From contig JAKATK010000001.1 in the NCBI GenBank assembly GCA_021827995.1, positions 62,001-126,000 on the forward strand: a DNA stretch of 64,000 nucleotides. Reading direction: 5' to 3'. Source of the DNA: Microcaldota archaeon. GTDB lineage: Archaea; Micrarchaeota; Micrarchaeia; Micrarchaeales; Micrarchaeaceae. A program made the position numbers and the translations under genes. The notes beneath the pieces were generated by a model. The model ran no database searches and was not told where the DNA came from. It saw nothing but the letters and a program-made list of their open reading frames with translations. Below are positions 1-64,000 of this stretch, one piece after another. Each line of letters begins with the position of its first letter. Positions within the stretch are counted from its first letter, which is position 1.

Positions 1-94
1 AAGATGCACCAGTATCTTTGGAAAACCTTAAAATAACGTCTATCGAAGTCTGAACTACTACAGCGCCCCAGGACCCAGTTCAAAGTGATCACGC

Positions 95-1201
95 ATGAAG
101 GACGTCATAGTCATAGGGGCCGGCGTCGCCGGACTCGTTCTTGCGAGGGAGCTCGCCCGCCTCGGCATCATAGCGAAAGTTTACGACTCGAAGAAGGCGG
201 TCGGAGACGGCGCGTCCAAGGCCTCCGGCATAATCTCTACCGAAGGGATAGCGGCCACCGGCATAAGCTACGAGGGCTGCATCGTCAACACGCTGGACGG
301 CGCGACATTCCACTCCGGCCGGAGCAGGCTCAGGGTCAAGGCCGGTTCCGTACGGGCCTACGTCGTCGACAGGGCCCTTCTCGCAGAGGAGTGCCTTAGG
401 GAGGCCGAATCCGCGGGCGCAGAGATAGAGCTCGGCAGGCGCCTATCGAGGGATGACATAAGCGGGCTGGTGCACGACCGCTCCAACATAGTCGTCGGCG
501 CTGACGGCGCCGTGTCGACCGTCGCCAGTTCTTGCGGCTTCCCGCCGATACGCGAGTTCGTCATGACATACAAGGCGGAGTACGATGGCGCGGGCATACC
601 AGATTCCCACTCGGTAGAGCTGTTCTTCGCCAGTGGCGTCTCCAATAGGTTCTTTGGCTGGACAGCGCCGTACTCCAGTGAGATACTCGAAGCCGGCATC
701 GGGATAAGCAGCTTCGCTAGGATGAGCAGCGCCGCAGCCTTTAACAGCTTCGTGGCCGGTACAGATGTGCACCGCATGCTGGACGGGTCGCGCCAGATGT
801 CCGGCCATGCCAGCGTGATACCCCTGTCGACAAGGGGCCGCACCGTCAAGGAAAACGTGCTTCTTGTGGGTGACGCGGCTGGCCAGGTCAAGGCAACGAC
901 CGGCGGCGGCATCGTCTTCGGTTCCGCCTGCGCAAGGGTCGCGGCCAGGTGCATAAGCGACCACATACGGAGAGGCCTGCCGCTCTCCAGATACGAGAGG
1001 GAATGGCGCAGGTCCTACGGTCTTGACCTAGCGATGCACAGGGCGCTTCACAGCTTATATTCCAGCATCGGCGAGAGCAACCTCGGCCTGCTCTTCAGAC
1101 TGTCGAAGCTGCTCGGGTCGGAGAGCTTCCTCAGTGCCTACGGAGACATGGACAGGCCCTCGCTCATGCTGCGTAGGTTCTTCCTTAGGAGCAGGGCGTA
1201 G
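95..1201 (+). CDS. Geranylgeranyl reductase family FAD-dependent oxidoreductase
   Basis: A 368-residue flavoprotein of the geranylgeranyl reductase family, which saturates isoprenoid double bonds in archaeal lipids or quinone side chains. The N-terminus has the Rossmann motif GAGVAG at residues 8-13. The family signature around the second FAD contact, GDAAGQVKATTGGG, lies near residues 259-272. Length fits the family (about 370-400). The ATG is preceded by AAGTGATC, a match to the Shine-Dalgarno core GGTGATC, which supports this start. It faces the convergent nuo operon; the 241 bases between them hold nothing I recognise. Whether the substrate is archaeol or menaquinone cannot be read from sequence. 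Confidence 0.85.
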   Translation: MKDVIVIGAGVAGLVLARELARLGIIAKVYDSKKAVGDGASKASGIISTEGIAATGISYEGCIVNTLDGATFHSGRSRLRVKAGSVRAYVVDRALLAEECLREAESAGAEIELGRRLSRDDISGLVHDRSNIVVGADGAVSTVASSCGFPPIREFVMTYKAEYDGAGIPDSHSVELFFASGVSNRFFGWTAPYSSEILEAGIGISSFARMSSAAAFNSFVAGTDVHRMLDGSRQMSGHASVIPLSTRGRTVKENVLLVGDAAGQVKATTGGGIVFGSACARVAARCISDHIRRGLPLSRYEREWRRSYGLDLAMHRALHSLYSSIGESNLGLLFRLSKLLGSESFLSAYGDMDRPSLMLRRFFLRSRA

Positions 1202-1442
1202 CCTCGGCCACTTTTCCCTTGCGGCCAGCTGCGCCAGCGCGGTCAAGTAAGCGGTCACTGCGGCCGCTATGATTGTGACTACGGTGGAGTGAGCAGGCCG
1301 GCTGTCTCAGACGTCGCGTGCAGTAAGCTAGAGATCACACCGCGCGGGCGTTGTCCCGGGCGAGCGCGGCCGCTAACTAGAGGGCAGGTATTGTCTTAGT
1401 GGCGGCCTGATCAATGGTCCAAGCCGTTCCAACGCCACGCGG

Positions 1443-2876
1443 TCATACCGATAGGAGCGCGCCGCTGGCCGCGCTCGCTGCGCTCATGAGCAGCTGCGGG
1501 TACAGCCCAAGTACTATAACGACTATGAGCGCAACGAGTACCACAGCCATCGTGAAGCTGTCGATCCTGAGGGCGCTCTTCTGCTTGCCGCCCCTGTACA
1601 TCCGGTCTATGACCTTTGCGTAGTAGTATATCGATATGAAGCTGTTTATGATGCCGATCACGGCGAGGTACACGAGGTTGCCGAATACTGCGCTAGAGAA
1701 CAGCAGGAACTTGCCGAAGAACCCGAGCAGCGGCGGTATGCCGGCCATCGAGAGCATGAGTATCGTTAGCGCCGCAGCGGCGAAGCCGTTCCTGGACGCC
1801 AGCGACCCGTAGTCGTCGAGGCTCTTTATGTTCTGGGTCTCTAACCAGAGCACTATAGCGAATGCCCCTATTATCATGAATACGTGCGCGGTTATCTGGA
1901 ACAAGCTGGCCTCTATGCCGAGCTGCGTAGCGGCGGCCATGCCTATCAGTATGTATCCGGCCTGCGATATCGACGAGTAAGCGAAGAGCCTCTTGACGTT
2001 GGTCTGCACCATTGCTAGCAGGTTGCCATAGAACATCGTCAGTATGGCTATGAACGCGAGCATCAGCGCGAACTGCGTGGCATAGTTGGCGAACACGATG
2101 AAGAGCACTTCCATCAAAGCCACGAACGCCACCTTCTTGTTTATGCCGGCGAGCAGCGCGGTCACAGAGCCGGGCGCGCCCTCGTACACGTCAGGTATCC
2201 AGAGGTTGAACGGGAAGGCGGCGACCTCGAAGCCCATCGCGCCTATCAAGAGTATTATTGCAAGCAACACGAGGTAGTTGCCGCCTATGCCGCTGCTCGA
2301 TGTCAGCGCGTAGAGGCCCAGGCCAGGCTCGTAAGGCAGCATGAGGGCTATCGCGAACGCGAAGGCGCCTACCGCTATCGCGCTAAGCACGAACAGCTTC
2401 ACGGCAGCCTCTATGTGGCCCTTGCCGCCCATGACTATCATGAACGAGGTAGGTATCGCCATGAGCTCCAGGCCGAGCAGGACCGTGACCAGCGAGTTCG
2501 CCATCGGCACTATGAGCATGCCAACGACCGCGAAGGCGAAGAACAGCAGGAAGCCCGTGTAGTTCGAGTAATACCTGTACGACAGCGTGTTGACGAGCAC
2601 CAGCCCAACGCAGAACAGCGCCACGAAGAACTCCGAGAACGCGTACAGGTGGAACACAGACAGCACGGTCAGGTTCGCGCCGGAGCCGAGCAGGTACAGC
2701 GATAGAAGCGCGATGAAGACGAGAAGGCCGGTGCTGGCGATGAACGCCTCGGCCCTGCGCCGCAGCGGCACCGCAGCTATCGCCATCGCGATCAGGAGCA
2801 TCAGCGCTCCTACGAGCGCGTACCCTATGTTGACTAGCTGAGCGGCTGCCACAGGCATAGCGGGGGCTGCGATCAT
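1443..2876 (-). CDS. nuoN: NADH-quinone oxidoreductase-like subunit N
   Basis: A 477-residue polytopic antiporter-like subunit of the complex I membrane arm, expected to take part in proton translocation. The proton_antipo_M core is clear, with the family stretch FPFNLWIPDVYEGAP followed by SVTALLAGINKKVAF. About 14 membrane segments are visible from the start to the end. It is the last gene of the leftward nuoHIJKLMN operon, 10 bases after nuoM. It is distinguished from NuoM and NuoL by the WIPDVYEGAP box and its shorter length. Confidence 0.9.
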   Translation of the reverse strand: MIAAPAMPVAAAQLVNIGYALVGALMLLIAMAIAAVPLRRRAEAFIASTGLLVFIALLSLYLLGSGANLTVLSVFHLYAFSEFFVALFCVGLVLVNTLSYRYYSNYTGFLLFFAFAVVGMLIVPMANSLVTVLLGLELMAIPTSFMIVMGGKGHIEAAVKLFVLSAIAVGAFAFAIALMLPYEPGLGLYALTSSSGIGGNYLVLLAIILLIGAMGFEVAAFPFNLWIPDVYEGAPGSVTALLAGINKKVAFVALMEVLFIVFANYATQFALMLAFIAILTMFYGNLLAMVQTNVKRLFAYSSISQAGYILIGMAAATQLGIEASLFQITAHVFMIIGAFAIVLWLETQNIKSLDDYGSLASRNGFAAAALTILMLSMAGIPPLLGFFGKFLLFSSAVFGNLVYLAVIGIINSFISIYYYAKVIDRMYRGGKQKSALRIDSFTMAVVLVALIVVIVLGLYPQLLMSAASAASGALLSV

Positions 2877-2886
2877 AGGAACACCA

Positions 2887-4302
2887 TCAGAGTTTCACCA
2901 GGCCGAGCAGGAGAGACGGCAGTATGCCGAAAAGGAACATGAAGAACAGCAGCAGCGCATAGCCGACCTTGTGCGACACGCCAAGGTACTCGATGCTCTC
3001 CGAGCTCTCGTTTGTCAGCATGAAGGACTTGTTTATTACGAAGTAAAGGAAGGCCCCTATGATGAGCAGCCCTATCAGGGGCAGCGCCCCGTAGACGCCG
3101 AACGCCTGCATAGCGCCTATGAAGATGAGCACGTCTGCTATGAAGCCGGCCGTGAGCGGCACTCCGGTTATGCCGAACGTGCCGAGCAGGAACGAGTATG
3201 CCGTAGACGTCGCCTTCGCCACGACGCCCTTGACTATACGCATGTCTCTCTCGCCGAAGATGTGGTGCATGCAGCCGACCACGAGGAACATCAGCGCTAT
3301 CGTGATGCCATGGGCGAGCATGCCGTAGACCGCGCCGTACTCGCCGAACGGGTTGAGCGCAGCTATGGCCACGAGTATTATGCCCATGTCCACTATCGTC
3401 GTGTAGGCTATGACCCTTTTTATGTCGTGCTGCAGCATGGTCACGAGCGCGGCGTACACAGCCGAGAAGCCGGCCAGTATCGCCACAGGTATCGCGAACT
3501 TTCCTGCTATCGGCAGCGTGGTGAAGAGGAGCAGCAGGCCGTACGCACCGAACTTGGTCAGCACGCCAGACAGCAGCATCGAGCCCTGCGTCGAGGCCTC
3601 AGTGTGCGCATCCGGTAGCCAGAAGTGCAACGGGAACAGGGGCATGTTCACTGCGAAGGCTATGAACATCACAACAAAGATGATCTCCTGCGTGCCGAGC
3701 GGTATGCTGGCCGCGTGCGCCTGTATGTACTGTATGTTGAAGCTGTTGACCGGGGTGTAGAAGTATATCAGTATTATGCCGAGAAGGAGCATGCTGCTGG
3801 CGAATATCTCGTATATTATGAACTTCATCGAGGCGTACCTCCTGTTCGCCGACCCAAGGCTGTTTATCATGAAGAAGAGAACCACGACGCCGATGTCCCA
3901 GAAGATGAAGAAGATGAAGAAATTGGCTGACGCGAAGATGCCTAGAGCTGCGAACTCGAAGAACATTATCAACATGTTCGCAGCCTTCTCCCTAGCCTTC
4001 TCCGGGTTGCCGGCCAGCGCCGCAGCCAGGGCAACGATCGTCGCCATCAGCGACAGCGTGAACGTTATCGCGTTGAGGTTGAGGTCCAGCCCTATGTTGA
4101 AAGCGGTCACGAACGGATAGCTCTCCGCGACTGCCAGCGTTCCCGTCGGCAGGTCCACGGCCAGCAGTGCCAGCAGCATGGCCAGTATCGCTGCGCTTCC
4201 AGCTACGGCTATGAGCCTGCTGAACCTGACGTTGAGCACGATTATGAGCAGGGCCGAGACTAGCGACACGAGCAGCGACAGTCCTATTATCGGGAACACC
4301 AT
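2887..4302 (-). CDS. nuoM: NADH-quinone oxidoreductase-like subunit M
   Basis: A 471-residue antiporter-like membrane subunit of complex I. The diagnostic box FPLHFWLPDAHTEAST is present, followed by GSMLLSGVLTKFGAYGL as in NuoM. It has many hydrophobic segments and lacks the long C-terminal lateral helix of NuoL. The start ATG is preceded by GTGAT, the ribosome-binding core used repeatedly here, and lies 4 bases after nuoL. The gene order L-M-N is that of canonical nuo operons. Confidence 0.9.
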   Translation of the reverse strand: MVFPIIGLSLLVSLVSALLIIVLNVRFSRLIAVAGSAAILAMLLALLAVDLPTGTLAVAESYPFVTAFNIGLDLNLNAITFTLSLMATIVALAAALAGNPEKAREKAANMLIMFFEFAALGIFASANFFIFFIFWDIGVVVLFFMINSLGSANRRYASMKFIIYEIFASSMLLLGIILIYFYTPVNSFNIQYIQAHAASIPLGTQEIIFVVMFIAFAVNMPLFPLHFWLPDAHTEASTQGSMLLSGVLTKFGAYGLLLLFTTLPIAGKFAIPVAILAGFSAVYAALVTMLQHDIKRVIAYTTIVDMGIILVAIAALNPFGEYGAVYGMLAHGITIALMFLVVGCMHHIFGERDMRIVKGVVAKATSTAYSFLLGTFGITGVPLTAGFIADVLIFIGAMQAFGVYGALPLIGLLIIGAFLYFVINKSFMLTNESSESIEYLGVSHKVGYALLLFFMFLFGILPSLLLGLVKL

Positions 4303-4306
4303 TGCA

Positions 4307-6136
4307 TCACAGCGCGAATATCAGCACCAGCGCGACCAGGCCTATAACGAACCCAACCACGTAAACGTTGACCTGGCCGTTCTCCACGCGCCGTATGCCG
4401 CCGGAGATCTCGACCACGCCCATGCCCAGGCCTACGATGGTCATGTCTAGGTAATGGTCGAAGTACCAGACCGCCTTGGCGACTGCCTGCACTGCCGAGG
4501 TGAAGAGCAGATAGAACCTGTTTATAAATGCCTCGTTGAACAGCGCAGCGTAGAGCGCCTTGTGCCGCTCGGTGAAGCCGGCCAGCGCGCCCTTCGCATA
4601 GAGCCTGTATGCCAGGAAGAGACCGACAAGGACGAGCGCGGTCTCTGCGTATATGCTCAGGTCGCTGACCGACAGGTACAGCGGCGCGGCCATGGATACG
4701 CCGGCCATTATGCCAGGCATGAAGAAGTACACGATGCCGCCGCCCACTACGAAAGCGGCCAGTATCACCGGCGGTATGAGCATGCTCTTCGGGAGCGTCC
4801 TGTAGTTTATGCTAAGCTCGGTTACTTTGTTGAGCGGCGGCTTCCTCAGCGGCACGAAGAGCCACCTGAATATGTACAGGCTGCTGGCCAGGTCGATGGT
4901 GAGAAGCGCCGCGTACACGAGCGCAGTGTACAAGGCCGGCAGGCCAGACACTGAGCTGTCTATGGCGATCTTGCCGAAGAAGCCGCTGAGCGGGAAGATG
5001 CCGGCAAGCGACAGCGCGCCTATAACGGTGGTTATGAGCAGTATCCTGTTCTTGGACGCGCCGAAGCTCCCGAACAGGTCCTCCTCGTCCTCGTTGGCAG
5101 TCATGATCGAACCGGCGCTCATGAAGAGCAGCGCCTTGTAGAATGCCTGGACTATGAACAGGAGCATCGCGCCATAGACCGACCCGAACCCTAGAGCTAT
5201 GAACATTAGCGCAAGGTCCTCTATGGTAGAGTAGGCCAGTATGCGCTTTATGTGGTGCTCTGCCAGCGCGTTCATCGCGCCCAAGAGAGCGCTCACGACG
5301 CCGAAGATTATGAAGATGTACAGAAGGTTCAGCTCGGCGTAGATTGGCAGCAGCACGGCTATGAGGAAGACGCCGGCCTTGACCATCGTGGAGGAGTGCA
5401 GGAATGCGGAAACCGGCGTGGGGCCCTCCATGGCATCGGCGAGCCACTCGGTGAACGGGAACTGCGCGGATTTAGTGAAAGCGGCTATAGCCACGAGCAC
5501 CATCGCGATGTACAGGTTGGTGGTCGCCGGCTGCGATATTATGTACGCGAAGTTGAAGGCGTCCGCGCCTGCCGAGCCGTAGGTGCTCCAGATGAGCAGC
5601 ATCGCGACCAGCATGGCCACGTCGCCGATTATTATCGTGGTTATGGCCTTGCGACCAGCGGCCTGCGCCTTCGGCTTGTACTGCCAGAAGCCTATGAGCA
5701 GATAGCTCGTTATGCCGAGCATCTCCCACGCTATGAAGAGCGCTATGAAGTTGGCCGATATCGCGAAGAGCATCATCGCCGCTGCGAAGATGCACATCTC
5801 GGTGTAGTACCTGGACTGCTCCGACGGTACCTTCAGGTAGCCTATCGAATAGGTGAATATCAGCGGCGTTATGCCGGCCACGATGAGCAGCAGCATCATG
5901 TTCAGCGTAGCCGTCGTAGTCGTTATGTACACCGCGTAGTTGCCCAGCGAGAACCAGGCAAACTGCTGGACCTGCGGCCCCTGGAATGCCAGCGTGACCG
6001 CTATGAGCAGAGATATTATGCTGGCGCCGAGCGCCACGTACCTGACCGCTAGCCTGTGGGACCTGCGCAGCAGTATGGCTACCATCGCCGCCGCGACGAG
6101 CGGCACAACAACGAGCAACTGCAGCAGCTCAGGCAT
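4307..6136 (-). CDS. nuoL: NADH-quinone oxidoreductase-like subunit L
   Basis: A 609-residue distal proton-pumping subunit of complex I. The canonical box appears as FTEWLADAMEGPTPVSAFLH followed by SSTMVKAG. The N-terminal proton_antipo_N region and the C-terminal extension with further hydrophobic helices (the lateral-helix region of NuoL) are present. Length is normal for NuoL. nuoK ends at 6137, so the genes abut without a gap, suggesting translational coupling. Confidence 0.92.
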   Translation of the reverse strand: MPELLQLLVVVPLVAAAMVAILLRRSHRLAVRYVALGASIISLLIAVTLAFQGPQVQQFAWFSLGNYAVYITTTTATLNMMLLLIVAGITPLIFTYSIGYLKVPSEQSRYYTEMCIFAAAMMLFAISANFIALFIAWEMLGITSYLLIGFWQYKPKAQAAGRKAITTIIIGDVAMLVAMLLIWSTYGSAGADAFNFAYIISQPATTNLYIAMVLVAIAAFTKSAQFPFTEWLADAMEGPTPVSAFLHSSTMVKAGVFLIAVLLPIYAELNLLYIFIIFGVVSALLGAMNALAEHHIKRILAYSTIEDLALMFIALGFGSVYGAMLLFIVQAFYKALLFMSAGSIMTANEDEEDLFGSFGASKNRILLITTVIGALSLAGIFPLSGFFGKIAIDSSVSGLPALYTALVYAALLTIDLASSLYIFRWLFVPLRKPPLNKVTELSINYRTLPKSMLIPPVILAAFVVGGGIVYFFMPGIMAGVSMAAPLYLSVSDLSIYAETALVLVGLFLAYRLYAKGALAGFTERHKALYAALFNEAFINRFYLLFTSAVQAVAKAVWYFDHYLDMTIVGLGMGVVEISGGIRRVENGQVNVYVVGFVIGLVALVLIFAL

Positions 6137-6436
6137 CTAACCACGCAGCTTCGAGAGCTTTGTCACATCCATGCTGGCTTCCTCGTGCAGCATGAAATGG
6201 TAGAAGGCGACCAGCGCAATGGCCTCTACTGCTGCCACGCCCCAGATCGCGAAGAGCAGCAGCAGTATGTTGCCCGCGGAATAGTAAAAGAAGAAGCCGG
6301 TGGCCGCTATGGTCGCGGACACGAGCATGACCTCGACTGACAGTATTATGATCACGAAGTGCCTGCTGGCCGCGACGCCGGCCGCGCCTACTGAGAAAAG
6401 CGCCATGCCGAGCAGTACTACGAGGAGCTGTATCAT
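6137..6436 (-). CDS. nuoK: NADH-quinone oxidoreductase-like subunit K
   Basis: A 99-residue three-helix membrane subunit of complex I, the usual NuoK length. Conserved membrane glutamates are visible in SVEVML (helix 2) and in VAAVEAIAL (helix 3), matching the two glutamates needed for proton transfer in NuoK/ND4L. It overlaps the end of nuoJ by 4 bases, which implies coupled translation. Confidence 0.9.
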   Translation of the reverse strand: MIQLLVVLLGMALFSVGAAGVAASRHFVIIILSVEVMLVSATIAATGFFFYYSAGNILLLLFAIWGVAAVEAIALVAFYHFMLHEEASMDVTKLSKLRG

Positions 6437-6915
6437 CTCTTCGCACCCATCGTCTTCACCAGCATTATCGTCCCGAACGTGGCAGCGAAGAGCAGCAGCA
6501 TGATGATGTAGAATATGCCCAGGCCGCTCGTTAGCATCTGCTGTATCAGGTTCGGCGTCAGCGCGTTGGAAGCGGGCGGCTTGAAGTTGAGTGACAGCAT
6601 CGGATACGACAGCACCGCGAACACTACTATGAACATCACGACGAGTACAGGTATCCTGACGTGCTTGAACAGCGACGCGCTGAGCGCTGCGACGCTGACG
6701 AAAAGGTACACGGATACGCCGCCCACCATTATGAAGAGCTGGAATATCGCAAGGAGTGGCTGGCCCAGGAATACGAAGACCAGCGACGTGACCGCGAAGA
6801 CCGCGGTCAGGGCCACGGCAGCGTGCAGCAGGTTCCTCACGAAGAATATGGACAGGGCAGACACTATCTCAGCTATTGCTATTGCAGCGAAGATGACCGT
6901 TTCTAGCGCGACCAT
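6433..6915 (-). CDS. nuoJ: NADH-quinone oxidoreductase-like subunit J
   Basis: A 160-residue membrane subunit of complex I (NuoJ/ND6). It has five hydrophobic segments and the family features RNLLHAAVAL near the N-terminus and LFIMVGGVSVYLF in the middle. The start is preceded by GGAGTGAT, a good ribosome-binding site. It lies 5 bases downstream of nuoI and overlaps nuoK. Confidence 0.87.
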   Translation of the reverse strand: MVALETVIFAAIAIAEIVSALSIFFVRNLLHAAVALTAVFAVTSLVFVFLGQPLLAIFQLFIMVGGVSVYLFVSVAALSASLFKHVRIPVLVVMFIVVFAVLSYPMLSLNFKPPASNALTPNLIQQMLTSGLGIFYIIMLLLFAATFGTIMLVKTMGAKR

Positions 6916-6919
6916 AGAA

Positions 6920-7300
6920 TCACTCCAGGTCCTGCGGCGCCTTGACGTACTCGCGCCTGTCGTACTTGGCGAAGTCGTAGTCCTTGGTCAGTATCAGGCA
7001 GCGCGTCGGGCATACCTCCTCGCACAGGGCGCAGAAGAGGCAACGCTCGAGGTTTATCTCCGGCATCTTCTTGGGCCCGCGCTCGGTCTCGACGTCCACC
7101 ATCGTTATGGTCTGGTTGGGGCATATCCTGGCGCACGCCGAGCAGCTTATGCACGTCTTCATGTCGAGCTTGTGCACGCCCCTGTAGTTGTCAGTAAGGT
7201 CCTCCTTCTCGTCAGGGAACTCGAGCGTGGTCGGCCTCTTGGCCATCTCCCTGAGCACCGTAGCCATGGACTTGACAATCAAGCGAAACACCGGGAGCAC
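6920..7300 (-). CDS. nuoI: Complex I 2x[4Fe-4S] ferredoxin-like subunit I
   Basis: A 126-residue NuoI. Two ferredoxin motifs are intact: Cys50, 53, 56, 60 and Cys87, 90, 93, 97, each ending in CP. In complex I this subunit carries clusters N6a and N6b and relays electrons toward NuoB. It is the only peripheral-arm subunit in the window. The start taken here is GTG; an internal ATG at residue 12 is an alternative. It sits 17 bases after nuoH. Confidence 0.9.
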   Translation of the reverse strand: MLPVFRLIVKSMATVLREMAKRPTTLEFPDEKEDLTDNYRGVHKLDMKTCISCSACARICPNQTITMVDVETERGPKKMPEINLERCLFCALCEEVCPTRCLILTKDYDFAKYDRREYVKAPQDLE

Positions 7301-7316
7301 ATATATGCATGGAAAA

Positions 7317-8363
7317 CTATTTAACGAATATCGCGAACGTGAGCAGCAGGTTCACCACTGCCAGCGGCATCATGTAGACCCAGCCCAGCCTTATGAGCCT
7401 ATCGAGGCGCATGCGCACTGTGGTAGCCCTTATCAGTATTATGAACAGCGTTATGAGCACGACCTTTATCATGAGCCAGGCGAACGGCGGCAGGAATCCT
7501 GGACCGAGCCAGCCGCCGAAGAAGAGAACCGCTATCAGCAGGGCGCCAACGAACATCCTGGTGTAGTCGAGCAGCAGCACCATCGCGTAGTACGGCGCGC
7601 TCACGTCGGTGAGCCACCCGGCTATGAGCTCGCTGTCCGCTTCCCTTATGTCGAATGGGGGCCTCTCCAGTTCTGCCAGCATGACCACGAAGAAGAGAAC
7701 GGCACCTATCGGCATGACCGCTACGTACCACGAACTCGTCTGCGCAGTTATTATAGTAGATAGGTTCAGGCTGCCCGAGACCATGACTATGCCTGCCACG
7801 ACCAGTATGAGCGGTATCTCATAGCTCAGGAGCATGACCACGGAACGCGCGGCGCTTATCGACCCGAACTTATTGCCGCTGGTCCAGCCGGCAAGGAACA
7901 CCAGCAGCGGCACGAACGCGATGAGCAGGAAAGCGAATATTAAGCTTAGGCCACTGCTTATGCCGACGAAGTCGTTCGTGAACGGCACGAACGCGAGTAT
8001 GAGCACGAAGGTAGCGACCATGAGCGGTATCATCATCTGGAACAGAGGCCTATCGGCGTCGTCCGGTATTATGTTCTCCTTGGCCACGAGCTTTACCAGG
8101 TCTGCCAGGTTCTGCAGTATGCCCCACTTGCCCACGTATGTAGGGCCGTGCCTGGACTGCGCCCTTGCTATGAGCTTGCGCTCTAGCCAGCCGAACAGGT
8201 AGGCGAATATGCTGAACAGCAGCGACAATATTATCGCGAACACGACCAGAGCCGCGAATAGCGATATCGGGTCGGTGAACAGCGTGCTCCCGATGAGCCT
8301 CTGCGCTATCGGCGCGATGAAGTTATAATAGGAACTGACTGTACCTGAGCTGATTGGTATCAT
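7317..8363 (-). CDS. nuoH: NADH-quinone oxidoreductase-like subunit H
   Basis: A 348-residue membrane subunit that helps form the quinone pocket of complex I. Hallmarks are SRHGPTYVGKWGILQNLADL near the N-terminus and ELERPPFDIREADSEL, the conserved acidic loop facing NuoB/NuoD. It is the first gene of the operon. A TATA element at about 8391-8397 (minus strand) is followed directly by the gene, and the next gene upstream is divergent. So nuoABCD are not part of this transcript. Confidence 0.92.
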   Translation of the reverse strand: MIPISSGTVSSYYNFIAPIAQRLIGSTLFTDPISLFAALVVFAIILSLLFSIFAYLFGWLERKLIARAQSRHGPTYVGKWGILQNLADLVKLVAKENIIPDDADRPLFQMMIPLMVATFVLILAFVPFTNDFVGISSGLSLIFAFLLIAFVPLLVFLAGWTSGNKFGSISAARSVVMLLSYEIPLILVVAGIVMVSGSLNLSTIITAQTSSWYVAVMPIGAVLFFVVMLAELERPPFDIREADSELIAGWLTDVSAPYYAMVLLLDYTRMFVGALLIAVLFFGGWLGPGFLPPFAWLMIKVVLITLFIILIRATTVRMRLDRLIRLGWVYMMPLAVVNLLLTFAIFVK

Positions 8364-8388
8364 CTGACCGCCCTCTATTGTTGATTTA

Positions 8389-8399
8389 ACATTTATATT
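8389..8399 (-). promoter_or_regulatory. TATA box of nuoHIJKLMN
   Basis: Read on the minus strand this is AATATAAATG, about 27 bases before the predicted transcription start and close to the nuoH ATG at 8363. It indicates a short-leader mRNA starting at nuoH. Confidence 0.55.
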
Positions 8400-8490
8400 G
8401 TTTTGCGGTGCGGGCGGCCACCACCACTCCTTGTGTACGCTCCCGGCTCATCTTTTAATACCTTGTCTAGAAATGTTATAGGTCGTTCTG

Positions 8491-9750
8491 ATGATGTTGA
8501 GCTTCCTCGGCGGCGCGAGCGAGGTGGGGCGCTCCGCCATACTGCTGAGGGACAAGAGATCCTTCCTCCTCGACTTCGGGGTCAAGCTCGATGACAAGAC
8601 GGAGTATCCGCTAAACGTGCCACGCATAGACGCGTGCATACTGAGCCACGCGCACCTGGACCACTGCGGTTACGTGCCGGCAATCTACAAGGACCAGTTC
8701 GTGCCTGCGCTTGGTACCGAGCCGACACTAGGCCTAGCCGAGCTGCTCCTGCAGGATTCAATAGGCGTGGCCAAGAAGCGGCACGTCAACGCCGGGTTCA
8801 ACAAGCGCAACATAAAGACGTTCAAAGACATGTACAGGCCGATGCGCTACAGGTCGCCGCACAACATGGGCGAGTACACGATAGAGCTGTTCGACGCAGG
8901 GCACATCTGCGGCAGCGCCATAACTAAGATAGAGCGGTCGCAGGCGACGGACAACAGGAGCATAGTCTACACCGGCGATTTCAAGGTGCAGGAGCAGCTG
9001 CTTCACGGAGGCGCCGAGACGGTAAAGTCCGACCTGCTCATAATGGAATCTACGTACGCGACCAGGGAGCATCCGGACAGGCAGGAGACGATGCGAAGGT
9101 TCGTCGGCGAGATCAAGGAAGTCCTAGACAACGGCGGCAACGCCCTACTGCCGGCGTTCGCTGTAGGCAGGAGCCAGGAGCTCCTCGCCATACTGTACAA
9201 GAACGGCCTGGCCAGCTCAACCTACATAGACGGCATGGCAAAGGCTGCGACGTCAATCGCAATAAACAACAGCGTGTTCCTCAGGAACGGCGACTCCCTC
9301 AGGCGCGCGGTCGAGGAGGCCACGCTCGTTGACGGGCCCGGGACGCGCACCGAAGCCTTGAGCGGACCGTCCGTAATACTGACCACGGCCGGCATGCTCA
9401 ATGGCGGTCCGGTCATGCACTACATAAGGCGGTTGGCCGAGGGTTCGCGCATATTCCTAACCGGTTACCAGATAGAGGGCACGAACGGCCGCAGGCTGCT
9501 CGAGACCGGCACTATAGTCGACGAGGGCGAGACCATGAGGGTACCGTTCCCAGTCAGCTTCTTCGACTTCTCCGCGCATGCAGGCATGGACGAGCTGTAC
9601 GATTACATTAAGAGGAGCTCTCCAAGCACGGTTGTCTGCGTCCATGGCAGCGAGGAGAGCGCAGCCGCGCTAGCCGAGGGGCTGAGGCAGGAAGGCGGCT
9701 TCGAGGCCTACGCACCGCACGTCGGCGATACGATTAAGCTTGGTGATTGA
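8491..9750 (+). CDS. Beta-CASP metallo-beta-lactamase RNase (aCPSF2-like)
   Basis: A 419-residue metallo-beta-lactamase/beta-CASP nuclease. The zinc motif HAHLDH is at residues 53-58. Later metal ligands are in DAGHICGSA and YTGDF, and beta-CASP motifs are visible in MESTYA, FSAHAG and VHGSEE. There is no N-terminal KH extension, so it fits aCPSF2 or archaeal RNase J rather than aCPSF1. Such enzymes act in mRNA 3' processing or 5'-3' decay. A TATA-like TTTTAATA at 8453-8460 gives a very short leader. Its stop region GGTGATTGA overlaps the ribosome-binding site of pyrH, so the two genes are coupled. Confidence 0.83.
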   Translation: MMLSFLGGASEVGRSAILLRDKRSFLLDFGVKLDDKTEYPLNVPRIDACILSHAHLDHCGYVPAIYKDQFVPALGTEPTLGLAELLLQDSIGVAKKRHVNAGFNKRNIKTFKDMYRPMRYRSPHNMGEYTIELFDAGHICGSAITKIERSQATDNRSIVYTGDFKVQEQLLHGGAETVKSDLLIMESTYATREHPDRQETMRRFVGEIKEVLDNGGNALLPAFAVGRSQELLAILYKNGLASSTYIDGMAKAATSIAINNSVFLRNGDSLRRAVEEATLVDGPGTRTEALSGPSVILTTAGMLNGGPVMHYIRRLAEGSRIFLTGYQIEGTNGRRLLETGTIVDEGETMRVPFPVSFFDFSAHAGMDELYDYIKRSSPSTVVCVHGSEESAAALAEGLRQEGGFEAYAPHVGDTIKLGD

Positions 9751-10422
9751 ATGAAGAACATAGTCATCTCCCTGGGCGGCAGTGTAGTGAGCGCCGACGG
9801 CGGCATCGACACCAAATTCCTCGAAGGCCTGTCCAAGCTTCTCGGCCAAAGGCTCAGGGACAACAGATTCGCGATAACGTGCGGCGGTGGCGGCACTAGC
9901 AAGCTCTATGTGGAGGCCGCGCGCAAGTTCGGCGCATCAGAATACGCGAAGGACGAGATAGCGATGGCTACCACGTGGGCCAACGCACTCCTTGTCAAGG
10001 CCGCGCTCGGCCCGGACCGGTGCTCCTTCGCAGGTAGCGTCGCAGAGGCATCAAACATGATAAAGGACACTCCCATAGTGGTGCTCGGCGGCATAATGCC
10101 CGGCATAACCACCGATACGGTCGCGGTCCTGGCTGCCGAATCCATGGGCGCAAAGCTGCTCGTCAACATAAGCAGGGTCGGCGGCATATACGACCAGGCG
10201 AACAAGCGGAAAGTGTTCCAGAGCCTGAACTACAACAAGCTGGTAAGCATGGCGATATCGAAGGACCCGCGCAGGGCCAGGTCCAACTTCATATTCGATG
10301 TCATAGCGAGCAAGCTGGCCGCGAGGTCCGGCATCGAGCTGCACTTCATAGGCACTGACCTGCACGACCTGGGGTGCGTCCTCGACGGTGAGCGCCACAC
10401 AGGCACAGTCGTCAAGGCATAG
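9751..10422 (+). CDS. pyrH: UMP kinase (archaeal type)
   Basis: A 223-residue amino-acid-kinase-fold protein that phosphorylates UMP to UDP. Visible motifs are SLGGS at the N-terminus, CGGGGTS for the nucleotide-binding loop, and GGIMPGITTDTVAVL, which closely follows the archaeal PyrH pattern. It begins at the base after the stop of the upstream RNase gene, with GGTGAT just before the ATG. Related folds such as isopentenyl phosphate kinase are less likely because of the TTD motif and length. Confidence 0.82.
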   Translation: MKNIVISLGGSVVSADGGIDTKFLEGLSKLLGQRLRDNRFAITCGGGGTSKLYVEAARKFGASEYAKDEIAMATTWANALLVKAALGPDRCSFAGSVAEASNMIKDTPIVVLGGIMPGITTDTVAVLAAESMGAKLLVNISRVGGIYDQANKRKVFQSLNYNKLVSMAISKDPRRARSNFIFDVIASKLAARSGIELHFIGTDLHDLGCVLDGERHTGTVVKA

Positions 10423-10448
10423 CTGCGCGCCCAAAGGATTGCTTTAAT

Positions 10449-10500
10449 GATCAGAGACTCTCTTTCTCATCACGGATCAGAAATACCTCGTCTCATCACG
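10449..10500 (-). ncRNA. C/D box sRNA, double guide, targeting 23S rRNA
   Basis: Read 5'-3' on the minus strand: box C GTGATGA, guide GACGAGGTATTT, box D' CTGA, spacer TCC, box C' GTGATGA, guide GAAAGAGAGTCT, box D CTGA. All four boxes are perfect consensus and both guides are 12 nt, the archaeal standard. Guide 1 pairs with 11 consecutive bases of the 23S gene at 58936-58946. Guide 2 pairs with 9 consecutive bases at 58917-58925. By the N+5 rule the predicted 2'-O-methyl sites are A58939 and U58920. A TATA element at 10519-10530 stands about 25 bases upstream of box C. On the plus strand the gene appears as a 26-base tandem repeat, GATCAGA-N10-CTCATCACG, twice. Confidence 0.9.
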
Positions 10501-10518
10501 AGCATAATTCCTACTTAA

Positions 10519-10530
10519 CGTTATTTATAA
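10519..10530 (-). promoter_or_regulatory. TATA box of the 23S-guiding C/D sRNA
   Basis: On the minus strand the sequence reads ATTTATAAATAAC, centred about 25 bases before the box C of the sRNA at 10500. Position and orientation fit an archaeal promoter for that sRNA. It overlaps the left end of the IS605-like remnant. Confidence 0.6.
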
Positions 10531-10640
10531 ATGTGAGCGGTGAAACCAGCAATTCTGTGTGTGATGATGGCGAACCGCAGGACTGCAACGCGCACAAATC
10601 ACCGCCTTGAGCCCGCGACTTCAGTCGTGATAGGACGTCA
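10525..10640 (+). mobile_element. IS605/TnpB-like remnant, internally deleted
   Basis: About 115 bases resembling only the two ends of the remnants at 52660-53249 and 56362-56770. The left part has the region encoding M-x-A-N-R-R-T, the TnpB-like N-terminus (GCGAACCGCAG). It joins directly to the right-end hairpin GCCCGCGACTTCAGTCGT followed by GGACGTCA. Everything between is missing, so this is a solo-ends or MITE-like relic. It lies between the C/D sRNA and the 5S gene. Confidence 0.55.
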
Positions 10641-10675
10641 CGCCACGCAGTGCCGACAGGCCAGCCCGCTCAAAA

Positions 10676-10687
10676 GCTATAAAAGCT
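10676..10687 (+). promoter_or_regulatory. TATA box of 5S rRNA
   Basis: GCTATAAAAGCT lies about 25 bases before the 5' end of the 5S rRNA, the normal archaeal spacing. It shows that 5S is transcribed as its own unit. Confidence 0.6.
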
Positions 10688-10705
10688 TTGCATCCAATAA
10701 CGGAG

Positions 10706-10823
10706 TGCCAAACGGTAATAGGGGCGGGGCAACGCCCGATCCCATTCCGAACTCGGAAGCTAAGCCTGCCTACGATACGTGTGTACTGCCTTAACGGTGG
10801 GAAAGCGTATTGCTGTTTGGCAT
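10706..10823 (+). rRNA. rrf: 5S ribosomal RNA
   Basis: About 118 bases. The conserved core CCCATTCCGAACTCGGAAG followed by CTAAGCCTGCC is unmistakable. The 5' TGCCAAAC pairs with the 3' GTTTGGCA to form helix I. A T-run (10823-10827) follows directly and can act as terminator. It has its own TATA box and is about 46 kb from the 23S gene. Confidence 0.95.
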
Positions 10824-10827
10824 TTTT
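10823..10827 (+). terminator. T-tract terminator of 5S rRNA
   Basis: A run of five T directly after the closing helix of 5S rRNA, in the style of archaeal T-rich termination. Confidence 0.45.
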
Positions 10828-10894
10828 AAGCCACTAGCGTAGGCGCTCTTTTCAATGCCTTCGGGAGACCAAAACGCGCATTGCCATCTTCAGC

Positions 10895-10909
10895 AAAAGG
10901 TATTAAATG
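10895..10909 (+). promoter_or_regulatory. Promoter element of the first proteasome-fold-like gene
   Basis: CAAAAGGTATTAAAT, a BRE/TATA-like element. A near-identical copy (TCAAAAGGTATTAAAT) is at 11877-11892 before the second paralogue. Predicted start is about 10930, 14 bases before the GTG start codon. Confidence 0.5.
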
Positions 10910-10943
10910 CATGCACCAATAAGTCTGCCATCCGGGTGTTTAA

Positions 10944-11807
10944 GTGACTCTAGACATGATAGCAGACTGCGTTGACGAGTCCGGCAACCCCGCGGTACTG
11001 ATAAGGGCTGATACCCGCGAGACGATAATAAGGCTAGAGGCCAGGCCTGGCCAGGAGCGCCCAGCCTATGTCGAGACCTACAACGACTGCGTCAACAAGA
11101 CCGAGATAATGTCCAAAGGCGTCTGCCTCGCATGGTCCGGCGACGAGGAGATGATAAAGCCTGTCAGGGACCTGCTCAGGATATTCGCGCCACTGCTAGA
11201 GCGCGATGGCCTTACAGACAAGCTCATGGCCATGATGACCAACTCGCTCTTCTTCGCAGGCGAGCACACCGGCGCGGACCGCAAGGGGATGCTCCGTGTG
11301 GCCGACCTTCTCGTCGGCGTTCGCGATTCACATGGTAACGTGCAGATGCTGCGCGTACTCGTCAAGACTCCGGGTATGTCGTACGGCAACGTTTACCATT
11401 CCCAGACCGACGCGGAGGTGCAGAGGCTCGATCAAGCGTTTGCGGTCGGCCTTGACTTAGAGGGGCCCAACGCGGCTCTTGATACGATCCGCAAGCAGTG
11501 GTTCGGCCATTCGACCGCTGGCCACAGCATGGATGTCGTCGGTGCAATGATGGAGGAAGTCATAAACTACGAGTTGGTGCACGATCCCAACAGCAGGTAC
11601 ATAAACGACAGAGCAACCTACATATTGGTGTCAAGGGATGGCATAAGGCAGCTGAGCGAGCTCGAGGTCGCCAGGTTAATGGAGGCCCGCAAGAGCATAG
11701 TTAACAGCGGGCTGGACCGGATAGTGGCCGTAGCAGAATATGAGAAGGCGACCGCTCCCAAGGCGACCGACACTATGCACAGGTCAAAATCTCGCAATCC
11801 CGCCTGA
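10944..11807 (+). CDS. Proteasome-fold (Ntn hydrolase-like) protein, paralogue 1
   Basis: A 287-residue protein I cannot assign to a named family, but whose layout resembles proteasome beta/HslV subunits. After the GTG start comes Thr2 (MTLDMIADCVDESG). Then AVLIRADTR matches the VLAADRR strand, with the Asp at the place of proteasome Asp17 if Thr2 is Thr1. Next are a GVCLAWSGDEE segment (IGVAFAG-like) and DLLVGVRDSHGN. The C-terminal INDRATYILVSRDGIRQLS resembles the last strands of the fold. Removal of Met would expose Thr. The Lys33 equivalent is not obvious here. The paralogue downstream is about half identical by eye. The fold is inference; the gene itself is certain. Confidence 0.55.
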   Translation: MTLDMIADCVDESGNPAVLIRADTRETIIRLEARPGQERPAYVETYNDCVNKTEIMSKGVCLAWSGDEEMIKPVRDLLRIFAPLLERDGLTDKLMAMMTNSLFFAGEHTGADRKGMLRVADLLVGVRDSHGNVQMLRVLVKTPGMSYGNVYHSQTDAEVQRLDQAFAVGLDLEGPNAALDTIRKQWFGHSTAGHSMDVVGAMMEEVINYELVHDPNSRYINDRATYILVSRDGIRQLSELEVARLMEARKSIVNSGLDRIVAVAEYEKATAPKATDTMHRSKSRNPA

Positions 11808-11876
11808 GCTGTGGCACGGTCGGATTCCTGCATATTATAAGCGACGCCGCATTTCCTGCCTTTCTGCCGCCCATTC

Positions 11877-11892
11877 TCAAAAGGTATTAAAT
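11877..11892 (+). promoter_or_regulatory. Promoter element of the second proteasome-fold-like gene
   Basis: TCAAAAGGTATTAAAT, nearly identical to the element before the first paralogue. Predicted start is about 11913, a few bases before the ATG at 11920 and 19 bases before the in-frame GTG at 11932. Confidence 0.5.
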
Positions 11893-11919
11893 ATTCCACA
11901 AAATAAGCATATATAGAAA

Positions 11920-12846
11920 ATGGGTGGGGTTGTGACTCTAGATATGATAGCAGAGTGCGTCGACGAATCCGGTCAACCCGCGGTGCTGATAAGGGCGGAC
12001 AGGCGTATGACAATAATAAGCATGAAGATGGGGCCCGGCGATGAGGGGCCGACCCAGACTGAAACCTACAATGATGATGTCAACAAGACCGTCATAGTGT
12101 CGAATGGCGTAGGCGTCGCCTTTGCCGGGGAGCCGGAGATGGGCTACCTTGCGGTCGACGTGATAAGACACTTCGCCAACCAACTCGAGAAGGACGGCAT
12201 AACGCAGGAACTCGGCCAGAAGATTGGAGCATCGCTCGCGCTAGCGGCATCACAGATGGGAGCCAGTGGGGAAGGCCTCACTCACAGCGCCGACCTGTTG
12301 GTTGGGGTAAGGGCAAATGACGGTCGCGTCAGCATGTTCCGTGCCGTAGCTATAACTCCTGGTGTGTTGTCAATGTCCGGCGATGGCTACAACCCGGCGC
12401 CAAGGGTCTCTATGCAGATAGTCAAGGCGCCCACCGCCATCGGGCTAGACGTCACGGAACCAAACATAGTGCTCCACAAGACGCTGCACGAATGGTTCGG
12501 CGACCCGAGGATGGGAGAGAACACGGCTGGGCACAGCATGGACGTTGTCGGGGCTTTCCTAGAGAATGCGTTCGACTACGAGTTGGAGCACAACCCAGAT
12601 GCGCAGTACATAAACGACAGGGCAACCTACCTTCTCGTATCGAAGGACGGCACCAGGCAACTCAGCGATGCCGAGGTGATGAGGTTTAGGGAGCTCAACG
12701 AGCGCATAGTCAACAGCAGGCTGTCGCCGCGTCACGCCGTTGCTCAGATAGAGCTATCGGAGGCCACGGCCAAGAAGAGGGTCAGTGACGCCGAAGCCTC
12801 GCCACAGAGCGGGCAGACCAGCGACAGGACGAAGACCACAGCCTGA
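11920..12846 (+). CDS. Proteasome-fold (Ntn hydrolase-like) protein, paralogue 2
   Basis: A paralogue of the preceding gene, 308 residues from the ATG, or 304 from the GTG at 11932. The GTG start gives M-T-L-D-M and lines up with the start of paralogue 1. It keeps the proteasome-like signature better: AVLIRADRR, a Lys eight residues after that Asp (near the Lys33 position), and GVGVAFAGEPE. It then has DLLVGVRANDG, a helical AGHSMDVVGAFLENAFDYE, and INDRATYLLVSKDGTRQLS. A polar tail follows. Likely origin is tandem duplication including the promoter. No partner or substrate is visible. Confidence 0.55.
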   Translation: MGGVVTLDMIAECVDESGQPAVLIRADRRMTIISMKMGPGDEGPTQTETYNDDVNKTVIVSNGVGVAFAGEPEMGYLAVDVIRHFANQLEKDGITQELGQKIGASLALAASQMGASGEGLTHSADLLVGVRANDGRVSMFRAVAITPGVLSMSGDGYNPAPRVSMQIVKAPTAIGLDVTEPNIVLHKTLHEWFGDPRMGENTAGHSMDVVGAFLENAFDYELEHNPDAQYINDRATYLLVSKDGTRQLSDAEVMRFRELNERIVNSRLSPRHAVAQIELSEATAKKRVSDAEASPQSGQTSDRTKTTA

Positions 12847-12901
12847 GGTATAGACGTGCAGTGCGCTGGCAGCGCCCGCCGCTCTGGCACAGGTTGATAC
12901 T

Positions 12902-13384
12902 ATGATAGTGTACAGGCTTGACGTCGACAGGTTCGAGTACGAGCTGATGGAGTCCGGTGCGGCCCCGCACGAAGAGTACAGCAAAAAGCACGGCTCCGTG
13001 TCCAACGCCGTTGTCATGCTCGTAACCGTGGAGCGCGGCGATACCGATGCGATAGCAGACCAGGCCATAAACGATATCATCGGTTTCATGTCTAAGGTAA
13101 AGGAACCGAGGCTCCTGATATGCCCATTCACGCTCAGCATGGATCCAGCAGGCCCAAAGGAAGCAATCGCGCTAATGGACCGCATGCGCAACGCTGTACC
13201 AGATGGCATGCAGGTGGAGAGGGTGCCCTACGGCTGGATAGCCAGGGTGTCGATGAGCATAAAGGGCCATAAGGACGCGCAATGCCTGCTGACCTATGCG
13301 GCAGCCAGGGAGCCAGCGCATCCCGGGCCGATACTAGGCCCCAAGACCGAGCAGCGCCACGAGCACGGCCACAAGCCCAGGTGA
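12902..13384 (+). CDS. Stand-alone archaeal ThrRS-type editing domain protein
   Basis: A 160-residue protein matching the N-terminal editing domain of archaeal threonyl-tRNA synthetases, a D-aminoacyl-tRNA deacylase-like fold that removes Ser from tRNA-Thr. Recognisable parts are RFEYELMES, NAVVMLVTVERGD, the central PRLLICPF strand and GWIARVSMSIKGHK near the end. No catalytic synthetase follows; the protein ends in a His-rich tail. Free-standing versions exist in some archaea as trans-editing factors. Compared with the P. abyssi domain as I recall it, the catalytic His and the Lys after the GW motif are replaced here, so activity is uncertain. It lies 55 bases after the proteasome-like pair. 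Confidence 0.7.
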   Translation: MIVYRLDVDRFEYELMESGAAPHEEYSKKHGSVSNAVVMLVTVERGDTDAIADQAINDIIGFMSKVKEPRLLICPFTLSMDPAGPKEAIALMDRMRNAVPDGMQVERVPYGWIARVSMSIKGHKDAQCLLTYAAAREPAHPGPILGPKTEQRHEHGHKPR

Positions 13385-13428
13385 CCGCGCAACGCCAGGT
13401 GCCAGTGCCAAGCAGCCTCTTCCTGCAT

Positions 13429-15693
13429 TCATGTGCCTCCAATTCTATTGGTGACCCTTTGCGATACCGTGGTATTGGAAGTCACACATTCGCCAAAGGC
13501 GCATGTGGTTCCATTCGCCGCGACACTACTGTGCTCCCCTTCATGCGATGTCGTAACATTGCCCCCTGCCGATACGTTACCTCTGGCCGTAGTCGATACG
13601 TTAACTGCCATGGGCCTGTGCACCAGGCTTACGGTGTTATACGACTCGGTTATCTCAAGCTGGCCGGTATATGAATTTGCCGGTGTGCCGATCTCAAGCA
13701 CGTAGCCGAACGCCATCTCTACCCTAACGCAAGCTATGCATGTTGCATTCGAGCCCGCGCTATCGGTCTCGCCGCTCAATGGCTCAGGTACCCTGACTGG
13801 CAGTATCGTGAAGCCGAACGTGTCAGTGCTGAACGAGACGTTACGTAGCGATGGTATGCATAGCGCCGGTACGGCATTCACGCCTATCGGTAACCCTCCA
13901 GAGACGCCGTTCGCTTCCTGCCGCTGCGTAAACATTCCGCAGAGATTCGGTATGGTGTAATATACGTACGAGCCAGTATTGGCCACGAAGCCAGGCAGGA
14001 TCTCGGAGGTATTGGTACCTGTCGTCTCAGAGCGCAGTACCAGCCGCACCGATGTGACATTGATCAGGCCCTGTCCGGATAGGCCTACTGGGCCGGTCGC
14101 CTTGACCGAGTTCGTGGCCCGCGCACCCACTGTGCCAGCTACGTCTATCTCATACGTTTGGTTTGGTATGAGCTCCACTGTGACGAAGCCGCTCGGGATT
14201 GGCGGCATGCGTATAACGGCATTTGCCGAGGCGTTGCTTCTTGCGCTGCTGCCATTGATTGCGTCCACTGCCGCTGCGTTGCCGTACCCTCCCATGCCAA
14301 TGCCGAAGCTTATCGTGCCGTTGAAGGTGAGCGTCACGCTAGAGCCAGAAGCCAGCGGGTAGCCGTTCTGGCCCATGTCTTCCCCGATGTTGTGCGGCAG
14401 CGCCAGCGTACCGTTGCTTGTTATCAGGAAGTTCAGCGTGTTGTGCGCCGTCCTCATGAACAGTTCCGCATCACGGACCTCAATCTCTGCGCTTGCGTTC
14501 GTCGTCACGCTGGGAAGGTGCAGCGCCGCTTCCACGCTGCTGCCCTCTGCCCTTGCGGTGGCCGTTACGTTGAGGGCGTCTTCAATCTCGCCGCCAGGCA
14601 GCGATGCGCCAACGTTGGACTGTGCGCTCATAGGCGTCGCAATGCCGATTTGGTACCTTGGCACGGCCAGCATGAAGCCGGAGATGAGCACGTGCTTGAG
14701 CACCAAGGTGCCATTGCCGTTGTTCTTCACTGTCACGCTAATCTTCGTGACGCCGTTGGCCGTCATGGCTGATGCATTCGTTATGCTTATGTTGCCTCTC
14801 GCGGCTGTGATCGCCTGGGCCTCCTGACTGCCTATGCTCTCCCTGGCCCCTATACGCAGTTCGTTGGCGGTGATCCTGGACCTGCCTATCACAACTGCAG
14901 TAAGCGATGGCACCATCACGAAGACGCTGTGCGTGCTGTTCGTGTATATCTGCGCCACGACCGGACTCATGTCTATCAGGAGGCCACCAGAACTTGCGTT
15001 GAGGCCGGAACCTATCCTGGCGGTGACATCGTTGTTCGGCAGAGTCACGTTATAGGTAACGTTGTTGATCGTTATCGTAGCCGAACTTATGTAGAACCTT
15101 GCCATATCGAAGGTGACGTTGGTCTTGGTCTTTATGACCGCTATGGTCTGAGTCACGTTCGTGAGACTCATGAGATTGACGCTACCGCTCGCGTTGAACA
15201 TGGTGAATCCAGTGGCGTTCGGTTCTCCCATCTCATGCAGGCCGATGCCGCTATACTGTATAGTCAGCGCCTGCGTTCCTGGGGGCACTACGGGCGGGTC
15301 CGTTAGCTGTACCAGTAGCGTGTTAGACGGCACGTAACCAGAGGAGGCAGAGCCGGTCAAAAAGAGAATAATCAATGCGGCAGCCGCTATAACAACAATG
15401 CCGCCTATAAATACTCCCTGCCTAACGTGTCCAACGCTGACAGGGTGCGCATTCTCTGCTTCTGTCTGAAGCCGGTAATGCTTCCATTTCTTTATGTACT
15501 CGTCCTCAACTACGCTTATCGCGTTCATCCTCTCTAGCTCCTTCAGATGCTGCTCAACGGTTGACGGTGCAAGCTGAAGAGCCTCGGATATCTCTGTCAG
15601 CGTCATGTGCTTGTCTCCCAATAGCTTAAGTATCCTCTTCTTGGTCTCGAAGGTTTTCGACACGGCCAACACCAGTAATATATCCACAGACAT
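13429..15693 (-). CDS. Membrane-anchored winged-helix protein with DUF4382-like ectodomain
   Basis: Up to 754 residues. Residues about 12-75 form an ArsR-like winged helix (RILKLLGDKHMTLTEISEAL, then TVEQHLKELE). Residues about 91-112 are one transmembrane helix. The remaining ~640 residues are an Asn/Thr/Ser-rich outside part whose first domain (about 120-270, LLVQLTDPPVVPPGTQALTI onward) resembles DUF4382. A TATA element at 15695-15707 overlaps the annotated start, so translation more likely begins at GTG 15672 (codon 8) or GTG 15663 (codon 11, MSKTFETKKR). The architecture suggests a regulator that senses the outside and binds DNA from the membrane; that role is inference. Confidence 0.7.
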   Translation of the reverse strand: MSVDILLVLAVSKTFETKKRILKLLGDKHMTLTEISEALQLAPSTVEQHLKELERMNAISVVEDEYIKKWKHYRLQTEAENAHPVSVGHVRQGVFIGGIVVIAAAALIILFLTGSASSGYVPSNTLLVQLTDPPVVPPGTQALTIQYSGIGLHEMGEPNATGFTMFNASGSVNLMSLTNVTQTIAVIKTKTNVTFDMARFYISSATITINNVTYNVTLPNNDVTARIGSGLNASSGGLLIDMSPVVAQIYTNSTHSVFVMVPSLTAVVIGRSRITANELRIGARESIGSQEAQAITAARGNISITNASAMTANGVTKISVTVKNNGNGTLVLKHVLISGFMLAVPRYQIGIATPMSAQSNVGASLPGGEIEDALNVTATARAEGSSVEAALHLPSVTTNASAEIEVRDAELFMRTAHNTLNFLITSNGTLALPHNIGEDMGQNGYPLASGSSVTLTFNGTISFGIGMGGYGNAAAVDAINGSSARSNASANAVIRMPPIPSGFVTVELIPNQTYEIDVAGTVGARATNSVKATGPVGLSGQGLINVTSVRLVLRSETTGTNTSEILPGFVANTGSYVYYTIPNLCGMFTQRQEANGVSGGLPIGVNAVPALCIPSLRNVSFSTDTFGFTILPVRVPEPLSGETDSAGSNATCIACVRVEMAFGYVLEIGTPANSYTGQLEITESYNTVSLVHRPMAVNVSTTARGNVSAGGNVTTSHEGEHSSVAANGTTCAFGECVTSNTTVSQRVTNRIGGT

Positions 15694-15694
15694 G

Positions 15695-15707
15695 ATATAA
15701 ATATAAA
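15695..15707 (-). promoter_or_regulatory. TATA box of the membrane-anchored HTH gene
   Basis: On the minus strand ATTTATATTTATA lies only a few bases before the upstream ATG (15693). With normal spacing, transcription would begin near 15676, inside the longest ORF. This argues for a downstream GTG start in a leaderless mRNA. Confidence 0.55.
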
Positions 15708-15830
15708 TCGTCGTGTTTCGGTTTTATTTCGGTTTTATCGTCTTAGAAGCTATTAACTGCTGCAACGTATGGGCTCAGAGACTAACAGGAGCGCCCTCAC
15801 CGACACGGTGTCAAGGCTCGTAGCGCGCCA

Positions 15831-16364
15831 TCAGCCCAGCACTGCGGTTATCGTGGCAATCCTTACGAAGCCGACAGGGGCACCGCACGACGGAGAGTTG
15901 CAATACGCCAGCCAAATGTATCCGGCAAGCGGGGTGCCCACAGTAGCGTTTGTTGGGATCGCGCCATCGGCGAAGTGGCTGGACGAGACGTAGACGGTAG
16001 TGGTCTCTCCGGGTGCAATAACCCCCAATTTTACTGCGGTCCGGTTTGCCAGCTCGTTGGCAAAACCGGTTGGTATTCCATCAGAGTTTATCCGTGCTCC
16101 TTGCGATGCGATAAATATCCAGCTGCCGTAATAATAGGTGTTGTCCGTCTGGCGTATCGTGAACGCTATACCGTTAGCAGTGTAAGATAGGTCGCTGCAG
16201 GCAAAGCCAGAAATCGCGGTGCAGGAGCTGTTAAGGGTGGCGCTCAGCATGTGCGCCACACCCGCTGCGACTATAAGCGCCGCTATGATACCAATGATGC
16301 CGGTTTGGTATGTCTTTATGAAATCTAATACTGCTTGGGCGTAGTGAATACCGAATCTGTCCAT
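15831..16364 (-). CDS. Pilin-like single-pass surface protein
   Basis: About 177 residues from the chosen ATG (MDRFGIHYAQ); the frame stays open 24 codons upstream to 16436. A short polar N-terminus is followed by a strong hydrophobic helix (TGIIGIIAALIVAAGVAHML) and an extracellular beta-rich domain with Cys pairs (SCTAISGFACS and CNSPSCG). This layout resembles the pilin-like proteins common in small archaeal genomes, although no clear class III signal peptidase site is visible. A pilus-type ATPase operon is 2 kb away, so it may be a substrate of that machine. Function is inferred. Confidence 0.55.
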   Translation of the reverse strand: MDRFGIHYAQAVLDFIKTYQTGIIGIIAALIVAAGVAHMLSATLNSSCTAISGFACSDLSYTANGIAFTIRQTDNTYYYGSWIFIASQGARINSDGIPTGFANELANRTAVKLGVIAPGETTTVYVSSSHFADGAIPTNATVGTPLAGYIWLAYCNSPSCGAPVGFVRIATITAVLG

Positions 16365-16479
16365 ATTCGTACCACGTAGTTTGTAGTCTACTGCACAAAT
16401 GTGTACTATGCATTCTTCGGTAAATACGCGGCACAAAGTATTAATGCCTTTTGGCGCGCCACGGCTAACAAAATGAGAC

Positions 16480-17157
16480 TCAAAAGTTCCATTCCGGATT
16501 GGTGTACCAGCGCTCTCGTTTCACTGCCTTTTCCCGCGGCATGGTCCATTCCCTGAACAAGAGGACTATGCTGGTAAGTGCAACAGCTATAATGCTACCA
16601 AAAACATGCAGATAAAACGAGGTGTTGTCCGTAACGTAAAACGTTTTGAACAGTGTTATGATCCCTGCGACACCGATTATCGTCAATGCGAAGGCGCCCA
16701 CAATCTCTGCAACGTTCCTGGCTACGCTATCATTTTCGGATAGTAACCGTCTGGACCATGCGAAGAGGTCGTACACAAATACTGGTACAAGAAAAGCGAG
16801 CAGGCTAGCGCCTATGATGGACGTGCCCGAGGCAACGATGAGCGTACCCACGGGGGCCACAAGGTTCACGTAGAACACAACGATGTAGGTCGCCGCTATG
16901 CTGGATACCACCGCCACTGAGAAGACTGTGCCGCGCCCTCTCGATTTCATATACAACTCGCCGAATGCGACTATCACTACCAGCACGACGAAGTTGCCTA
17001 TAATGTTGCCCTCTATCGCTATGTTGAATGGTGCTGTGATTGTAGCAAAGACTGCGCGCCCGAAGGCCGATGGTATTATCCAAGTGAGCGCAGTCGACAT
17101 GGCTATTAATACAACAATCATGGACGTTATACCGAACGGGGTGTCATCGAGGCCCAT
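16480..17157 (-). CDS. Multi-pass membrane protein of unknown function
   Basis: 225 residues with about six hydrophobic segments and a charged C-terminus (MPREKAVKRERWYTNPEWNF). I recognise no family. A TATA-like TTTTATATGG (minus strand, 17167-17176) lies too close to the ATG at 17157 for a normal leader. The ATG at residue 13 (17121) may be the real start. The gene precedes the pilin-like gene on the same strand. Confidence 0.5.
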   Translation of the reverse strand: MGLDDTPFGITSMIVVLIAMSTALTWIIPSAFGRAVFATITAPFNIAIEGNIIGNFVVLVVIVAFGELYMKSRGRGTVFSVAVVSSIAATYIVVFYVNLVAPVGTLIVASGTSIIGASLLAFLVPVFVYDLFAWSRRLLSENDSVARNVAEIVGAFALTIIGVAGIITLFKTFYVTDNTSFYLHVFGSIIAVALTSIVLLFREWTMPREKAVKRERWYTNPEWNF

Positions 17158-17238
17158 CCAATCGTACCATATAAAAGAGACGCAATCGCTTTTCTAATGA
17201 ACTGCCATCACGCTAGACAGATTTATGTTTGATTAGGG

Positions 17239-17274
17239 CCCATGTGTTTTTTCTGGGCCCCCTAATTAACACTT
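17239..17274. other. Long hairpin downstream of tRNA-Glu
   Basis: ATTAGGGCCCA pairs with TGGGCCC(CC)TAAT across a T-rich loop (TGTGTTTTTTC). The stem is 11 bp with a two-base bulge. It lies between tRNA-Glu and the membrane-protein gene, both leftward, and may separate their transcripts. Confidence 0.4.
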
Positions 17275-17338
17275 TTTAGCTTGGAGGAATCGGCTATTAT
17301 ATCTATCCGAACCCGGGCCTGTGCCCGCGAATCCCGAG

Positions 17339-17413
17339 TGCTCCGATCGGGATTTGAACCCGAGTTCCGGCCTTGAGAGGGCCGTGTCCTTGACCGGACT
17401 AGACGATCGGAGC
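17339..17413 (-). tRNA. tRNA-Glu (CTC)
   Basis: Read on the minus strand, acceptor GCTCCGA pairs with TCGGAGC. The anticodon stem CGGCC/GGCCG encloses loop CTCTCAA with anticodon CTC (codon GAG). The T arm is TCGGG-TTCAAAT-CCCGA. Length is 75 with the discriminator A. The CCA end is not encoded. No intron. Confidence 0.95.
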
Positions 17414-17483
17414 ATTTATGTTTGCATCGATGGAGCCAAGCGGCAAGGTGAAACCGGCCGAGGAATAAATTATTAACTGTAGT

Positions 17484-17492
17484 TACTTAAAT
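17484..17492 (+). promoter_or_regulatory. TATA box of surE
   Basis: TACTTAAATG about 28 bases before the surE ATG at 17517, giving a leaderless or nearly leaderless transcript. Confidence 0.5.
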
Positions 17493-17516
17493 GTATCCGC
17501 TAGCGGTGTTTGTCGC

Positions 17517-18317
17517 ATGATAATAATCACCAACGACGACGGCATATACAGCATTGGCATAAAGACCCTCTACAAGGCTGCCGTATCGGTTTTTGGCCGC
17601 AGTGCCGTTGCAGTAGTGGCCCCGTCAGGGCCTCGCAGCGCTAGCGGGATGAGCCTCACGTTTCACAAGCCCCTCAGAGTCGAGCATGTGAAAACAAGCA
17701 GCGTAACTGGCTACGCAGTTTCCGGCACGCCTGCAGACTGCGTCTACATGGCGCGCTACGAGCTCTTCAAGAACCGGCGCATAGACCTGGTACTATCTGG
17801 CATGAACGATGGCTCTAACGCCGGCATGGAGGGCATAGAGTCCTCCGGCACCGTCTCCGCGGTAAAGTTCGGGGCGATAGTGGACATAAAGGGCATAGCC
17901 TTCTCTCTCGAGACGGAGAAGGGTGGCATCGACAGCGCGACCTACGAGAACGCTTCGAAGCGGGTATCGAGCCTGCTGTCCGCGGTGAAGCGCCAAGGGT
18001 TCCCAAAGAAAGTCGACATCCTAAACGTCAACCTGCCAGCAAGCGTGCGCAGCGATACGCCCATGAAGGCCTGTTCGATAGAGTACACGATGTTCCAGAA
18101 GTTCGTCGCGCCGAGGACCGACCCTAGGGGCAGGAAGTACTACTGGCTCTGGAGCACGCGCAAGGACTCTAAGCGCTTTGCTAAGGGTAGCGATTGCTAC
18201 GAGCTCTTCGTCAACAAGATGATAACGATAACACCAGTGTCGATGTCGGTGCTAGACCAGACCCAGTTCGACGAGGTCGAGGCCCTGGTCGCTGCGAACG
18301 GCGGCTCGCTCAGCTGA
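17517..18317 (+). CDS. surE: 5'/3'-nucleotidase SurE
   Basis: A 266-residue SurE phosphatase that dephosphorylates nucleoside monophosphates. The metal site ITNDDGI is at residues 4-10, with PSGPRSASG and the LSGMNDGSNAG loop as in the family. Length fits. It overlaps the convergent platform-protein gene by 8 bases at the 3' end. Confidence 0.92.
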   Translation: MIIITNDDGIYSIGIKTLYKAAVSVFGRSAVAVVAPSGPRSASGMSLTFHKPLRVEHVKTSSVTGYAVSGTPADCVYMARYELFKNRRIDLVLSGMNDGSNAGMEGIESSGTVSAVKFGAIVDIKGIAFSLETEKGGIDSATYENASKRVSSLLSAVKRQGFPKKVDILNVNLPASVRSDTPMKACSIEYTMFQKFVAPRTDPRGRKYYWLWSTRKDSKRFAKGSDCYELFVNKMITITPVSMSVLDQTQFDEVEALVAANGGSLS

Positions 18318-19305
18318 CGCCTATGCCGGCTATGCTTGAGAATATGTTCGAAACTACCGCCTGTACGATAACGAATATCACGACAGCCACTATGATGAAT
18401 ATCAGTGTGTACCTGATGCCCCTGACCGCAGAGCCAGTGTTTATCGCAGACACTATCACGCTGCCGAAGCCCGATATGAGTATTATGCAAGCTATGGCGA
18501 ACTCGTAGTACTCGCCCGGAGTCACCTTCGGCGGGCTAGGTCTCAGGAACGACAGTCCCGTGCTCGGCAGGCCGCCAGGGTTGCTGGCCAGTATCTGCTT
18601 CCAGACCGCGTCTGTGAATGTTATCATCTGTGTGGTTAGGCCGAAGAGCGCAGGTGCCGCGACCAGACCAGCGAAAACTATGAACAGGCTGTACATGAAG
18701 AGCTGACCAGAAACTTCCTTCTGCACCATCTGCTGGCTCCTTAGGTCTTTGGCTATCTGCTCAAGCAGGTCCGCCATGGCGCCGCCGTACCTTATGGCTT
18801 CGAGCATCATCCTCACCGAGTGCGCGAGCTGCCTAGACTTGTACTTGTTCGCCAGGCCGCGCATCGCGTCCTCGAAGGCTTCGCCGCTGAAGACGCGCCT
18901 GCCCATCTCCTTTACGTCGTCTGCGAAGGAGCCGAACTCAGGTCTTGCGCCCAGCAGCAGCGCGCGCTCCAGAGCTATGCCGCTCCTTAGGTTCGCCGAG
19001 GCGATCTGGAAGTAATCCGGCAGTATCGCCTCCATCTTGTTCTTCCTGTCGTCTATCCTGTACTCGACGATAGCCATGACCGACACAACCAGTATTATGA
19101 CCCCGCCAGCGCCTCCTACCGCGCCGACCAGGCCGTAGCCTATCGCAAGCATTGCAGTGATGATTACGGCGAAGATCACAGCAGACGATATGAACATTAT
19201 GCCTACGAACTTGCTCACGCTTATCTTCATGCCGGCCAGGTCCAGCTGCCTCGATATGCGCAGCGCCATCGACCTCGGCAGGAATCTCTCGTATCTTATG
19301 ATCAT
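18310..19305 (-). CDS. Type IV pilus/Tad-like platform protein (GspF/TadC/FlaJ family), second copy
   Basis: A 331-residue membrane platform protein. The cytoplasmic T2SSF-type helical domain (YFQIASANLRSGIALERALL, then RQLAHSVRMMLEAIRYGG) lies between hydrophobic segments at about 35-75 and 205-330. It anchors the pilus ATPase and drives subunit assembly. It is the last gene of a five-gene leftward operon, 4 bases after its paralogue. The ATG is preceded by GTGAT. Two adjacent platform genes, as here, are typical of archaeal Tad/Eap-like systems. Confidence 0.78.
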   Translation of the reverse strand: MIIRYERFLPRSMALRISRQLDLAGMKISVSKFVGIMFISSAVIFAVIITAMLAIGYGLVGAVGGAGGVIILVVSVMAIVEYRIDDRKNKMEAILPDYFQIASANLRSGIALERALLLGARPEFGSFADDVKEMGRRVFSGEAFEDAMRGLANKYKSRQLAHSVRMMLEAIRYGGAMADLLEQIAKDLRSQQMVQKEVSGQLFMYSLFIVFAGLVAAPALFGLTTQMITFTDAVWKQILASNPGGLPSTGLSFLRPSPPKVTPGEYYEFAIACIILISGFGSVIVSAINTGSAVRGIRYTLIFIIVAVVIFVIVQAVVSNIFSSIAGIGVS

Positions 19306-19309
19306 GCAA

Positions 19310-20347
19310 TCACATTGCGAATACCGGCCGGCCGGACCTTATGAGCTGCAAGAATATGACCTGCAGGAAGCCTATGAATATGGCCCCGACGAGCAGCGTT
19401 GACGCGTCGACCGTGAAGAACGATATGAACGTCGTGAGTATAGTTATGACTGCGATTCCCATGCTGGGCAGTATGACGCCGAAGAGCATGTAGAACATTG
19501 CCAGCGCGTTCAGCCTCTGGCCGTAACGCCTGAGTGCTATGACCTGCTCCTGCGCCAACTGGTTCACCACGCTCTGTATCGCCTCGACCACGTCCGCGCC
19601 GGCCTTTATGCTCACTGATGCCTGTATCATGATCCGCCTGAACGACGGACTCTCGCTCTCGTTTATCTGCTCGTCTAGTGCCTGCTCTAGCTGCATGCCT
19701 ACCTGGACGCGCTCTACTATCTTGGCGAACTGCTTGCTGGCCTCGCCGTAGCCGGTGCTCACCGACGCTATCGCGTTGAAGAGCGGCATGCCGGACCTGA
19801 GCGATATGATTATGTCCCTGGCTGCGAAGAGTATATCCTTCTCGACGTTCTTCGCGTTCGCCTTGCCCTTCTGCACTGGGAAGTTTAGGAACGTGTTCAG
19901 GCCAACGTAGAACGATGCAGCCGAGAGCAGCACGGCGAACAGTACCGTCTGCGCCACTGGCAGGCCCGCCTTGTTGAGGAATACCGCGGCCGCGAGGCCG
20001 AAGACCACGCTGAGCATCAGTGATGCCAGCATCATGCGCCGCACGAACTCGTACAGGCTCTCCTTGAAGCCCTGCGTCTTGAGCGCGCTCTCCAGGCCCT
20101 TGCGCCGCCTGCCTATGCTTATTACGAAGAAGCGCAGCCTGCTGGGCTTGAACTCCTGGTCGGCGTCGTTCGCGACCCTCCCACGCCTGCCGGGCTTTGC
20201 TATCTTAGGCTGCGGCGCTATCTTGACGTTCTCGAGTATGTTGACCTTCGGTTTCTCGCCCTTGTCTGTGCGCAGTCCAACGCCGCCAACCGGCGTGCCA
20301 GACTTTCCCCCGCCCGCAGGTCCCTTGCCGCCTTTCCGAAAAAGCAT
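19310..20347 (-). CDS. Type IV pilus/Tad-like platform protein (GspF/TadC/FlaJ family), first copy
   Basis: A 345-residue paralogue of the next gene. A basic, Gly/Lys-rich N-terminal tail (about 80 residues) precedes two hydrophobic segments. Then comes a T2SSF-type domain (DIIISLRSGMPLFNAIASV, then RRIMIQASVSIKAGADVVEA) and C-terminal membrane helices. It follows the 234-residue helical protein by 4 bases and the platform paralogue follows directly, suggesting a heterodimeric platform. Confidence 0.78.
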   Translation of the reverse strand: MLFRKGGKGPAGGGKSGTPVGGVGLRTDKGEKPKVNILENVKIAPQPKIAKPGRRGRVANDADQEFKPSRLRFFVISIGRRRKGLESALKTQGFKESLYEFVRRMMLASLMLSVVFGLAAAVFLNKAGLPVAQTVLFAVLLSAASFYVGLNTFLNFPVQKGKANAKNVEKDILFAARDIIISLRSGMPLFNAIASVSTGYGEASKQFAKIVERVQVGMQLEQALDEQINESESPSFRRIMIQASVSIKAGADVVEAIQSVVNQLAQEQVIALRRYGQRLNALAMFYMLFGVILPSMGIAVITILTTFISFFTVDASTLLVGAIFIGFLQVIFLQLIRSGRPVFAM

Positions 20348-20351
20348 CAGC

Positions 20352-21056
20352 TCACTTCTGCTTGTGCAGCAGCACTATGGCCTCTGCTATGAGCTTGTCC
20401 CTGACGCTAGCCGCGGATTTCTGGACCGTGCTCTGCGCGCCCTTCTTAGCCCTTCTCTGGTCGTCGGCCACCTGCTTGAGCCCGTAGATTTCAGTGATTA
20501 CGACGCCCAGGTGCTCCTTGTCGAAGATGCCCTGGCGCAACCCCTCTATGATGCGCTCCAATTCGGTTATCTGGTCCTTCGGATCTAGCGTAGGCAGCAC
20601 TAGGTTCGAAGTGTCGATGCGTTCCCTGCCCCTCTTCTGTTTCTTCCCTGGCTTCGCCTCATCCTCCTCTGGCTGCGGCTGCTTCTTCATGGCTTCCTCC
20701 AGGCCCGGATACTCCGGTAGCTTTATCGTCGGTCCCTGGCCGGCTTGAGTTGCCTGCGCAACCATCTGCGGCCCGACCGGCTGCGACTGCTGCGCCATCA
20801 CCTGCGCCCGCGCCTCATCGGGCTTCCTCTGTATCTCTAGCGGTCTCTTAGACTCTATCATAGCTATGAAGCCCAGAAGGTCGGCATAGCTCCTCTGCAG
20901 CTGCTGTAGCTCTGCTCCGACAATTCCGGTTATATCGAGGAAGCCCAGCTCGCTCCTGGCGGTGGACGCCTCTATTTTCGCTATCGTGTCCGCGATCTTC
21001 AGGTACGCATTCCCGGCTGCATAGCCGGCCCCGTTACCCTGCTCCGCGCTGGCCAT
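20352..21056 (-). CDS. Helical protein of unknown function in pilus operon
   Basis: 234 residues without a family I recognise. It has an N-terminal helical part, a Pro/Gln-rich middle (about 90-130), a Lys-rich linker (KPGKKQKRGRERIDTSN) and a C-terminal helical domain (ITELERIIEGLRQGIFDKEH). No signal peptide or membrane helix is seen, so it is probably cytoplasmic. It lies between the ATPase and the platform proteins, spaced 4 bases from each, which points to a structural or adaptor role in the same machine. Confidence 0.6.
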   Translation of the reverse strand: MASAEQGNGAGYAAGNAYLKIADTIAKIEASTARSELGFLDITGIVGAELQQLQRSYADLLGFIAMIESKRPLEIQRKPDEARAQVMAQQSQPVGPQMVAQATQAGQGPTIKLPEYPGLEEAMKKQPQPEEDEAKPGKKQKRGRERIDTSNLVLPTLDPKDQITELERIIEGLRQGIFDKEHLGVVITEIYGLKQVADDQRRAKKGAQSTVQKSAASVRDKLIAEAIVLLHKQK

Positions 21057-21060
21057 CGGA

Positions 21061-22572
21061 TCACTCGAAAAGGTCGCGCGAGTATGCCACGCCGTCGTTG
21101 ATCAGACCGGTCACCTTGCCCCTGTCCTTATAATAGTGGGCGATGACCAGGCCGGCGTCGTTCACAGCGAAGACCTTGTTATTTGCCATCCACTGCAGTA
21201 TCCTGGACTTCTCCGCCAGGTCCTCAATGATGTCCCTCCTTGTCAGGCCGGTGTACAGCATCAGCGTGTCTGCCAGGTTTGTCATATCAGAAACCTTAGT
21301 GAATGTATCGTCCCTCATGCTCCACCTGTAGAGCACGTTCGCATCTCCGCTGCTCATCATCTCCGCTATCTCCAGGATCCTCCTTATGTTGCGCATCCTG
21401 TGCCTGAACGCCACCACTATGCCACCTAGGCTGTTGAGCATGATCTTCGGTATGTTTATCGGCGGGTTCGTCATCCTGACAACGGTATCCTGCGCGTTGT
21501 CGGCGTGCACAGTGCCGTATACCGCGTGGCCCGTGTGCACAGCTTCGAACAGCGTCTGCGCATCGGTCTCGACCCTGACCTCCCCGACGAGCATTATGTC
21601 CGGGCGCTGCCTCAGGGCGTTTATCATGAGCTCGTAGAGCGACACTGCGCCCTTGCCCTCGGGGTTGGGCTGCCTGGTGACCATGGGCACCCAGTGCAGG
21701 TATTTCGGGAGCTCCAGCTCCCTCGTCTCCTCTACGGACACGATCCTCCTGTTGACCGGGAAGAATATGCTCGATGCGTTCAGTATGCTCGTCTTGCCGC
21801 TGGCCGTGCCGCCAGATATGAGCAAGCTTATCTCGTACTGTATGGACAGCCAGACCAGCGCGGCCAGGTCCGGGCTCACCGTATGGTTGGCTATCATCAT
21901 CGGCATGGTCCACGGGTTCTTGACGAACTTCCTGATCGTTATCGTGTTGCCCATCTGCGATATCGGCGCGAGCGTGGCGTTGACCCTGGAGCCGTCGGAC
22001 AGCTCGGCGTCCATGAGCGGCGCCAGGTTGGTTATCTGCCTGCCCACGCGCCTGCCTATGCCGCTCGCCTGCTCGTATATCTCCTGGTCGCTGCCCGGCT
22101 TTATCGTGCTCTTGCACCAGCCGTACTCCTTATGGAAGACCCACACCGGGCTGGCAGCGCCGTTGACTGCGATCTCCTCAAGGTTCTCGTCCGCAAGTAG
22201 CACCTCCAGGTCGCCGAGGCCGAAGAGGATGTTTATTATGTACGCGATCAGCAGTTGCTTTGTCTTCACGTCAGTGCCCGGCAGGTACTTGTCAAGCAGC
22301 ATGTTGCTCGCTTCCAGGTACTTCACGTTTATCTCTTCCATGTAAGCCTTGTCGCTGATCCTCGACGGTTCTATAGGCACCATTGCGATTATCTCGCTCC
22401 TCAACGATGTTATGAGCAGCCTGGTGGCAACGCCAATCCCCTGGTACGTCGCCGAGTAGAGCGGCACGAAGTCTGTGGTCTGCTTTATCTCGATACCGAC
22501 CTTCATGCCGTGTATGTCAAGATCGTACTGCACCAGCACGATGCCAGTGACTGGGTCAGCCAATGCAACCAC
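21061..22572 (-). CDS. Type II/IV secretion (GspE/VirB11-like) ATPase
   Basis: A 503-residue pilus/secretion ATPase. Walker A GGTASGKT is at about 254-261, the Walker B segment MLVGEVR at about 327-333, and the His box HTGHAVYGTVHADNA at about 346-360. The N-terminal domain before residue 110 is specific to archaeal homologues. It should hexamerise and power the two platform proteins downstream. It abuts the coiled-coil gene upstream (22574) and the helical protein downstream. Confidence 0.88.
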   Translation of the reverse strand: MVALADPVTGIVLVQYDLDIHGMKVGIEIKQTTDFVPLYSATYQGIGVATRLLITSLRSEIIAMVPIEPSRISDKAYMEEINVKYLEASNMLLDKYLPGTDVKTKQLLIAYIINILFGLGDLEVLLADENLEEIAVNGAASPVWVFHKEYGWCKSTIKPGSDQEIYEQASGIGRRVGRQITNLAPLMDAELSDGSRVNATLAPISQMGNTITIRKFVKNPWTMPMMIANHTVSPDLAALVWLSIQYEISLLISGGTASGKTSILNASSIFFPVNRRIVSVEETRELELPKYLHWVPMVTRQPNPEGKGAVSLYELMINALRQRPDIMLVGEVRVETDAQTLFEAVHTGHAVYGTVHADNAQDTVVRMTNPPINIPKIMLNSLGGIVVAFRHRMRNIRRILEIAEMMSSGDANVLYRWSMRDDTFTKVSDMTNLADTLMLYTGLTRRDIIEDLAEKSRILQWMANNKVFAVNDAGLVIAHYYKDRGKVTGLINDGVAYSRDLFE

Positions 22573-22573
22573 G

Positions 22574-24757
22574 CTACTTCTTTACGGCCTTGCCGGCCTT
22601 CGTGGGCTTTATCCTGCCCATCTGCTTCTGCTTCCTCCCCTTCCTAATCTTAGTGAGCTCGGCGCCGGCCAGACCGGTTATGTCTGCAGCTGCCTTGTCC
22701 GCCTTGGCGCCTATGTCATCGAGCTGCAGGCCGGTGCCGATGCTCTTGTTTATGAGCTCGTCGGCCTTGCGTATGCGCTGCTCCACCGGTGCCCTCGCGC
22801 GCTCCATCTTCCTGAACTCTGCAGCGCTGCGCAGCAACTCTGCCAGCGCGCTGCTCACCCTGGCAACGTCGCCCCTTAGCTTAGTTATATCGTCCTTCGT
22901 GCGGCTCACCGAGTCGTACAGTTTCGCCGGGTCGCCCATGGCCTCCTTGAGCTCCTCGAAGCCCTTGCGCGTCTCCTCGGCCGTTACCTTTATCGATTCT
23001 TCCTTCTTCTTGGTCTCTGCCAGCATGTGCTCGTATCCGCCCACATACTTGCTCTGCGCATCGGCCAGCGCCTTCTTCGCGCTGTCCGCTTCCTTCTTGA
23101 ACTCCGACAGCTTGCCTACGCTCCTCCTTGCGGTTTCCGCTTGCTCTGTGAGCGACTTGAGGCTAGCCTCCGCTTCAGCCATGTAAGCGCGAATCTGCGG
23201 GTCTATCTGGCTGCGGGCCGTGTCTATCTGCCTGTCGATGTCGCGCAGCTGTGCTGCGACATCCTTCCTGAGGCTCCTCAGGTCGTTGTCGCGTTCCCTC
23301 ATGGCCTTCGAGAGGGATTCACGCAGGCGCGTGAGGCCGGCCTCTGCGTCAGCCACGTGGCGCGCAGACTCCTCCACCTCCTGCCCTGCCTTCGAGGCGC
23401 TGATCGCGCCTAGCTTGTTGGCCATCTCTGTCATGCGCTTGTTCGCCTCTGCGAAGTACTGCTCCGCTGCCTTCCTGACTGACTCGGCCCTGGCGCTGCT
23501 GCTCTCAATGATCTGTGTGGCCTTGGTTATCTCGGCCATGCGCTCCTGCGTGCGTTTAGGCATCGAGCCCTTCGCGTCAGCCTCTAGCTTGACGAACTTG
23601 TCCCCAAGCTTGGATATGACCTCGGCCAGCCTGGCGGTCTCGGCCTGCCTCTTGGCCAGCTCCTCCTTGACGGCCTTGACCTGCTCCAGCGCGGACGATA
23701 CCTCAGCCTTTGTGGAGCTTATCGCTTCGAGTATCTGCTCCGGATTGGCGTTCTTCGCCTTGAGCTCCTCGAACTCGCGCCTCTGCGCCTCGACCGCGCT
23801 CCTTATGACGCTCTCGCCCTTCTTCACGTCCTCGAATATCTTGTCGTACTGGTCAGTGAACTTGACCTTGAGCTCCTCCAGGAGCCTGCGCACCTCGCCC
23901 TCCTGCCTCCTGAACGCGTCCAGCTCGTGGAGGCCACCGCGGGCTACCGAGGCGCTCTTGTTCAGCGTCCTGAGGCTGGTCTCCGCGCCCTTGATGTACT
24001 CCCTTGAGCGCTGCTCCGACTCCTTTAGCAGGCTGTCTATGTCAGCGTTTATGCCGGAGAGCTGCGCGTTTATGCTGGCCTTCATGTCGCTGAAGGCCTT
24101 GTCCTTGTTCTTGCTTATGGCGTCCATCGCTGCCCTAAGCTCTGCCACCTTCTTTGCTGATTCGTCTATCTTAGCTATGCTCTCGTTCAGGTTGACCTCG
24201 AGCTTCGACGAGGTGAAGTAGTCCAGCTTCTCCACCATGTCCGCGAACTTCTTGCTGATGGCTCCAAGCTCGGCCTCTGCCCTAGCCCTAGAGCTCTCGG
24301 CCTCCTTGGCTATGGACTCGATGCGCTGCTGCGACTTGGCTATGTCATTCATGCGCTCCTCGAGCGCCGGCGGCATGCGCCTCCTAAATATCGCCTCTAT
24401 CGTAGTGGCTGTCGCGCCCAGCTCGTCTACCATCTTCGTGAACTTGTCCAGCTGCGCGCGCTGCCTCGAGAGCTCCTGTTCGAGCTGCTCCGTCTTGACG
24501 CCGAGCTGGCGCTCCTTTATCGCGAGCTCCTCCGGCCTGTTGACTACCGGCTCGACGAACATCCTGCCCGCAGAGAAGCTTATCCTGACAAGGCCGCCGT
24601 CCTCGAGCACCTTGGACCAGTTCTCTATGACCCGCTGGTCCATGCCCAGCGCGGTCTGGATTTCCGAGAGCTCAAGCTTGCCATGCTCCTTGAGCAGCTC
24701 CAGCAGGGAGTCTATGTTTGTCGTGCGCGGTGCGTTCTCATTTGGCATTGTACACAC
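22574..24757 (-). CDS. Winged-helix protein with long duplicated coiled coil, first gene of pilus operon
   Basis: 727 residues (GTG start; ATG at codon 4 possible). Residues about 14-70 look like a winged helix (LELLKEHGKLELSEIQTALG, then DGGLVRISFSAGRMFVEP). The rest is charged coiled coil. It is an internal duplication: the stretch at about 128-370 is repeated at about 399-650, e.g. ERMNDIAKSQQRIESI against ERMAEITKATQIIESS, and REFEELKAKNANPEQ against KGFEELKEAMGDPAK. The C-terminus is very basic. It resembles structural-maintenance or receptor-like coils rather than any known pilus part. As first gene it may regulate or organise the machine; that is inference. Confidence 0.65.
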   Translation of the reverse strand: MCTMPNENAPRTTNIDSLLELLKEHGKLELSEIQTALGMDQRVIENWSKVLEDGGLVRISFSAGRMFVEPVVNRPEELAIKERQLGVKTEQLEQELSRQRAQLDKFTKMVDELGATATTIEAIFRRRMPPALEERMNDIAKSQQRIESIAKEAESSRARAEAELGAISKKFADMVEKLDYFTSSKLEVNLNESIAKIDESAKKVAELRAAMDAISKNKDKAFSDMKASINAQLSGINADIDSLLKESEQRSREYIKGAETSLRTLNKSASVARGGLHELDAFRRQEGEVRRLLEELKVKFTDQYDKIFEDVKKGESVIRSAVEAQRREFEELKAKNANPEQILEAISSTKAEVSSALEQVKAVKEELAKRQAETARLAEVISKLGDKFVKLEADAKGSMPKRTQERMAEITKATQIIESSSARAESVRKAAEQYFAEANKRMTEMANKLGAISASKAGQEVEESARHVADAEAGLTRLRESLSKAMRERDNDLRSLRKDVAAQLRDIDRQIDTARSQIDPQIRAYMAEAEASLKSLTEQAETARRSVGKLSEFKKEADSAKKALADAQSKYVGGYEHMLAETKKKEESIKVTAEETRKGFEELKEAMGDPAKLYDSVSRTKDDITKLRGDVARVSSALAELLRSAAEFRKMERARAPVEQRIRKADELINKSIGTGLQLDDIGAKADKAAADITGLAGAELTKIRKGRKQKQMGRIKPTKAGKAVKK

Positions 24758-24887
24758 TAACGCAAAGCATCGTCAGTGACACTATGGGTATTGATAGGCA
24801 GGCAAAGTTTAATAAGCCCGTCGCGGTCCCGCACAGCCATCCTGTACGCGCGCATCCGCTTCGTATGGCTCGCGCCACAGCGCGCGC

Positions 24888-25775
24888 TCAGAGCTCTTCC
24901 GCTAGCCTCTTTATCCTCTTGACCTCCATGTCAACATCCACGCCCGCGCCCATCGCCGCGAGGTCGTGCAGCGGATAGGCGATCGATATGTCGCGCAGCA
25001 GGGTAGCCTCGGCCTCTATTCCAGCTTTCCTGGCCAGGCCCATCTCGGCGTTTATCGATTTGCACGTCCTCGCCAGTACGCCCTCCGCCAGCTGCTCGAG
25101 CCTGCCGTTAGGCATGAGGCCGCCGCCAACTATGCGCCGCGCCTCCATGTAACCCCAGTCGCTGCCGGAATCCGGGCCTCCGAAGGCCTTGCCGAACATG
25201 CGCATGAATTCTGGCGCTGCAGGATAGAATGCCTTGTAGAAAACGAAGCCGAACGGCTTCGCGTACGCATCGCGCAGCAGTACGTCCACCACTATTATGC
25301 GCTCCCTCGGGTCGGTCACGTTGCCTATGTAGTCGAATACCCCGACGACCTCCCCGCTGGGCTTTCCGACCTTCCTGTTCAGCCCCTCTATGAGGTTCCT
25401 GACCGCCCTCATGTGCTTCGCGCTCAGCTCCGCCGACTCAGCGAAGTGCTTCGCGTAGTCCGCGCCGCCAATCCCGGCTTGCCCGTCGGCCCATTCGCCC
25501 TCTATCCTGGCCAGCGCGCTCTCGCCGTAGTAGAACAGGTTGAGAAGGTGCAGGACAGCGTTCATGTCGAACGACACGCCGTTGGGCAGCCTGACGCTCT
25601 TTCCGTTGACCTCGCCCTTGCGGCGCCTGACCTCTATGAAGCTCGTGGCCCTCTTCACGGCCCTTACCGGATCGCTCTTGACATATGCCACTACGTATGG
25701 CCTCATCCAGTCTGGCACGCCGTAGCGCTTAAGCGTGGCCTCAACGATGCCGGTGCCGAGCTTCGACAGTGCCAT
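24888..25775 (-). CDS. Helical protein of unknown function
   Basis: 295 residues from ATG 25775; GTG and TTG starts exist three and four codons upstream. A TATA-like ATTAAAATTATTA at 25803-25815 favours 25775-25784. The protein is mostly helical, with ESALARIEGEWADG and ESAELSAKHMRAVRNL carrying Glu and Glu-x-x-x-x-x-His spacings faintly like ferritin-type helices. I would not assign that fold. No signal or membrane helix. It stands alone between the pilus operon and the exporter operon. Confidence 0.5.
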   Translation of the reverse strand: MALSKLGTGIVEATLKRYGVPDWMRPYVVAYVKSDPVRAVKRATSFIEVRRRKGEVNGKSVRLPNGVSFDMNAVLHLLNLFYYGESALARIEGEWADGQAGIGGADYAKHFAESAELSAKHMRAVRNLIEGLNRKVGKPSGEVVGVFDYIGNVTDPRERIIVVDVLLRDAYAKPFGFVFYKAFYPAAPEFMRMFGKAFGGPDSGSDWGYMEARRIVGGGLMPNGRLEQLAEGVLARTCKSINAEMGLARKAGIEAEATLLRDISIAYPLHDLAAMGAGVDVDMEVKRIKRLAEEL

Positions 25776-25816
25776 AGCACGCACCAATGCTGTTATAACC
25801 TTGTAATAATTTTAAT

Positions 25817-27418
25817 CTATCCCTTGCGCTGCTTTGAGCTAACGGCGCCGCCGCGCCTCTTGAGGCGCACGTACACCAGCGCCAGGACGATTATCACAAG
25901 TATGGCAACATAGTACGAGTACTCCTGACCGCCGCCGGCCTGCGCGCTTCCGGCAGGCTGCACCACCGCCAGATAGTCCGAGGAGCCGCTGTACTGCTGG
26001 TTGGGCGCGCCGTTCGGCTGCTTCCACTGCTCATACAGCGTGACCTGGTAGCTGCCCGGGTTGCCGAGCTGGTTCACGCTCGCATAGAACGTCGCGTTGA
26101 CGGTCTGGCCCGGCGCGATGTTGCCAACGAACGTGTACGGGTCTATGAACGTTATCGGATAGTTTGTCTGCGCCGATACTGACACGCCCTGCGCGACCTC
26201 GTTGCCGTAGTTGTGTAACGAGAAGGTCACTGGCTGGTAGGTCGAGCCCGGCTGCAGGCTATCGCTCACAGCCGTCACATTGAATAGCGCGCCGGCCGCC
26301 AGGCCTATCGGCAAGCTGCGCACCACCGAAGTCGTGTTGGCGTAGTTGGCATATGAATAGTTCACCCTGGCAAGAAGCGTGGCGTTGTGCGCCGTCACGT
26401 TGCTGCCGGCAGTTACGAATACCTGCCTGGTAACGCTGCCCCCGGCAGGTATTTCGCCCAGGAAGAACCTGGTGACTGACCCTGCCATCCCGATGTTCTG
26501 CCCTGGCACGAACTGTACACTGACGTTCTCCGCCGGACCGTCCCCGACATTCTGCACCAGCACCGACAGGGTCTGATTGGATCCCACGGTCAATTGCTGC
26601 GGGACAGCGCTCGCAACGCTCACCGCCAAGACTGGCTGGTTTATCTGCACGCTGAGCGGCACGTCTATGCTCCGGTTGTACATCAGGCCGACAGGCGACG
26701 TGTAACTTATCTCCATCGGCAGTTCGTGCACGCCAGGCGTTATCGTCCTGGCTGCCTGCAGCTGCGCGGTGGCTCCGGCCGATGCGCTGGCGTCTATGTT
26801 GCCCATGTGGAACGTGGTGGCGCCGATTATGCCGAAGGAGCTCGAGTTCAACAGGCTCAGCGTGACGTTATCTGCCGTGTCTGTGCCGGCGTTAACCGCC
26901 GACAGGTCGAGCGAGAAGGCGCTGCCGGGCGTTATCTCCCCGCCGCTGTTCGCGTTTACGGCCACGCCGGGCGCGCCGTACACGTACAGCGTTATTGGCA
27001 TCGTAGACTCGCCCGCCTGCGGCAGCGACGCGTACGAGCCCTCGTAGTTGGCTACTACGTCTATGGTGTACGCTCCCGCGGCGACGAAGCTCGGGACCTT
27101 GACGGTGTAAACGAAGGTGTTGTAGCTCACGCCGCCGTAGACGCCAGTGCCGATCGCGCTTATCACGTAGTTGTGCGATGGCGACACGTTGAGCAGCGGG
27201 CTGGAGCTCTCGAGCTGCACGTTGACGTCGTTGAGCGTGCCCTGGTAAGAGTTGAACAGCTGGAACGAGATGTTCAGCGTGCTGCCTGCAGTGACCGGCA
27301 TCGGCGTCACCCTTAGGTTCGTCAGGGACAGCGCACCGTCCAGTTCCGTCTGCGCCGTCGCTGCCTGCGTGAGCGCCGCCATCGCGATGGCCAGGGCCAA
27401 AATCACATACATCCTCAT
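25817..27418 (-). CDS. COG1361-like S-layer/CARDB repeat surface protein
   Basis: 533 residues: N-terminal signal peptide (hydrophobic to about residue 22), then several Ig-like CARDB/NEW3-type domains. Examples are LTNLRVTPMPVTAGSTLNIS and LAVSVASAVPQQLTVGSNQT, with repeated aromatic-poor beta strands and many N-glycosylation sequons. A C-terminal membrane helix (YYVAILVIIVLALVYV) and basic tail anchor it. It follows the ABC-2 permease by 24 bases; such proteins often accompany archaeal ABC-2 exporters, perhaps as an exoplasmic partner. Confidence 0.72.
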   Translation of the reverse strand: MRMYVILALAIAMAALTQAATAQTELDGALSLTNLRVTPMPVTAGSTLNISFQLFNSYQGTLNDVNVQLESSSPLLNVSPSHNYVISAIGTGVYGGVSYNTFVYTVKVPSFVAAGAYTIDVVANYEGSYASLPQAGESTMPITLYVYGAPGVAVNANSGGEITPGSAFSLDLSAVNAGTDTADNVTLSLLNSSSFGIIGATTFHMGNIDASASAGATAQLQAARTITPGVHELPMEISYTSPVGLMYNRSIDVPLSVQINQPVLAVSVASAVPQQLTVGSNQTLSVLVQNVGDGPAENVSVQFVPGQNIGMAGSVTRFFLGEIPAGGSVTRQVFVTAGSNVTAHNATLLARVNYSYANYANTTSVVRSLPIGLAAGALFNVTAVSDSLQPGSTYQPVTFSLHNYGNEVAQGVSVSAQTNYPITFIDPYTFVGNIAPGQTVNATFYASVNQLGNPGSYQVTLYEQWKQPNGAPNQQYSGSSDYLAVVQPAGSAQAGGGQEYSYYVAILVIIVLALVYVRLKRRGGAVSSKQRKG

Positions 27419-27442
27419 CGTATCACCAAGCGCAATTGTAAG

Positions 27443-28576
27443 CTATTCTATCGTACCCTTGAAGAGCTTGAAGCTGAGCACTATGCCGAAGACTATGAAA
27501 ACGAGCATCACACCAAGGTCAAGCTCCATGGAGTTTGCTGGGAAGTAACCCGACAGCATGACGTCGCGAACTCCGTCTGCGGCATATGTCATCGGGTTGA
27601 TCACGCTCAGCGGGTAGATCCATGACGGCAGCGACGTTGTCGGGAAGAACGCGCCTGACAGGAACCACAGCGGCAGCGTGACTGACTGCGCAGCAATGGT
27701 GTAAACGTCGATCCTGCTTATCCTTGACGCCAGTATGGTGGTCACGCCGCTAAAACCGAGCGCCACCATGACTATGAATAGGAATATCCACGGTATGCCG
27801 ATGACTCCCATCGCTATGCCCGCGCCGTCGAGAAGGCCTATAACCACGGCTACGGCGCCGTTGATGACCGCGAACGTCGTGCCTGCGAGGAGCTTGCTGA
27901 CTATTATCGCGCTCTTGTTTATTGGCGTGGCAAGGAAGGCCTTCAGGTTGCCGAGCTGCCTGTCGGTTATTATTGTCATGCCCCCGCCGAAGACCGAGCC
28001 GAACATGGCCACCATTATTATTATGCCGCCTACGAGGAAGTCCTTGTAGCTGCTTGTAGTGCCGGTCGTCGGTACCGCAATCGACAGGCTGGCCGGCGGG
28101 CTCTGCTGGTAGAGAGATTGGCCGCCGCTGTAGACCTGTGCGCCGAACTTGTCAGCTATGCTCCCGACGAACGGCAGCGCAGTGCCTATCTGGTTTATCT
28201 GCGAGTTGCTGTAGTATACTTCTACGCTGGGGCTCTGGCCTGTGTCCGGGAACGTCGGCAGTATCACTATGACCAGCGAAACTGTGTTGTTCGCCAGGGC
28301 AGCCATGGCCTGCGCCTGCGGCACTATGCCGCTTATCGACAAGGTGCTCTGCGTCGTGAGCTGGTTTATGAACTGCACCGATGCCGGATTGTTCGCGTAG
28401 TTCACCACGTAGGTGTTCACGTTGCTTACAACGTTGCCGATATTGCCCAGCAGCAGTATGAGTATGAGCGGGAACATTATCGACCTTATGATGTTGGTGC
28501 GCAGCTTGCTGCGGAATATGTAGATCTCCCTCCTGTAGAGGGTAAAAGAGTCGCCTAAGAGGCCCATGCGTCTCAC
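27443..28576 (-). CDS. ABC-2 type transporter permease
   Basis: A 377-residue membrane permease with one N-terminal helix, a large outside loop (about 50-180) and five further hydrophobic segments from about 180 to the end. The late motif PLWFLSGAFFPTTSLPSW and MTYAADGVRDVMLSG are typical of drug/polysaccharide ABC-2 exporters. It overlaps the ATPase gene by 4 bases. Substrate is unknown; PadR control suggests an efflux or stress role. Confidence 0.85.
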   Translation of the reverse strand: MRRMGLLGDSFTLYRREIYIFRSKLRTNIIRSIMFPLILILLLGNIGNVVSNVNTYVVNYANNPASVQFINQLTTQSTLSISGIVPQAQAMAALANNTVSLVIVILPTFPDTGQSPSVEVYYSNSQINQIGTALPFVGSIADKFGAQVYSGGQSLYQQSPPASLSIAVPTTGTTSSYKDFLVGGIIIMVAMFGSVFGGGMTIITDRQLGNLKAFLATPINKSAIIVSKLLAGTTFAVINGAVAVVIGLLDGAGIAMGVIGIPWIFLFIVMVALGFSGVTTILASRISRIDVYTIAAQSVTLPLWFLSGAFFPTTSLPSWIYPLSVINPMTYAADGVRDVMLSGYFPANSMELDLGVMLVFIVFGIVLSFKLFKGTIE

Positions 28577-29580
28577 CTTCTGGCCTTGCCTCCGGCGAAA
28601 CCGGCCCTGACAAAGGTGTCCGTCTGCGCGCCGGTGGTGTCGCGCATCGAAGACCCTGTCAGCTTCAGGAACACGTCGTCCATTGTAGGCATGTGCATGC
28701 CGATAGACAGCACCTTTATCCCCTTAGCTTGTAGCGTGTTGAGCATGTTGAGCATCTCCCTCGCGTGCTCGCGCTCTATCTGCACGCTTATGGTGCCGCC
28801 GCTTAGGGTCGCGTGCGACCACGACTTTACCGACCTTATCAGCTTGTGGGCCGCCTCCCCCTCGCTCTCCCTGACGGTCAGTTCCACTATGTTGCCCTTG
28901 CTCACGAGCGACTTGAGCTCTATCGCAGTGCCCAGCGCCATTATCCTGCCGTGGTCTATTATCGCTATCCTGTCGCACAGCTCGTCAGCCTCCTCCAGGT
29001 ATTGCGTAGTCAGTATCACAGTGACGCCGCGCTCGCGCAGCTCCCTTATGCGCTTCCACATCGCCACCCTGTTCTGGACGTCCAGACCTGTGGTGGGCTC
29101 ATCCAGTATCAGTACCACCGGCTCCTGTATCATTGACTTCACGAGCTCAAGCCTGCGCTGCATGCCGCCGGAGAACGTGCCGGCCTTCGCATCCGCGAAC
29201 TTGACGAGGTCCGCATCGCTCAAAGCCGCGTCTATGCGCTTGCCTAGCTCCTGCCGCGGTATGTGGTAGAGCCTGCCGAATATCTCGAGGTTCTGCCTCG
29301 CCGTAAGGTCGGTCTCGACCACGGTTTCCTGCGTCATCAAGCCTATCAAGCTCTTGACCTCCTCGGTGTGCCTCGATATGTCGAGACCGTTTATGGTTAT
29401 ACTGCCGCTAGTTGGCCTTAGAAGGCCTATCATCATGTTTATAGTAGTGGTCTTCCCGGCACCGTTGGGCCCCAGTAGGCCGAATATCTCCCCCTTCTTC
29501 ACGTAGAAGCTGATTCTGTCGACTGCCGTGAGTTCGCCGAACTTCTTCACCAAGTCGTGTATCTCTATGATGTTCGGCAT
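28573..29580 (-). CDS. ABC transporter ATP-binding protein (exporter type)
   Basis: A 335-residue ATPase. Walker A GPNGAGKT is at about 37-44, the signature FSGGMQRR in the middle and Walker B VLILDEPTTGLD follows. The C-terminal domain of about 90 residues is like DUF4162, as in DrrA-type exporters. GGGTGAT precedes the ATG. It lies 4 bases after padR and overlaps the permease. Confidence 0.9.
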   Translation of the reverse strand: MPNIIEIHDLVKKFGELTAVDRISFYVKKGEIFGLLGPNGAGKTTTINMMIGLLRPTSGSITINGLDISRHTEEVKSLIGLMTQETVVETDLTARQNLEIFGRLYHIPRQELGKRIDAALSDADLVKFADAKAGTFSGGMQRRLELVKSMIQEPVVLILDEPTTGLDVQNRVAMWKRIRELRERGVTVILTTQYLEEADELCDRIAIIDHGRIMALGTAIELKSLVSKGNIVELTVRESEGEAAHKLIRSVKSWSHATLSGGTISVQIEREHAREMLNMLNTLQAKGIKVLSIGMHMPTMDDVFLKLTGSSMRDTTGAQTDTFVRAGFAGGKARR

Positions 29581-29584
29581 GCAA

Positions 29585-29965
29585 TCACCCGAGCAACTCC
29601 TTCACAAGCCTTATCGTACGCATGAGCTCCTTGGCCGATGCTCTTAGGACCATGGAGCCATCCGGTGTTATAGAATAGTACTTCTTCACCCTGCCGCCGC
29701 TCACTGCCCGCTTGGCTTTTATGTAGCCTGACCGCTCTAGAGATGCGAGCGTGTTGTACACATCGTTCTTCCTTGCGGCGCCGGTGCGCTCGAAGCCGTG
29801 CGCCATCTCGATGCTAGCCGCGTACTTGACCAGCGCGTACGGGTATGTCCTACCGCTCTTTATCTGCTTCAGCAGCATAAGCTTCATGATGACGTGCCTG
29901 AGCTCCCTCCGCGCGTACGGCGGTCTGCCATCCTCCCACGGGATTGCCCCGTCGCTCTTCTGCAC
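29585..29965 (-). CDS. PadR family transcriptional regulator
   Basis: 126 residues from a GTG start. The winged helix (YALVKYAASIEMAHGFERTG, then DVYNTLASLERSGYIKAKR) matches PadR. It is the first gene of padR-ATPase-permease-surface protein. A perfect inverted repeat at 29975-29992 covers the predicted transcription start, so autorepression released by a small molecule is likely. Confidence 0.8.
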   Translation of the reverse strand: MQKSDGAIPWEDGRPPYARRELRHVIMKLMLLKQIKSGRTYPYALVKYAASIEMAHGFERTGAARKNDVYNTLASLERSGYIKAKRAVSGGRVKKYYSITPDGSMVLRASAKELMRTIRLVKELLG

Positions 29966-29974
29966 ACCGTCCCC

Positions 29975-29992
29975 TAGTTTAAAATTAAACTA
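29975..29992. promoter_or_regulatory. PadR operator palindrome
   Basis: TAGTTTAA-AA-TTAAACTA: two perfect 8-base arms with a 2-base spacer, 10 bases before the padR start codon. A TATA element at about 30009-30019 (minus strand, AAATATTTA) predicts transcription starting near 29988, inside this palindrome. Confidence 0.65.
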
Positions 29993-30008
29993 ATTTGACA
30001 TTAAACCT

Positions 30009-30019
30009 TTAAATATTTA
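30009..30019 (-). promoter_or_regulatory. TATA box of the padR-ABC operon
   Basis: Minus strand TAAATATTTAAAG. Its distance of about 26 bases to the operator centre fits an archaeal core promoter. Confidence 0.55.
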
Positions 30020-30075
30020 TCGCGCCCGGCGTAGCAGGTTCCCTGCATGCCGTATCATGCAAGCGCCAAAACGGT

Positions 30076-30816
30076 TCAGTGGTGGCCGATGAACTGGAGC
30101 AGCGCGCCACCGAATGCATCCGGATGCGTGTAGTGGGGCTCGTGGCCCGCACCGGCTATTACAAGAGTTTTGCTGTCCGGTATGCCCCTAGCGAACAGAT
30201 GCGCGAACCTGACGTCAAAGAAGTTGTCCTTGTCTCCCCACACGATCAGCGCCGGGCACTCTATCCTAGACAGCGACTCGTAGTCGAGCACAGTGTCGCC
30301 GAACTCGGCCCTGAGTATGCTGCGTATCACGTGCTCGCGGTTCCCGCTGTACCTCATGGCCTGCCGGTACATCCTTTCCTCGAAGGCCTGCGCTCCCTCC
30401 CCCTCGTTTATAGCGTCGATCTCCTCCTTGAGGCCGCCGGCGTCCTCGAGCACTATGCCTGATGTCGGATGCCCGAGCACCGCGTACCGCGCCACGGCCC
30501 AGCCGCCATACGAATGGCCGATGATGTAGCAGTCCTCTATGCCAAGTTCCCTGACGAGGTCGTGCAGCGCCTCGACCTGCCTGTCTATGGCGTAGATTAT
30601 TTCTGGCGCGCTAGAATTGCCATGGCCCAGCATGTCTACCAGGTAGACATCCAGGTCTTCAGGCAGTTTCTCTGCGAGGCGCTTCCACACCCTGTTGTTT
30701 GCAGCGAAGCCGTGCAGGAACACGAGACGCTTGCCTGTGCCTGCATGGTGCCTGAAGCTAACGCTGCCGAGGGATGTCTGCACGTTCTGGTCAGAGAAGC
30801 CGGTCTCATAATCCAC
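30076..30816 (-). CDS. Alpha/beta hydrolase
   Basis: About 246 residues from GTG 30816; the frame is open to TTG 30864. The oxyanion region is LVFLHGFAANN. The nucleophile elbow GHSYGG holds the Ser, WGDKDNFFD the likely acid and GAGHEPHYTHP the catalytic His. Substrate cannot be told (esterase, lipase or C-C hydrolase). A TATA element at 30867-30879 serves this strand and overlaps the promoter of the divergent sRNA/alaS side. Start is chosen from that element's spacing. Confidence 0.75.
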   Translation of the reverse strand: MDYETGFSDQNVQTSLGSVSFRHHAGTGKRLVFLHGFAANNRVWKRLAEKLPEDLDVYLVDMLGHGNSSAPEIIYAIDRQVEALHDLVRELGIEDCYIIGHSYGGWAVARYAVLGHPTSGIVLEDAGGLKEEIDAINEGEGAQAFEERMYRQAMRYSGNREHVIRSILRAEFGDTVLDYESLSRIECPALIVWGDKDNFFDVRFAHLFARGIPDSKTLVIAGAGHEPHYTHPDAFGGALLQFIGHH

Positions 30817-30866
30817 GCGATCAACGCACCGCTCGTGGCGCAGCCCGCACACATTACCTTGCAAAT

Positions 30867-30879
30867 ATTATTTATAAGT
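30867..30879. promoter_or_regulatory. Shared AT-rich core promoter (hydrolase / sRNA-alaS)
   Basis: AATATTATTTATAAG reads as a TATA element on both strands. To the right it places a start near 30897, directly before the C box of the sRNA. To the left it serves the hydrolase. Confidence 0.5.
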
Positions 30880-30894
30880 TAGATGCGCAGGCTA

Positions 30895-30960
30895 GATGAG
30901 TGATGAGTGAGGTGATCACTGAGCCTAACGGCAGTGAAGATGGTTGACTTGGGCTGAGCC
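30895..30960 (+). ncRNA. C/D box sRNA upstream of alaS
   Basis: Box C GTGATGA is at 30900-30906, a 12-nt guide at 30907-30918, box D' CTGA at 30919-30922. Box C' GTGAAGA (one change from consensus) is at 30934-30940, a 13-nt guide at 30941-30953 and box D CTGA at 30954-30957. Box spacing is the archaeal standard and a TATA box is at the right distance. I find no convincing match to the 23S gene here. The first guide contains GAGGTGATC, complementary to the universal 16S 3' tail. It lies in the alaS leader and may be processed from that transcript. Confidence 0.7.
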
Positions 30961-30999
30961 ATCCGGGGATTTTCGTGTAATGACGATGCCCCTGATGGC
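30958..30999 (+). other. Stem-loop in alaS leader
   Basis: GCCATC-c-GGGG pairs with CCCC-t-GATGGC, with a smaller CGT/ACG stem in the loop. It begins directly after the D box of the sRNA and ends 36 bases before the alaS ATG. It may be a processing boundary or a leader element. Confidence 0.45.
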
Positions 31000-31034
31000 G
31001 CAAAATCCAGTGTCTAGCGGCTTGTGGTGGTATC

Positions 31035-33701
31035 ATGCTTAGCAAGGAGAATCTTAGGAAGGACTTCAGCAGCGACTACCAGAAGTACTACATGGTAGAG
31101 ACGTTCAAGCGCGAGGGTTTCAGCAGGAAGCAGTGCAAGGGCTGCGGTAAGTTCTTCTGGACCCCGTCAAGCAAGGAGTACTGCGGCGACCCAGAGCATG
31201 AGCCATACAGCTTCATACGCGATAAGCAGAACGATATAGGCTATGTGGAATTCTGGGACAAATTTGCGCATTTCTTCAAGAAAAACGGGCATGCGATAGT
31301 TGAGCGCTATCCCGTAGTGAGCCGGTGGCGCCAGGACCTGTACTTCACAATCGCCGGCATACAGGATTTCCAGAGGATCGAGAACGGCAAGATGGAGTTC
31401 GAGTACCAGGCCAACCCGTTGCTGGTGCCACAGATGTGCATGCGCTTCAACGACCTGCCTAACGTCGGCATAACCGGCAGGCACTTCACGTCCTTCATGA
31501 TGGCCAACCAGACCTCGTTCAACTACCCGAGGGAGGGGTATTGGCGTGACAGGACGATAGAGCTCAACTACGATTTTCTCGTGAACACCATGGGCGTCAA
31601 GAAGGACGACCTAACGTACGTGGAGGACGTCTGGTCCATGGGAGACTTCTCGGAGTTCGGCCCCAGCCTGGAGGCGTACTCGAACGGCCTAGAGTTAGTG
31701 AACAACGTTTTCACCCAGTTCGAGTACACGAACAACACCGTGAGGGAACTGTCCGGAAAGGTTGTGGATGTGGGATGGGGTTTCGAGCGCCTCCTCTGGT
31801 TTTACTCGCACAAAGAGACGGCGTTCGACGCCACGTTCCCGCGCATACTCGAGTACATACACAAGAACTGCGGATTGAAGCAGGACAGGAAGCTCTACAG
31901 GAAAGTCGGCGAGGTGGCCGGCGGGATCGATATCGGCGAGGCTGCCGACATCAGCAAGTACTCGGAGGAACTCGCACGCAGGGCCGGGATAAGCATAAAG
32001 GAGTACAACGATATCATAAGGCCGATGCAGGCCGCGTACGCGATAGCCGATCACTCCAGGACGCTGATGTTCGGCATAAACGATGGCGCTCTGCCGAGCA
32101 ACGTTGGCGGCGGCTACAACCTGCGCATAATACTGAGGCGCATGTTCGACCTGATTGACGAGTACGGCATGAGCGTGGACCCGATCAAGCTCATAGAGAT
32201 GCACGCATCCGAGCTCAAGGGGCTGTACGGTCCTATGCTAGAAGACAGGGACGAGCTCAACGAGATAATCGAGCTGGAGCGTAAGCGCTACGTCAACACG
32301 AAGCAGGCCGCCTCTTCCACGGTCGCATCTCTGCTCTCAAATAACGAAGCGATATCCGTAGAGAGACTCAAGACACTCTACGAGAGCAACGGCATCACGC
32401 CGGAGTACATAGCGAAGGTCGCCGCGTCGAAGGGCGTAAAGGTCAAGGTGCCGGAGAACTTCTATTCGAAGGTGATCAAGGGCGACTTCACGGAGAAGCG
32501 CAAGCACGGGAAGTCGCTGGACATCGATGTGGACGGGCTTCCGCAGACCGAGAAGCTGTTCTACAAGTTCGAGAGCGAAGCCGACGCAAAGGTCCTGCGC
32601 CTTAAGGGCAACATGGCGGTGCTTGACAAGACGCCCTTCTACGCAGAGTCAGGCGGTCAGGAAGCGGATCACGGGACTATCGGCAACGTCAGGGTCATCG
32701 ACGTGCAGGGTCTCAATGGCGTCATAGTGCACGTGTTCGATGGCAAGCCGGACTTCTCCGAGGGCTCCACCGTGCACTGCAGCGTCGACCAGGAGCGCAG
32801 GACCAGGCTCATGGCGCATCACACCGCTACGCACCTGATGAGCGCGGCCGCGAGGAAGGTCCTCGGCGAGCACGCCTGGCAGGAGGGTGCGAGGAAGAGC
32901 GCAACAAAGGCGCACATAGACGTCGCCCACTACGAGCGTCTGAGCGACGAGGAGGTGCAGCGCATAGAGGACACGGCCAACGGCTACATAGTGCACGGCA
33001 TGAAGGTAAAGATGGAGGAGGTGCCCAGGAGCGAGGCCGAGACAAAGTTCGGCTTCTCCATATATCAGGGCCACGGCGTGCCGGCGAAGATGCTGCGTAT
33101 GGTGGAGATATACGACAAGGATGGCAAGCTCATAGACGCCGAAGCATGCGGCGGCCTGCACCTTATGGATCGCGAGTCCATGGTCGGCCTGATAAAGGTC
33201 GTGTCATCTTCGCGCATACACGACGGTGTAAACAGATTGGAGTATGTTGCCGGTCCCGCCTCTGTAGAGTATGTGGACACTCTGGGCAGAGACCTGCGCT
33301 CCATAGCGAGCGTAGTCGGCGTCGACAAGGACAAGCTGATACAGGGCGTGTCGATGCAGATGAATGAGCTTAAGGAGTTCAGGAAGGAGCAGCAGAGGCT
33401 CATCGACGAGTTGGCCGAGCTCATGGCCAGGGAGTTCGCGGTGAAGGGCGGCGAGCTCAAAAGGCGCATGGATTACGGCAGGCTAGCATTGCGCGCGATA
33501 GCGACGAAGATGGCGGACTCGCGCAATGGTTCCGTCGTGCTGCTCTACAACGGTTCCGGCGAGCTGATATGCGTGTCTAGCGATCCCTCGAGGAGCGCGG
33601 TGGAGTTCGCCAAGAGCAGCGCTGGTTCCATAGCGGCTGGCGCCTCTTTTATCGGTGGAGGCACGGCAAGGATGGCTGAAGGCAAGCTCTCCAAGGCGTG
33701 A
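31035..33701 (+). CDS. alaS: Alanyl-tRNA synthetase (archaeal)
   Basis: An 888-residue AlaRS that charges tRNA-Ala. The archaeal N-terminus with Cys motif (QCKGCGKFFWTPSSKEYCGD) is present, as are class II motifs (RWRQDLYFTIAGIQDF, then RHFTSF) and the editing domain (HHTATHLMSA and EACGGLHL). The C-terminal C-Ala domain has a coiled-coil linker and Gly-rich end (SFIGGGTARMAEGKL). Length fits. GTGGTGG precedes the ATG. Confidence 0.95.
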   Translation: MLSKENLRKDFSSDYQKYYMVETFKREGFSRKQCKGCGKFFWTPSSKEYCGDPEHEPYSFIRDKQNDIGYVEFWDKFAHFFKKNGHAIVERYPVVSRWRQDLYFTIAGIQDFQRIENGKMEFEYQANPLLVPQMCMRFNDLPNVGITGRHFTSFMMANQTSFNYPREGYWRDRTIELNYDFLVNTMGVKKDDLTYVEDVWSMGDFSEFGPSLEAYSNGLELVNNVFTQFEYTNNTVRELSGKVVDVGWGFERLLWFYSHKETAFDATFPRILEYIHKNCGLKQDRKLYRKVGEVAGGIDIGEAADISKYSEELARRAGISIKEYNDIIRPMQAAYAIADHSRTLMFGINDGALPSNVGGGYNLRIILRRMFDLIDEYGMSVDPIKLIEMHASELKGLYGPMLEDRDELNEIIELERKRYVNTKQAASSTVASLLSNNEAISVERLKTLYESNGITPEYIAKVAASKGVKVKVPENFYSKVIKGDFTEKRKHGKSLDIDVDGLPQTEKLFYKFESEADAKVLRLKGNMAVLDKTPFYAESGGQEADHGTIGNVRVIDVQGLNGVIVHVFDGKPDFSEGSTVHCSVDQERRTRLMAHHTATHLMSAAARKVLGEHAWQEGARKSATKAHIDVAHYERLSDEEVQRIEDTANGYIVHGMKVKMEEVPRSEAETKFGFSIYQGHGVPAKMLRMVEIYDKDGKLIDAEACGGLHLMDRESMVGLIKVVSSSRIHDGVNRLEYVAGPASVEYVDTLGRDLRSIASVVGVDKDKLIQGVSMQMNELKEFRKEQQRLIDELAELMAREFAVKGGELKRRMDYGRLALRAIATKMADSRNGSVVLLYNGSGELICVSSDPSRSAVEFAKSSAGSIAAGASFIGGGTARMAEGKLSKA

Positions 33702-33935
33702 CGGCATAGAATTCTTATGCGGGATACGACTTCGGTACGACGCGGACGATGGCTGACAACTCAACCAGAAGTACGCGCGGCGGTTAAATACTTCTTCGAC
33801 GTTATAATATTAGCTGCGGCACCAATCGCCGTCGTTCACCGCACTACAAGTGCCCCCGCAGCATATTTAGATGTTCGCTGTGATGTACGAATAAAGATGA
33901 CGGTATTGTAAAAGCCAGAAGCGCGAGGTAGTACC

Positions 33936-34724
33936 GTGAACAAACAATCGGCCATGTTGGTTATAGTACTTGCAGTTGCAGTGGCCGCGATAATTGCGGC
34001 TATCGGATTTTTGATAGCATCTAGTTCTAGTCAGAAACCCATGAATACTAATGAAACATTCGGGTCGAATACAATAGAGCTGCCAGGAAATACTATGATA
34101 CCATCCGTACCCCAATCTAAAGTAGCGTTATCATCCACTTCTTGTCCGGTGGCCATTTTTGCCACATTTGGAATTACTTTAATTAATGCCTCAATTAATA
34201 GTAATAACATTTCTGGCATTAGAGATTTTGTAGTGCCACCAGGCAACAATATAGCAATAAATTATTTGGTAAAAAGAACAGATAACAATTTACAAATTAA
34301 ATTTGCTGCAGGTACCCCCGCCCAGCAAATCAACGACACAATCAATCAAACAATTAAAGGATTTAGATTAAAACAGCCTCTCAGCGTAACTTTCAATAAA
34401 ACTTCTATGATTGCTACTTTGTCAAATAGGAATCCAATCTTTGTTAACAATACGGTTGACTTTATTGCAATCAAAAATGGTACAACTTCGCAACAAGATT
34501 CACTCGCAGGTGTCGGCATACAAGTATATGTTACTCCAGGTCACGAAATCACCGCGTTCAATGCAATCAGTACTACAGTTTATCCAGTTGCGCTACACAT
34601 AGTCACATTTCCAAATGCGCAACAGGAAACTTACAGTGTAACTTTAGGTCCTTCATTTTGTGGTGGCGCGCCATTTCTATTAACAGTAGGGAGCAAACCA
34701 TACAATTTATCTGTCACAGCATAA
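33936..34724 (+). CDS. AT-rich membrane-anchored surface protein, unknown
   Basis: 262 residues. An N-terminal membrane helix (AMLVIVLAVAVAAIIAAIGF) is followed by a beta-rich Asn/Thr-rich outside domain with two Cys. I recognise no family. The start GTG has a strong ribosome-binding site (GAGGTAG). The gene is clearly AT-richer than its neighbours and uses AAT/ATT/TTA codons freely, marking recent transfer or lack of amelioration. It precedes the giant surface gene by 34 bases and the two may be co-transcribed. Confidence 0.6.
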   Translation: MNKQSAMLVIVLAVAVAAIIAAIGFLIASSSSQKPMNTNETFGSNTIELPGNTMIPSVPQSKVALSSTSCPVAIFATFGITLINASINSNNISGIRDFVVPPGNNIAINYLVKRTDNNLQIKFAAGTPAQQINDTINQTIKGFRLKQPLSVTFNKTSMIATLSNRNPIFVNNTVDFIAIKNGTTSQQDSLAGVGIQVYVTPGHEITAFNAISTTVYPVALHIVTFPNAQQETYSVTLGPSFCGGAPFLLTVGSKPYNLSVTA

Positions 34725-34758
34725 ATGTTGATTGTATCTTATATAAAGAGGGGAATAA

Positions 34759-37700
34759 ATGTTGGAAAATCCCGTAGCCAAAATTTTAGCCATAATACTA
34801 ATCTCACTATTCTTGCTTTTTGTACGGTTTGCCCCCGCTACTTACGATGGACAGCTATCCGAAACATTCTACCCAACTCAAAATATTAATTTCACACAAC
34901 TCTCCTTCAATGTTACCGCAGTCGCACAAACAACTTCCGATGGTATTGGACCAGCATATCTACTTAATGGCCTTACCGATGTGAATGGTATATTTTACTG
35001 GTACCAAGTTAGTGTGTTATATAATTTTGATCCTTCCCATGGCGTTACAGGTTTTCAGCTCGGCTACAATGTGTTTAATGCTTCTCACGGAAACCAAATC
35101 AACCCGCCATGCGTTCTAGGATGTCCAGCAGGCCACGTTAGTTTCTCCGGGCCCGTGTATACTGGTGATAAGGTCCAACTGAAGCTATACTTCTCAAAAA
35201 ATAGCAACTTAGTAATGATGAACGCTATGGATTTAAATACCAAGTCAAGTGCATCAACAAATTTTACAGCATACAGTGCTAACAAATTCGTAAGTGGCGG
35301 CATAAGTACTACTGAATATTTCTTTACAGGTCTTATGACCGAACAATATCATAATTCCCCGTATTATGGTGACGAGCAACCTGTTGCATACCAAAATTCC
35401 AGCGCTATAAACTCTACTTTTTTAATCGCATCCGAATTGAATACATCAAACAACAAAAATGTTTTTGCATCCTCCAAATTTCTTACCTTTGTGAGCAACA
35501 ATTCAACGCAGTTACAAACATTTTTTAATAAAACTGATGGCTTTGTTGAGCGTGCAGATGCTTACAAATTCATAACAGGCAACTACTCACTGACTCTTTC
35601 GGTCCCAAATGACGGCAAGTACATGCGGATGGATCAGGGCCAGACCCTTACTATAAACGAGACCAATGCGGAAAATGCAACCAATCCAACAACATACCAA
35701 TGGCTAGAATGGCCAGCCGGTAAATATTACTACGCAGACGCGGTGGACTGTGGCGCCGCCGATAAGCAGTTCATAAATAACACAGTCCCATGCACGTTCT
35801 CCACGAACTCAGTGACCCCGACCGGCTCCTACTCATTCAAAGTTATGGCAAACGATAGCGCTTCGGCACAGCAGAATGCTGGTTCTGTAATCTCCCCATA
35901 CGTCAATGTATCGCTATACAGCTCTCTCGGTACGCCCACTATAAGCCCCCAGAACGCCAAAATCTATGACGGCCAGTCCATAACCCTTACTGCAAACGAA
36001 ACCGGCGGGGTTGGAGGCTCAGGCTACGGCTATGACTACCAATGGTATACGCTGGCTTCCAACGGCAGCTACGTGCCTTACGGGGGACAGGTCGCCTATA
36101 AAACACTCGAAGTATCGCCCTCCTCTACCACGACCTACAAGGTCAGGGTCATAGACATAGGCGCCCTAGGTCCGCTATACCCAACCGCTAATTCCTCACC
36201 CGATACCGTTACTGTTTACCCCGATGTCGCTATAACGCTCAGGAACAGTCAGCCTGTCGCGACTCCTGCACCGTTTCAGGCGAAGCTGGACGTCAACTCC
36301 TACGAGTACGGGCAGTACGAGGCAGGCGACCTAGACAATGTCGCGTTCCTCTCCATCAGCGGAATCAATGCCACGGTAATCCCGTCCTGGCTGGAGTCCG
36401 GTAACTCGAACACGTCGACCGATACGGTCTACTGGCTGCTGCTCAAGAACGGCATACCGGCCGGCTCTAACGTCATAGTCTATATGGGCTTCCTGCCTAC
36501 CAACGAGATAGCGTTCAACAACTACAGCACGGGCGAGGCCCCGCAGCTCAGCCTGAAATACGGCCAGTACGATGACGGTTCCAACGTCTTTCCCTATTAC
36601 CAGAGCTTCGGCAGCCTGACTTCGCTGCCTTCGCAGTGGAGCTCCACCGGTGGCATCTCGCTCACGTACGGTACGGATTACCTGAGCATAGCGAACAGCA
36701 CCGGAGGCTTCTCAGGTCTGTGGTACAACGCGCAGGCGCCTGTCCACGGCCTGCCAGTGGCGTATGACTGGTACGGCAGCATATCCGGCACGAACACCGC
36801 AACGTACATCGGCCTGTTCCCGTTGCGCTCCTGCATAACGTGGGGCTACCTAGATTACGATGGTACCGCATCTCTTGACATATTGAACAACGGCAGCGGC
36901 AGCTACCCCATGCCGCCCTCGCCTAATGTCTACACAATAACAAGCTCCAACGGTGCGTCACCCTCAAACAACGGCCCGGAGACCTTCTCAGTGAATTACG
37001 CGCCGGCGATGACCGCCAGTCTAGTGGAGACCGCGAACGTAGAAGACCCGGCGTGTGGCGGCACGGCGCCGGAGATGACCTTCCAGTACAACGTCCCGTC
37101 GAAGCTGCAGACGCTCTACTGGGTCAGGGAGCGCATGCCGCCGCCTGACGGCGTCATGCCCTCGCAGTCCACGCTGGGCTCGTTCAGTATGCCGGCTGGT
37201 GTGAAGAACTACGTCAACATAACGCTGACCAACGCGCAGCCTGTCGCGACGCACGCACCGTTCCAGCAGAGGCTCTCGGTAGACAGCGGGGAGTACAGGC
37301 CCGACGAGTCTGCCAACCTCAATAATGTGGAGTTCTTCTACGCCAACAGCACCGTCATACCGTCATGGCTCGAGAGCGGCAACAGCAACGCCTCGGCAAA
37401 GACAACATACTGGCTGGACCTGGCCGGCGGCATACCTGCTTCAAGCAGCATAAAGATCTACATGGGCTTCAGGCAGGTCGGCTCGAGCGCGCTCAACAAC
37501 GCCACCACTGGCGAGGCGCCGTGGCTCAGCGCAGCGTACGGCCAGTACGACAATGGCGGCGCCATCTTCCCGTTCTACCAGCGCTTCGGCGGCCTGAGCG
37601 GCGGTGCGCTGCCGAAGGGCTGGTCCGACTACGGCGCCACCATAACCAACAACAAGAACAGCACGACCGTGCAGGACACCGGCTCGAGCGGCTGCGGCGG

Positions 37701-39423
37701 CATCGCGTACTCCTCGCCGCCTCTCGGCAGTTTGCCGGTCGCCACCGACTGGCTCGAGAGCGTTGTCAGCGGCCCCAACGACGGCACGGCGCAGGGCTTC
37801 TTCGGCCTCTGCAGCTGCATAACACTAGGCACGACCTTCGGCGGCAGCTACGGCGACCAGGTCAGCATGGACGTGATGAACAACGGCACGGCCTGGGTCT
37901 CCAACCCCACCTCGACGAATCCGACCGCTTATACCCTCGTTTCCGCGAACCCCACGACGCCAACGAACACAGGCCCGGAGCGCCTGAGGCTCAACTACAA
38001 CGCAGCGCTGAAGGCCGCGCAGCCGCTGAACGCGAACCTGACGTACTGCTCGGCGCCTGACCTGTCGCTGCAGTTCAACCTGCCCAACGACTTCGCCACT
38101 ACGCTATACTACTGGCGCGAGAGGTACCCGCCGCCAAACGACGTAATGCCGTCTACTAGCGTGCAGGCCCCGCCCCTCGCGTACTACCTGCCGATGAACA
38201 TAACGAACAAGCAGACAGCGGCAACGCCAGCGCCATTCCAGGAGGGATTCGCCTTCAATTCCCTCACATTCAAGAAGTACGAGAACGGCACCCTGAGCAA
38301 CATCGCATTCTACTACCAGAATGGGACGCCGCTGGACTCATGGCTCGAGAGCGGGAACTCGAACACCGCGATAGACACGGTGTACTGGCTGGGGCTGCCG
38401 GGCGGCCTCAAGGCAGGCGCCTCGATGCAGGTGATCATGGGCTTCGCGCCCATAGGCACGATCATGCTCAACGGCAACACGACCGGTGAGTCGCCGCAGT
38501 TATCTAGCACATACGCGCAGTACGACAACGGCTTCAACATATTCAACAAGTACTGGGACTTCAACGGCACCGTATTGCCAGGCGACTGGGTCGACGCCTC
38601 CGGCGGCACGGTGGGCAACGGCATAGCCTTCTCGAACGCCACCTCGTCTAGCGCGAGTTTCTACATAAAGGACAACTTCACCATACCGTTCGTCTTCGAC
38701 GCGTACTCGTACATCGACCAGTGCTTCAACAACTACAACTGGAACGTGGGCAATACCGTGAACCCTAGCGGTACCTACAGCGTGGCCAACGCCTGGGGCT
38801 ATGGTTGCGATGAGTTCGAGTACGACGCCGAGGATTGCATCAACGGCTACTGCTACTCTGGCGGCCTGTCAAGTTTCAGTACGGTCGGCACGTGGAGCAC
38901 CGATGAGGTAACCGTGTACGGCCTGCCGTCCTCGAACCTCACGATGCTCCTGGGCAACGGGTACCTCGTCACCGAGCCGGACAAGTTCAACTTCACTAGG
39001 GCCGTCTACCTGTCGACAGACGCCGGCGGCGTGCCCAACAGGGTGCCTGCCGCGATCAAGTACGCCCTCATACGCGCCTACCCGCCGAACGACATAATGC
39101 CGAATGTGACCGACCCGGCCGCCACGCTCTCTTGGCTCGGCAATGCGATAGAGCTCCATGCACCGCCAGGCACGTTCAGGGCCCTGAGCACGCTCGCAGG
39201 TACGTCGGTGCCTACAGTCGCGGGCTCCGGCAATCCCGGCGTCACCACTACCATACCGCAGAGCCCGATTCCGAGCCGCGCGGCGACGACGGTCAGCACT
39301 ACAACCACAACGACGACGGTGATAACAACCATCACCAGCACCGCGGGCACGACCACATCGACGACCAGCATAGCGCTCCCGATAACCATACCGGTAAGCA
39401 TACCAGTAGCTGGTGACCGTTGA
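34759..39423 (+). CDS. Giant repeat surface protein with DUF2341-like domains
   Basis: 1554 residues. It has an N-terminal membrane/signal helix, then an AT-rich coding N-terminal part (to about residue 290). Two Ig/PKD-like modules follow (about 290-490; NPTTYQWLEWPAGKYYY and YGYDYQWYTLAS). Then come three ~327-residue repeats, each opening with a DUF2341-like module (QPVATPAPFQ, PSWLESGNSN and IVYMGF), followed by a jelly-roll-like part (GQYDDGSNVFPYYQSF). A Thr-rich stalk (TTTTTTTVITTITS) and a hydrophobic end close it. Likely an adhesin or envelope protein. Base composition switches sharply from AT-rich to GC-rich within the gene. TATATAAAG and GAGGGG precede the ATG. Confidence 0.75.
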   Translation: MLENPVAKILAIILISLFLLFVRFAPATYDGQLSETFYPTQNINFTQLSFNVTAVAQTTSDGIGPAYLLNGLTDVNGIFYWYQVSVLYNFDPSHGVTGFQLGYNVFNASHGNQINPPCVLGCPAGHVSFSGPVYTGDKVQLKLYFSKNSNLVMMNAMDLNTKSSASTNFTAYSANKFVSGGISTTEYFFTGLMTEQYHNSPYYGDEQPVAYQNSSAINSTFLIASELNTSNNKNVFASSKFLTFVSNNSTQLQTFFNKTDGFVERADAYKFITGNYSLTLSVPNDGKYMRMDQGQTLTINETNAENATNPTTYQWLEWPAGKYYYADAVDCGAADKQFINNTVPCTFSTNSVTPTGSYSFKVMANDSASAQQNAGSVISPYVNVSLYSSLGTPTISPQNAKIYDGQSITLTANETGGVGGSGYGYDYQWYTLASNGSYVPYGGQVAYKTLEVSPSSTTTYKVRVIDIGALGPLYPTANSSPDTVTVYPDVAITLRNSQPVATPAPFQAKLDVNSYEYGQYEAGDLDNVAFLSISGINATVIPSWLESGNSNTSTDTVYWLLLKNGIPAGSNVIVYMGFLPTNEIAFNNYSTGEAPQLSLKYGQYDDGSNVFPYYQSFGSLTSLPSQWSSTGGISLTYGTDYLSIANSTGGFSGLWYNAQAPVHGLPVAYDWYGSISGTNTATYIGLFPLRSCITWGYLDYDGTASLDILNNGSGSYPMPPSPNVYTITSSNGASPSNNGPETFSVNYAPAMTASLVETANVEDPACGGTAPEMTFQYNVPSKLQTLYWVRERMPPPDGVMPSQSTLGSFSMPAGVKNYVNITLTNAQPVATHAPFQQRLSVDSGEYRPDESANLNNVEFFYANSTVIPSWLESGNSNASAKTTYWLDLAGGIPASSSIKIYMGFRQVGSSALNNATTGEAPWLSAAYGQYDNGGAIFPFYQRFGGLSGGALPKGWSDYGATITNNKNSTTVQDTGSSGCGGIAYSSPPLGSLPVATDWLESVVSGPNDGTAQGFFGLCSCITLGTTFGGSYGDQVSMDVMNNGTAWVSNPTSTNPTAYTLVSANPTTPTNTGPERLRLNYNAALKAAQPLNANLTYCSAPDLSLQFNLPNDFATTLYYWRERYPPPNDVMPSTSVQAPPLAYYLPMNITNKQTAATPAPFQEGFAFNSLTFKKYENGTLSNIAFYYQNGTPLDSWLESGNSNTAIDTVYWLGLPGGLKAGASMQVIMGFAPIGTIMLNGNTTGESPQLSSTYAQYDNGFNIFNKYWDFNGTVLPGDWVDASGGTVGNGIAFSNATSSSASFYIKDNFTIPFVFDAYSYIDQCFNNYNWNVGNTVNPSGTYSVANAWGYGCDEFEYDAEDCINGYCYSGGLSSFSTVGTWSTDEVTVYGLPSSNLTMLLGNGYLVTEPDKFNFTRAVYLSTDAGGVPNRVPAAIKYALIRAYPPNDIMPNVTDPAATLSWLGNAIELHAPPGTFRALSTLAGTSVPTVAGSGNPGVTTTIPQSPIPSRAATTVSTTTTTTTVITTITSTAGTTTSTTSIALPITIPVSIPVAGDR
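36229..39110 (+). repeat. Three in-frame DUF2341-type repeats
   Basis: Units start at about 36229, 37216 and 38197, with a period of about 980-985 bases. Each unit starts with a variant of N-x-Q-x-x-A-T-x-A-P-F-Q and contains SWLESGNSN. The units are diverged, so this is old duplication, not an assembly artefact. Confidence 0.75.
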
Positions 39424-39695
39424 GAGGTGGCATTGCATGGGCGAGTGCTTTAAATCCGTGTCCAGATTCCGCTGGGAATCCGAATGCCACCTGCATATAT
39501 ACTCTGAGCTGGAATATTTCATTGTTCAGAAACCCGAACTCCGCGCTCGGAATGATTTTGCCAGAGGCACTGGAATGGCCGGAAAAACCGATGCTGAACC
39601 TGGAAGGCTTCCAGTTTCGGGCGCCGTATATCCGCGCCCCTACATGAAGATAAGCTAATTGGTGCGCGCGGTCGCGATATACGGATTGCACACCA

Positions 39696-40217
39696 ATGTT
39701 GTGTGTTGCTATGAGCTTGATAGGGCCGTTATATGCGGTGGTTCTCTACCCGATAATATACATATTCCCGGCTTATGCGGCCAACGGCGCACCGGTGCTT
39801 TTCGGCGGTGGCAAACCGCTTGACTTTGGGAAAAGCATATCGGGCAAGAGGATATTCGGCGACCACAAGACGATAAGGGGAACGGCGTCCGGCCTGATTG
39901 CCGGCACGGCCGTCGGCCTGATAGAGTTCCAGTTCCTGAACCAGATGCTGCCCATCGCATTCATGATGGCCGTAGGTGCCATGGTCGGCGACCTGCTAGG
40001 CAGCTTCCTGAAGAGGCGCATGAACATGAAGCCTGGTTCGAGCCTGCCGGTGCTGGACCAGTACGGATTCTTCATCTTCGCGCTAATCTTCGCGTCGCCG
40101 TTCGGCTCCTACCCGAGCGTCTATGGCCTTGCGTTCCTCGTGCTCCTGACAGGCCTGCTGCACGTGCTCACGAACATGGGCGCGAAGAGGCTGAAGCTCA
40201 AGGACGTGCCCTGGTGA
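39696..40217 (+). CDS. carS: CDP-archaeol synthase
   Basis: A 173-residue membrane enzyme that transfers CTP to unsaturated archaetidic acid, giving the CDP-archaeol precursor of polar lipids. The DUF46/CarS signature is clear: NGAPVLFGGGKPLDFGK, then KRIFGDHKTIRG and the C-terminal VLDQYGFFIFAL. Four to five membrane helices. An alternative ATG is at 39711. With the nearby CDP-alcohol transferase and geranylgeranyl reductase it covers several archaeal lipid steps. Confidence 0.9.
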   Translation: MLCVAMSLIGPLYAVVLYPIIYIFPAYAANGAPVLFGGGKPLDFGKSISGKRIFGDHKTIRGTASGLIAGTAVGLIEFQFLNQMLPIAFMMAVGAMVGDLLGSFLKRRMNMKPGSSLPVLDQYGFFIFALIFASPFGSYPSVYGLAFLVLLTGLLHVLTNMGAKRLKLKDVPW

Positions 40218-40265
40218 GCGCTAGCATGGATTAAAATCCTTGCCGCAATAACGATTCTGATACGC

Positions 40266-40754
40266 ATGGCGATGTTCCCTGTCAACGCTGGCATAAGCGA
40301 GCTGCGCGGCGTCGTGCTCATAATAAAGGAAGCAGGCGGCTCCATAAGCATCTCGCAACTGGACGACGAGTCCGAGCTCGACATAGACTCTCTCCTGCCT
40401 CTGGTCGAGGCCTGCAAGATGCTCGGCCTTGCCACAGTGGCCGACGGCATAATAACCCTAACAAGCGAGGGCCAGCAGCTCAGCATGAAGAACTTCGCCG
40501 ACATGGTGTCGAAGCGCCTCGCGTCGATAGAGCCGTTCAGTTCCGCCATAAGCGTACTGAGGGCCTCGAACCGCGCGCTGCAGACCTCGGAGCTGGCCTC
40601 GCTGCTCCTCTCGCGCGGCATAATGCTACACGGCGACTTCGAGACCGGCAGGCTGCTACTCAAGTCCATGCTGCTCAAATGGGCCGTGAGGACCGAGCTG
40701 CTCGACTACAACGCCGAAGCGGACAGCTGGAGCCTGTCGAAGCGCACCTACTGA
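40266..40754 (+). CDS. AAA-associated C-terminal domain protein (ABC transporter accessory)
   Basis: 162 residues resembling the domain (AAA_assoc_C type) that in some archaea is fused to the C-terminus of nitrate/sulfonate-type ABC ATPases. It is two winged-helix-like halves (LIIKEAGGSISISQLDDE, then LRASNRALQTSELASLLLSRG). Here it is a separate gene on the opposite strand, converging on the ABC ATPase and overlapping its end by 7 bases. The link to the transporter is supported by this context. Confidence 0.6.
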   Translation: MAMFPVNAGISELRGVVLIIKEAGGSISISQLDDESELDIDSLLPLVEACKMLGLATVADGIITLTSEGQQLSMKNFADMVSKRLASIEPFSSAISVLRASNRALQTSELASLLLSRGIMLHGDFETGRLLLKSMLLKWAVRTELLDYNAEADSWSLSKRTY

Positions 40755-41518
40755 GTGAGAAGGCCGTAGACCCTGTCCGTCAAGTCGATGAAATCCTTGT
40801 GCCTCTTATTCCTTGGATAAGGCAGCGCCACGTCTATTATGCCCTTGAGGCGCGAGGGCCTGTTCGAGAGCACGGCGATCTTGTCTGAAAGCTCTACCGC
40901 CTCGTCCACGTTGTGCGTCACCATTAGTACGCAGCTGACCTGTATGTCCTTGCCGCGCAGCATCGCCGATATATCGCTTCTGAGCAGGTTCGCCGTGAGC
41001 TCGTCGAGGGCGCTGAATGGCTCGTCCATCAGTAGGACGTCGGGCTTAGACGCTAGCGCCCTAGCTATGCCCACGCGCTGCTTCATGCCCCCGCTCAGCG
41101 AGTTCGGATATGCGTCCTCGAATCCGGACAGGCCCAGCTTTTCTAGAAGGCCATTGGCTATCTCGTACTTCGCATTGTCATCGATACTGGAAAACGACAG
41201 GCCTAGCTTCACGTTCTCTATGTTGGTGAGCCACGGCAGCAACGCGAAGTCCTGGAAGACGAACGATATGCCGCGCGTCGGCCCGTTGACCACGCTGCCG
41301 TTGTACACCACCCGGCCGCTCCTCGGCCTTATCAGTCCGGCTATTATCCTAAGTAGCGTGCTCTTGCCGCAGCCGCTCGGCCCAATGAGCGATACGAACT
41401 CGCCCCGCCTGACGTCGAACGACACGCCGCTTATTATCATGCTCTCGTAGGCCAGCTCGCCCACGTTCGTGTAGGCGAACGAGACGTCGTCGACCACTAT
41501 TATATTGTCGCCGGCCAT
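40748..41518 (-). CDS. NitT/TauT-type ABC transporter ATPase
   Basis: A 256-residue importer ATPase. Walker A GPSGCGKST, Q-loop FVFQDFALLPW, signature LSGGMKQR, Walker B VLLMDEPFSALD and the switch His in MVTHNVDEA are all intact. It is like NrtD/SsuB/TauB. It follows the permease by 3 bases. No substrate-binding protein gene is adjacent, so the imported anion (nitrate, sulfonate, bicarbonate or other) is unknown. Confidence 0.85.
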   Translation of the reverse strand: MAGDNIIVVDDVSFAYTNVGELAYESMIISGVSFDVRRGEFVSLIGPSGCGKSTLLRIIAGLIRPRSGRVVYNGSVVNGPTRGISFVFQDFALLPWLTNIENVKLGLSFSSIDDNAKYEIANGLLEKLGLSGFEDAYPNSLSGGMKQRVGIARALASKPDVLLMDEPFSALDELTANLLRSDISAMLRGKDIQVSCVLMVTHNVDEAVELSDKIAVLSNRPSRLKGIIDVALPYPRNKRHKDFIDLTDRVYGLLTQ

Positions 41519-41521
41519 GCG

Positions 41522-43111
41522 CTAACCGTAGACCTTCGCCAGGCTCGAGTAGAGCCTTTTCCACACGAAGGTGTTTATAAGTATTATCATCACCGTCAGG
41601 TTGACCAGCGCTATCACCATGAGCGCCAGGTTGCCATTCCCGAGCGACAAGTCGAGCAGCTTCCCTATGCCGGTGCCGACGGAGCTTATTACGTTCGTGC
41701 CGCTTATGCCGCTCGTCGTGAAGTACTCCGCCACTATGCTCGCGTTCCATTCGGCCGCTATCCCGGTGACCGCACCCGTTATCAAGCCCGGCAATATGGC
41801 CTTAAGGTAGATGCGCCGCCATGCTGCAAAGCCCTTCACCCCGAAGACGCTCCTGACCTCGAAGACGCTGCTCGGCAGCGTCCTGGTGCTCGCAATGATG
41901 CTGAACACCACGTACCATATGCCGCTCAGGAAGAAGACGACGAAGGCGACTAGCTCGCCGCTCATCGGCGCGCCGCTGAGCTCCACCACTATCGCAGGCA
42001 AGAGCACTGTGGCCGGTATTGACGCTACGACCTGGAAGAGCAGGACATAGCTGCCCCTGTGCCTAGACATGAAGACGAGATAGACGGACAGCGGCACTGA
42101 CACGAGCAGTATGGCCAGGAAGGCCACCCATACCCTAGCGAAGCTAGCTGCCAGGTCCACTATCACTTCAGATTCTGCACCGATAACCCAGGGATAGAAC
42201 GTTACAATCGCGTACAGCGTTACGGCAGCGGCCGAGACCGCGCCTGCCTTCGCTAGCGTCCTGCCCGTCTTCCCTATCCTGGGTTTCTTAATGCTGAACA
42301 CCTCTACGCGTTTGACCGCGCCGCCGGCCTTCGATACAATCCGCGCGCCCTTACCGATGTCAACGATCCGGTTGGGCATTCTCATGCTCCGCTTCAACGC
42401 CATTACGAAGTGTATCGAGCGCCCGCGCCTCTGCTGGCCGCTCGTCTCGTTGTACGCGCTGAAGTGCTTTTCCAAAGGCATGAAGAAGAGAAAGCGCGTC
42501 GCTATCACGAAGGCTATGAACACCGCGATGGCAATGGCGTAGTATTGGTAGTTGCCAGATGCTGCCAGGTTGGCTATCGCTACGCCTATGCCGTAGTGCA
42601 CCTGGTAGTTGGCGTTTCCGGTCGAGAATATCTCGCTGGTTACCAGATAAAAGAGGCCGATCGCCCATGAGAGCACCGACTGCTCGACGACCCTTGGCAT
42701 CGCTGCCGGCACGAAAATCTTCCTAATCCTGTCGAGCCTGCTCATACTGTACAGTTGCGCGACCTCTATATACTGGTTGGGCAGCGCCTTCACCGCCTCG
42801 TAGACGCCGAAGGCTATGTTCCACAGCATGCTCGTCATTATCAGGAACACTACCGCGCCGTTGATACCGAGGCTTCCGGGAAATGCGCCAACTATTATGA
42901 ATATGACGAACGGGAAGAACGCCAGTATCGGCAGTGTCTGCAGTACGTCCAGCACTGGCAGTATGACGTGTTCGGCGCGCCTGGACCTAGCGGCCAGTAT
43001 GCCTATGCCAAGGCTGAACAGTATGGAAAAGCCCAGCGCGACGAACATCCTTATCCACGATGCTCCACAGTCGAGCACAAGGCCGCCTATGAGCGCTGGT
43101 AGGGAGACCAT
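41522..43111 (-). CDS. Fused double-domain NitT/TauT-type ABC permease
   Basis: 529 residues made of two BPD_transp_1 permease domains joined by a basic linker (about 230-280). Each half has its own coupling-helix motif: AQLYSMSRLDRIRKIFVP in the first, SVFGVKGFAAWRRIYLKAIL in the second. Normally such permeases are single-domain homodimers; here one chain supplies both halves. It is the first gene of the two-gene operon. Confidence 0.82.
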   Translation of the reverse strand: MVSLPALIGGLVLDCGASWIRMFVALGFSILFSLGIGILAARSRRAEHVILPVLDVLQTLPILAFFPFVIFIIVGAFPGSLGINGAVVFLIMTSMLWNIAFGVYEAVKALPNQYIEVAQLYSMSRLDRIRKIFVPAAMPRVVEQSVLSWAIGLFYLVTSEIFSTGNANYQVHYGIGVAIANLAASGNYQYYAIAIAVFIAFVIATRFLFFMPLEKHFSAYNETSGQQRRGRSIHFVMALKRSMRMPNRIVDIGKGARIVSKAGGAVKRVEVFSIKKPRIGKTGRTLAKAGAVSAAAVTLYAIVTFYPWVIGAESEVIVDLAASFARVWVAFLAILLVSVPLSVYLVFMSRHRGSYVLLFQVVASIPATVLLPAIVVELSGAPMSGELVAFVVFFLSGIWYVVFSIIASTRTLPSSVFEVRSVFGVKGFAAWRRIYLKAILPGLITGAVTGIAAEWNASIVAEYFTTSGISGTNVISSVGTGIGKLLDLSLGNGNLALMVIALVNLTVMIILINTFVWKRLYSSLAKVYG

Positions 43112-43173
43112 GAGCTAGGATTGCCGTGGTGCTAATTTATTCCTTTGTGGCTAAAGTGTAGGGAGTTGGTTCT

Positions 43174-43920
43174 GTGGTGCGTCTGAGTGTTTCTGGGCCT
43201 GCGCTCGAGGTGCAGGGCGATTCGCTGCTCATGGACGACAAGCCTGTCGCGTGCACCCGCAGGAAGTTGTCAGAGATGCGCGAGGTGCTTCTTGATAGTA
43301 GCGTAGCCGATGGCCCAGATAGCTCGCGTGATGTCTATCTAATGTTCAGGTCCGTCATACCATCTGACGCCGCGCAGCTCTTCAAGGAGCATTCCATACG
43401 CTTTGACATAACCCTAATACACGATATGAACCTTGGCGCGGAGTGCAACAAGACATTCGGGCACTACCATCCAGAGGCCGAGCAGGGGCTGGGCTTTCCT
43501 GAGGTGTACGCCGTGATAGATGGCAGTGCCACGTTCATAATGCAGAAGCGCCTGGAGGATTCGGACTTCGACGTGCAGGTCGTGCAGGCGAAGGCTGGTG
43601 ACGTAGTGCTCATGCCGCCTAACTACGGCCACGTCACTGTGAACAGCGGCAAGGGCAGTTTGATACTGGCAAACCTGGTCAGCTCGGCGTTCAAGTCAGA
43701 CTACGAGAGCATAGCGCGGATGCACGGCGCTGCTGTATACATCCTGGCAAACGGGGTGCAGGCCATAAACGGTCGTTACAAAAAATTCTGCATAACGCAC
43801 CTGGACTCGCCGCCCCGGGTGCAGGCGCTCATCGGTCTCAACAGCGCCAACATATATGACAAGTTTGTCGAGAACCCTGGCAGGTTCGCGTTCTTGAACA
43901 GGCCCAATCTACTGGTGTGA
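43174..43920 (+). CDS. pgiA: Glucose-6-phosphate isomerase, archaeal cupin type
   Basis: A 248-residue cupin PGI that interconverts glucose-6-P and fructose-6-P. The metal-binding cupin motif TFGHYHPEAEQ with downstream PEVY and the second His motif PPNYGHVTVN are visible. GTG start; a TATA-like TAATTTATTC is at 43133-43142, giving a short leader. It is divergent from the transporter operon. Confidence 0.88.
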   Translation: MVRLSVSGPALEVQGDSLLMDDKPVACTRRKLSEMREVLLDSSVADGPDSSRDVYLMFRSVIPSDAAQLFKEHSIRFDITLIHDMNLGAECNKTFGHYHPEAEQGLGFPEVYAVIDGSATFIMQKRLEDSDFDVQVVQAKAGDVVLMPPNYGHVTVNSGKGSLILANLVSSAFKSDYESIARMHGAAVYILANGVQAINGRYKKFCITHLDSPPRVQALIGLNSANIYDKFVENPGRFAFLNRPNLLV

Positions 43921-44053
43921 CGTCCCCAACTTCTAGATGGAGCAAGCTTTATCCAGCCACCATGGCGCGTTGGTCTACGCCAGCGTAGATAACGTGGACG
44001 CGGCCGGAACAGAATCGCAAGCCGAGATCCCATAAAGAGATGCACGCAGATGC

Positions 44054-44677
44054 TCACGTACCGTCCGCTTCGCGGGCAGCCTTGAGCGCCCTGGCCCACC
44101 ACAGCAATTGGGAGAAGAACCCGGCTACCCTGTCGCCAGACGGCCCAGTCCTTAGCCGATCGAACATCGACGTATCGAAGGCCGCGCCGCCTCTTGCCGA
44201 CGCCGTGTGCGCGTGCAGTATCTCCACCGGCAGGTGTATGGCGTTGTGTATCGGCGCCATCTGCAGTTCTATAGCTACCTGGCGGAGCTGCTCCACCGAC
44301 CTAGCGCCCAGTGCGCTGCCGTAGCTCACGAAGCCGACCGGCTTGTTGTTCCATTCCTTATATATAATGTCGAGCGCGCTCTTCAGCACTGCTGGGTAGC
44401 CATGGTTGTACTCCGGCGTCACTATTATGAATGCATCCGCCTCGCCTATCTTGTCCGACCATCTCTGCACCACGCGGTCGGAATAGCCCCCCGTGTGCAT
44501 CGCCGGCGATTCCGGTGCGCTGTAATAAGCTATAGGGTATTCGCGCAGGTCAAGCAGCTCCGCATCTACCGAGGGTTCTTTCCTCAGCTCGTTGTATATC
44601 CAGGCCGCCGGCTTGTCACCGAACCTGCCCTCGCGGGTACTCCCTATTATCACCTTTACGCTTATTTTCTCTCCCAT
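44054..44677 (-). CDS. NADPH-dependent FMN reductase family protein
   Basis: About 207 residues from ATG 44677 (MGEKISVKVII); the frame is open upstream to 44716. It has a flavodoxin-like fold with the FMN phosphate loop GSTREGRFGDKPA and the PEYNHGYPAVLK motif of chromate/quinone or azo reductases. A TATA-like CTTTTATTATG about 27 bases upstream supports the chosen start. It probably reduces quinones or flavins using NAD(P)H. Confidence 0.83.
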   Translation of the reverse strand: MGEKISVKVIIGSTREGRFGDKPAAWIYNELRKEPSVDAELLDLREYPIAYYSAPESPAMHTGGYSDRVVQRWSDKIGEADAFIIVTPEYNHGYPAVLKSALDIIYKEWNNKPVGFVSYGSALGARSVEQLRQVAIELQMAPIHNAIHLPVEILHAHTASARGGAAFDTSMFDRLRTGPSGDRVAGFFSQLLWWARALKAAREADGT

Positions 44678-44743
44678 TGCATGCGCCTTAAGGATTGCAA
44701 GCATAATAAAAGACAAAAAAAATAAAAGGAAACCGTAGGGGCG

Positions 44744-44932
44744 TCAGTTGCTCCCCTCCAACTGCTTTATCCTCTCTCCAACGCCCTTTATCTCGTTCTC
44801 GAGACTCTCCTTGTACTCCTTAAGGATCTCGAGCTTTTCTTCCTTCGTCAGGAAATTCCTGAGACCGTACCCGCTTCCGCCACAATTACAGTTCCTGGGG
44901 CCGTACTCGCCCCCGCCACAATCACAGTTCAT
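44744..44932 (-). CDS. Small Cys-rich protein with helical tail
   Basis: 62 residues from ATG 44932. The N-terminus carries two CDCGGG/CNCGGSG motifs that could bind metal. The C-terminus is a charged helix (FLTKEEKLEILKEYKESLEN) like that of the small DUF5320-type proteins. Divergent from a PadR-like gene with shared operator sequences, a pairing seen in other archaea. Role unknown; metal or redox sensing is conceivable. Confidence 0.6.
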   Translation of the reverse strand: MNCDCGGGEYGPRNCNCGGSGYGLRNFLTKEEKLEILKEYKESLENEIKGVGERIKQLEGSN

Positions 44933-44949
44933 TTGCCTCACCAATCAAG

Positions 44950-45004
44950 TATAGGACATAAGATATGTATGCGCAACAAATATAAATATATAGCATGTCC
45001 TATA
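44950..45004. promoter_or_regulatory. Divergent operator: TATAGGACA ... TGTCCTATA
   Basis: Perfect 9-base inverted arms at 44950-44958 and 44996-45004 flank the TATA box (ATAAATATATA, about 44981-44991) of the PadR-like gene. They also cover the start region of the divergent Cys-rich gene. Likely bound by the adjacent PadR-like protein. Confidence 0.5.
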
Positions 45005-45019
45005 TGTATGAGTGTAAAA

Positions 45020-45355
45020 ATGGCGCGTTGCCGCTGCGATATGCGTGGCCTCCTCTCATTCCAGATACTGTGGCTGCTCTCCAAGAAGAGCATGCATGGC
45101 GAGGAGATAGCGAGAGAGATAGCGAAGCGGCGCGGCGGGAAGCCCAAGGCCGGGACACTGTACCCCGCGTTGAAGGAGTTGCGCACGAACGGTCTTATAC
45201 GCGGCGACAAGGTCGGCAAGACAAGGGTGTATTCGATAACCGCCGATGGCCGCGCCGCGGCCAGGGAGGCCGTCGTTTACTTCTGTCGCAGCTTCGGCGA
45301 CATATTCGCGGACTCGAACCGAACAATGCACCGCGTCGCTCGACCCACCCTCTAG
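45020..45355 (+). CDS. PadR-like transcriptional regulator
   Basis: About 111 residues from ATG 45020 (MARCRCDMRGLL); ATG 45008 is also in frame but lies near or before the predicted start of transcription. The winged helix LLSKKSMHGEEIAREIAKRR, then AGTLYPALKELRTNGLIRG is typical PadR. The N-terminal CRCDMRG Cys pair suggests redox or metal sensing. Confidence 0.75.
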   Translation: MARCRCDMRGLLSFQILWLLSKKSMHGEEIAREIAKRRGGKPKAGTLYPALKELRTNGLIRGDKVGKTRVYSITADGRAAAREAVVYFCRSFGDIFADSNRTMHRVARPTL

Positions 45356-45421
45356 TAACAGCTTGCCGGCAGCATGTCAAAGTATAAATTGTTGTCGGCA
45401 ATGTATGATTGGCACGGTTCT

Positions 45422-45811
45422 ATGCGCAGATACTCGAAGGGGGCCAGGGGCGAGCGCGAGTTGCTCAACGTGCTGCACTGCCACGGCTACTCTGTCATGC
45501 GCAGTGCCGGCAGCGGCGTTAACTCCATAAGCCCGGACCTGATAGCCATGAAGGACCGCAGAGGCCTTGCCTTCGAGTGCAAGGCCTGGGACAACACGAG
45601 CCTGTCGATAGAACCGGAGAAGTTCGACGTCCTGAAAGAGTGGGAGCGCAACACCGGCATGCAGACGTTCATAGCCTGGCGCATGAACTCTCTCGGTTGG
45701 TTCTTCATAAAGCTAGACGAAATGCGCAGGACGGAGAAGAACTACACCGTCACGAAGAGCACAGCCATGGGCATATGCCGCAAGCTTGACGCGATAATGG
45801 GCGCCCAATGA
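45422..45811 (+). CDS. hjc: Archaeal Holliday junction resolvase Hjc
   Basis: About 129 residues from ATG 45422 (MRRYSKGARGERELL); the frame is open to 45374. A TATA-like AGTATAAATTG at 45380-45390 favours this start. Nuclease motif residues are present: Glu in ARGERELL, RSAGSG, Asp in SPDLIA and the ExK pair FECKAW. It resolves four-way junctions in recombination and fork repair. Confidence 0.88.
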   Translation: MRRYSKGARGERELLNVLHCHGYSVMRSAGSGVNSISPDLIAMKDRRGLAFECKAWDNTSLSIEPEKFDVLKEWERNTGMQTFIAWRMNSLGWFFIKLDEMRRTEKNYTVTKSTAMGICRKLDAIMGAQ

Positions 45812-45920
45812 GCAGCGACGTCAAAATCGTGTAGCTGTGCAAGCGAATCCAGTGCGAATAAAATTAGTAGCGTTTAAAAGACCGTATGAGATATTATAAG
45901 AGCTCCGCCCAGTGGTACCG

Positions 45921-47141
45921 ATGGCACAGACACTCAACGACCTGCTCAAGGAATCGGCCGTGTTCGCCAACAGGGAGGTGCTCTCCCCGCACTACACCCC
46001 GCAGCGGCTCGTGTACCGCGAAAAGGAGATAAACAAGATAGAGAACGCTGTGGCGCCGGCGCTCAAGGGCGAGAAGGGCAGGAACCTCTTCGTGTACGGC
46101 AAGACCGGCACAGGCAAGACCTCGTGCGTCAAGTACGTCATTAATGAGGTAAAGAGCCTGCCAAACACCAAGGCGCAGATATCATACATAAACTGCAGGA
46201 TATACAGCTCCAGGTTCAGGATTCTGGGCCGTATAATAACGGAGCATCTGCCGACGTTCGCTACGAGGGGCTACGGCGCAGCAGACCTATACGAGCGCCT
46301 AGTCGGCTGGCTAGAGGAGGGCAGGATACTGGTGGTGGCGCTCGACGAGATAGACATGGTGAAGGATCTCGACGACCTGGTGTACATGCTCACCAGGATA
46401 AACAGCGAGATAAAGGGCGGCGGCGTCACCATGGTCGGCATATCGAACAGGGTATCGTTCAAGGAGAGCCTCGATCCGAGGAGCCTGTCGGCGCTGTACG
46501 AGACCGAGCTGGTTTTCTCGCCGTACTACGCGACTGAGCTGTACGAGATACTCAAGGACAGGGTTTCGCTCGGCTTCAAGGCCGGTGCCATAAGCGATGA
46601 CGTCCTGCGCTTCATAGCGGCCGCAGCCGCCAGGGAGGGCGGCGACGCTAGGTTCTCGCTAAAGGTGCTGTCTAAGGCCGGCGAGCTCGCCGAGGAGAGG
46701 GCGTCGAGCACGGTCAGCATGGACGACGCGACCAGCGCGGCGAAGGTTACAGAGGAAGATGTCGTCTACGAGCTCATATCTACGCTGCCCGAGCCGCTCA
46801 AGCTGGTCCTCTACGCGCTCTCCCTAATGGCTAACTCAGGCGGCTCGTACAAGAAGCTCATGGACGGCACGGACACGTACCTGTTCAGCGGCGACGTCTA
46901 TTACAGATACAAGTCCCTTGCGGAGAGCATGCACAGGGAGGCCAAGAGCGAGCGCTGGTACAAGAAGTACTTGGCCGAGCTGGAGATGCAGGGCCTCGTC
47001 ACCACGTTCGAGTCTGGCAAGGGCATCAGGGGCCATGCCAAGCTGATAAAGCTGCTCTATCCTGCAGACAAGACCAAGGCCGTGCTCGATGCTTCGCTGT
47101 TCGGCACCGAGGGCGGCGTCCAGTCCGGCCCTACGGCATGA
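45921..47141 (+). CDS. Orc1/Cdc6 replication initiator
   Basis: About 406 residues from ATG 45921. The AAA+ core has Walker A GKTGTGKTS, Walker B VVALDEIDMV, sensor 1 VGISNRV and a C-terminal winged-helix DNA-binding domain. It binds origin repeats and loads MCM. A TATA at 45890-45899 (ATATTATAAG) gives a leaderless transcript at 45921. The 100 bases upstream are AT-rich, but I see no clear ORB repeat. Its stop overlaps the rpp30 start in ATGA. Confidence 0.9.
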   Translation: MAQTLNDLLKESAVFANREVLSPHYTPQRLVYREKEINKIENAVAPALKGEKGRNLFVYGKTGTGKTSCVKYVINEVKSLPNTKAQISYINCRIYSSRFRILGRIITEHLPTFATRGYGAADLYERLVGWLEEGRILVVALDEIDMVKDLDDLVYMLTRINSEIKGGGVTMVGISNRVSFKESLDPRSLSALYETELVFSPYYATELYEILKDRVSLGFKAGAISDDVLRFIAAAAAREGGDARFSLKVLSKAGELAEERASSTVSMDDATSAAKVTEEDVVYELISTLPEPLKLVLYALSLMANSGGSYKKLMDGTDTYLFSGDVYYRYKSLAESMHREAKSERWYKKYLAELEMQGLVTTFESGKGIRGHAKLIKLLYPADKTKAVLDASLFGTEGGVQSGPTA

Positions 47142-47686
47142 GTTGTGGTCACGTGGGCTTCTATGACCTTGTCGGCGCGGGCTGCTCATTCAGCCGCGAT
47201 TTCGCCTCTGCGCTCGGCTTCGCGCGCGTATTCGCTGTTGGCAGCGACATAGCCATGGTGAGCGACAGCAAGGACGCTCTCGCGCAGAGGTACATAGCCT
47301 CCGGCAGCAACCACTCGCGCCTGTCGTACCACGCCAAGCACGGCGCGGCCGCCCTGGTCGTGGAGAGCCTGGAGGCCGAGACCGGCATGCTGGACTCAAT
47401 GCGCGACAGCGGCTGCGCGATGGTAATACCTCTCGGCACGATAGTCGGCACGGCCGGCTGCGCCCGCTACAGGTCGATACGCAACGCCACGAAGCTCTTC
47501 TCCGCGTGCCGCAAGTTCGACATACCGGTGGCTTTCGTCAGCATGGCCAGGTCGCAGCTCTTCATGGAGTCCTACATGCAGCTCATAAGCCTGGCAGAGC
47601 TGGTCGGGGCGGACGAGGCCTACGCGCGCTACAGCCTGTCCAGCATCAACGCCTCTCTGGGTGGCAACGATGGCGGTAAGGGATAA
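47138..47686 (+). CDS. rnp3: RNase P protein component 3 (Rpp30)
   Basis: A 182-residue TIM-barrel-like subunit of archaeal RNase P, which matures tRNA 5' ends. Matching features are the N-terminal FYDL strand, SRLSYHAKHGAAALVVES and RYRSIRNATKLFSACRKFDIP. The C-terminal MQLISLAELVGADEAYA also fits. It is shorter than usual (about 210). Overlaps cdc6 by 4 bases and the pop5 gene by 17. Confidence 0.75.
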   Translation: MSCGHVGFYDLVGAGCSFSRDFASALGFARVFAVGSDIAMVSDSKDALAQRYIASGSNHSRLSYHAKHGAAALVVESLEAETGMLDSMRDSGCAMVIPLGTIVGTAGCARYRSIRNATKLFSACRKFDIPVAFVSMARSQLFMESYMQLISLAELVGADEAYARYSLSSINASLGGNDGGKG

Positions 47687-48020
47687 GCGCAGGTACGTCC
47701 TCGTCGAGGCGAGCTGCGACGTTGCCGGCGCAAATGGCGGCACGGCGATTCCGGAGTTCAAGTCCGCGATTGTGGCGGCCCTGCACGCGGAGCTAGGCGA
47801 GGTCCGCTACCACGAGGTAAACCCCGTCATAGTGGCCTGCCCGGGACAGCGGCTTTTCATACTGCGGTGCTCGCTAGACGGAGTCGGCGATCTGATAACC
47901 GCGCTGGCACTGACGAGGTCGCTGCGCGGCGCACAAGTGGGCCTTTACACTCTGGGCAGTTCCGGCACTATACGCGCCCTCAAGGATTCTCTGGTAGAGA
48001 TGCAACGGCTGCCGAAGTGA
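47670..48020 (+). CDS. rnp2: RNase P protein component 2 (Pop5)
   Basis: 116 residues from ATG 47670 (GTG 47661 possible). RYVLVEA at the start, EFKSAIVAALHAELGEV in the middle and ILRCSLDGVGDLITALAL are Pop5 features, as is the GSSGTIRALKD end. Pop5 pairs with Rpp30 in the RNase P holoenzyme, and the overlapping genes support co-translation. Confidence 0.8.
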   Translation: MAVRDKRRYVLVEASCDVAGANGGTAIPEFKSAIVAALHAELGEVRYHEVNPVIVACPGQRLFILRCSLDGVGDLITALALTRSLRGAQVGLYTLGSSGTIRALKDSLVEMQRLPK

Positions 48021-48232
48021 GATCTGCGATTCCGAGCAGCTGCCATTTTATCAAACGTCCGAGTTCCTAGGCGCGACGCGTTGCATGCGGTTGTGCCAAG
48101 GCTTTCCGCCACCAAGTCCTCTGGCCAGCTTATACGGCTGCCATCCCGGAATCAGACGTTCGAGCGCCCCATGGACCTGGTCTTTGCGCCACGACATAGC
48201 GCAAACCGCAACGGTACGTTACATAGGCAGCT

Positions 48233-50362
48233 TTATGGGACCCACACCGGATTGAAGCCGTCCTGCGAGACCTGGGTCAAGCCTTCTCCGGACAGGCCGA
48301 CCTCGTAGATGCCATCGCTTGTGGAAGTGGCCATCTGCTCCAGCGAGTTGCCTGACACCTCTCCGAATACGAGTTCGTTGTTCCCAACCCAGCTGACGCC
48401 GCGTATCAACGCCCCGCTTGGGCCGCTGACCACCTCGTCCATGGATCCGGTCGCGATGTCCATCACGTAGATTGCTGACGAGTATATCTCACCGGTGAGC
48501 GTATTGTAGTCATACCTGACAAAGGCCAAGTACGCTCCGTTCGGCGAGAATGCCGGGAACGCGTCATTTGTGCTATCGGAATCAGACCCCTGGCATTGCG
48601 TGATTGGCGTCGCGCTCTGTTGCCCGTCCTGCTGGGCCGGCACCAGGTATATGTCAGTGCATATTACCGGGGTGTCATACGTTTGGTCGGTTGGGCATGC
48701 GTCATTCGGGTATGGAACGCAGCTTGACGGCACGGCTAGTTCGGTGCCATCGGGCGACCAGCTTAAGCCGTAGCCAGTGAAAGCAGATTCGCCTCCGCCA
48801 AGCTCGCCGACTATTCCAGGCGACGCGCAATCGGCCACATCGCAGAGCCAAAGAATGAACGAGGATTCGCCCTGTCCGTTTGAAGCCCTGGCTATGTTCT
48901 TGGTCATGTACGCGATCTGGCTGCCGTCAGGACTAACCGCTACTGCCATCGGCACAACAGTGGTGCCTTGGTTCGGTGTCGGGAAGTCCGTCACCTGCTC
49001 AAAGCCTGCCCCGTTGGGGGCGAACGCGTATATGTTTGCCATCTCATTCGAGTAATCCGTTTCACTCTGTCCGGTAGAAGCCAATAACCCACCGTTCGCA
49101 GACGCTGCCATGGCAAGTGCGCCCACGCTTACAAGCGGCAAGCTGATCTGTTGCGGTGTCATGTCTTGAGCGGGAGCGATCCACACGGCGCTGCCAGTGC
49201 TATATGCTATGTAGCCACCTGCAGCACCGCCATTGGCCTGCGGATTGGCACCGTTCTGTGGTGGATTGGCGCCGTTCTGTGCGACCGCGCCGTAGAACCC
49301 AAGGCTCATAATCATGTGCTCGAAGATCGGTTTGTAGGCCGCGAACGCCTGCGCGTTTTGTGCGAAGCCGCTCACAGCTAGTTGCTCATTGCCATTGATC
49401 ATTGCCAATTCTATGAAATCCTCGTGGCCGTCAGGCTCGCTGAACGTTATCACGTAGCCTGGCATGCCGGCCAGTGCGACCTGCCCCTGCGAAGTTACCG
49501 TGTAGCCACTCTGCTGCAGTGAAGTCTCAGTATCAATAACCGTCTGGTTGAGTGTTTCTGTGGCGTTGTAGACCATGCCATACACGTTCAGGCCAGCGAC
49601 CATGCCTGGCGCGTAGAATTCGGCAAGCATTCCGGTGCTAGCGTTGGCCGGCATGCTGCTCCATGACTCTGGATACTGCATAACGACTCCAGAGCTGTTG
49701 TATGTGTAATAGCTTGTGTTGGTTGTGTTTGTGCTGTTCTGTGTGTTCTGAACGCCTATCCCGAAGTCTTTCTGCGCGAAGCTGAATGACCCAAGCATGC
49801 CACGAAAGGCGCCTAAATCGCTATCAAACGTTGACCTGTTGCTTGCAACGCCGAAGAAGTTAAGCGCGGTGCCGTTGGAGAGTATTGTCCACGCCACCAG
49901 TTCCTCCATGCCGTTTGGAAGGAGGAACGTAGCACCATAACCTGGCGCTGCGCCGAAATCAGTGCTACCCTGTTCGATTAAGGAACCGTTGAAGTACCGC
50001 TCGAACGTGTACACGAGCTGGACGCTCTCGTTCAGCGTCATGTTCGAGCTGTTGGTCGCTACAAGGTACGCGTCCGATTGCCCATCCCCGGAGTAAAATT
50101 TCACTAGGGTGCCTTTAGTCGTGTTCATCCGCTGCTCGTTCCATGCGGCCGGATAATTCATGCTGAAGCCCAGCGCCGCATCCGTGAAATTGCCCGTTGC
50201 CTGCTGGACCGATGAATTATGGTGCTGCGTCTGCGCGGTGGTTGTAGCGGCCGCGTTCGCGTGCAAGCCACGCGCGCCGCCGGCAAACCAAAAAACGTAT
50301 GCGGCTACCACAACGATGATTATGGCCAAAAGAACAGAATATGCTAGACTAGGTTTTTGCAT
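48233..50362 (-). CDS. Membrane-anchored protein with PsbP-like modules and TolB-type propeller
   Basis: 709 residues. There is an N-terminal membrane anchor (SVLLAIIIVVVAAYVFWFAGG), then two similar ~150-residue modules (GFSMNYPAAWNEQR, then GVVMQYPESWSSMP) like PsbP/DUF-type lipoprotein domains. A short NGANPPQNGANPQANGG repeat linker follows, then a C-terminal beta-propeller with TolB-like blades (DGSQIAYMTKN, SPDGTELAVPS and SPNGAYLAFVRYD). Extracytoplasmic; partner unknown. Confidence 0.7.
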   Translation of the reverse strand: MQKPSLAYSVLLAIIIVVVAAYVFWFAGGARGLHANAAATTTAQTQHHNSSVQQATGNFTDAALGFSMNYPAAWNEQRMNTTKGTLVKFYSGDGQSDAYLVATNSSNMTLNESVQLVYTFERYFNGSLIEQGSTDFGAAPGYGATFLLPNGMEELVAWTILSNGTALNFFGVASNRSTFDSDLGAFRGMLGSFSFAQKDFGIGVQNTQNSTNTTNTSYYTYNSSGVVMQYPESWSSMPANASTGMLAEFYAPGMVAGLNVYGMVYNATETLNQTVIDTETSLQQSGYTVTSQGQVALAGMPGYVITFSEPDGHEDFIELAMINGNEQLAVSGFAQNAQAFAAYKPIFEHMIMSLGFYGAVAQNGANPPQNGANPQANGGAAGGYIAYSTGSAVWIAPAQDMTPQQISLPLVSVGALAMAASANGGLLASTGQSETDYSNEMANIYAFAPNGAGFEQVTDFPTPNQGTTVVPMAVAVSPDGSQIAYMTKNIARASNGQGESSFILWLCDVADCASPGIVGELGGGESAFTGYGLSWSPDGTELAVPSSCVPYPNDACPTDQTYDTPVICTDIYLVPAQQDGQQSATPITQCQGSDSDSTNDAFPAFSPNGAYLAFVRYDYNTLTGEIYSSAIYVMDIATGSMDEVVSGPSGALIRGVSWVGNNELVFGEVSGNSLEQMATSTSDGIYEVGLSGEGLTQVSQDGFNPVWVP

Positions 50363-50575
50363 TTAATCTATAATTGATGCGTTAGCAATGCATAAATTGT
50401 TAACCAACCGTTCGCGCCTAGGCTGGACCAGAACAAGCGTAGCCACGCGCGCCAGCCAATGCACACGGCAAACTGTCGGTTTGGCAGTGTTTCTGTACCT
50501 AGGCCAGTACGCGTATGCATTGAACCGCATGACGCGGAGCAATCGCGGCAGAACGATCGTGGCATGGCCTGGGCC

Positions 50576-51175
50576 TCAGTAACTCTTCATGCTCTCGTAT
50601 ATCTCGGCAGCGCCCCTCAGCATTATGTACGCGACCAGCGCGCCGACCAGCGCGTAGCCTATGATGATTGGGTAGCCGGAAACGTACACGAGCACGAGGT
50701 ACCAGTAGGTCACCGCCTTCAGAACGTTTATGCCGCCCCTGCCGATGTTCGATGCGTACACGGCCCTGGCGAACCGTGTCTTCATCTTTGACGACGTGCC
50801 GCGGGCCCCCATGAGGGCATCGGCGAACGAGTGCCTCAGCACTATGAGCAGCAGGATCCAGAGCGGCACTATGCCTACGTATGTGAACACTATCCACATC
50901 GTGTACTCGACGACCCGGTCACCAGCTATGTCCAGTCTCGCACCGTATGCCGTCGGCTTGATTTTCTTCTTGGGCGGCTGGTGCCTGGCGTACAGCTTAA
51001 TGGTCTCGATGCTGACCCTGCCGTACTTCGCCAGGTAACCGTCCACGGCGTCGAGTGCCAGTGAGATCGCTATGAGCGCTATCGTCGCTATCGGGTCGAA
51101 CTTGATGAGTATCAGGTACACGACGAGGAAGATCATCAGCGTCCTGAGCAGGACCACGGCGTCAGCGGGTTTCAT
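50576..51175 (-). CDS. CDP-alcohol phosphatidyltransferase family protein
   Basis: 199 residues with about five hydrophobic segments. The catalytic signature is split: DAVDGYLAK, then about 27 residues with a basic QPPKKKIKP loop, then GARLDIAGD. The canonical spacing between the halves is 8-11. All key Asp residues are present. Probably makes an archaeal phospholipid head group from CDP-archaeol (the product of CarS); the alcohol is unknown. Confidence 0.75.
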   Translation of the reverse strand: MKPADAVVLLRTLMIFLVVYLILIKFDPIATIALIAISLALDAVDGYLAKYGRVSIETIKLYARHQPPKKKIKPTAYGARLDIAGDRVVEYTMWIVFTYVGIVPLWILLLIVLRHSFADALMGARGTSSKMKTRFARAVYASNIGRGGINVLKAVTYWYLVLVYVSGYPIIIGYALVGALVAYIMLRGAAEIYESMKSY

Positions 51176-51246
51176 TCAACCATCGTGCCATCCGCACAAA
51201 CTGGTACGCGCAACAGCTGCCCGCGCATCGCGGGTAACTCACTGGT

Positions 51247-52008
51247 TCAGTTGTCCTGCTGTCCCTGCGTCGCGCTGCCGCCTCCGTTCCCTGCATTGGG
51301 GTCCTGCGGCTTCTGCTTCGCCGGCTTTGGCATGACATCCTTGCCCGCGCCCCTGCTGCGCAGCAGGAACGTTATGACGAGTATAACCACGACAGCTACG
51401 CCGGCTATCTCATAGTAGAGCGGGTTGCCAGGCAGGCCACTGCCTCCGCCCTTCGCCGCGACAGCACCGACGCTTGTGGTCGATGCGGTTGTCTGGCCCT
51501 GCTTCGCGGTCGTCGTCGGAGCCACGCTAGAGGTCGTCGATGCCGTCGAGGTCGTGGTGGTGGTCAGCGTAGTCGTGGTAGTGTTGGGCGTAACCAGCAG
51601 CTCTATAGTGGCCGGCACTATCTGCACGCCCTGGCTAGTGCCGGTAAGGTTTATCCTATAAGAGCCTGGCGTAGTGTTATAAGCTGGGTCTATGTGAACC
51701 ACGCCGCTCATGTTGGGGTTGCCGAATGTCTGGTTGGCCGTCGTACGCAGTGCCACGAAAATGTGATGCTGTACGAAATACGATAGGTTCTGTATAAGCA
51801 GCTGTGTACCGTATGCGTAGTAACCGCTAGTTAAGTTGAGCGTGAAGTTAACATAGCCGATGCTCCCTGGCTTCAGCGCTATAACGTTCGGCGTCGCAGT
51901 GATCGTCTCGACCCCGGTTACGGACGCAGGCGTTGCCTGGCTAAGCGCGGTCAGAAGCGAAACGGTCAACACCGCGCACAATGCGATTGCTAGGATGTCA
52001 CTCCTCAT
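51247..52008 (-). CDS. Secreted, C-terminally anchored protein with Thr-rich stalk
   Basis: 253 residues: signal peptide, one NEW3-like beta domain (VIALKPGSIGYVNFTLNLTS), a Thr/Ser-rich stalk (about 125-180) and a membrane helix (YYEIAGVAVVVILVITFLL). A Pro/Gln/Gly-rich cytoplasmic tail closes it. Layout matches the other surface proteins in the window. Function unknown. Confidence 0.6.
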   Translation of the reverse strand: MRSDILAIALCAVLTVSLLTALSQATPASVTGVETITATPNVIALKPGSIGYVNFTLNLTSGYYAYGTQLLIQNLSYFVQHHIFVALRTTANQTFGNPNMSGVVHIDPAYNTTPGSYRINLTGTSQGVQIVPATIELLVTPNTTTTTLTTTTTSTASTTSSVAPTTTAKQGQTTASTTSVGAVAAKGGGSGLPGNPLYYEIAGVAVVVILVITFLLRSRGAGKDVMPKPAKQKPQDPNAGNGGGSATQGQQDN

Positions 52009-52056
52009 TACAAGCAGCCCAATAATGTATTACGCGTTCTTCCGCGCCAAAGTTAT

Positions 52057-52584
52057 TTAAACGTTGGACCCTCCCAACCTGCCCGTCTGTCCGTTGAATT
52101 TGTCGGCCTCCTTCCTGACTTCCATTAACTTCGCTATCCTGCCTGCGCTCCTCCTCCTGCCCTCGCCGAACCTCTGCTTCTCGCCAGCGGTCCTGAGAGA
52201 AAGCCCTGGCACCTGCAAGGGCCTGCCATTATCATCGACGGCAACGTACGTAAGGAACGCCTTGGTAGCGAACCTCCTGATGCCTGTCAGGCTCTCCTCC
52301 GTCGTTACGTCCACCTCTATCTCCATGGTGCTCTTGGTAACGTAGTTCACTCTCGCGTCTAGGCGCACTATGTCGCCCAGCCTGATTGGTGCAAGGAAGA
52401 AGAGGCTGTCTATGCTGCCGGTCACGACCTTCTTTCTCGCGTGCTTGGTAGCCACTATGCTCGCTATGTTGTCTATCCACTCCATGAGCCGGCCGCCGTA
52501 GAGCGCGCTGAAGGTGTTCGTGTCCGCCGGCAGGACGTGCCTCTCTAGCACTGTGCGTGACCTCTGCGGCGACACCGATCCCAT
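52057..52584 (-). CDS. Acyl-CoA thioesterase, hotdog fold (YciA/ACOT-like)
   Basis: 175 residues. The single hotdog domain has VLPADTNTFSALYGGRLMEW with the Asp/Asn at the active-site helix, SIDSLFFLAPIRLGD and the later VDVTTEESLTG strand. Such enzymes hydrolyse acyl-CoA esters. The C-terminal 40 residues are basic. Confidence 0.82.
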   Translation of the reverse strand: MGSVSPQRSRTVLERHVLPADTNTFSALYGGRLMEWIDNIASIVATKHARKKVVTGSIDSLFFLAPIRLGDIVRLDARVNYVTKSTMEIEVDVTTEESLTGIRRFATKAFLTYVAVDDNGRPLQVPGLSLRTAGEKQRFGEGRRRSAGRIAKLMEVRKEADKFNGQTGRLGGSNV

Positions 52585-52659
52585 TGCAGCACCATACCAC
52601 TACGACGCCAACCTAATAAAATGTTTGCACGCATGGGCGCAATCTCCATCTGCGGCGTT

Positions 52660-53249
52660 ATAAACGTGGGTGGGAAAACCCACGATTTAAATTCGTTGGG
52701 ATGAGAGCGAACCGCAGAACAAAGGCGTATAAATTTTAATGGTTGTAAAGAACATGGTCATCTTGAAAAAGACATGCAGACATACAGCGTATCCTTCGCA
52801 GTCACAGAAGTCGGCACTCGGCCGTCAGGTGCGCCCATCCAAACAACTCTGCAGTCATGACCTTGCAAGGCAGATTACAGATGCCTCTTGGGGGCAATTC
52901 CATACGATACTTCTGCTACAATGCCGGAAGTGCTGGTCGCATGGTTGTCGGCATGAACCCAAGCAACACGACAGGGACATGCGGAAGACGCGGGGGATAC
53001 GTAAGATATCGGATTGGACGAAAGGACGCATCTCTGCCAAAGACGCGGGCTGGATTGATAAGGGCTTGAATGCCTGGATAAATGCCTTGACTACGGCAGT
53101 ACATGCGGGAATGGCGCCTCTGGAGACGTTGTAAGGCCTCGATTATATGGGCAGGTGTAGTTGGATCATGAACTGTGCTTGGTGGTTCAAGATGAACAAT
53201 CAAAAAGCCGCCATTGGAAGCCCACGGCTTCTGTCGTTGGAGGATGTCA
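52660..53249 (+). mobile_element. IS605/TnpB-like element remnant
   Basis: About 590 bases. The left-end hairpin GTGGGT/ACCCAC is at 52666-52683. A start region coding MRANRRTKAYKF then stops. Later a decayed zinc-ribbon segment is readable at about 52930-53000 (VVGMNPSNTTGTCGRRG). A C-terminal LNAWINAL...VHAGMAPLETL stretch is readable in another frame. The right end is GCCCACGGCTTCTGTCGTTGGAGG at 53219-53242, split here as a hairpin with GCCCACGGCTTC and GTCGTTGG. Frameshifts and stops make it non-functional; no TnpA. Confidence 0.65.
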
Positions 53250-53288
53250 CTAAATCCTTCAGATGATAAGCGCTAGGCAGGTGCGTTC

Positions 53289-54329
53289 ATGTCGGTCACG
53301 GTCAGGGCCCCGGCGGTGGTTAAGCTGCTGGGCGAGCACGCGGTGCTGTATGGCAGCCCTTCGCTAGCCGCGACCCTAAGCATGCATGCATCGGCGTCAG
53401 CCGACAGGGTAGGCGGCGCCAAGCTCGCCATCGTTCTGCGCAGCTTCGGCGGCTTCAGGCAGGATTTCGATCGCGCTTCTCTCGAGGGCCTTGCCGATTC
53501 CTACTCGCGCAGGAAGGGCATCGGGGACTACCTCGAGCGCTCAAGGAGCGTCGACCCGAGGGTGCTGCCCTATGCCACCATCGCCGCAAGGCTAGCTGCC
53601 GAGCGCGGCATCGATACAAGCGGCCTTAGCGTTTCCATAAGCTCGGCCATACCGGTGCAGAAGGGCTACGCCAGCAGCGCTGCCTGCTCCGTGGCGTTCG
53701 CCATGGCCCTTCTGCGCGAGGCTGGACTGTCCCTGCCTGACAAGGAGGCCATAGACATAGCCAGAGACGGCGAGAGGGTCGTGCATATGAGCGAGAACGC
53801 CGGCGGCATAGACGTCAGCACCTCGTACTATGGCGGTTACGTGAGCTACTCAGCCGGTAATGGAGCATCAAGAGAAGCCATAAAGAAGAGCATAGACATG
53901 CTCCTTGTCGACACAGGGCCGAAGGCGAGCACAGCTGAGATGGTCGGCCGCGTCGCCGCGCTCCTCGACTCGCGGCGCGATTACGCCGAGCGCCTGCTCG
54001 GCACTATCGGGGATTGCGCCGCGTCCGGCATATCTGCCCTAAAGGCCGGTGACATGGAATCTCTCGGCTCCTGCATGTTCCGGACCCATGAAGCCCTCGC
54101 AGGCCTCGGCGTGTCGAGCGAAGGACTCGACAGATTCGTCGGCCTTGCCAGGCGCGGCGGGCTCTACGGCGCCAAGCTCAGCGGCGGAGGCGGCGGGGGC
54201 CTCGCTATAGCCATCGGCCCTGGCAGGGACAGCATGCTGGCCGTGGCGCGTGCGGCCGGCATGGAAGCCGCAATAAGCAGCGTATCAGGTACGGGTGCCA
54301 AAGATTTTTATGCTGGGAAAACAGAGTAG
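53289..54329 (+). CDS. mvk: Mevalonate kinase
   Basis: A 346-residue GHMP kinase, first phosphorylation of mevalonate. Motif 1 is VRAPAVVKLLGEHAVLYG, the ATP-binding motif is PVQKGYASSAACS and motif 3 is KLSGGGGGGLAIA near the end. Length fits. It forms an operon with the decarboxylase-like gene 18 bases downstream, both serving isoprenoid lipid synthesis. Confidence 0.9.
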   Translation: MSVTVRAPAVVKLLGEHAVLYGSPSLAATLSMHASASADRVGGAKLAIVLRSFGGFRQDFDRASLEGLADSYSRRKGIGDYLERSRSVDPRVLPYATIAARLAAERGIDTSGLSVSISSAIPVQKGYASSAACSVAFAMALLREAGLSLPDKEAIDIARDGERVVHMSENAGGIDVSTSYYGGYVSYSAGNGASREAIKKSIDMLLVDTGPKASTAEMVGRVAALLDSRRDYAERLLGTIGDCAASGISALKAGDMESLGSCMFRTHEALAGLGVSSEGLDRFVGLARRGGLYGAKLSGGGGGGLAIAIGPGRDSMLAVARAAGMEAAISSVSGTGAKDFYAGKTE

Positions 54330-54347
54330 CGCTCGCAGTGTGGTCGC

Positions 54348-55403
54348 ATGCAACTCGCAGGCACGTTCAGGTGCTCGCCGAACATAGCCCTAATAAAGTA
54401 CTGGGGCAGGCGCGACGATGCGCTGAACCTACCGAACAATTCTTCGGTTAGCATGACCCTTGATAGCGGTCTCAGCACGCGCACAAGCGTGCTCTTCTCT
54501 GATTCTTTGGGTTCAGATGTCGTGTACGTCGACGGCAACAGGTACACGCAGGAATCCGCGCAGAACGAGAAGCTCGGCAACATCTTCGAGACCATAAGGT
54601 ACATGAGGGGCCTGGCCGCTGTCAGGTCCGGCGCGATCGTGGTGTCAGAGAACTCCTTCCCTTCCGGTGCGGGCCTTGCCTCAAGCGCGTCAGGCGGCGC
54701 TGCGCTGGTGTGCGCCGTGGATGCTGCACTGGGACTCGGCCTGTCGAAGACCGAGCTCTCGCTCATAGCGAGGAGGATAAGCGGCAGCGCCTGCCGTAGC
54801 CTCTTTGGCGGCATAGCGCTCTGGAAGCGCGGCAGCAAGGCCGACGGCTCCGACTCTTTTGCCGAGCAGCTCTTTGACGAGAAGTACTGGTCCGAACTTG
54901 TTGACGTAATAGCCATGTCTAGCGAGGCGAGCAAGAAGGTGTCGTCCAGCGAGGGGCACAGCCGCACCGTCAGGACCAGCGGCCTTTACAAGCTGCGGCC
55001 CGCACTTGCCGAGGCGAGCGTTGGCAAGGTGATTGGCGCGATAAGGAATCGGGACTTCAACGCGCTTGCCGAGCTGATAATGCGGGACAGCAACAACATG
55101 CACGCCACGATGTTAGATTCCTGGCCACCGATAATATACATGAGCGATGTCTCTACTGCGATCATCTCCTCTGTGCACGCGATGAACAAGGACCATGGCG
55201 AAAACATAGCTGCGTACACTTTCGATGCTGGGCCCAACGCCCACGTCATAACCCTGTCGAAGCACGAAGCCGAGGTGAGAGACATGCTTCTCGGTACGAA
55301 GGGCGTGATTAGGGTGGTCTCGTCCAAGGCTGGCACGGGCCCTGAGCGGCTGGGTGAATCCTTGATAAGCGAGGAGATACTGAGGCACGAGGCCGGTAAT
55401 TAA
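54348..55403 (+). CDS. mvaD: Diphosphomevalonate decarboxylase-like protein
   Basis: A 351-residue GHMP protein of the mevalonate decarboxylase family. NIALIKYWGRRD at the N-terminus, PSGAGLASSASGGAAL for ATP binding, and SGSACRSLFGG are classical. The catalytic Asp motif YTFDAGPNAHV is kept. It could act on mevalonate 5-diphosphate (classical) or mevalonate 5-phosphate (archaeal alternatives); sequence alone does not decide. It ends convergent with arcC, overlapping by 4 bases. Confidence 0.85.
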   Translation: MQLAGTFRCSPNIALIKYWGRRDDALNLPNNSSVSMTLDSGLSTRTSVLFSDSLGSDVVYVDGNRYTQESAQNEKLGNIFETIRYMRGLAAVRSGAIVVSENSFPSGAGLASSASGGAALVCAVDAALGLGLSKTELSLIARRISGSACRSLFGGIALWKRGSKADGSDSFAEQLFDEKYWSELVDVIAMSSEASKKVSSSEGHSRTVRTSGLYKLRPALAEASVGKVIGAIRNRDFNALAELIMRDSNNMHATMLDSWPPIIYMSDVSTAIISSVHAMNKDHGENIAAYTFDAGPNAHVITLSKHEAEVRDMLLGTKGVIRVVSSKAGTGPERLGESLISEEILRHEAGN

Positions 55404-56326
55404 GCCGATATCATGGTGCCGGATGTGCGGTCCATTATCCTGTTGAGCATGAAGAGGTTGCCTATGTACGCGGCCCTGCCGCCGTTACGTATGAAACGTA
55501 TGCAGGCTTCAACCTTGGGCTTTATCGAGCCTTTCTCCAGGCTGTCTACCATCCTCTCGAGGTCCGCTACTCTGGCCTCCTTTATCCCGCTCCTCTTGTC
55601 GCTGTAATCCGCGTAGAGGTGGCTGGCATCTGTCAATATGACCATGGTATCGGCGCCTATTCCGTTGGCCAGCAGTTGGGTCGTCAGGTCCTTGTCAATC
55701 ACGGCGTCTGCCCCCACCATTCGGCCATCCACATTCGCGACCGGGATGCCGCCGCCACCGGCGCATATCACGACGCAGCCATCGTCCAGAAGCTTCTTCA
55801 CCAGGCTTAGTTCCAGTATCTCTATGGGCCTCGGTGAAGCTACCGCGCGCCTGAATGCTCCGCCGGTCTTCACGTAGTCGAAGCGACCGGACCTAAGCGC
55901 TCTTGCCAGTTGACCCCTATCGTAGAACGGCCCTATCGGTTTCGATGGCTTCATGAACGCTGGGTCATCCACGTCGACCACTACATGTGTCAGCACCGTC
56001 GCAATCTTGATGTCTATCCTGCGTGCGCGTGCCTCGCTCATTATCGCAGATTCGAGCATGCTGCCTATGAACGCCTGGGTCTCTGCCGTTAGTATGTGCA
56101 GCGGCAGCTGTGCCACGCTTTCACGCGCCCTCTCGTTGCGCAGGAGCTCCTCGCCGACCTGCGGTCCGTTGCCGTGCGTTATGGCAATCCCGCAGTCGTA
56201 TTTGTCTATGTACCTGACTATGCTCTTCGCTGCCAGGCGCGTGTTCCTGTTCTGCGTAGCGAAGGTCGGCCTCTGGCCACGCCTGAGTAGCGCGTTGCCA
56301 CCAAGCGCAATAACCGTCAAGTGCAT
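55400..56326 (-). CDS. arcC: Carbamate kinase
   Basis: A 308-residue amino-acid-kinase-fold enzyme interconverting carbamoyl phosphate + ADP and carbamate + ATP. ALGGNALLRRGQ at the start, THGNGPQVGE, CAGGGGIPV in the centre and GADAVIDKDLTTQLLA are the family hallmarks. Length is normal. No arginine deiminase pathway genes are next to it. Confidence 0.92.
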   Translation of the reverse strand: MHLTVIALGGNALLRRGQRPTFATQNRNTRLAAKSIVRYIDKYDCGIAITHGNGPQVGEELLRNERARESVAQLPLHILTAETQAFIGSMLESAIMSEARARRIDIKIATVLTHVVVDVDDPAFMKPSKPIGPFYDRGQLARALRSGRFDYVKTGGAFRRAVASPRPIEILELSLVKKLLDDGCVVICAGGGGIPVANVDGRMVGADAVIDKDLTTQLLANGIGADTMVILTDASHLYADYSDKRSGIKEARVADLERMVDSLEKGSIKPKVEACIRFIRNGGRAAYIGNLFMLNRIMDRTSGTMISA

Positions 56327-56361
56327 TCACTCAGCACCTGATATTGGCGCGGCAACAATTT

Positions 56362-56770
56362 TATAGACGTGGGCGGGAAAATCCACCCCATTCGCGATGG
56401 GATGAGAGCGAACCTCAGGATAACAACACGCATAAATTTCAATGATACGGGGAACGTGTTCACCTCGAAAAAGACACACAGATATAAGGATCTTCTCGGT
56501 CGCAGGAGTCGGCACTCGGCCGTCAGATGCGCCCATCCAAACGACCCTACGATTCCATTCTCAAGCGATCGCGGATACGCTTCAAGCAAGAATGCCTCGA
56601 TAAATATCCGCTGTGGCAGGGCTTCCTGGAAGTAGCGCCCACGGAGACGCCGTAAGATCTCGACTACGGTTGGCAGCCGTCATCGAATCGGGGACTATGC
56701 TTGGTGGCTCAAGACGGCCGATCGAAAGGCGCGTTTGGAAGCCCGCGACCTATGTCATTGGAGGATGCCA
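56362..56770 (+). mobile_element. IS605/TnpB-like element remnant, shorter
   Basis: About 410 bases homologous to the remnant at 52660. Left end GTGGGCGGGAAAATCCAC, start region MRANLRITTRINF, the shared stretch GTCGGCACTCGGCCGTCAG, and a right end GGAAGCCCGCGACC...TTGGAGGATG. The middle zinc-ribbon part is deleted. Sits between arcC and the 23S promoter. Confidence 0.6.
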
Positions 56771-56835
56771 TGTTTTTAAATTTCCAATGCGTGGACGGCC
56801 GCGTGTAGAGCGCTGGGCGCAAACTCCACGGAACC

Positions 56836-56844
56836 TATTTAAAT
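56836..56844 (+). promoter_or_regulatory. TATA box upstream of 23S rRNA
   Basis: CCTATTTAAATG about 165 bases before the 23S 5' end. It is the best promoter candidate for the 23S gene, which has no 16S gene ahead of it. The rest of 56771-56999 holds only leader sequence. Confidence 0.45.
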
Positions 56845-56999
56845 GTTTTCAGACATAATACGCGTTTGTTAGGTGCTTTTATGGCGGACGGAATTCGCTA
56901 GAGACAGCATTTAGAGAGCACCCGCTTGATGAAAAATGCACGCCTAGAGTGCATAATCCACCGCCATAGTGAGATCGTGCGTTTGCGCGATTGATTTGA

Positions 57000-57017
57000 G
57001 GAGAAGAGACTTGCAAA
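57000..57017 (+). other. 5' arm of 23S processing stem
   Basis: GGAGAAGAGACTTGCAAA, perfectly complementary to 59854-59871. The stem joins the two ends of the pre-23S transcript for processing. Confidence 0.8.
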
Positions 57018-59865
57018 CTGATCAAACCACCTAGGGGATGGCTTGGCTATAGCCGCGATGAAGGTCGTGGCAAGCTGCGATAAGCCCGGGGTAGCCGCAA
57101 GTCGGGCTTTGAACCCGGGATGACCGAATTGTGCTAGCAATGGCACGCGAACGCGGGGAATTGAAATATCTTAGTACCCGCAGGAGAAGAAAGAGCATAT
57201 CGATGCGGCGAGTAATGCGAATGAAAGCCGCACAGGGCGCACCGAATCCTGCCTTGCAAAAGGCGTGGAGATGTGGCGTGGCGTTTGACCCAGGACACGA
57301 GCCGAAGGCGTTGGAAAGCGCCGTCATAGAGAGTGACAGCCTCGTAGGCGAAGTGCGATGGGCATTGCCACATGCGAGTAACACCGCCCGAGTACGCGGT
57401 GCGAAGATGGGGGCATCAAACCCTAACCCTAAATATAGGCTATAGACCGATAGCGAACAAGTACCGCGAGGGAAAGCTGAAAAGAACCCACACGCGTGGG
57501 GCTGAAAAGATCTGAAACTAGGTGGTGAAATGAAGGCAGAGCGCGGAAGGAATGAAGCGCGCAGAAGCCAGGACTCGAGAGGGTCCGGCGATGCGCGATG
57601 ATCAGTGTTCTGCCATTCTTCTTGAAGCAAGAGCCAGGGAGTGTATGGGCGTGGCGAGCCGAAAGGCGAAGCGAAAGCGATAGCGCGCAGGCAACGAGGC
57701 GCGAGGTACGAAAGTGCCTTAGTCACCACCATACGACCCGAAGCCGCTGTGATCTACGCGTGCCCAGGACGAAGCTAGGCTAACGCCTGGTGGAGGTCCG
57801 CCACCTGTCATGGCATGTCCTGTTGGGTGAGGTACGGGTAGCGGCGATATACCACTCGAACGCGGCAATAGCGGGTCCCCTCTGAAGTATCTTTAGGATA
57901 GCTCCAGGTGAGCTTGCACGCGCGGTAGAGCTACCGAATAGGGTGAAAGGAGTCGAAAGGCTCCACACTCTTATCGAACTCCGAATGCGCGTGCTGCGTA
58001 GACCCTGGGAGTCGGCGAGGCTGGGTAAGCTAGCCCCGCGAGACTACAAAGACAGTGACCATGGTTAAGGCCCCCAAATCCTAGTTGAGTGTAACGAAGG
58101 TGGGGAGCGCCTTAGACAGCTGGGAGGTAGGCTCAGAAGCAGCCATCCTTCAAAAAACGCGTAATAGCGTACCAGTTGAGGCGTCCCTTGCCGAAAATAT
58201 ACGGGGCTAAACTAGGTGCCGAGACCATGGAGGTCGCAAGACCTGGTAAGAGGGCGTGCGGCGCGGCTGGAAGTGTGTCCGAAAGGACGCATGGACCGCG
58301 TCGCAGGGAAAATCCTGGTGTTAGTAACAGCATATATGGGTGAGAATCCCATACACCTTAAGCACACGGGTTTCTTCGCAACGCTCGTCAGCGGAGATTT
58401 AGGCGGTCCTAAGCCGCAGGCCAATCACCTTGCGGCAAAAGGGAAGCTGGTCAATATTCCAGCCCCTGACATGTAGGCGCGGCGACGCAAGGCGGATTTC
58501 TGACGCATGGGGATAGCCCCGAAAGACGGTGCAAAGGGCTGCGGAGTCTCGTTATGAGGGGAGGCAGCTAAATGAACCAATGGGGTGAATTCCTGTGCCA
58601 GTGAAAAGGGAATCCGCAACGATCATGTCAGTCCGTACCTAGAACTAGTACAAGTGTTGCTGGCTGAAAAGGCCGAGGTGTGACGGGATAACCGTGGTTA
58701 GGGAAATCGGCAAATTAGTGGCGTAAGTTTTCGACAAGCCATGTCTGCGCCTGGTAAGCGCAGATGTCACTAGCAAGGGGACAACGACTGTTTATCAAAA
58801 ACACAACTCACCGCAAAGCCGGAAGGCTTAGTACAGTGGGTGACGCCTGCTCACCGCCAGTACGTGAACGCCCTTTTCAAGGGGAATAAGCGCTGGCAAA
58901 GAGCGGGAGTAACTCTGACTCTCTTGAGGTAGCGTAATACCTCGTCACTTAATAGGTGACTTGCATGAAGGGCGTAACGATTGTCCCACTGTCCCAACCA
59001 CGGACCTGGTGAACTCACTGCGCGGTGAATATGCCGCGATCTCTCAGTGGGAAATGAAGTCTCCATGAAGCTTGACTATAGCCTGTAGTTGTTGCACGAT
59101 GGGCCATGCATAGCGTAAGCGGGAGCGTCGAAGCGGGGGCTGCGGCCCCCGTGGAGCGACAATGTAACACCGCTCTTGGTCTGTCGTGCGGCTAACGCGA
59201 AAGCGGACAGCTGCAGGTGGATAGTTAGACTGGACGGTTGCTTTCGATAAGGAAACGAAAGTGGCCAATGCTCTGCTTAGGCGGGTTGGGAACCCGCCGT
59301 TAAGCGAAAAGGCAAATGCAGGGCTGACTGTATGCCGAAAAGCGTGGCATGCAGACCGGAAACGGGGGCTTAAGGAACGTCGGTAGCTCTTTTGATGGGG
59401 CTCCGAGCTGTCAAACAAGTTACTCTGGAGGTAACCGATTCGTCGCGGGTGAGCGCCCACAGCGACCCCGCGGATTGATACATCGATATGGGCTTTGGTT
59501 ATCCTGGTGGTGCACAAGCTGCCAAGGGTTGGACTGCTCGTCCATTAAAAACCAACACGAGCTGAGTTCAGTACGTCGCGAGACAGTACGGTAATATCTA
59601 CTGGGAGTGTCAGTGCCGGAGGATAAGACCCCCTTAATACGAGAGGAACGGGGGATCGGCGCCTCTAGTGGACCGGTTGTGAACGCATTGCCGGGTAGCC
59701 ACGCGCCAAACGGATAAGTCCTGAAAGCATCTAAGGACGAAGCTGTACCCGAAACGAGGCACTAGGGCGGTCGCAATAGACGACTTTGATAGGACGGGTG
59801 CGTAAACAGGAAGCTCACGCGACCTGCGAACATACCGTTACTAAAGCCTAACTTTTGCAAGTCTC
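57005..59865 (+). rRNA. rrl: 23S ribosomal RNA
   Basis: About 2.86 kb; ends approximate. Conserved blocks are seen from end to end: GGATGGCTTGGC and GGCAAGCTGCGATAAGCC near the 5' end, the helix 69-71 region GGTAGCGTAATACC at 58928-58941, peptidyl-transferase sequences GGGTTGGACTGCTCGTC near 59525, and the sarcin-ricin loop AGTACGAGAGGA-like TAATACGAGAGGAACGGG at 59635. An 18-bp perfect stem (57000-57017 with 59854-59871) closes it as the processing helix. No intron is apparent. ORFs read across it are artefacts. Confidence 0.96.
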
Positions 59866-59871
59866 TTCTCC
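59854..59871 (+). other. 3' arm of 23S processing stem
   Basis: TTTGCAAGTCTCTTCTCC, partner of 57000-57017. A further partial copy of the 5' arm, GGAGAAGAG, follows at 59915-59923 and could pair with the end of this arm. Confidence 0.8.
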
Positions 59872-60041
59872 ACTTTTTGTTTGGAAACGAGGACCAGCGC
59901 GAGCTCTGGATTCTGGAGAAGAGTCTAAGATTTTCGTGCAGATTTTGCCATTCGACAACAACCGTAACGAAACAGCGTAGAACACGAAACCATTGCCTGA
60001 AGCCGTAATTATCTAGCTGCTACAGCTCTGGCGAAAAAGGC

Positions 60042-60049
60042 TAAATAAG
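60042..60049 (+). promoter_or_regulatory. TATA box of the cas operon
   Basis: GGCTAAATAAGT about 27 bases before the cas3 GTG at 60072, predicting a leaderless cas mRNA. The region 59872-60041 between 23S and this box shows no repeats or spacers. Confidence 0.5.
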
Positions 60050-60071
60050 TTATGACGCTTAACTGCTTGCT

Positions 60072-62618
60072 GTGAAAACATTCGGCACCTTCGAAAACTT
60101 TTTCAATACGGCTACAGGAAAGAATCCATTCCCGTATCAAGTGCGTCTGGCAGAATCGCCGCCCGACTTGCCACTGGTCATAGACGCGCCAACCGGCTCT
60201 GGAAAGACCGCTGCAGTTATTCTTGCCTGGCTTTGGAGGCGCAAATTCGCGGATAAAAAGATACGGGATTCTACGCCAAGGAGGCTCGTCTACTGCCTTC
60301 CCATGCGCGTTCTTGTTGAACAAACTATAACCAATGCGAATGGTTGGCTCAAAAACTGCGAACTGCTTGCCGAAAAGCCAGGTGACAAAGATAAAATCGC
60401 TGTTACTGTTTTAATGGGTGGGGAAGAGGCTGACGAATGGGATAGATACACGAGCAATGACGGTATAGTGGTGGGCACACAGGATATGTTGTTATCGCGA
60501 GCGCTAAACCGCGGTTATGGCATGTCCAGATATCGCTGGCCCATGCATTACGCCCTACTGAATAACGATTGCTTGTGGGTAATGGATGAAGTGCAACTGA
60601 TGGGCGTGGGCGTTGAGACTTCGGCCCAATTGCAGGCTTTCAGGGAGAAATTGGGTTGTATCGGGGCTACCAGAAGCATTTGGATGAGCGCTACACTCGA
60701 CACTAGTCGCCTAAACACGGTCGATTACAAAGAAAAACTTGAAGGGCTTGAAGGGAGCAAGGCCCTACGCTTGGATGCGACCGACGAGGCTCGCCCAGAA
60801 CTGAAGAAGCGTCTAGACGCAAAAAAACGGATAAACAAATTAAAATTTGACGAGGACTTAGACGAAGATGGTTACTGCGCAGAAGTTGCCAAAAAGCTCG
60901 TTAGCGTGCATAAAGCAGGAACCCTTAGTTTGACGATAGTAAACACCGTCGAGCGAGCACGGAAAATATATCTGGAGTTAGAGAATGCGATAAGCGTTTC
61001 AAACAGGAATATACCGCATACGCTTATACATTCGCAATTCCGCCCCGGAGACCGAGAGAAAAACATAGAGCTTCTAACTGCCAAAGGTGACAGGATCATA
61101 GTAGCAACACAGGTCGTAGAAGCCGGTGTTGACGCTTCGGCTGCCACGTTAATAACCGAGATAGCGCCATGGCCCTCTCTTGTCCAGCGCTTTGGCAGGT
61201 GTAATAGGTACGGCGAATATGGCGATAACAAAGCAGAGATTTTATGGGTTGATATCCCAAAACCCCAAAAAAATGGCCGTGGCGGCGATAAGAGGAATAT
61301 ATATGCGCCCTATGACCGGGATGAAATCGATGTAGCAAAAAACCTGCTTCAAGGCCTGGAAGATGCCGGTATAAAGAATCTGAAGAAGATTGCTTACGCA
61401 CCGCAAAACATGAGTTATCCGGTTATACGTAAGAAAGACGTAATTGAGCTTTTCGATACAACATCAGACCTTATCGGTAACGATTTGGACGCATCGCGTT
61501 ACATACGCGATACGGACGATGTGGACTTACAAGTATACTGGAGAAGTATGCCTGGAGGGAAACCCACAAAAGCAAAAGATGATTATGAACCTACACGGGA
61601 TGAACTTTGCAGCGTACCTGTTTGGGATATCAAACGCATATTAAGTAAGCGCGCTAAATCTATAACCTTTTGGCGCTGGAATCCCTTGAAAAAAGAATTC
61701 GATAAACTCTACAAAAAAGACGATGCAAAAACTATACTGCCTGGCCAAATTCTATTAATGGCATGTGAGACTGGATGTTACAATCAAAAGACGGGCTGGG
61801 ATCCGGAGAGTGGGGACGAGGTAATCGAGCTGGCTTCGGGAGAGAAAAAACGATGCCAAACTTGCGGTTTGGTGCTCGGATTGAGCGCCCTCAACGAAGA
61901 GGACAGTTATGAAAGTGACGCATTGACTAGTTATGTCGGCGCTAATGTGACCTTGGAAAAACACCTGAAGGACACAGAAGCAAAGGCGTCAGTAGTAGCC
62001 AAAGAGGTCGGTCTGGAAGACGATATGATACGCGTGCTTGAGACTGCTGCGAGATGGCACGACGTAGGAAAGGCGCACAAGGCATTCCAAGACATGCTGA
62101 AGGGAATCAATCCTGAACTCGGAGAAGGCGCTAACACGAAGCAGTTATGGGCTAAATCTAAAACCGAGATTTGTGTTGAATGTAAACAACGTAAGATGAA
62201 ACAAGTAAAGTATGGAGATAGAACGCACTTCAGGCACGAACTTGCTTCAGCACTTGCTTACCTACAAAACGCAAAGGATGAGCAAGAAAACTATAACCTC
62301 ATTGCCTATCTTATTGCAGCACATCATGGGAAGGTACGCATGTCACTGCGCTCATTGCCCGAAGAGAAAAAGCCACCCAATGGCGGGTTATACGCAAGGG
62401 GTGTTTGGGATGGAGACCAGCTGCCGCCAGTCGACTCGTTGCTTCCAAGGGGAACCACACTTAGCTTGTCACCCATAAATTTAGGAGCCGGCAGTTGGCT
62501 GGAACGTACACTAAGCTTGCGTGACAACCCTACGATCGGTCCTTTCAGGCTGGCCTATTATGAAATGCTTCTCAGAATCGCAGATTGGATGGCGTCGGTA
62601 GAAGAAAGCAGGCAATAG
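60072..62618 (+). CDS. cas3: CRISPR-associated helicase-nuclease Cas3, type I-G (I-U) with C-terminal HD domain
   Basis: 848 residues, GTG start. The SF2 helicase is N-terminal: Walker A APTGSGKT (39-46), motif II DEVQ (172-175), motif III SATL (206-209), motif V VATQVVEAGVDAS (344-356), motif VI QRFGRCNR (372-379). The HD nuclease is C-terminal: HD at 663-664 in RWHDVGKAHK, His722 and HH at 751-752. This helicase-then-HD order is characteristic of type I-U/I-G Cas3. CxxC pairs at 595/598 and 701/704 may bind zinc. The gene is AT-richer than the housekeeping genes around it. It unwinds and degrades target DNA recruited by Cascade. Confidence 0.9.
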   Translation: MKTFGTFENFFNTATGKNPFPYQVRLAESPPDLPLVIDAPTGSGKTAAVILAWLWRRKFADKKIRDSTPRRLVYCLPMRVLVEQTITNANGWLKNCELLAEKPGDKDKIAVTVLMGGEEADEWDRYTSNDGIVVGTQDMLLSRALNRGYGMSRYRWPMHYALLNNDCLWVMDEVQLMGVGVETSAQLQAFREKLGCIGATRSIWMSATLDTSRLNTVDYKEKLEGLEGSKALRLDATDEARPELKKRLDAKKRINKLKFDEDLDEDGYCAEVAKKLVSVHKAGTLSLTIVNTVERARKIYLELENAISVSNRNIPHTLIHSQFRPGDREKNIELLTAKGDRIIVATQVVEAGVDASAATLITEIAPWPSLVQRFGRCNRYGEYGDNKAEILWVDIPKPQKNGRGGDKRNIYAPYDRDEIDVAKNLLQGLEDAGIKNLKKIAYAPQNMSYPVIRKKDVIELFDTTSDLIGNDLDASRYIRDTDDVDLQVYWRSMPGGKPTKAKDDYEPTRDELCSVPVWDIKRILSKRAKSITFWRWNPLKKEFDKLYKKDDAKTILPGQILLMACETGCYNQKTGWDPESGDEVIELASGEKKRCQTCGLVLGLSALNEEDSYESDALTSYVGANVTLEKHLKDTEAKASVVAKEVGLEDDMIRVLETAARWHDVGKAHKAFQDMLKGINPELGEGANTKQLWAKSKTEICVECKQRKMKQVKYGDRTHFRHELASALAYLQNAKDEQENYNLIAYLIAAHHGKVRMSLRSLPEEKKPPNGGLYARGVWDGDQLPPVDSLLPRGTTLSLSPINLGAGSWLERTLSLRDNPTIGPFRLAYYEMLLRIADWMASVEESRQ

Positions 62619-62629
62619 GTGTTAAATAT

Positions 62630-64000
62630 ATGAAATCGAAAAATGCGGATAAAATTGTTTTATACGGCTGTTCTACGGAACCGCTGTCAGACTATCTGAA
62701 GGCATTAGGTGTACTTAGATTGGTGGCAGAGCAGAAGGACAACACTGCAAAGGGTTACTGGAATGGTGGTATCTTCGTACTTCAATCGACGCTGAACAGC
62801 GATCAATTAATCGATTTTTTCTTAAAAGAGTACATACCTTCACCCATAATATCTCCGTGGAACGCTGGTAGCGGTTTCTATTTCATGGAGGGAAAGCTCG
62901 AAGAAAAGGATGAATCTGGGCGCCGCAAAAAAACGGGCAAGAGGGATCAATCGACAAAAGCAACCGATGCAGTGGAGAAAATATTGAACTCCAAAGATAA
63001 ACGACTAGAAATGTATCGCGAATGCTTAAAGCATGCAAAGGAGATTGTTAGCAGACTTCAGCTTGATAAAGCTCCAGAAGGCACCAAGAAATTTGAGTTA
63101 ATAAGCCAGTTAAGGAGTGAACTTCCAGATGCCGCGTTGCGATGGCTTGATGCTGCAGTTGTGTTGACTTCTTCAGAAATAGGATACCCACAGTTTCTCG
63201 GTACGGGTGGCAATGATGGGAATGCAGATTTTTCGAGTAACTTCATGATAAAAATACTCCAAGTGATGGATGACGAGAATACAGGGATTGAAAAATACAC
63301 TTCGAAAGACTGGCTGGCTGCGTCACTCTTCAATAAAGTCGTGGCGCAGCTACGTAGAGATGAGCTTTTTGGTCAATTCTCTCCCGTATCTACTGGCGGG
63401 CCAAATGCAGAAAACGATTTTAAGTCCAAATCGTTAGTGAACCCATGGGACTACTTGCTCGCGTTTGAAGGAGCGCTACTTTTTTCTGCCTCTGCTACGC
63501 GGCGCCTGGCAGCTGCCATGAATGACGCGTCAGCTTCTAAACCAAAACCGTTCTCGTATCCTTTCTCCGTAGAGGCGATAGGAAGCGGTTATGGAACTGC
63601 CGCACCAATTAAAAATAGTAGTAGAAACAAGATGTACGGCGAGGAAATCCGTTCCGAGCTTTGGACACCAATATGGTCCAATCCAGCTACGCCCGCCGAA
63701 ATCGAAGCGCTATTCTCTGAAGGGAGGGCAACTTTTGGAGACCGTAATGCAAAAACAGCAATCGAATTCGCACAGTCCGTTTCTTCTCTCGGTGTAGATA
63801 GAGGACTAAACGAATTTATTAGATACTCATTCATAAAAAGGAATGGCAAAAACTTTTTCGCAGTTAAACTTGACACCTTCGATGTCAATGTAGGGAACAA
63901 TGCATCGCTCCTTCGTGAACCAATAAAGTGGATCCGAAGAAATACTAGTAATAAAGATGATTTAGCGAAGAACAACGCCATTAAAAAAGTGAATGACAAT
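62630..64000 (+). CDS. csx17: Type I-G (I-U) CRISPR-Cas large subunit Csx17/Cas8u2, partial
   Basis: 457 codons are visible and the gene runs off the right edge. Family hallmarks are GCSTEPLSDYLKALGVLRL at residues 9-28, FLGTGGNDGNADFSSNFM in the middle, RSELWTPIWSNPAT, FSEGRATFG, and SSLGVDRGLNEFIRYSF then KRNGKNFFAV. It is the Cas8-like large subunit of the type I-G effector, expected to help in PAM recognition. AGGTG precedes the ATG; the gene follows cas3 by 11 bases. Base composition is AT-rich against the chromosome, a sign of transfer. cas7 (csb1) and cas5/6 (csb2) would be expected next. Confidence 0.9.
   Translation, partial: MKSKNADKIVLYGCSTEPLSDYLKALGVLRLVAEQKDNTAKGYWNGGIFVLQSTLNSDQLIDFFLKEYIPSPIISPWNAGSGFYFMEGKLEEKDESGRRKKTGKRDQSTKATDAVEKILNSKDKRLEMYRECLKHAKEIVSRLQLDKAPEGTKKFELISQLRSELPDAALRWLDAAVVLTSSEIGYPQFLGTGGNDGNADFSSNFMIKILQVMDDENTGIEKYTSKDWLAASLFNKVVAQLRRDELFGQFSPVSTGGPNAENDFKSKSLVNPWDYLLAFEGALLFSASATRRLAAAMNDASASKPKPFSYPFSVEAIGSGYGTAAPIKNSSRNKMYGEEIRSELWTPIWSNPATPAEIEALFSEGRATFGDRNAKTAIEFAQSVSSLGVDRGLNEFIRYSFIKRNGKNFFAVKLDTFDVNVGNNASLLREPIKWIRRNTSNKDDLAKNNAIKKVNDN

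Follow-up and report, generated by a model that had tools for sequence, protein, structure and literature searches.

Does the short stretch at positions 10,449 to 10,500 of a 64,000-nucleotide DNA window from a Microcaldota archaeon (contig JAKATK010000001.1) encode a C/D box sRNA that guides 2'-O-methylation of the 23S rRNA gene in the same window, and if so, what does selection keep in it? Taken as a whole, the locus is best explained as a standalone gene for an archaeal dual-guide C/D box sRNA of about 50 nt, predicted to direct methylation of 23S A1940 and U1921 (E. coli numbering), and we hold this reading with high confidence. It gives a precise and testable map of ribosome modification for a DPANN archaeon.

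Anatomy of the locus and its promoter

On the minus strand, positions 10499 to 10451 read GTGATGA-GACGAGGTATTT-CTGA-TCC-GTGATGA-GAAAGAGAGTCT-CTGA. Box C (GTGATGA, 10493-10499) is followed by the D' guide GACGAGGTATTT (10481-10492), box D' (CTGA, 10477-10480), a 3-nt D'-C' spacer TCC (10474-10476), which is also the usual spacer length in relatives, box C' (GTGATGA, 10467-10473), the D guide GAAAGAGAGTCT (10455-10466) and box D (CTGA, 10451-10454). The four perfect boxes and two 12-nt guides reported in the initial annotation are thus confirmed and its span of 10449-10500 is right, the boxes proper occupying 10451-10499. Boxes C (RUGAUGA), D' (CUGA), C' (RUGAUGA) and D (CUGA) come in the order of an archaeal C/D sRNA, and guides of about 10-12 nt, complementary to rRNA and paired at N+5, lie directly 5' of D' and D.

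A TATA box had also been claimed at the right distance, and a TATA-like element TTTATAAATA is indeed found at 10522-10531 on the minus strand, 32-23 nt 5' of box C. Among 88 distinct upstream regions of relatives, counted relative to box C, the A+T content is highest (0.82-0.91) at -29 to -27, and 32 of the 88 carry a TATA-like hexamer between -38 and -22, with clustering at -33 to -28; the count is based on a short hexamer list, by which only about one third of the relatives are positive. The A+T peak and the hexamers support the view that the sRNA would have its own promoter, while no clear terminator is seen 3' of box D.

The boxes are short words and low-complexity matches do arise, so that the array might in principle be a set of chance box-like words in an intergenic region. 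On the contrary, a scan of both strands of the window finds the strict four-box pattern a single time, none of 60 simulated first-order Markov windows contains it, and the array is kept across two families with compensatory changes. A chance array is hence ruled out by simulation, conservation and covariation, and we regard its probability as negligible. A loose box match at 30900-30957 was set aside, its anatomy being different from that of the sRNA.

Predicted targets in 23S rRNA

The 23S rRNA gene holding both targets lies on the plus strand at 57008-59863 (Rfam RF02540, 2246 bits). The D' guide has 11 consecutive complementary bases at 58936-58946, at the junction of helices 70 and 71, and the D guide has 9 at 58917-58925, in the 3' strand of helix 69, exactly as first annotated. 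It is established for archaeal C/D sRNPs that the methylated ribose is the one paired five bases upstream of D or D' (the N+5 rule), by which the predicted 2'-O-methylated nucleotides are A58939 for the D' guide and U58920 for the D guide. The earlier hand alignment had placed these two bases at about E. coli 1940 and 1921, and the positions come out the same when the gene is globally aligned with E. coli rrlH. A random 12-mer has a probability of 0.00135 of showing an 11-bp complementary run in the 23S of the window, and a second guide matching within about 30 bases cuts the odds roughly a further thousandfold, a figure that is estimated rather than computed.

The initial annotation took the two neighbouring targets of one sRNA as strong internal validation. 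The two matches, 10 nt apart, are real, but both targets of one archaeal sRNA mostly lie within 100 nt of each other (PMC7994747), so the proximity found here is the norm and not special. In addition, predicted methylation sites are known to be concentrated in helices 68-71 of 23S rRNA (PMC4644070). As for the genomic arrangement of the rRNA genes, a 5S gene is detected by Rfam at 10708-10821, and the 23S (57008-59863), 5S (10708-10821) and 16S (G000:C20:183650-185136) genes are unlinked, being tens of kb apart on one contig.

Conservation across Micrarchaeota

The sRNA gene is real and phylogenetically conserved. In a DNA search (40 relatives; 28 genomes), matches fall mainly at query positions 42-92, which are the RNA itself, while the flanks diverge. 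Over the genomes of 84,980 species, the C-guide-D' pattern matches 99 stretches, 92 of which also have C'-guide-D and are full C/D RNAs. The named records among these are nearly all Micrarchaeota, the exceptions by record title being some Marsarchaeota or Mancarchaeum and one unclassified bacterial bin. Five pattern matches without C'/D behave like chance matches and serve as built-in controls; the three of them with titles shown are bacterial. A sequence profile made from 31 of the pattern-matched C/D RNAs matches 175 of the phylum's 301 genomes (the phylum being Micrarchaeota to judge by the named records), strongly in the family of the window and its sister family and weakly further out. 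The gene is present in the cultured Ca. Micrarchaeum harzensis A_DKE (L100). One record titled just "bacterium" (LSA4.bin48; L126) has a full micrarchaeal sRNA, and is probably a misclassified or contaminated bin.

This pattern of conservation bears on the neighbouring gene. The locus sits about 30 nt past the stop of a convergent plus-strand gene (9751-10422), which from reading its translation we take to be isopentenyl-phosphate-kinase-like, and being antisense to it the RNA could act as a regulatory antisense RNA or a 3' UTR element of that gene rather than as an rRNA guide. We find this very improbable: the flanking DNA is not co-conserved, and the guides follow the rRNA and not the neighbouring gene.

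Coevolution of guides and targets

The guides were compared with their targets in 60 genomes for which the sRNA and the 23S are both available. In 57 of the 60 the register of the D' guide fits 1940; each of these 57 has pairs at 1937 and 1939-1944, and 55 have one at 1938 as well. In one genome (G247), an rRNA change C1944U is offset by a G to A change in the guide, which makes a compensatory pair. At position 1936, adjoining D', most genomes have a T-T mismatch, and the distal positions 1945-1947 drift, both as expected if a guide duplex is formed. In contrast to the fast guide turnover reported in other archaea, the micrarchaeal D' guide is unusually invariant across two families.

In 48 genomes the register of the D guide fits either 1921 (31 genomes) or 1920 (17), and the guide base opposite 1921 is paired in every one of them, by T-A in 44 and C-G in 4. 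The four C-G cases belong to other families, in which helix 69 reads GACCCTC and not GACTCTC, corresponding to U-to-C and A-to-G exchanges. G037, whose target has become C, has a D guide that pairs over 9 bp with the other (5') strand of helix 69 and puts N+5 at 1910. Some relatives that keep the D' guide have a D guide without a clear rRNA match, and the deviant D guides (AAAAACTTCGTGT, TATAAGTCCT and others) mostly give no match over 7-8 bases in the 16S and 23S of the window's genome. With D' pairing near-invariant and the D guide variable or retargeted, the function of D' is stable and that of D labile. On the whole, boxes are conserved and guides change with their targets, as in archaeal C/D sRNAs, and the guide-target coevolution in this sRNA family is unusually clear. 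As a separate observation, in one genus (G155, G157; L257, L258) the D guide is now of the TATTACGC/ATATACGC type, and that of G157 overlaps the D' target, with N+5 at E. coli 1935.

One-base shifts of box D and the predicted target, U1921 or C1920

The second target predicted in the initial annotation, U1921, stands for the window's genome, but the exact nucleotide is not conserved, as relatives slide to C1920 or retarget. In relatives such as G008, G011, G028 and A_DKE, two bases instead of one separate AGAGAGTC from box D, and in A_DKE (L100) the shifted guide and box read GAAGAGAGTCTG-CTGA. The extra base makes C1920, not U1921, the N+5 base, so that by this rule the sRNAs of such relatives would methylate 1920. 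At least five changes of register between 1920 and 1921 are required on the 23S tree, which has 29 rows, 27 of them labelled 1920 or 1921. C1920 in helix 69 is the ribose methylated in bacteria by TlyA, the 23S Cm1920 methyltransferase (PMC12805891), and the relatives with a shifted D box would aim at this same ribose. TlyA differs in being a protein-only enzyme, whereas in the sRNA system fibrillarin would be directed to its site by a guide RNA, and the window's own predicted target is 1921.

We tentatively propose, at somewhat less than even weight, that the helix 69 duplex is conserved while the methylated ribose is not, the target alternating between U1921 and C1920 through repeated D-box slips, that several Micrarchaeota guide Cm1920 by RNA as TlyA does by protein, and that the pairing rather than the exact base is selected. 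If true, an intersubunit bridge helix would be modified convergently by an RNA guide and by a bacterial protein enzyme. The slipping of the D box also bears on what selection keeps, the methylation site or the pairing.

A further step would be to make chaperoning the conserved role, with the C/D sRNA holding helices 69-71 at two sites and the exact methylated nucleotide being secondary. Such roles have been proposed for archaeal C/D sRNAs (PMC7994747), and the D-guide duplex is kept despite the one-base slide of box D. Against this, none of the 57 genomes scored shows a slide of the D' register away from 1940, which is expected if a fixed methylated base is selected, and the fixed D' guide together with the boxes suggests that methylation is kept; we therefore judge a mainly chaperoning role unlikely.

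Machinery and proposed mechanism

The window's genome has the protein genes expected beside an archaeal C/D sRNA, namely fibrillarin (248 bits), a Nop-domain protein of the Nop5 type (162 bits) and two L7Ae-family proteins (92 and 56 bits), which are not told apart. As a dual-guide methylation RNA acting on the 23S of the window, the sRNA has thus had its testable predictions borne out in boxes, RNA-limited conservation, coevolution, promoter-like signal at a constant distance in relatives, and machinery genes.

In the mechanism we propose, the sRNA would probably be transcribed from its own minus-strand TATA promoter; L7Ae would bind the C/D and C'/D' motifs, and Nop5 and fibrillarin would join, as the presence of their genes suggests. 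The two guides would then pair with adjacent 23S segments, and the riboses of A1940 and U1921 would be methylated according to N+5. Since the guides stand in the reverse order of their targets (the D' guide, nearer the 5' end, pairs with the target nearer the 3' end), the pairing is antiparallel and collinear and both guides can bind at once, so simultaneous binding across the 10-nt rRNA gap may occur. The sRNA may also keep helices 69-71 open during folding.

Relation to known C/D sRNAs

The RNA resembles the archaeal dual-guide C/D box sRNAs of Sulfolobus, Pyrococcus, Pyrobaculum and Nanoarchaeum (PMC4644070, PMC7994747, PMC3491384) in its boxes, guide lengths, short D'-C' spacer, two nearby rRNA targets and choice of 23S helices 68-71. 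It differs from those sets in having its own guide sequences, and is found here only in Micrarchaeota. Rfam gives no C/D RNA at the locus at the gathering threshold. The search with C/D sRNA models, which had been suggested as a check, does return a best match to RF01139 (sR2) with 34.3 bits and an E-value of 8.5e-6, below the gathering score of 42. With sR2 the RNA shares the box layout but not the guides, so that it is the boxes which account for the match, and with a score under the threshold and other guides the RNA does not fall within RF01139. A literature search on Micrarchaeota, covering both C/D sRNAs and fibrillarin, brought up no account of such RNAs in the group. As every archaeal C/D feature tested is present, with no Rfam family at threshold and no such description found, we regard it as a new family of a known RNA class: the class is well known, and this family appears to be undescribed.

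A second C/D sRNA with a tRNA target

The window's genome contains only one other strict C-D'-C' match, a second C/D sRNA (L162; G000:C21:29077-29127, minus strand) that reads GTGATGA TCCTGTACT CTGA GCATTGCT GTGATGA GGATCTTGAGTG CTGA and is present in 24 of the 26 genomes searched, its own included. Its D guide GGATCTTGAGTG has 11 bases complementary to the anticodon arm of a tRNA-Leu(CAA)-like sequence (G000:C10), and N+5 points to C34 as the predicted target; tRNA C34 belongs to a known class of targets of archaeal sRNAs (PMC7994747). The tRNA-Leu(CAA)-like sequence itself (L302 around 1501, minus strand; G000:C10:31861) is missed by ARAGORN, apparently owing to an insert in the T-loop, GTTCAAA-CGAGCGAAC-AAATC, which is possibly a non-canonical intron.

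Follow-up and report, generated by a model that had tools for sequence, protein, structure and literature searches.

What are two adjacent archaeal genes whose products resemble proteasome beta subunits and carry a threonine directly after the initiator codon? The pair lies in a stretch of 64,000 nucleotides (hereafter the window; G000:C20:62001-126000) from a Micrarchaeota genome of 1.26 Mb that is 88% complete in 22 contigs. A sequence-only reading had proposed a catalytic/non-catalytic pair of Ntn hydrolases, in an archaeon, separate from the classical proteasome and possibly new.

Both tandem genes were found at the place where they had been reported, on the forward strand. Copy 1 (10944 to 11807) encodes a propeptide-less proteasome-beta-like protein of 287 aa, opens with GTG-ACT and has Thr as residue 2. 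An in-frame TAA stands immediately 5′ of this GTG; thus, an N-terminal extension is impossible, and the Thr must come after the initiator Met. The mechanical ORF of copy 2 spans 11920 to 12846 and starts at an ATG (11920), which places MGGV ahead of a GTG at 11932. Judged from the sequence, the GTG is the better start than the ATG four codons upstream, giving a propeptide-less proteasome-beta-like protein of 304 aa (11932 to 12846) with Thr again as residue 2. A Shine-Dalgarno-like GGGTG, read directly and putatively functional, lies five bases 5′ of the copy 1 start (10934 to 10938, forward strand). The same GGGTG stands five bases 5′ of the copy 2 GTG (11922 to 11926, forward strand; function likewise putative), where it overlaps the rival ATG. 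Common to both copies is GGGTG, five bases and GTG-ACT-CTA-GAY-ATG-ATA-GCA-GA. We preferred GTG 11932 because this arrangement matches that of copy 1 and because nearly all members of the family described below start next to the Thr. With this start, the Thr stands directly behind the start codon in both copies, as had been proposed. The strand motifs noted earlier are present, although only copy 2 has VLIRADRR and GVAFAG in exact form; the copy 1 counterparts are VLIRADTR and GVCLAWSG.

The pair is flanked by a 5S rRNA gene and a free-standing archaeal threonyl-tRNA synthetase (ThrRS) editing domain, the latter just downstream of copy 2 at 12902 to 13384. A second copy of the editing domain lies within a 565-aa frame at G000:C21. 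The 5S (10708 to 10821) and 23S rRNA genes (57008 to 59863) are on the same strand with 46 kb between them. At 8491 to 9750, a short beta-CASP nuclease of 419 aa, covering only positions 177 to 630 of the 631 of the aCPSF1 model, adjoins an archaeal UMP kinase gene. In two other genomes of the genus, G001 and G004, a gene that we take to be a Ski2-like helicase comes just after the orthologue of the pair. Since the neighbours are inconsistent between the window and G001/G004, inference of function from the gene context of the pair was dropped.

We predicted the structures of both proteins using AlphaFold2 (copy 1, pLDDT 92.5 and pTM 0.88; copy 2, pLDDT 92.1 and pTM 0.87). Each predicted model has a beta-sandwich core with flanking helices, and the top structural matches were proteasome subunits, in agreement with the proteasome-beta (Ntn-hydrolase) fold suggested from the strand order. 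A Foldseek search of the PDB with the copy 2 model returned proteasome chains. With VIA-align 2, this model aligned with 1q5q_H over 203 residues (Z 19.2, rmsd 3.1 Å), and the copy 1 model aligned with 3h4p_a over 195 residues (Z 18.1, rmsd 2.8 Å). Residue 2 was the first aligned residue in both models and lay opposite Thr1 of 1pma_1; the predicted superposition would therefore place the Thr to become Thr1 upon Met removal, as had been supposed. Helices were predicted at the H1-H4 places in both models, including 68-80, 82-88 and 92-109 in copy 2 and 68-88 and 92-109 in copy 1; the copy 2 model also has C-terminal helices at 246-260 and 266-289. Five matches at E < 0.001 came from a viral structure library, one of them annotated as a phage 'proteasome beta type-2 subunit'.

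The claim of a pair proved too narrow, as both copies do stand together but belong to nine paralogues in G000. A single-sequence search of 148 genomes detected relatives in four, each of which belongs to the genus. Profile A2, built from 8 rows, gave 9, 10, 3, 7 and 6 matches in the five genus genomes G000, G001, G002, G003 and G004, and one weak match in each of another 11 genomes of the order, for a total of 16 out of 164. With profile A4 (32 rows), 34 places scored 181-307 bits, corresponding to 9, 9, 3, 7 and 6 copies in the same five genomes. G002 and G004, treated as two species, are identical over two 8.7-kb stretches, so that the data represent four distinct lineages and the 34 intact copies comprise 32 distinct members. 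Profile A4 also matched the classical psmB of each of the five genomes, at 19-25 bits. Across the phylum (301 genomes, 296 of them outside the genus), no family member was found outside the genus, where the best score among the matches listed in E-value order was 37.7 bits. Five outside-genus matches were inspected; three were classical psmB, and two (in G076 and G127) were other proteasome-like orphans. Within the order, two genera besides this one have a single proteasome-like orphan each, with a Thr near a possible start (L094:1358-2299 and L095:2017-2718); both orphans neighbour the new clade in the tree described next. In a genome-contig search, copy 2 alone gave no relatives, and the window orthogroup gave only two loci, both of the genus.

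The 32 members were placed in a tree together with the two orphans, seven PsmB and one PsmA, and we read the orthogroups from it. The members fell together on one side of a branch (support 94/88), adjacent to the two orphans, and the branch to PsmB/PsmA had support 100/97. Twelve orthogroups were distinguished in the five genomes. The window orthogroup consists of both window copies and one orthologue each in G001 and G004 (support 100/100); G003, which is 96% complete, has no member of it.

The Thr-adjacent start was common in this family. Homologues were checked for long N-terminal extensions before the Thr, and the Thr directly follows ATG or GTG in 30 of the 32 members; 19 have no other in-frame ATG, GTG or TTG back to the upstream stop. 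At L058:4024, GGG precedes the Thr, and an upstream ATG would give a 7-aa leader ending in Gly, like proteasome propeptides. ATA precedes the Thr at L063:4492. At the other end of the proteins, [LM]LR occurs about 20 residues from the terminus in 16 of 32 members and 8 of 12 orthogroups, a motif chosen after looking at the tails; in 2000 tail shuffles, the number of orthogroups averaged 0.89 and never exceeded 5. A blind test of tail 3-mers was not significant (best count 8; shuffles, mean 5.6 and maximum 10). We treat the motif as a lead. The C-termini of members are often Lys/Ser-rich.

The relation to the proteasome was clearer for the whole family than for the pair. Neither copy matched Pfam, PF00227 included, or a proteasome model of NCBIfam, where no meaningful match was obtained; single-copy searches of PDB sequences likewise gave no meaningful match for either. 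PF00227 was found in 9 of the 32 members at E ≤ 0.1. Among PDB sequences, profile A4 matched eukaryotic proteasome beta subunits at a best E of 3.7e-6; its position 2 coincided with the first residue of mature beta type-7 chains. In hhalign, A4 aligned with seven PsmB of the phylum at 97.1% (E 6.6e-11), and the window orthogroup alone aligned poorly (32.9%, E 4.6e-4). Given this poor alignment and the lack of a Pfam match, the pair is linked to the proteasome through the wider family and through the predicted structures.

The conserved core of the proteasome-like family is Thr1 (or Ser1), Asp17, Lys33 and Gly47 (PMC8665760). We located these positions by alignment, all on the forward strand. 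In copy 1, the codon of the putative nucleophile Thr1 is 10947 to 10949 (model residue 2 on residue 1 of 1pma_1), and the equivalents of Asp17, Lys33 and the oxyanion-hole Gly47 are Asp23 (11010 to 11012), Lys52 (11097 to 11099) and Gly66 (11139 to 11141) of the ORF. In copy 2, the Thr1 codon is 11935 to 11937 (model residue 2 opposite the first residue of both 1q5q_H and 1pma_1), followed by Asp23 (11998 to 12000), Lys52 (12085 to 12087) and Gly66 (12127 to 12129). All four residues are kept in 32 of 32 distinct members, both window copies included. In members without loop insertions, they fall at 1, 17, 33 and 47 or 48 in proteasome numbering. The only invariant columns of alignment A4 are Thr2, Gly14, Asp23, Lys52, Gly66 and Gly171 (copy 2 numbering), and the mean column identity is 23%. 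Active-site conservation is therefore above chance, as the catalytic four and two glycines alone are invariant at this identity. The place of Ser129, as read from the alignment, holds Ser in only 1 of 32 members, and the Asp166/Ser169 region has no invariant column among the 32. Thus, the site is not identical to that of the proteasome.

These results bear on the proposal that copy 1 is a dead partner of copy 2. Copy 1 had been described as having no obvious Lys33, but the Lys52 of its VNKTEI segment is the Lys33 equivalent and is invariant in the family. The tandem order and the 50% identity of the two copies over 282 columns are reminiscent of alpha/beta pairs. On the other hand, copy 1 has all four catalytic residues and an equally confident model, and the orthogroup is single-copy in G001 and G004, so a pair is not required. 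With Thr1, Asp17, Lys33 and Gly47 intact in both copies, the catalytic/non-catalytic pair was left unsupported and we rejected it; we consider a dead partner very improbable.

The segment between Asp17 and Lys33 differs from that of classical beta subunits. In copy 1 (11013 to 11096), it forms in the model an extended beta hairpin, with strands 26-32 and 41-47, that is 13 residues longer than in classical beta; copy 2 (12001 to 12084) has an equal extension with the same strands. Both segments were delimited by alignment on the forward strand. Asp17 and Lys33 are 13 to 43 positions apart in family members versus 16 in classical subunits (-3 to +27), the window pair being at +13. We take the hairpin site to be the place between strands 3 and 4 at which connectase has its specificity insertion (PMC8665760), and the hairpin may select substrates.

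We compared the family with known relatives. It shares with PsmB (3h4p of Methanocaldococcus, 1pma of Thermoplasma), the subunit that builds heptameric rings with PsmA, the fold and Thr1, Asp17, Lys33 and Gly47. PsmB of the genus has a propeptide ending in MKG before TTT, whereas family members are propeptide-less; the family proteins are 262-391 aa long, the Ser129 place is not conserved, the hairpin of the window pair is 13 residues longer, and identity to archaeal beta chains is 12-15% in structural alignments. Connectase is likewise an archaeal proteasome-like orphan without propeptide, with an insertion near the active site between strands 3 and 4 (PMC8665760). It lacks helices H1-H2, and its insertion consists of two helices (PMC8665760). 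In contrast, the window pair has predicted helices at the H1/H2 places, and its insertion would be a longer beta hairpin. Anbu, which is bacterial (PMC8665760, Table 1), resembles the copy 2 model in fold (Z 17.9 with 5nyg and 17.8 with 5nyw, 203 residues each) and in a C-terminal helix past the last strand, with a sequence identity of 10-11%. In Anbu, a long C-terminal coiled-coil helix mediates assembly into a split ring.

Fuchs, Alva and Lupas 2021 distinguished 22 orphan proteasome-like subfamilies (WPH, PHI, ACC, PMI-1 to PMI-6 and others), and archaeal and bacterial orphans without propeptide were described there as a kind (PMC8665760). By description, these subfamilies resemble the present family in being divergent and propeptide-less, in having the conserved triad and Gly47, and in often co-occurring with other homologues. 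The survey gives no function for the 22 subfamilies, and the parts of it that we consulted do not describe an expansion to 12 orthogroups within one genus (PMC8665760). Literature searches on connectase/DUF2121, Micrarchaeota proteasomes and DPANN Ntn hydrolases also yielded no description of this subfamily or expansion. Accordingly, the novelty suggested for an archaeal Ntn system may hold for the subfamily, of which we found no description, but not for the kind. Together, the models and the sequence comparisons suggest that the window copies are probably active, intact propeptide-less proteasome-like enzymes of a subfamily expanded within one genus, which we could not match to a described one.

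We surveyed the genus for the machinery with which such enzymes might act. Classical psmB was detected in all five genomes and psmA in four. Both are found elsewhere in G000, which shows that the window pair is a separate system, as the sequence-only reading had held. No proteasome-activating nucleotidase exceeded the cut-off in the five genus genomes; the best matches to the nucleotidase model were double-AAA, Cdc48-like proteins, named from frame length and two matches per frame. A type II methionine aminopeptidase exceeded the family cut-off in four of the five genomes, G000 included. Type II methionine aminopeptidases remove Met before Thr.

The most likely reading, which we regard as reasonably probable, is that the family is a set of Thr1 peptidases or ligases, each specific for its own substrates. 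The cell's own type II methionine aminopeptidase would remove the Met and so expose Thr1, with no need for autoprocessing. With Lys33 and Asp17 activating it, the hydroxyl of Thr1 could then attack a peptide or isopeptide bond, and an acyl-enzyme would form over the Gly47 oxyanion hole. This intermediate may be resolved by water, as in a specific peptidase, or by another amine, as in a ligase such as connectase. Each paralogue would act on its own narrow set of protein substrates, chosen through the Asp17-Lys33 hairpin, rather than in bulk degradation.

The main rival is a general degradative particle, in which the paralogues would form rings, alone or mixed, and degrade proteins in bulk, either unaided or together with a Cdc48-type ATPase. 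H1-H4 mediate inter-subunit contacts in the proteasome (PMC8665760), and the helices at these places in both models are consistent with such rings, as is the finding of only Cdc48-like double-AAA proteins with no proteasome-activating nucleotidase over the cut-off. However, a classical proteasome is already there, the variable active-site hairpin suggests divergent specificity, and the sets of paralogues differ between lineages, with a remnant left in G001, which is ill-suited to a fixed heteromeric ring. We therefore regard such a particle as unlikely. The remnant (L092:4016-4471) belongs to orthogroup 7, lies in the syntenic place and spans 152 residues (38.7 bits with A4); it retains the N-terminal Thr segment and the basic tail.

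The wider Ntn clan includes amidohydrolases of small molecules and non-protein amides. By this precedent, the proteins could be amidohydrolases on a proteasome fold, and the window pair has no known protein partner. Against this, the relatives detectable by sequence or structure are proteasome subunits, HslV or Anbu, and loop divergence at the site would fit macromolecular substrates better. An amidohydrolase function therefore seems quite improbable.

We then considered how the family has diverged. In 9 of 9 computable pairs of 12 tried, dN was lower than dS (dN/dS 0.06-0.46), a ratio that is only a loose bound because dS is near saturation. Orthologues often lie in conserved gene neighbourhoods. 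Eight orthogroups provided 19 syntenic pairs, and in 15 of these the identity between orthologues was below the median of their neighbours; the pairs in this count are non-independent, with 1-6 neighbours each, and orthogroups 4, 9, 10 and 11 were left out. Divergence was strongest in orthogroup 7 (38% versus 64-92% for the neighbours), and the opposite direction was observed in orthogroup 12 and in one pair of orthogroup 6. This faster divergence would also fit Thr1 proteins retained in a non-enzymatic role beside the classical proteasome, as its regulators, adaptors or decoys. We attach hardly any weight to this explanation, as decoys should lose the catalytic residues, and these are among the sole invariant positions of the family.

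A viral or plasmid origin was rejected, as the searches gave no relative of the window orthogroup in viral contigs and, with one member searched in each set, no match in phages or in plasmids. A viral-contig match of the orthogroup 12 member L115 was read as chance, the ORF being repetitive and tail-fibre-like. A defence role was also set aside, since the one PADLOC match among the 32 members (E 0.0078) was taken as chance.

Some members have a constant neighbour. Orthogroups 4, 5 and 6 have six members between them, and directly downstream of each lies a gene for one protein family of about 150 aa (150-160 aa, longer in L048). This family comprises exactly six genes in the five genus genomes, with no further copies (alignment A7): L047:4935-5384, L055:4950-5411, L063:3119-3580, L052:2419-2886, L069:2626-3090 and L048:5130-5819. 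They share the motif NIYFGxP..SDKAFHL, and the three of the six that were scanned had no significant Pfam match. No gene of this family lies alongside the window pair. The partner protein is possibly a substrate or an activator of the orthogroup 4-6 enzymes. Returning to the reading of substrate-specific peptidases or ligases, one may extend it to a multi-gene Thr1 system in which each orthogroup has its own substrate by way of the hairpin, some act with an operon partner, and the set is renewed as genes arise, disappear and diverge rapidly, in the manner of biological conflicts. We put this forward tentatively; it is possible, though we lean against it.

Few relatives of the proteasome, a central cellular machine, are as poorly understood as its orphan homologues. 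Nine propeptide-less paralogues with intact sites in one small genome offer a natural series for studying substrate choice, assembly and ligase-versus-protease chemistry, and the constant operon partner of orthogroups 4-6 is a practical starting point for finding a substrate or binding partner. Should the enzymes prove to be specific ligases, they could be considered as new tools for joining proteins.
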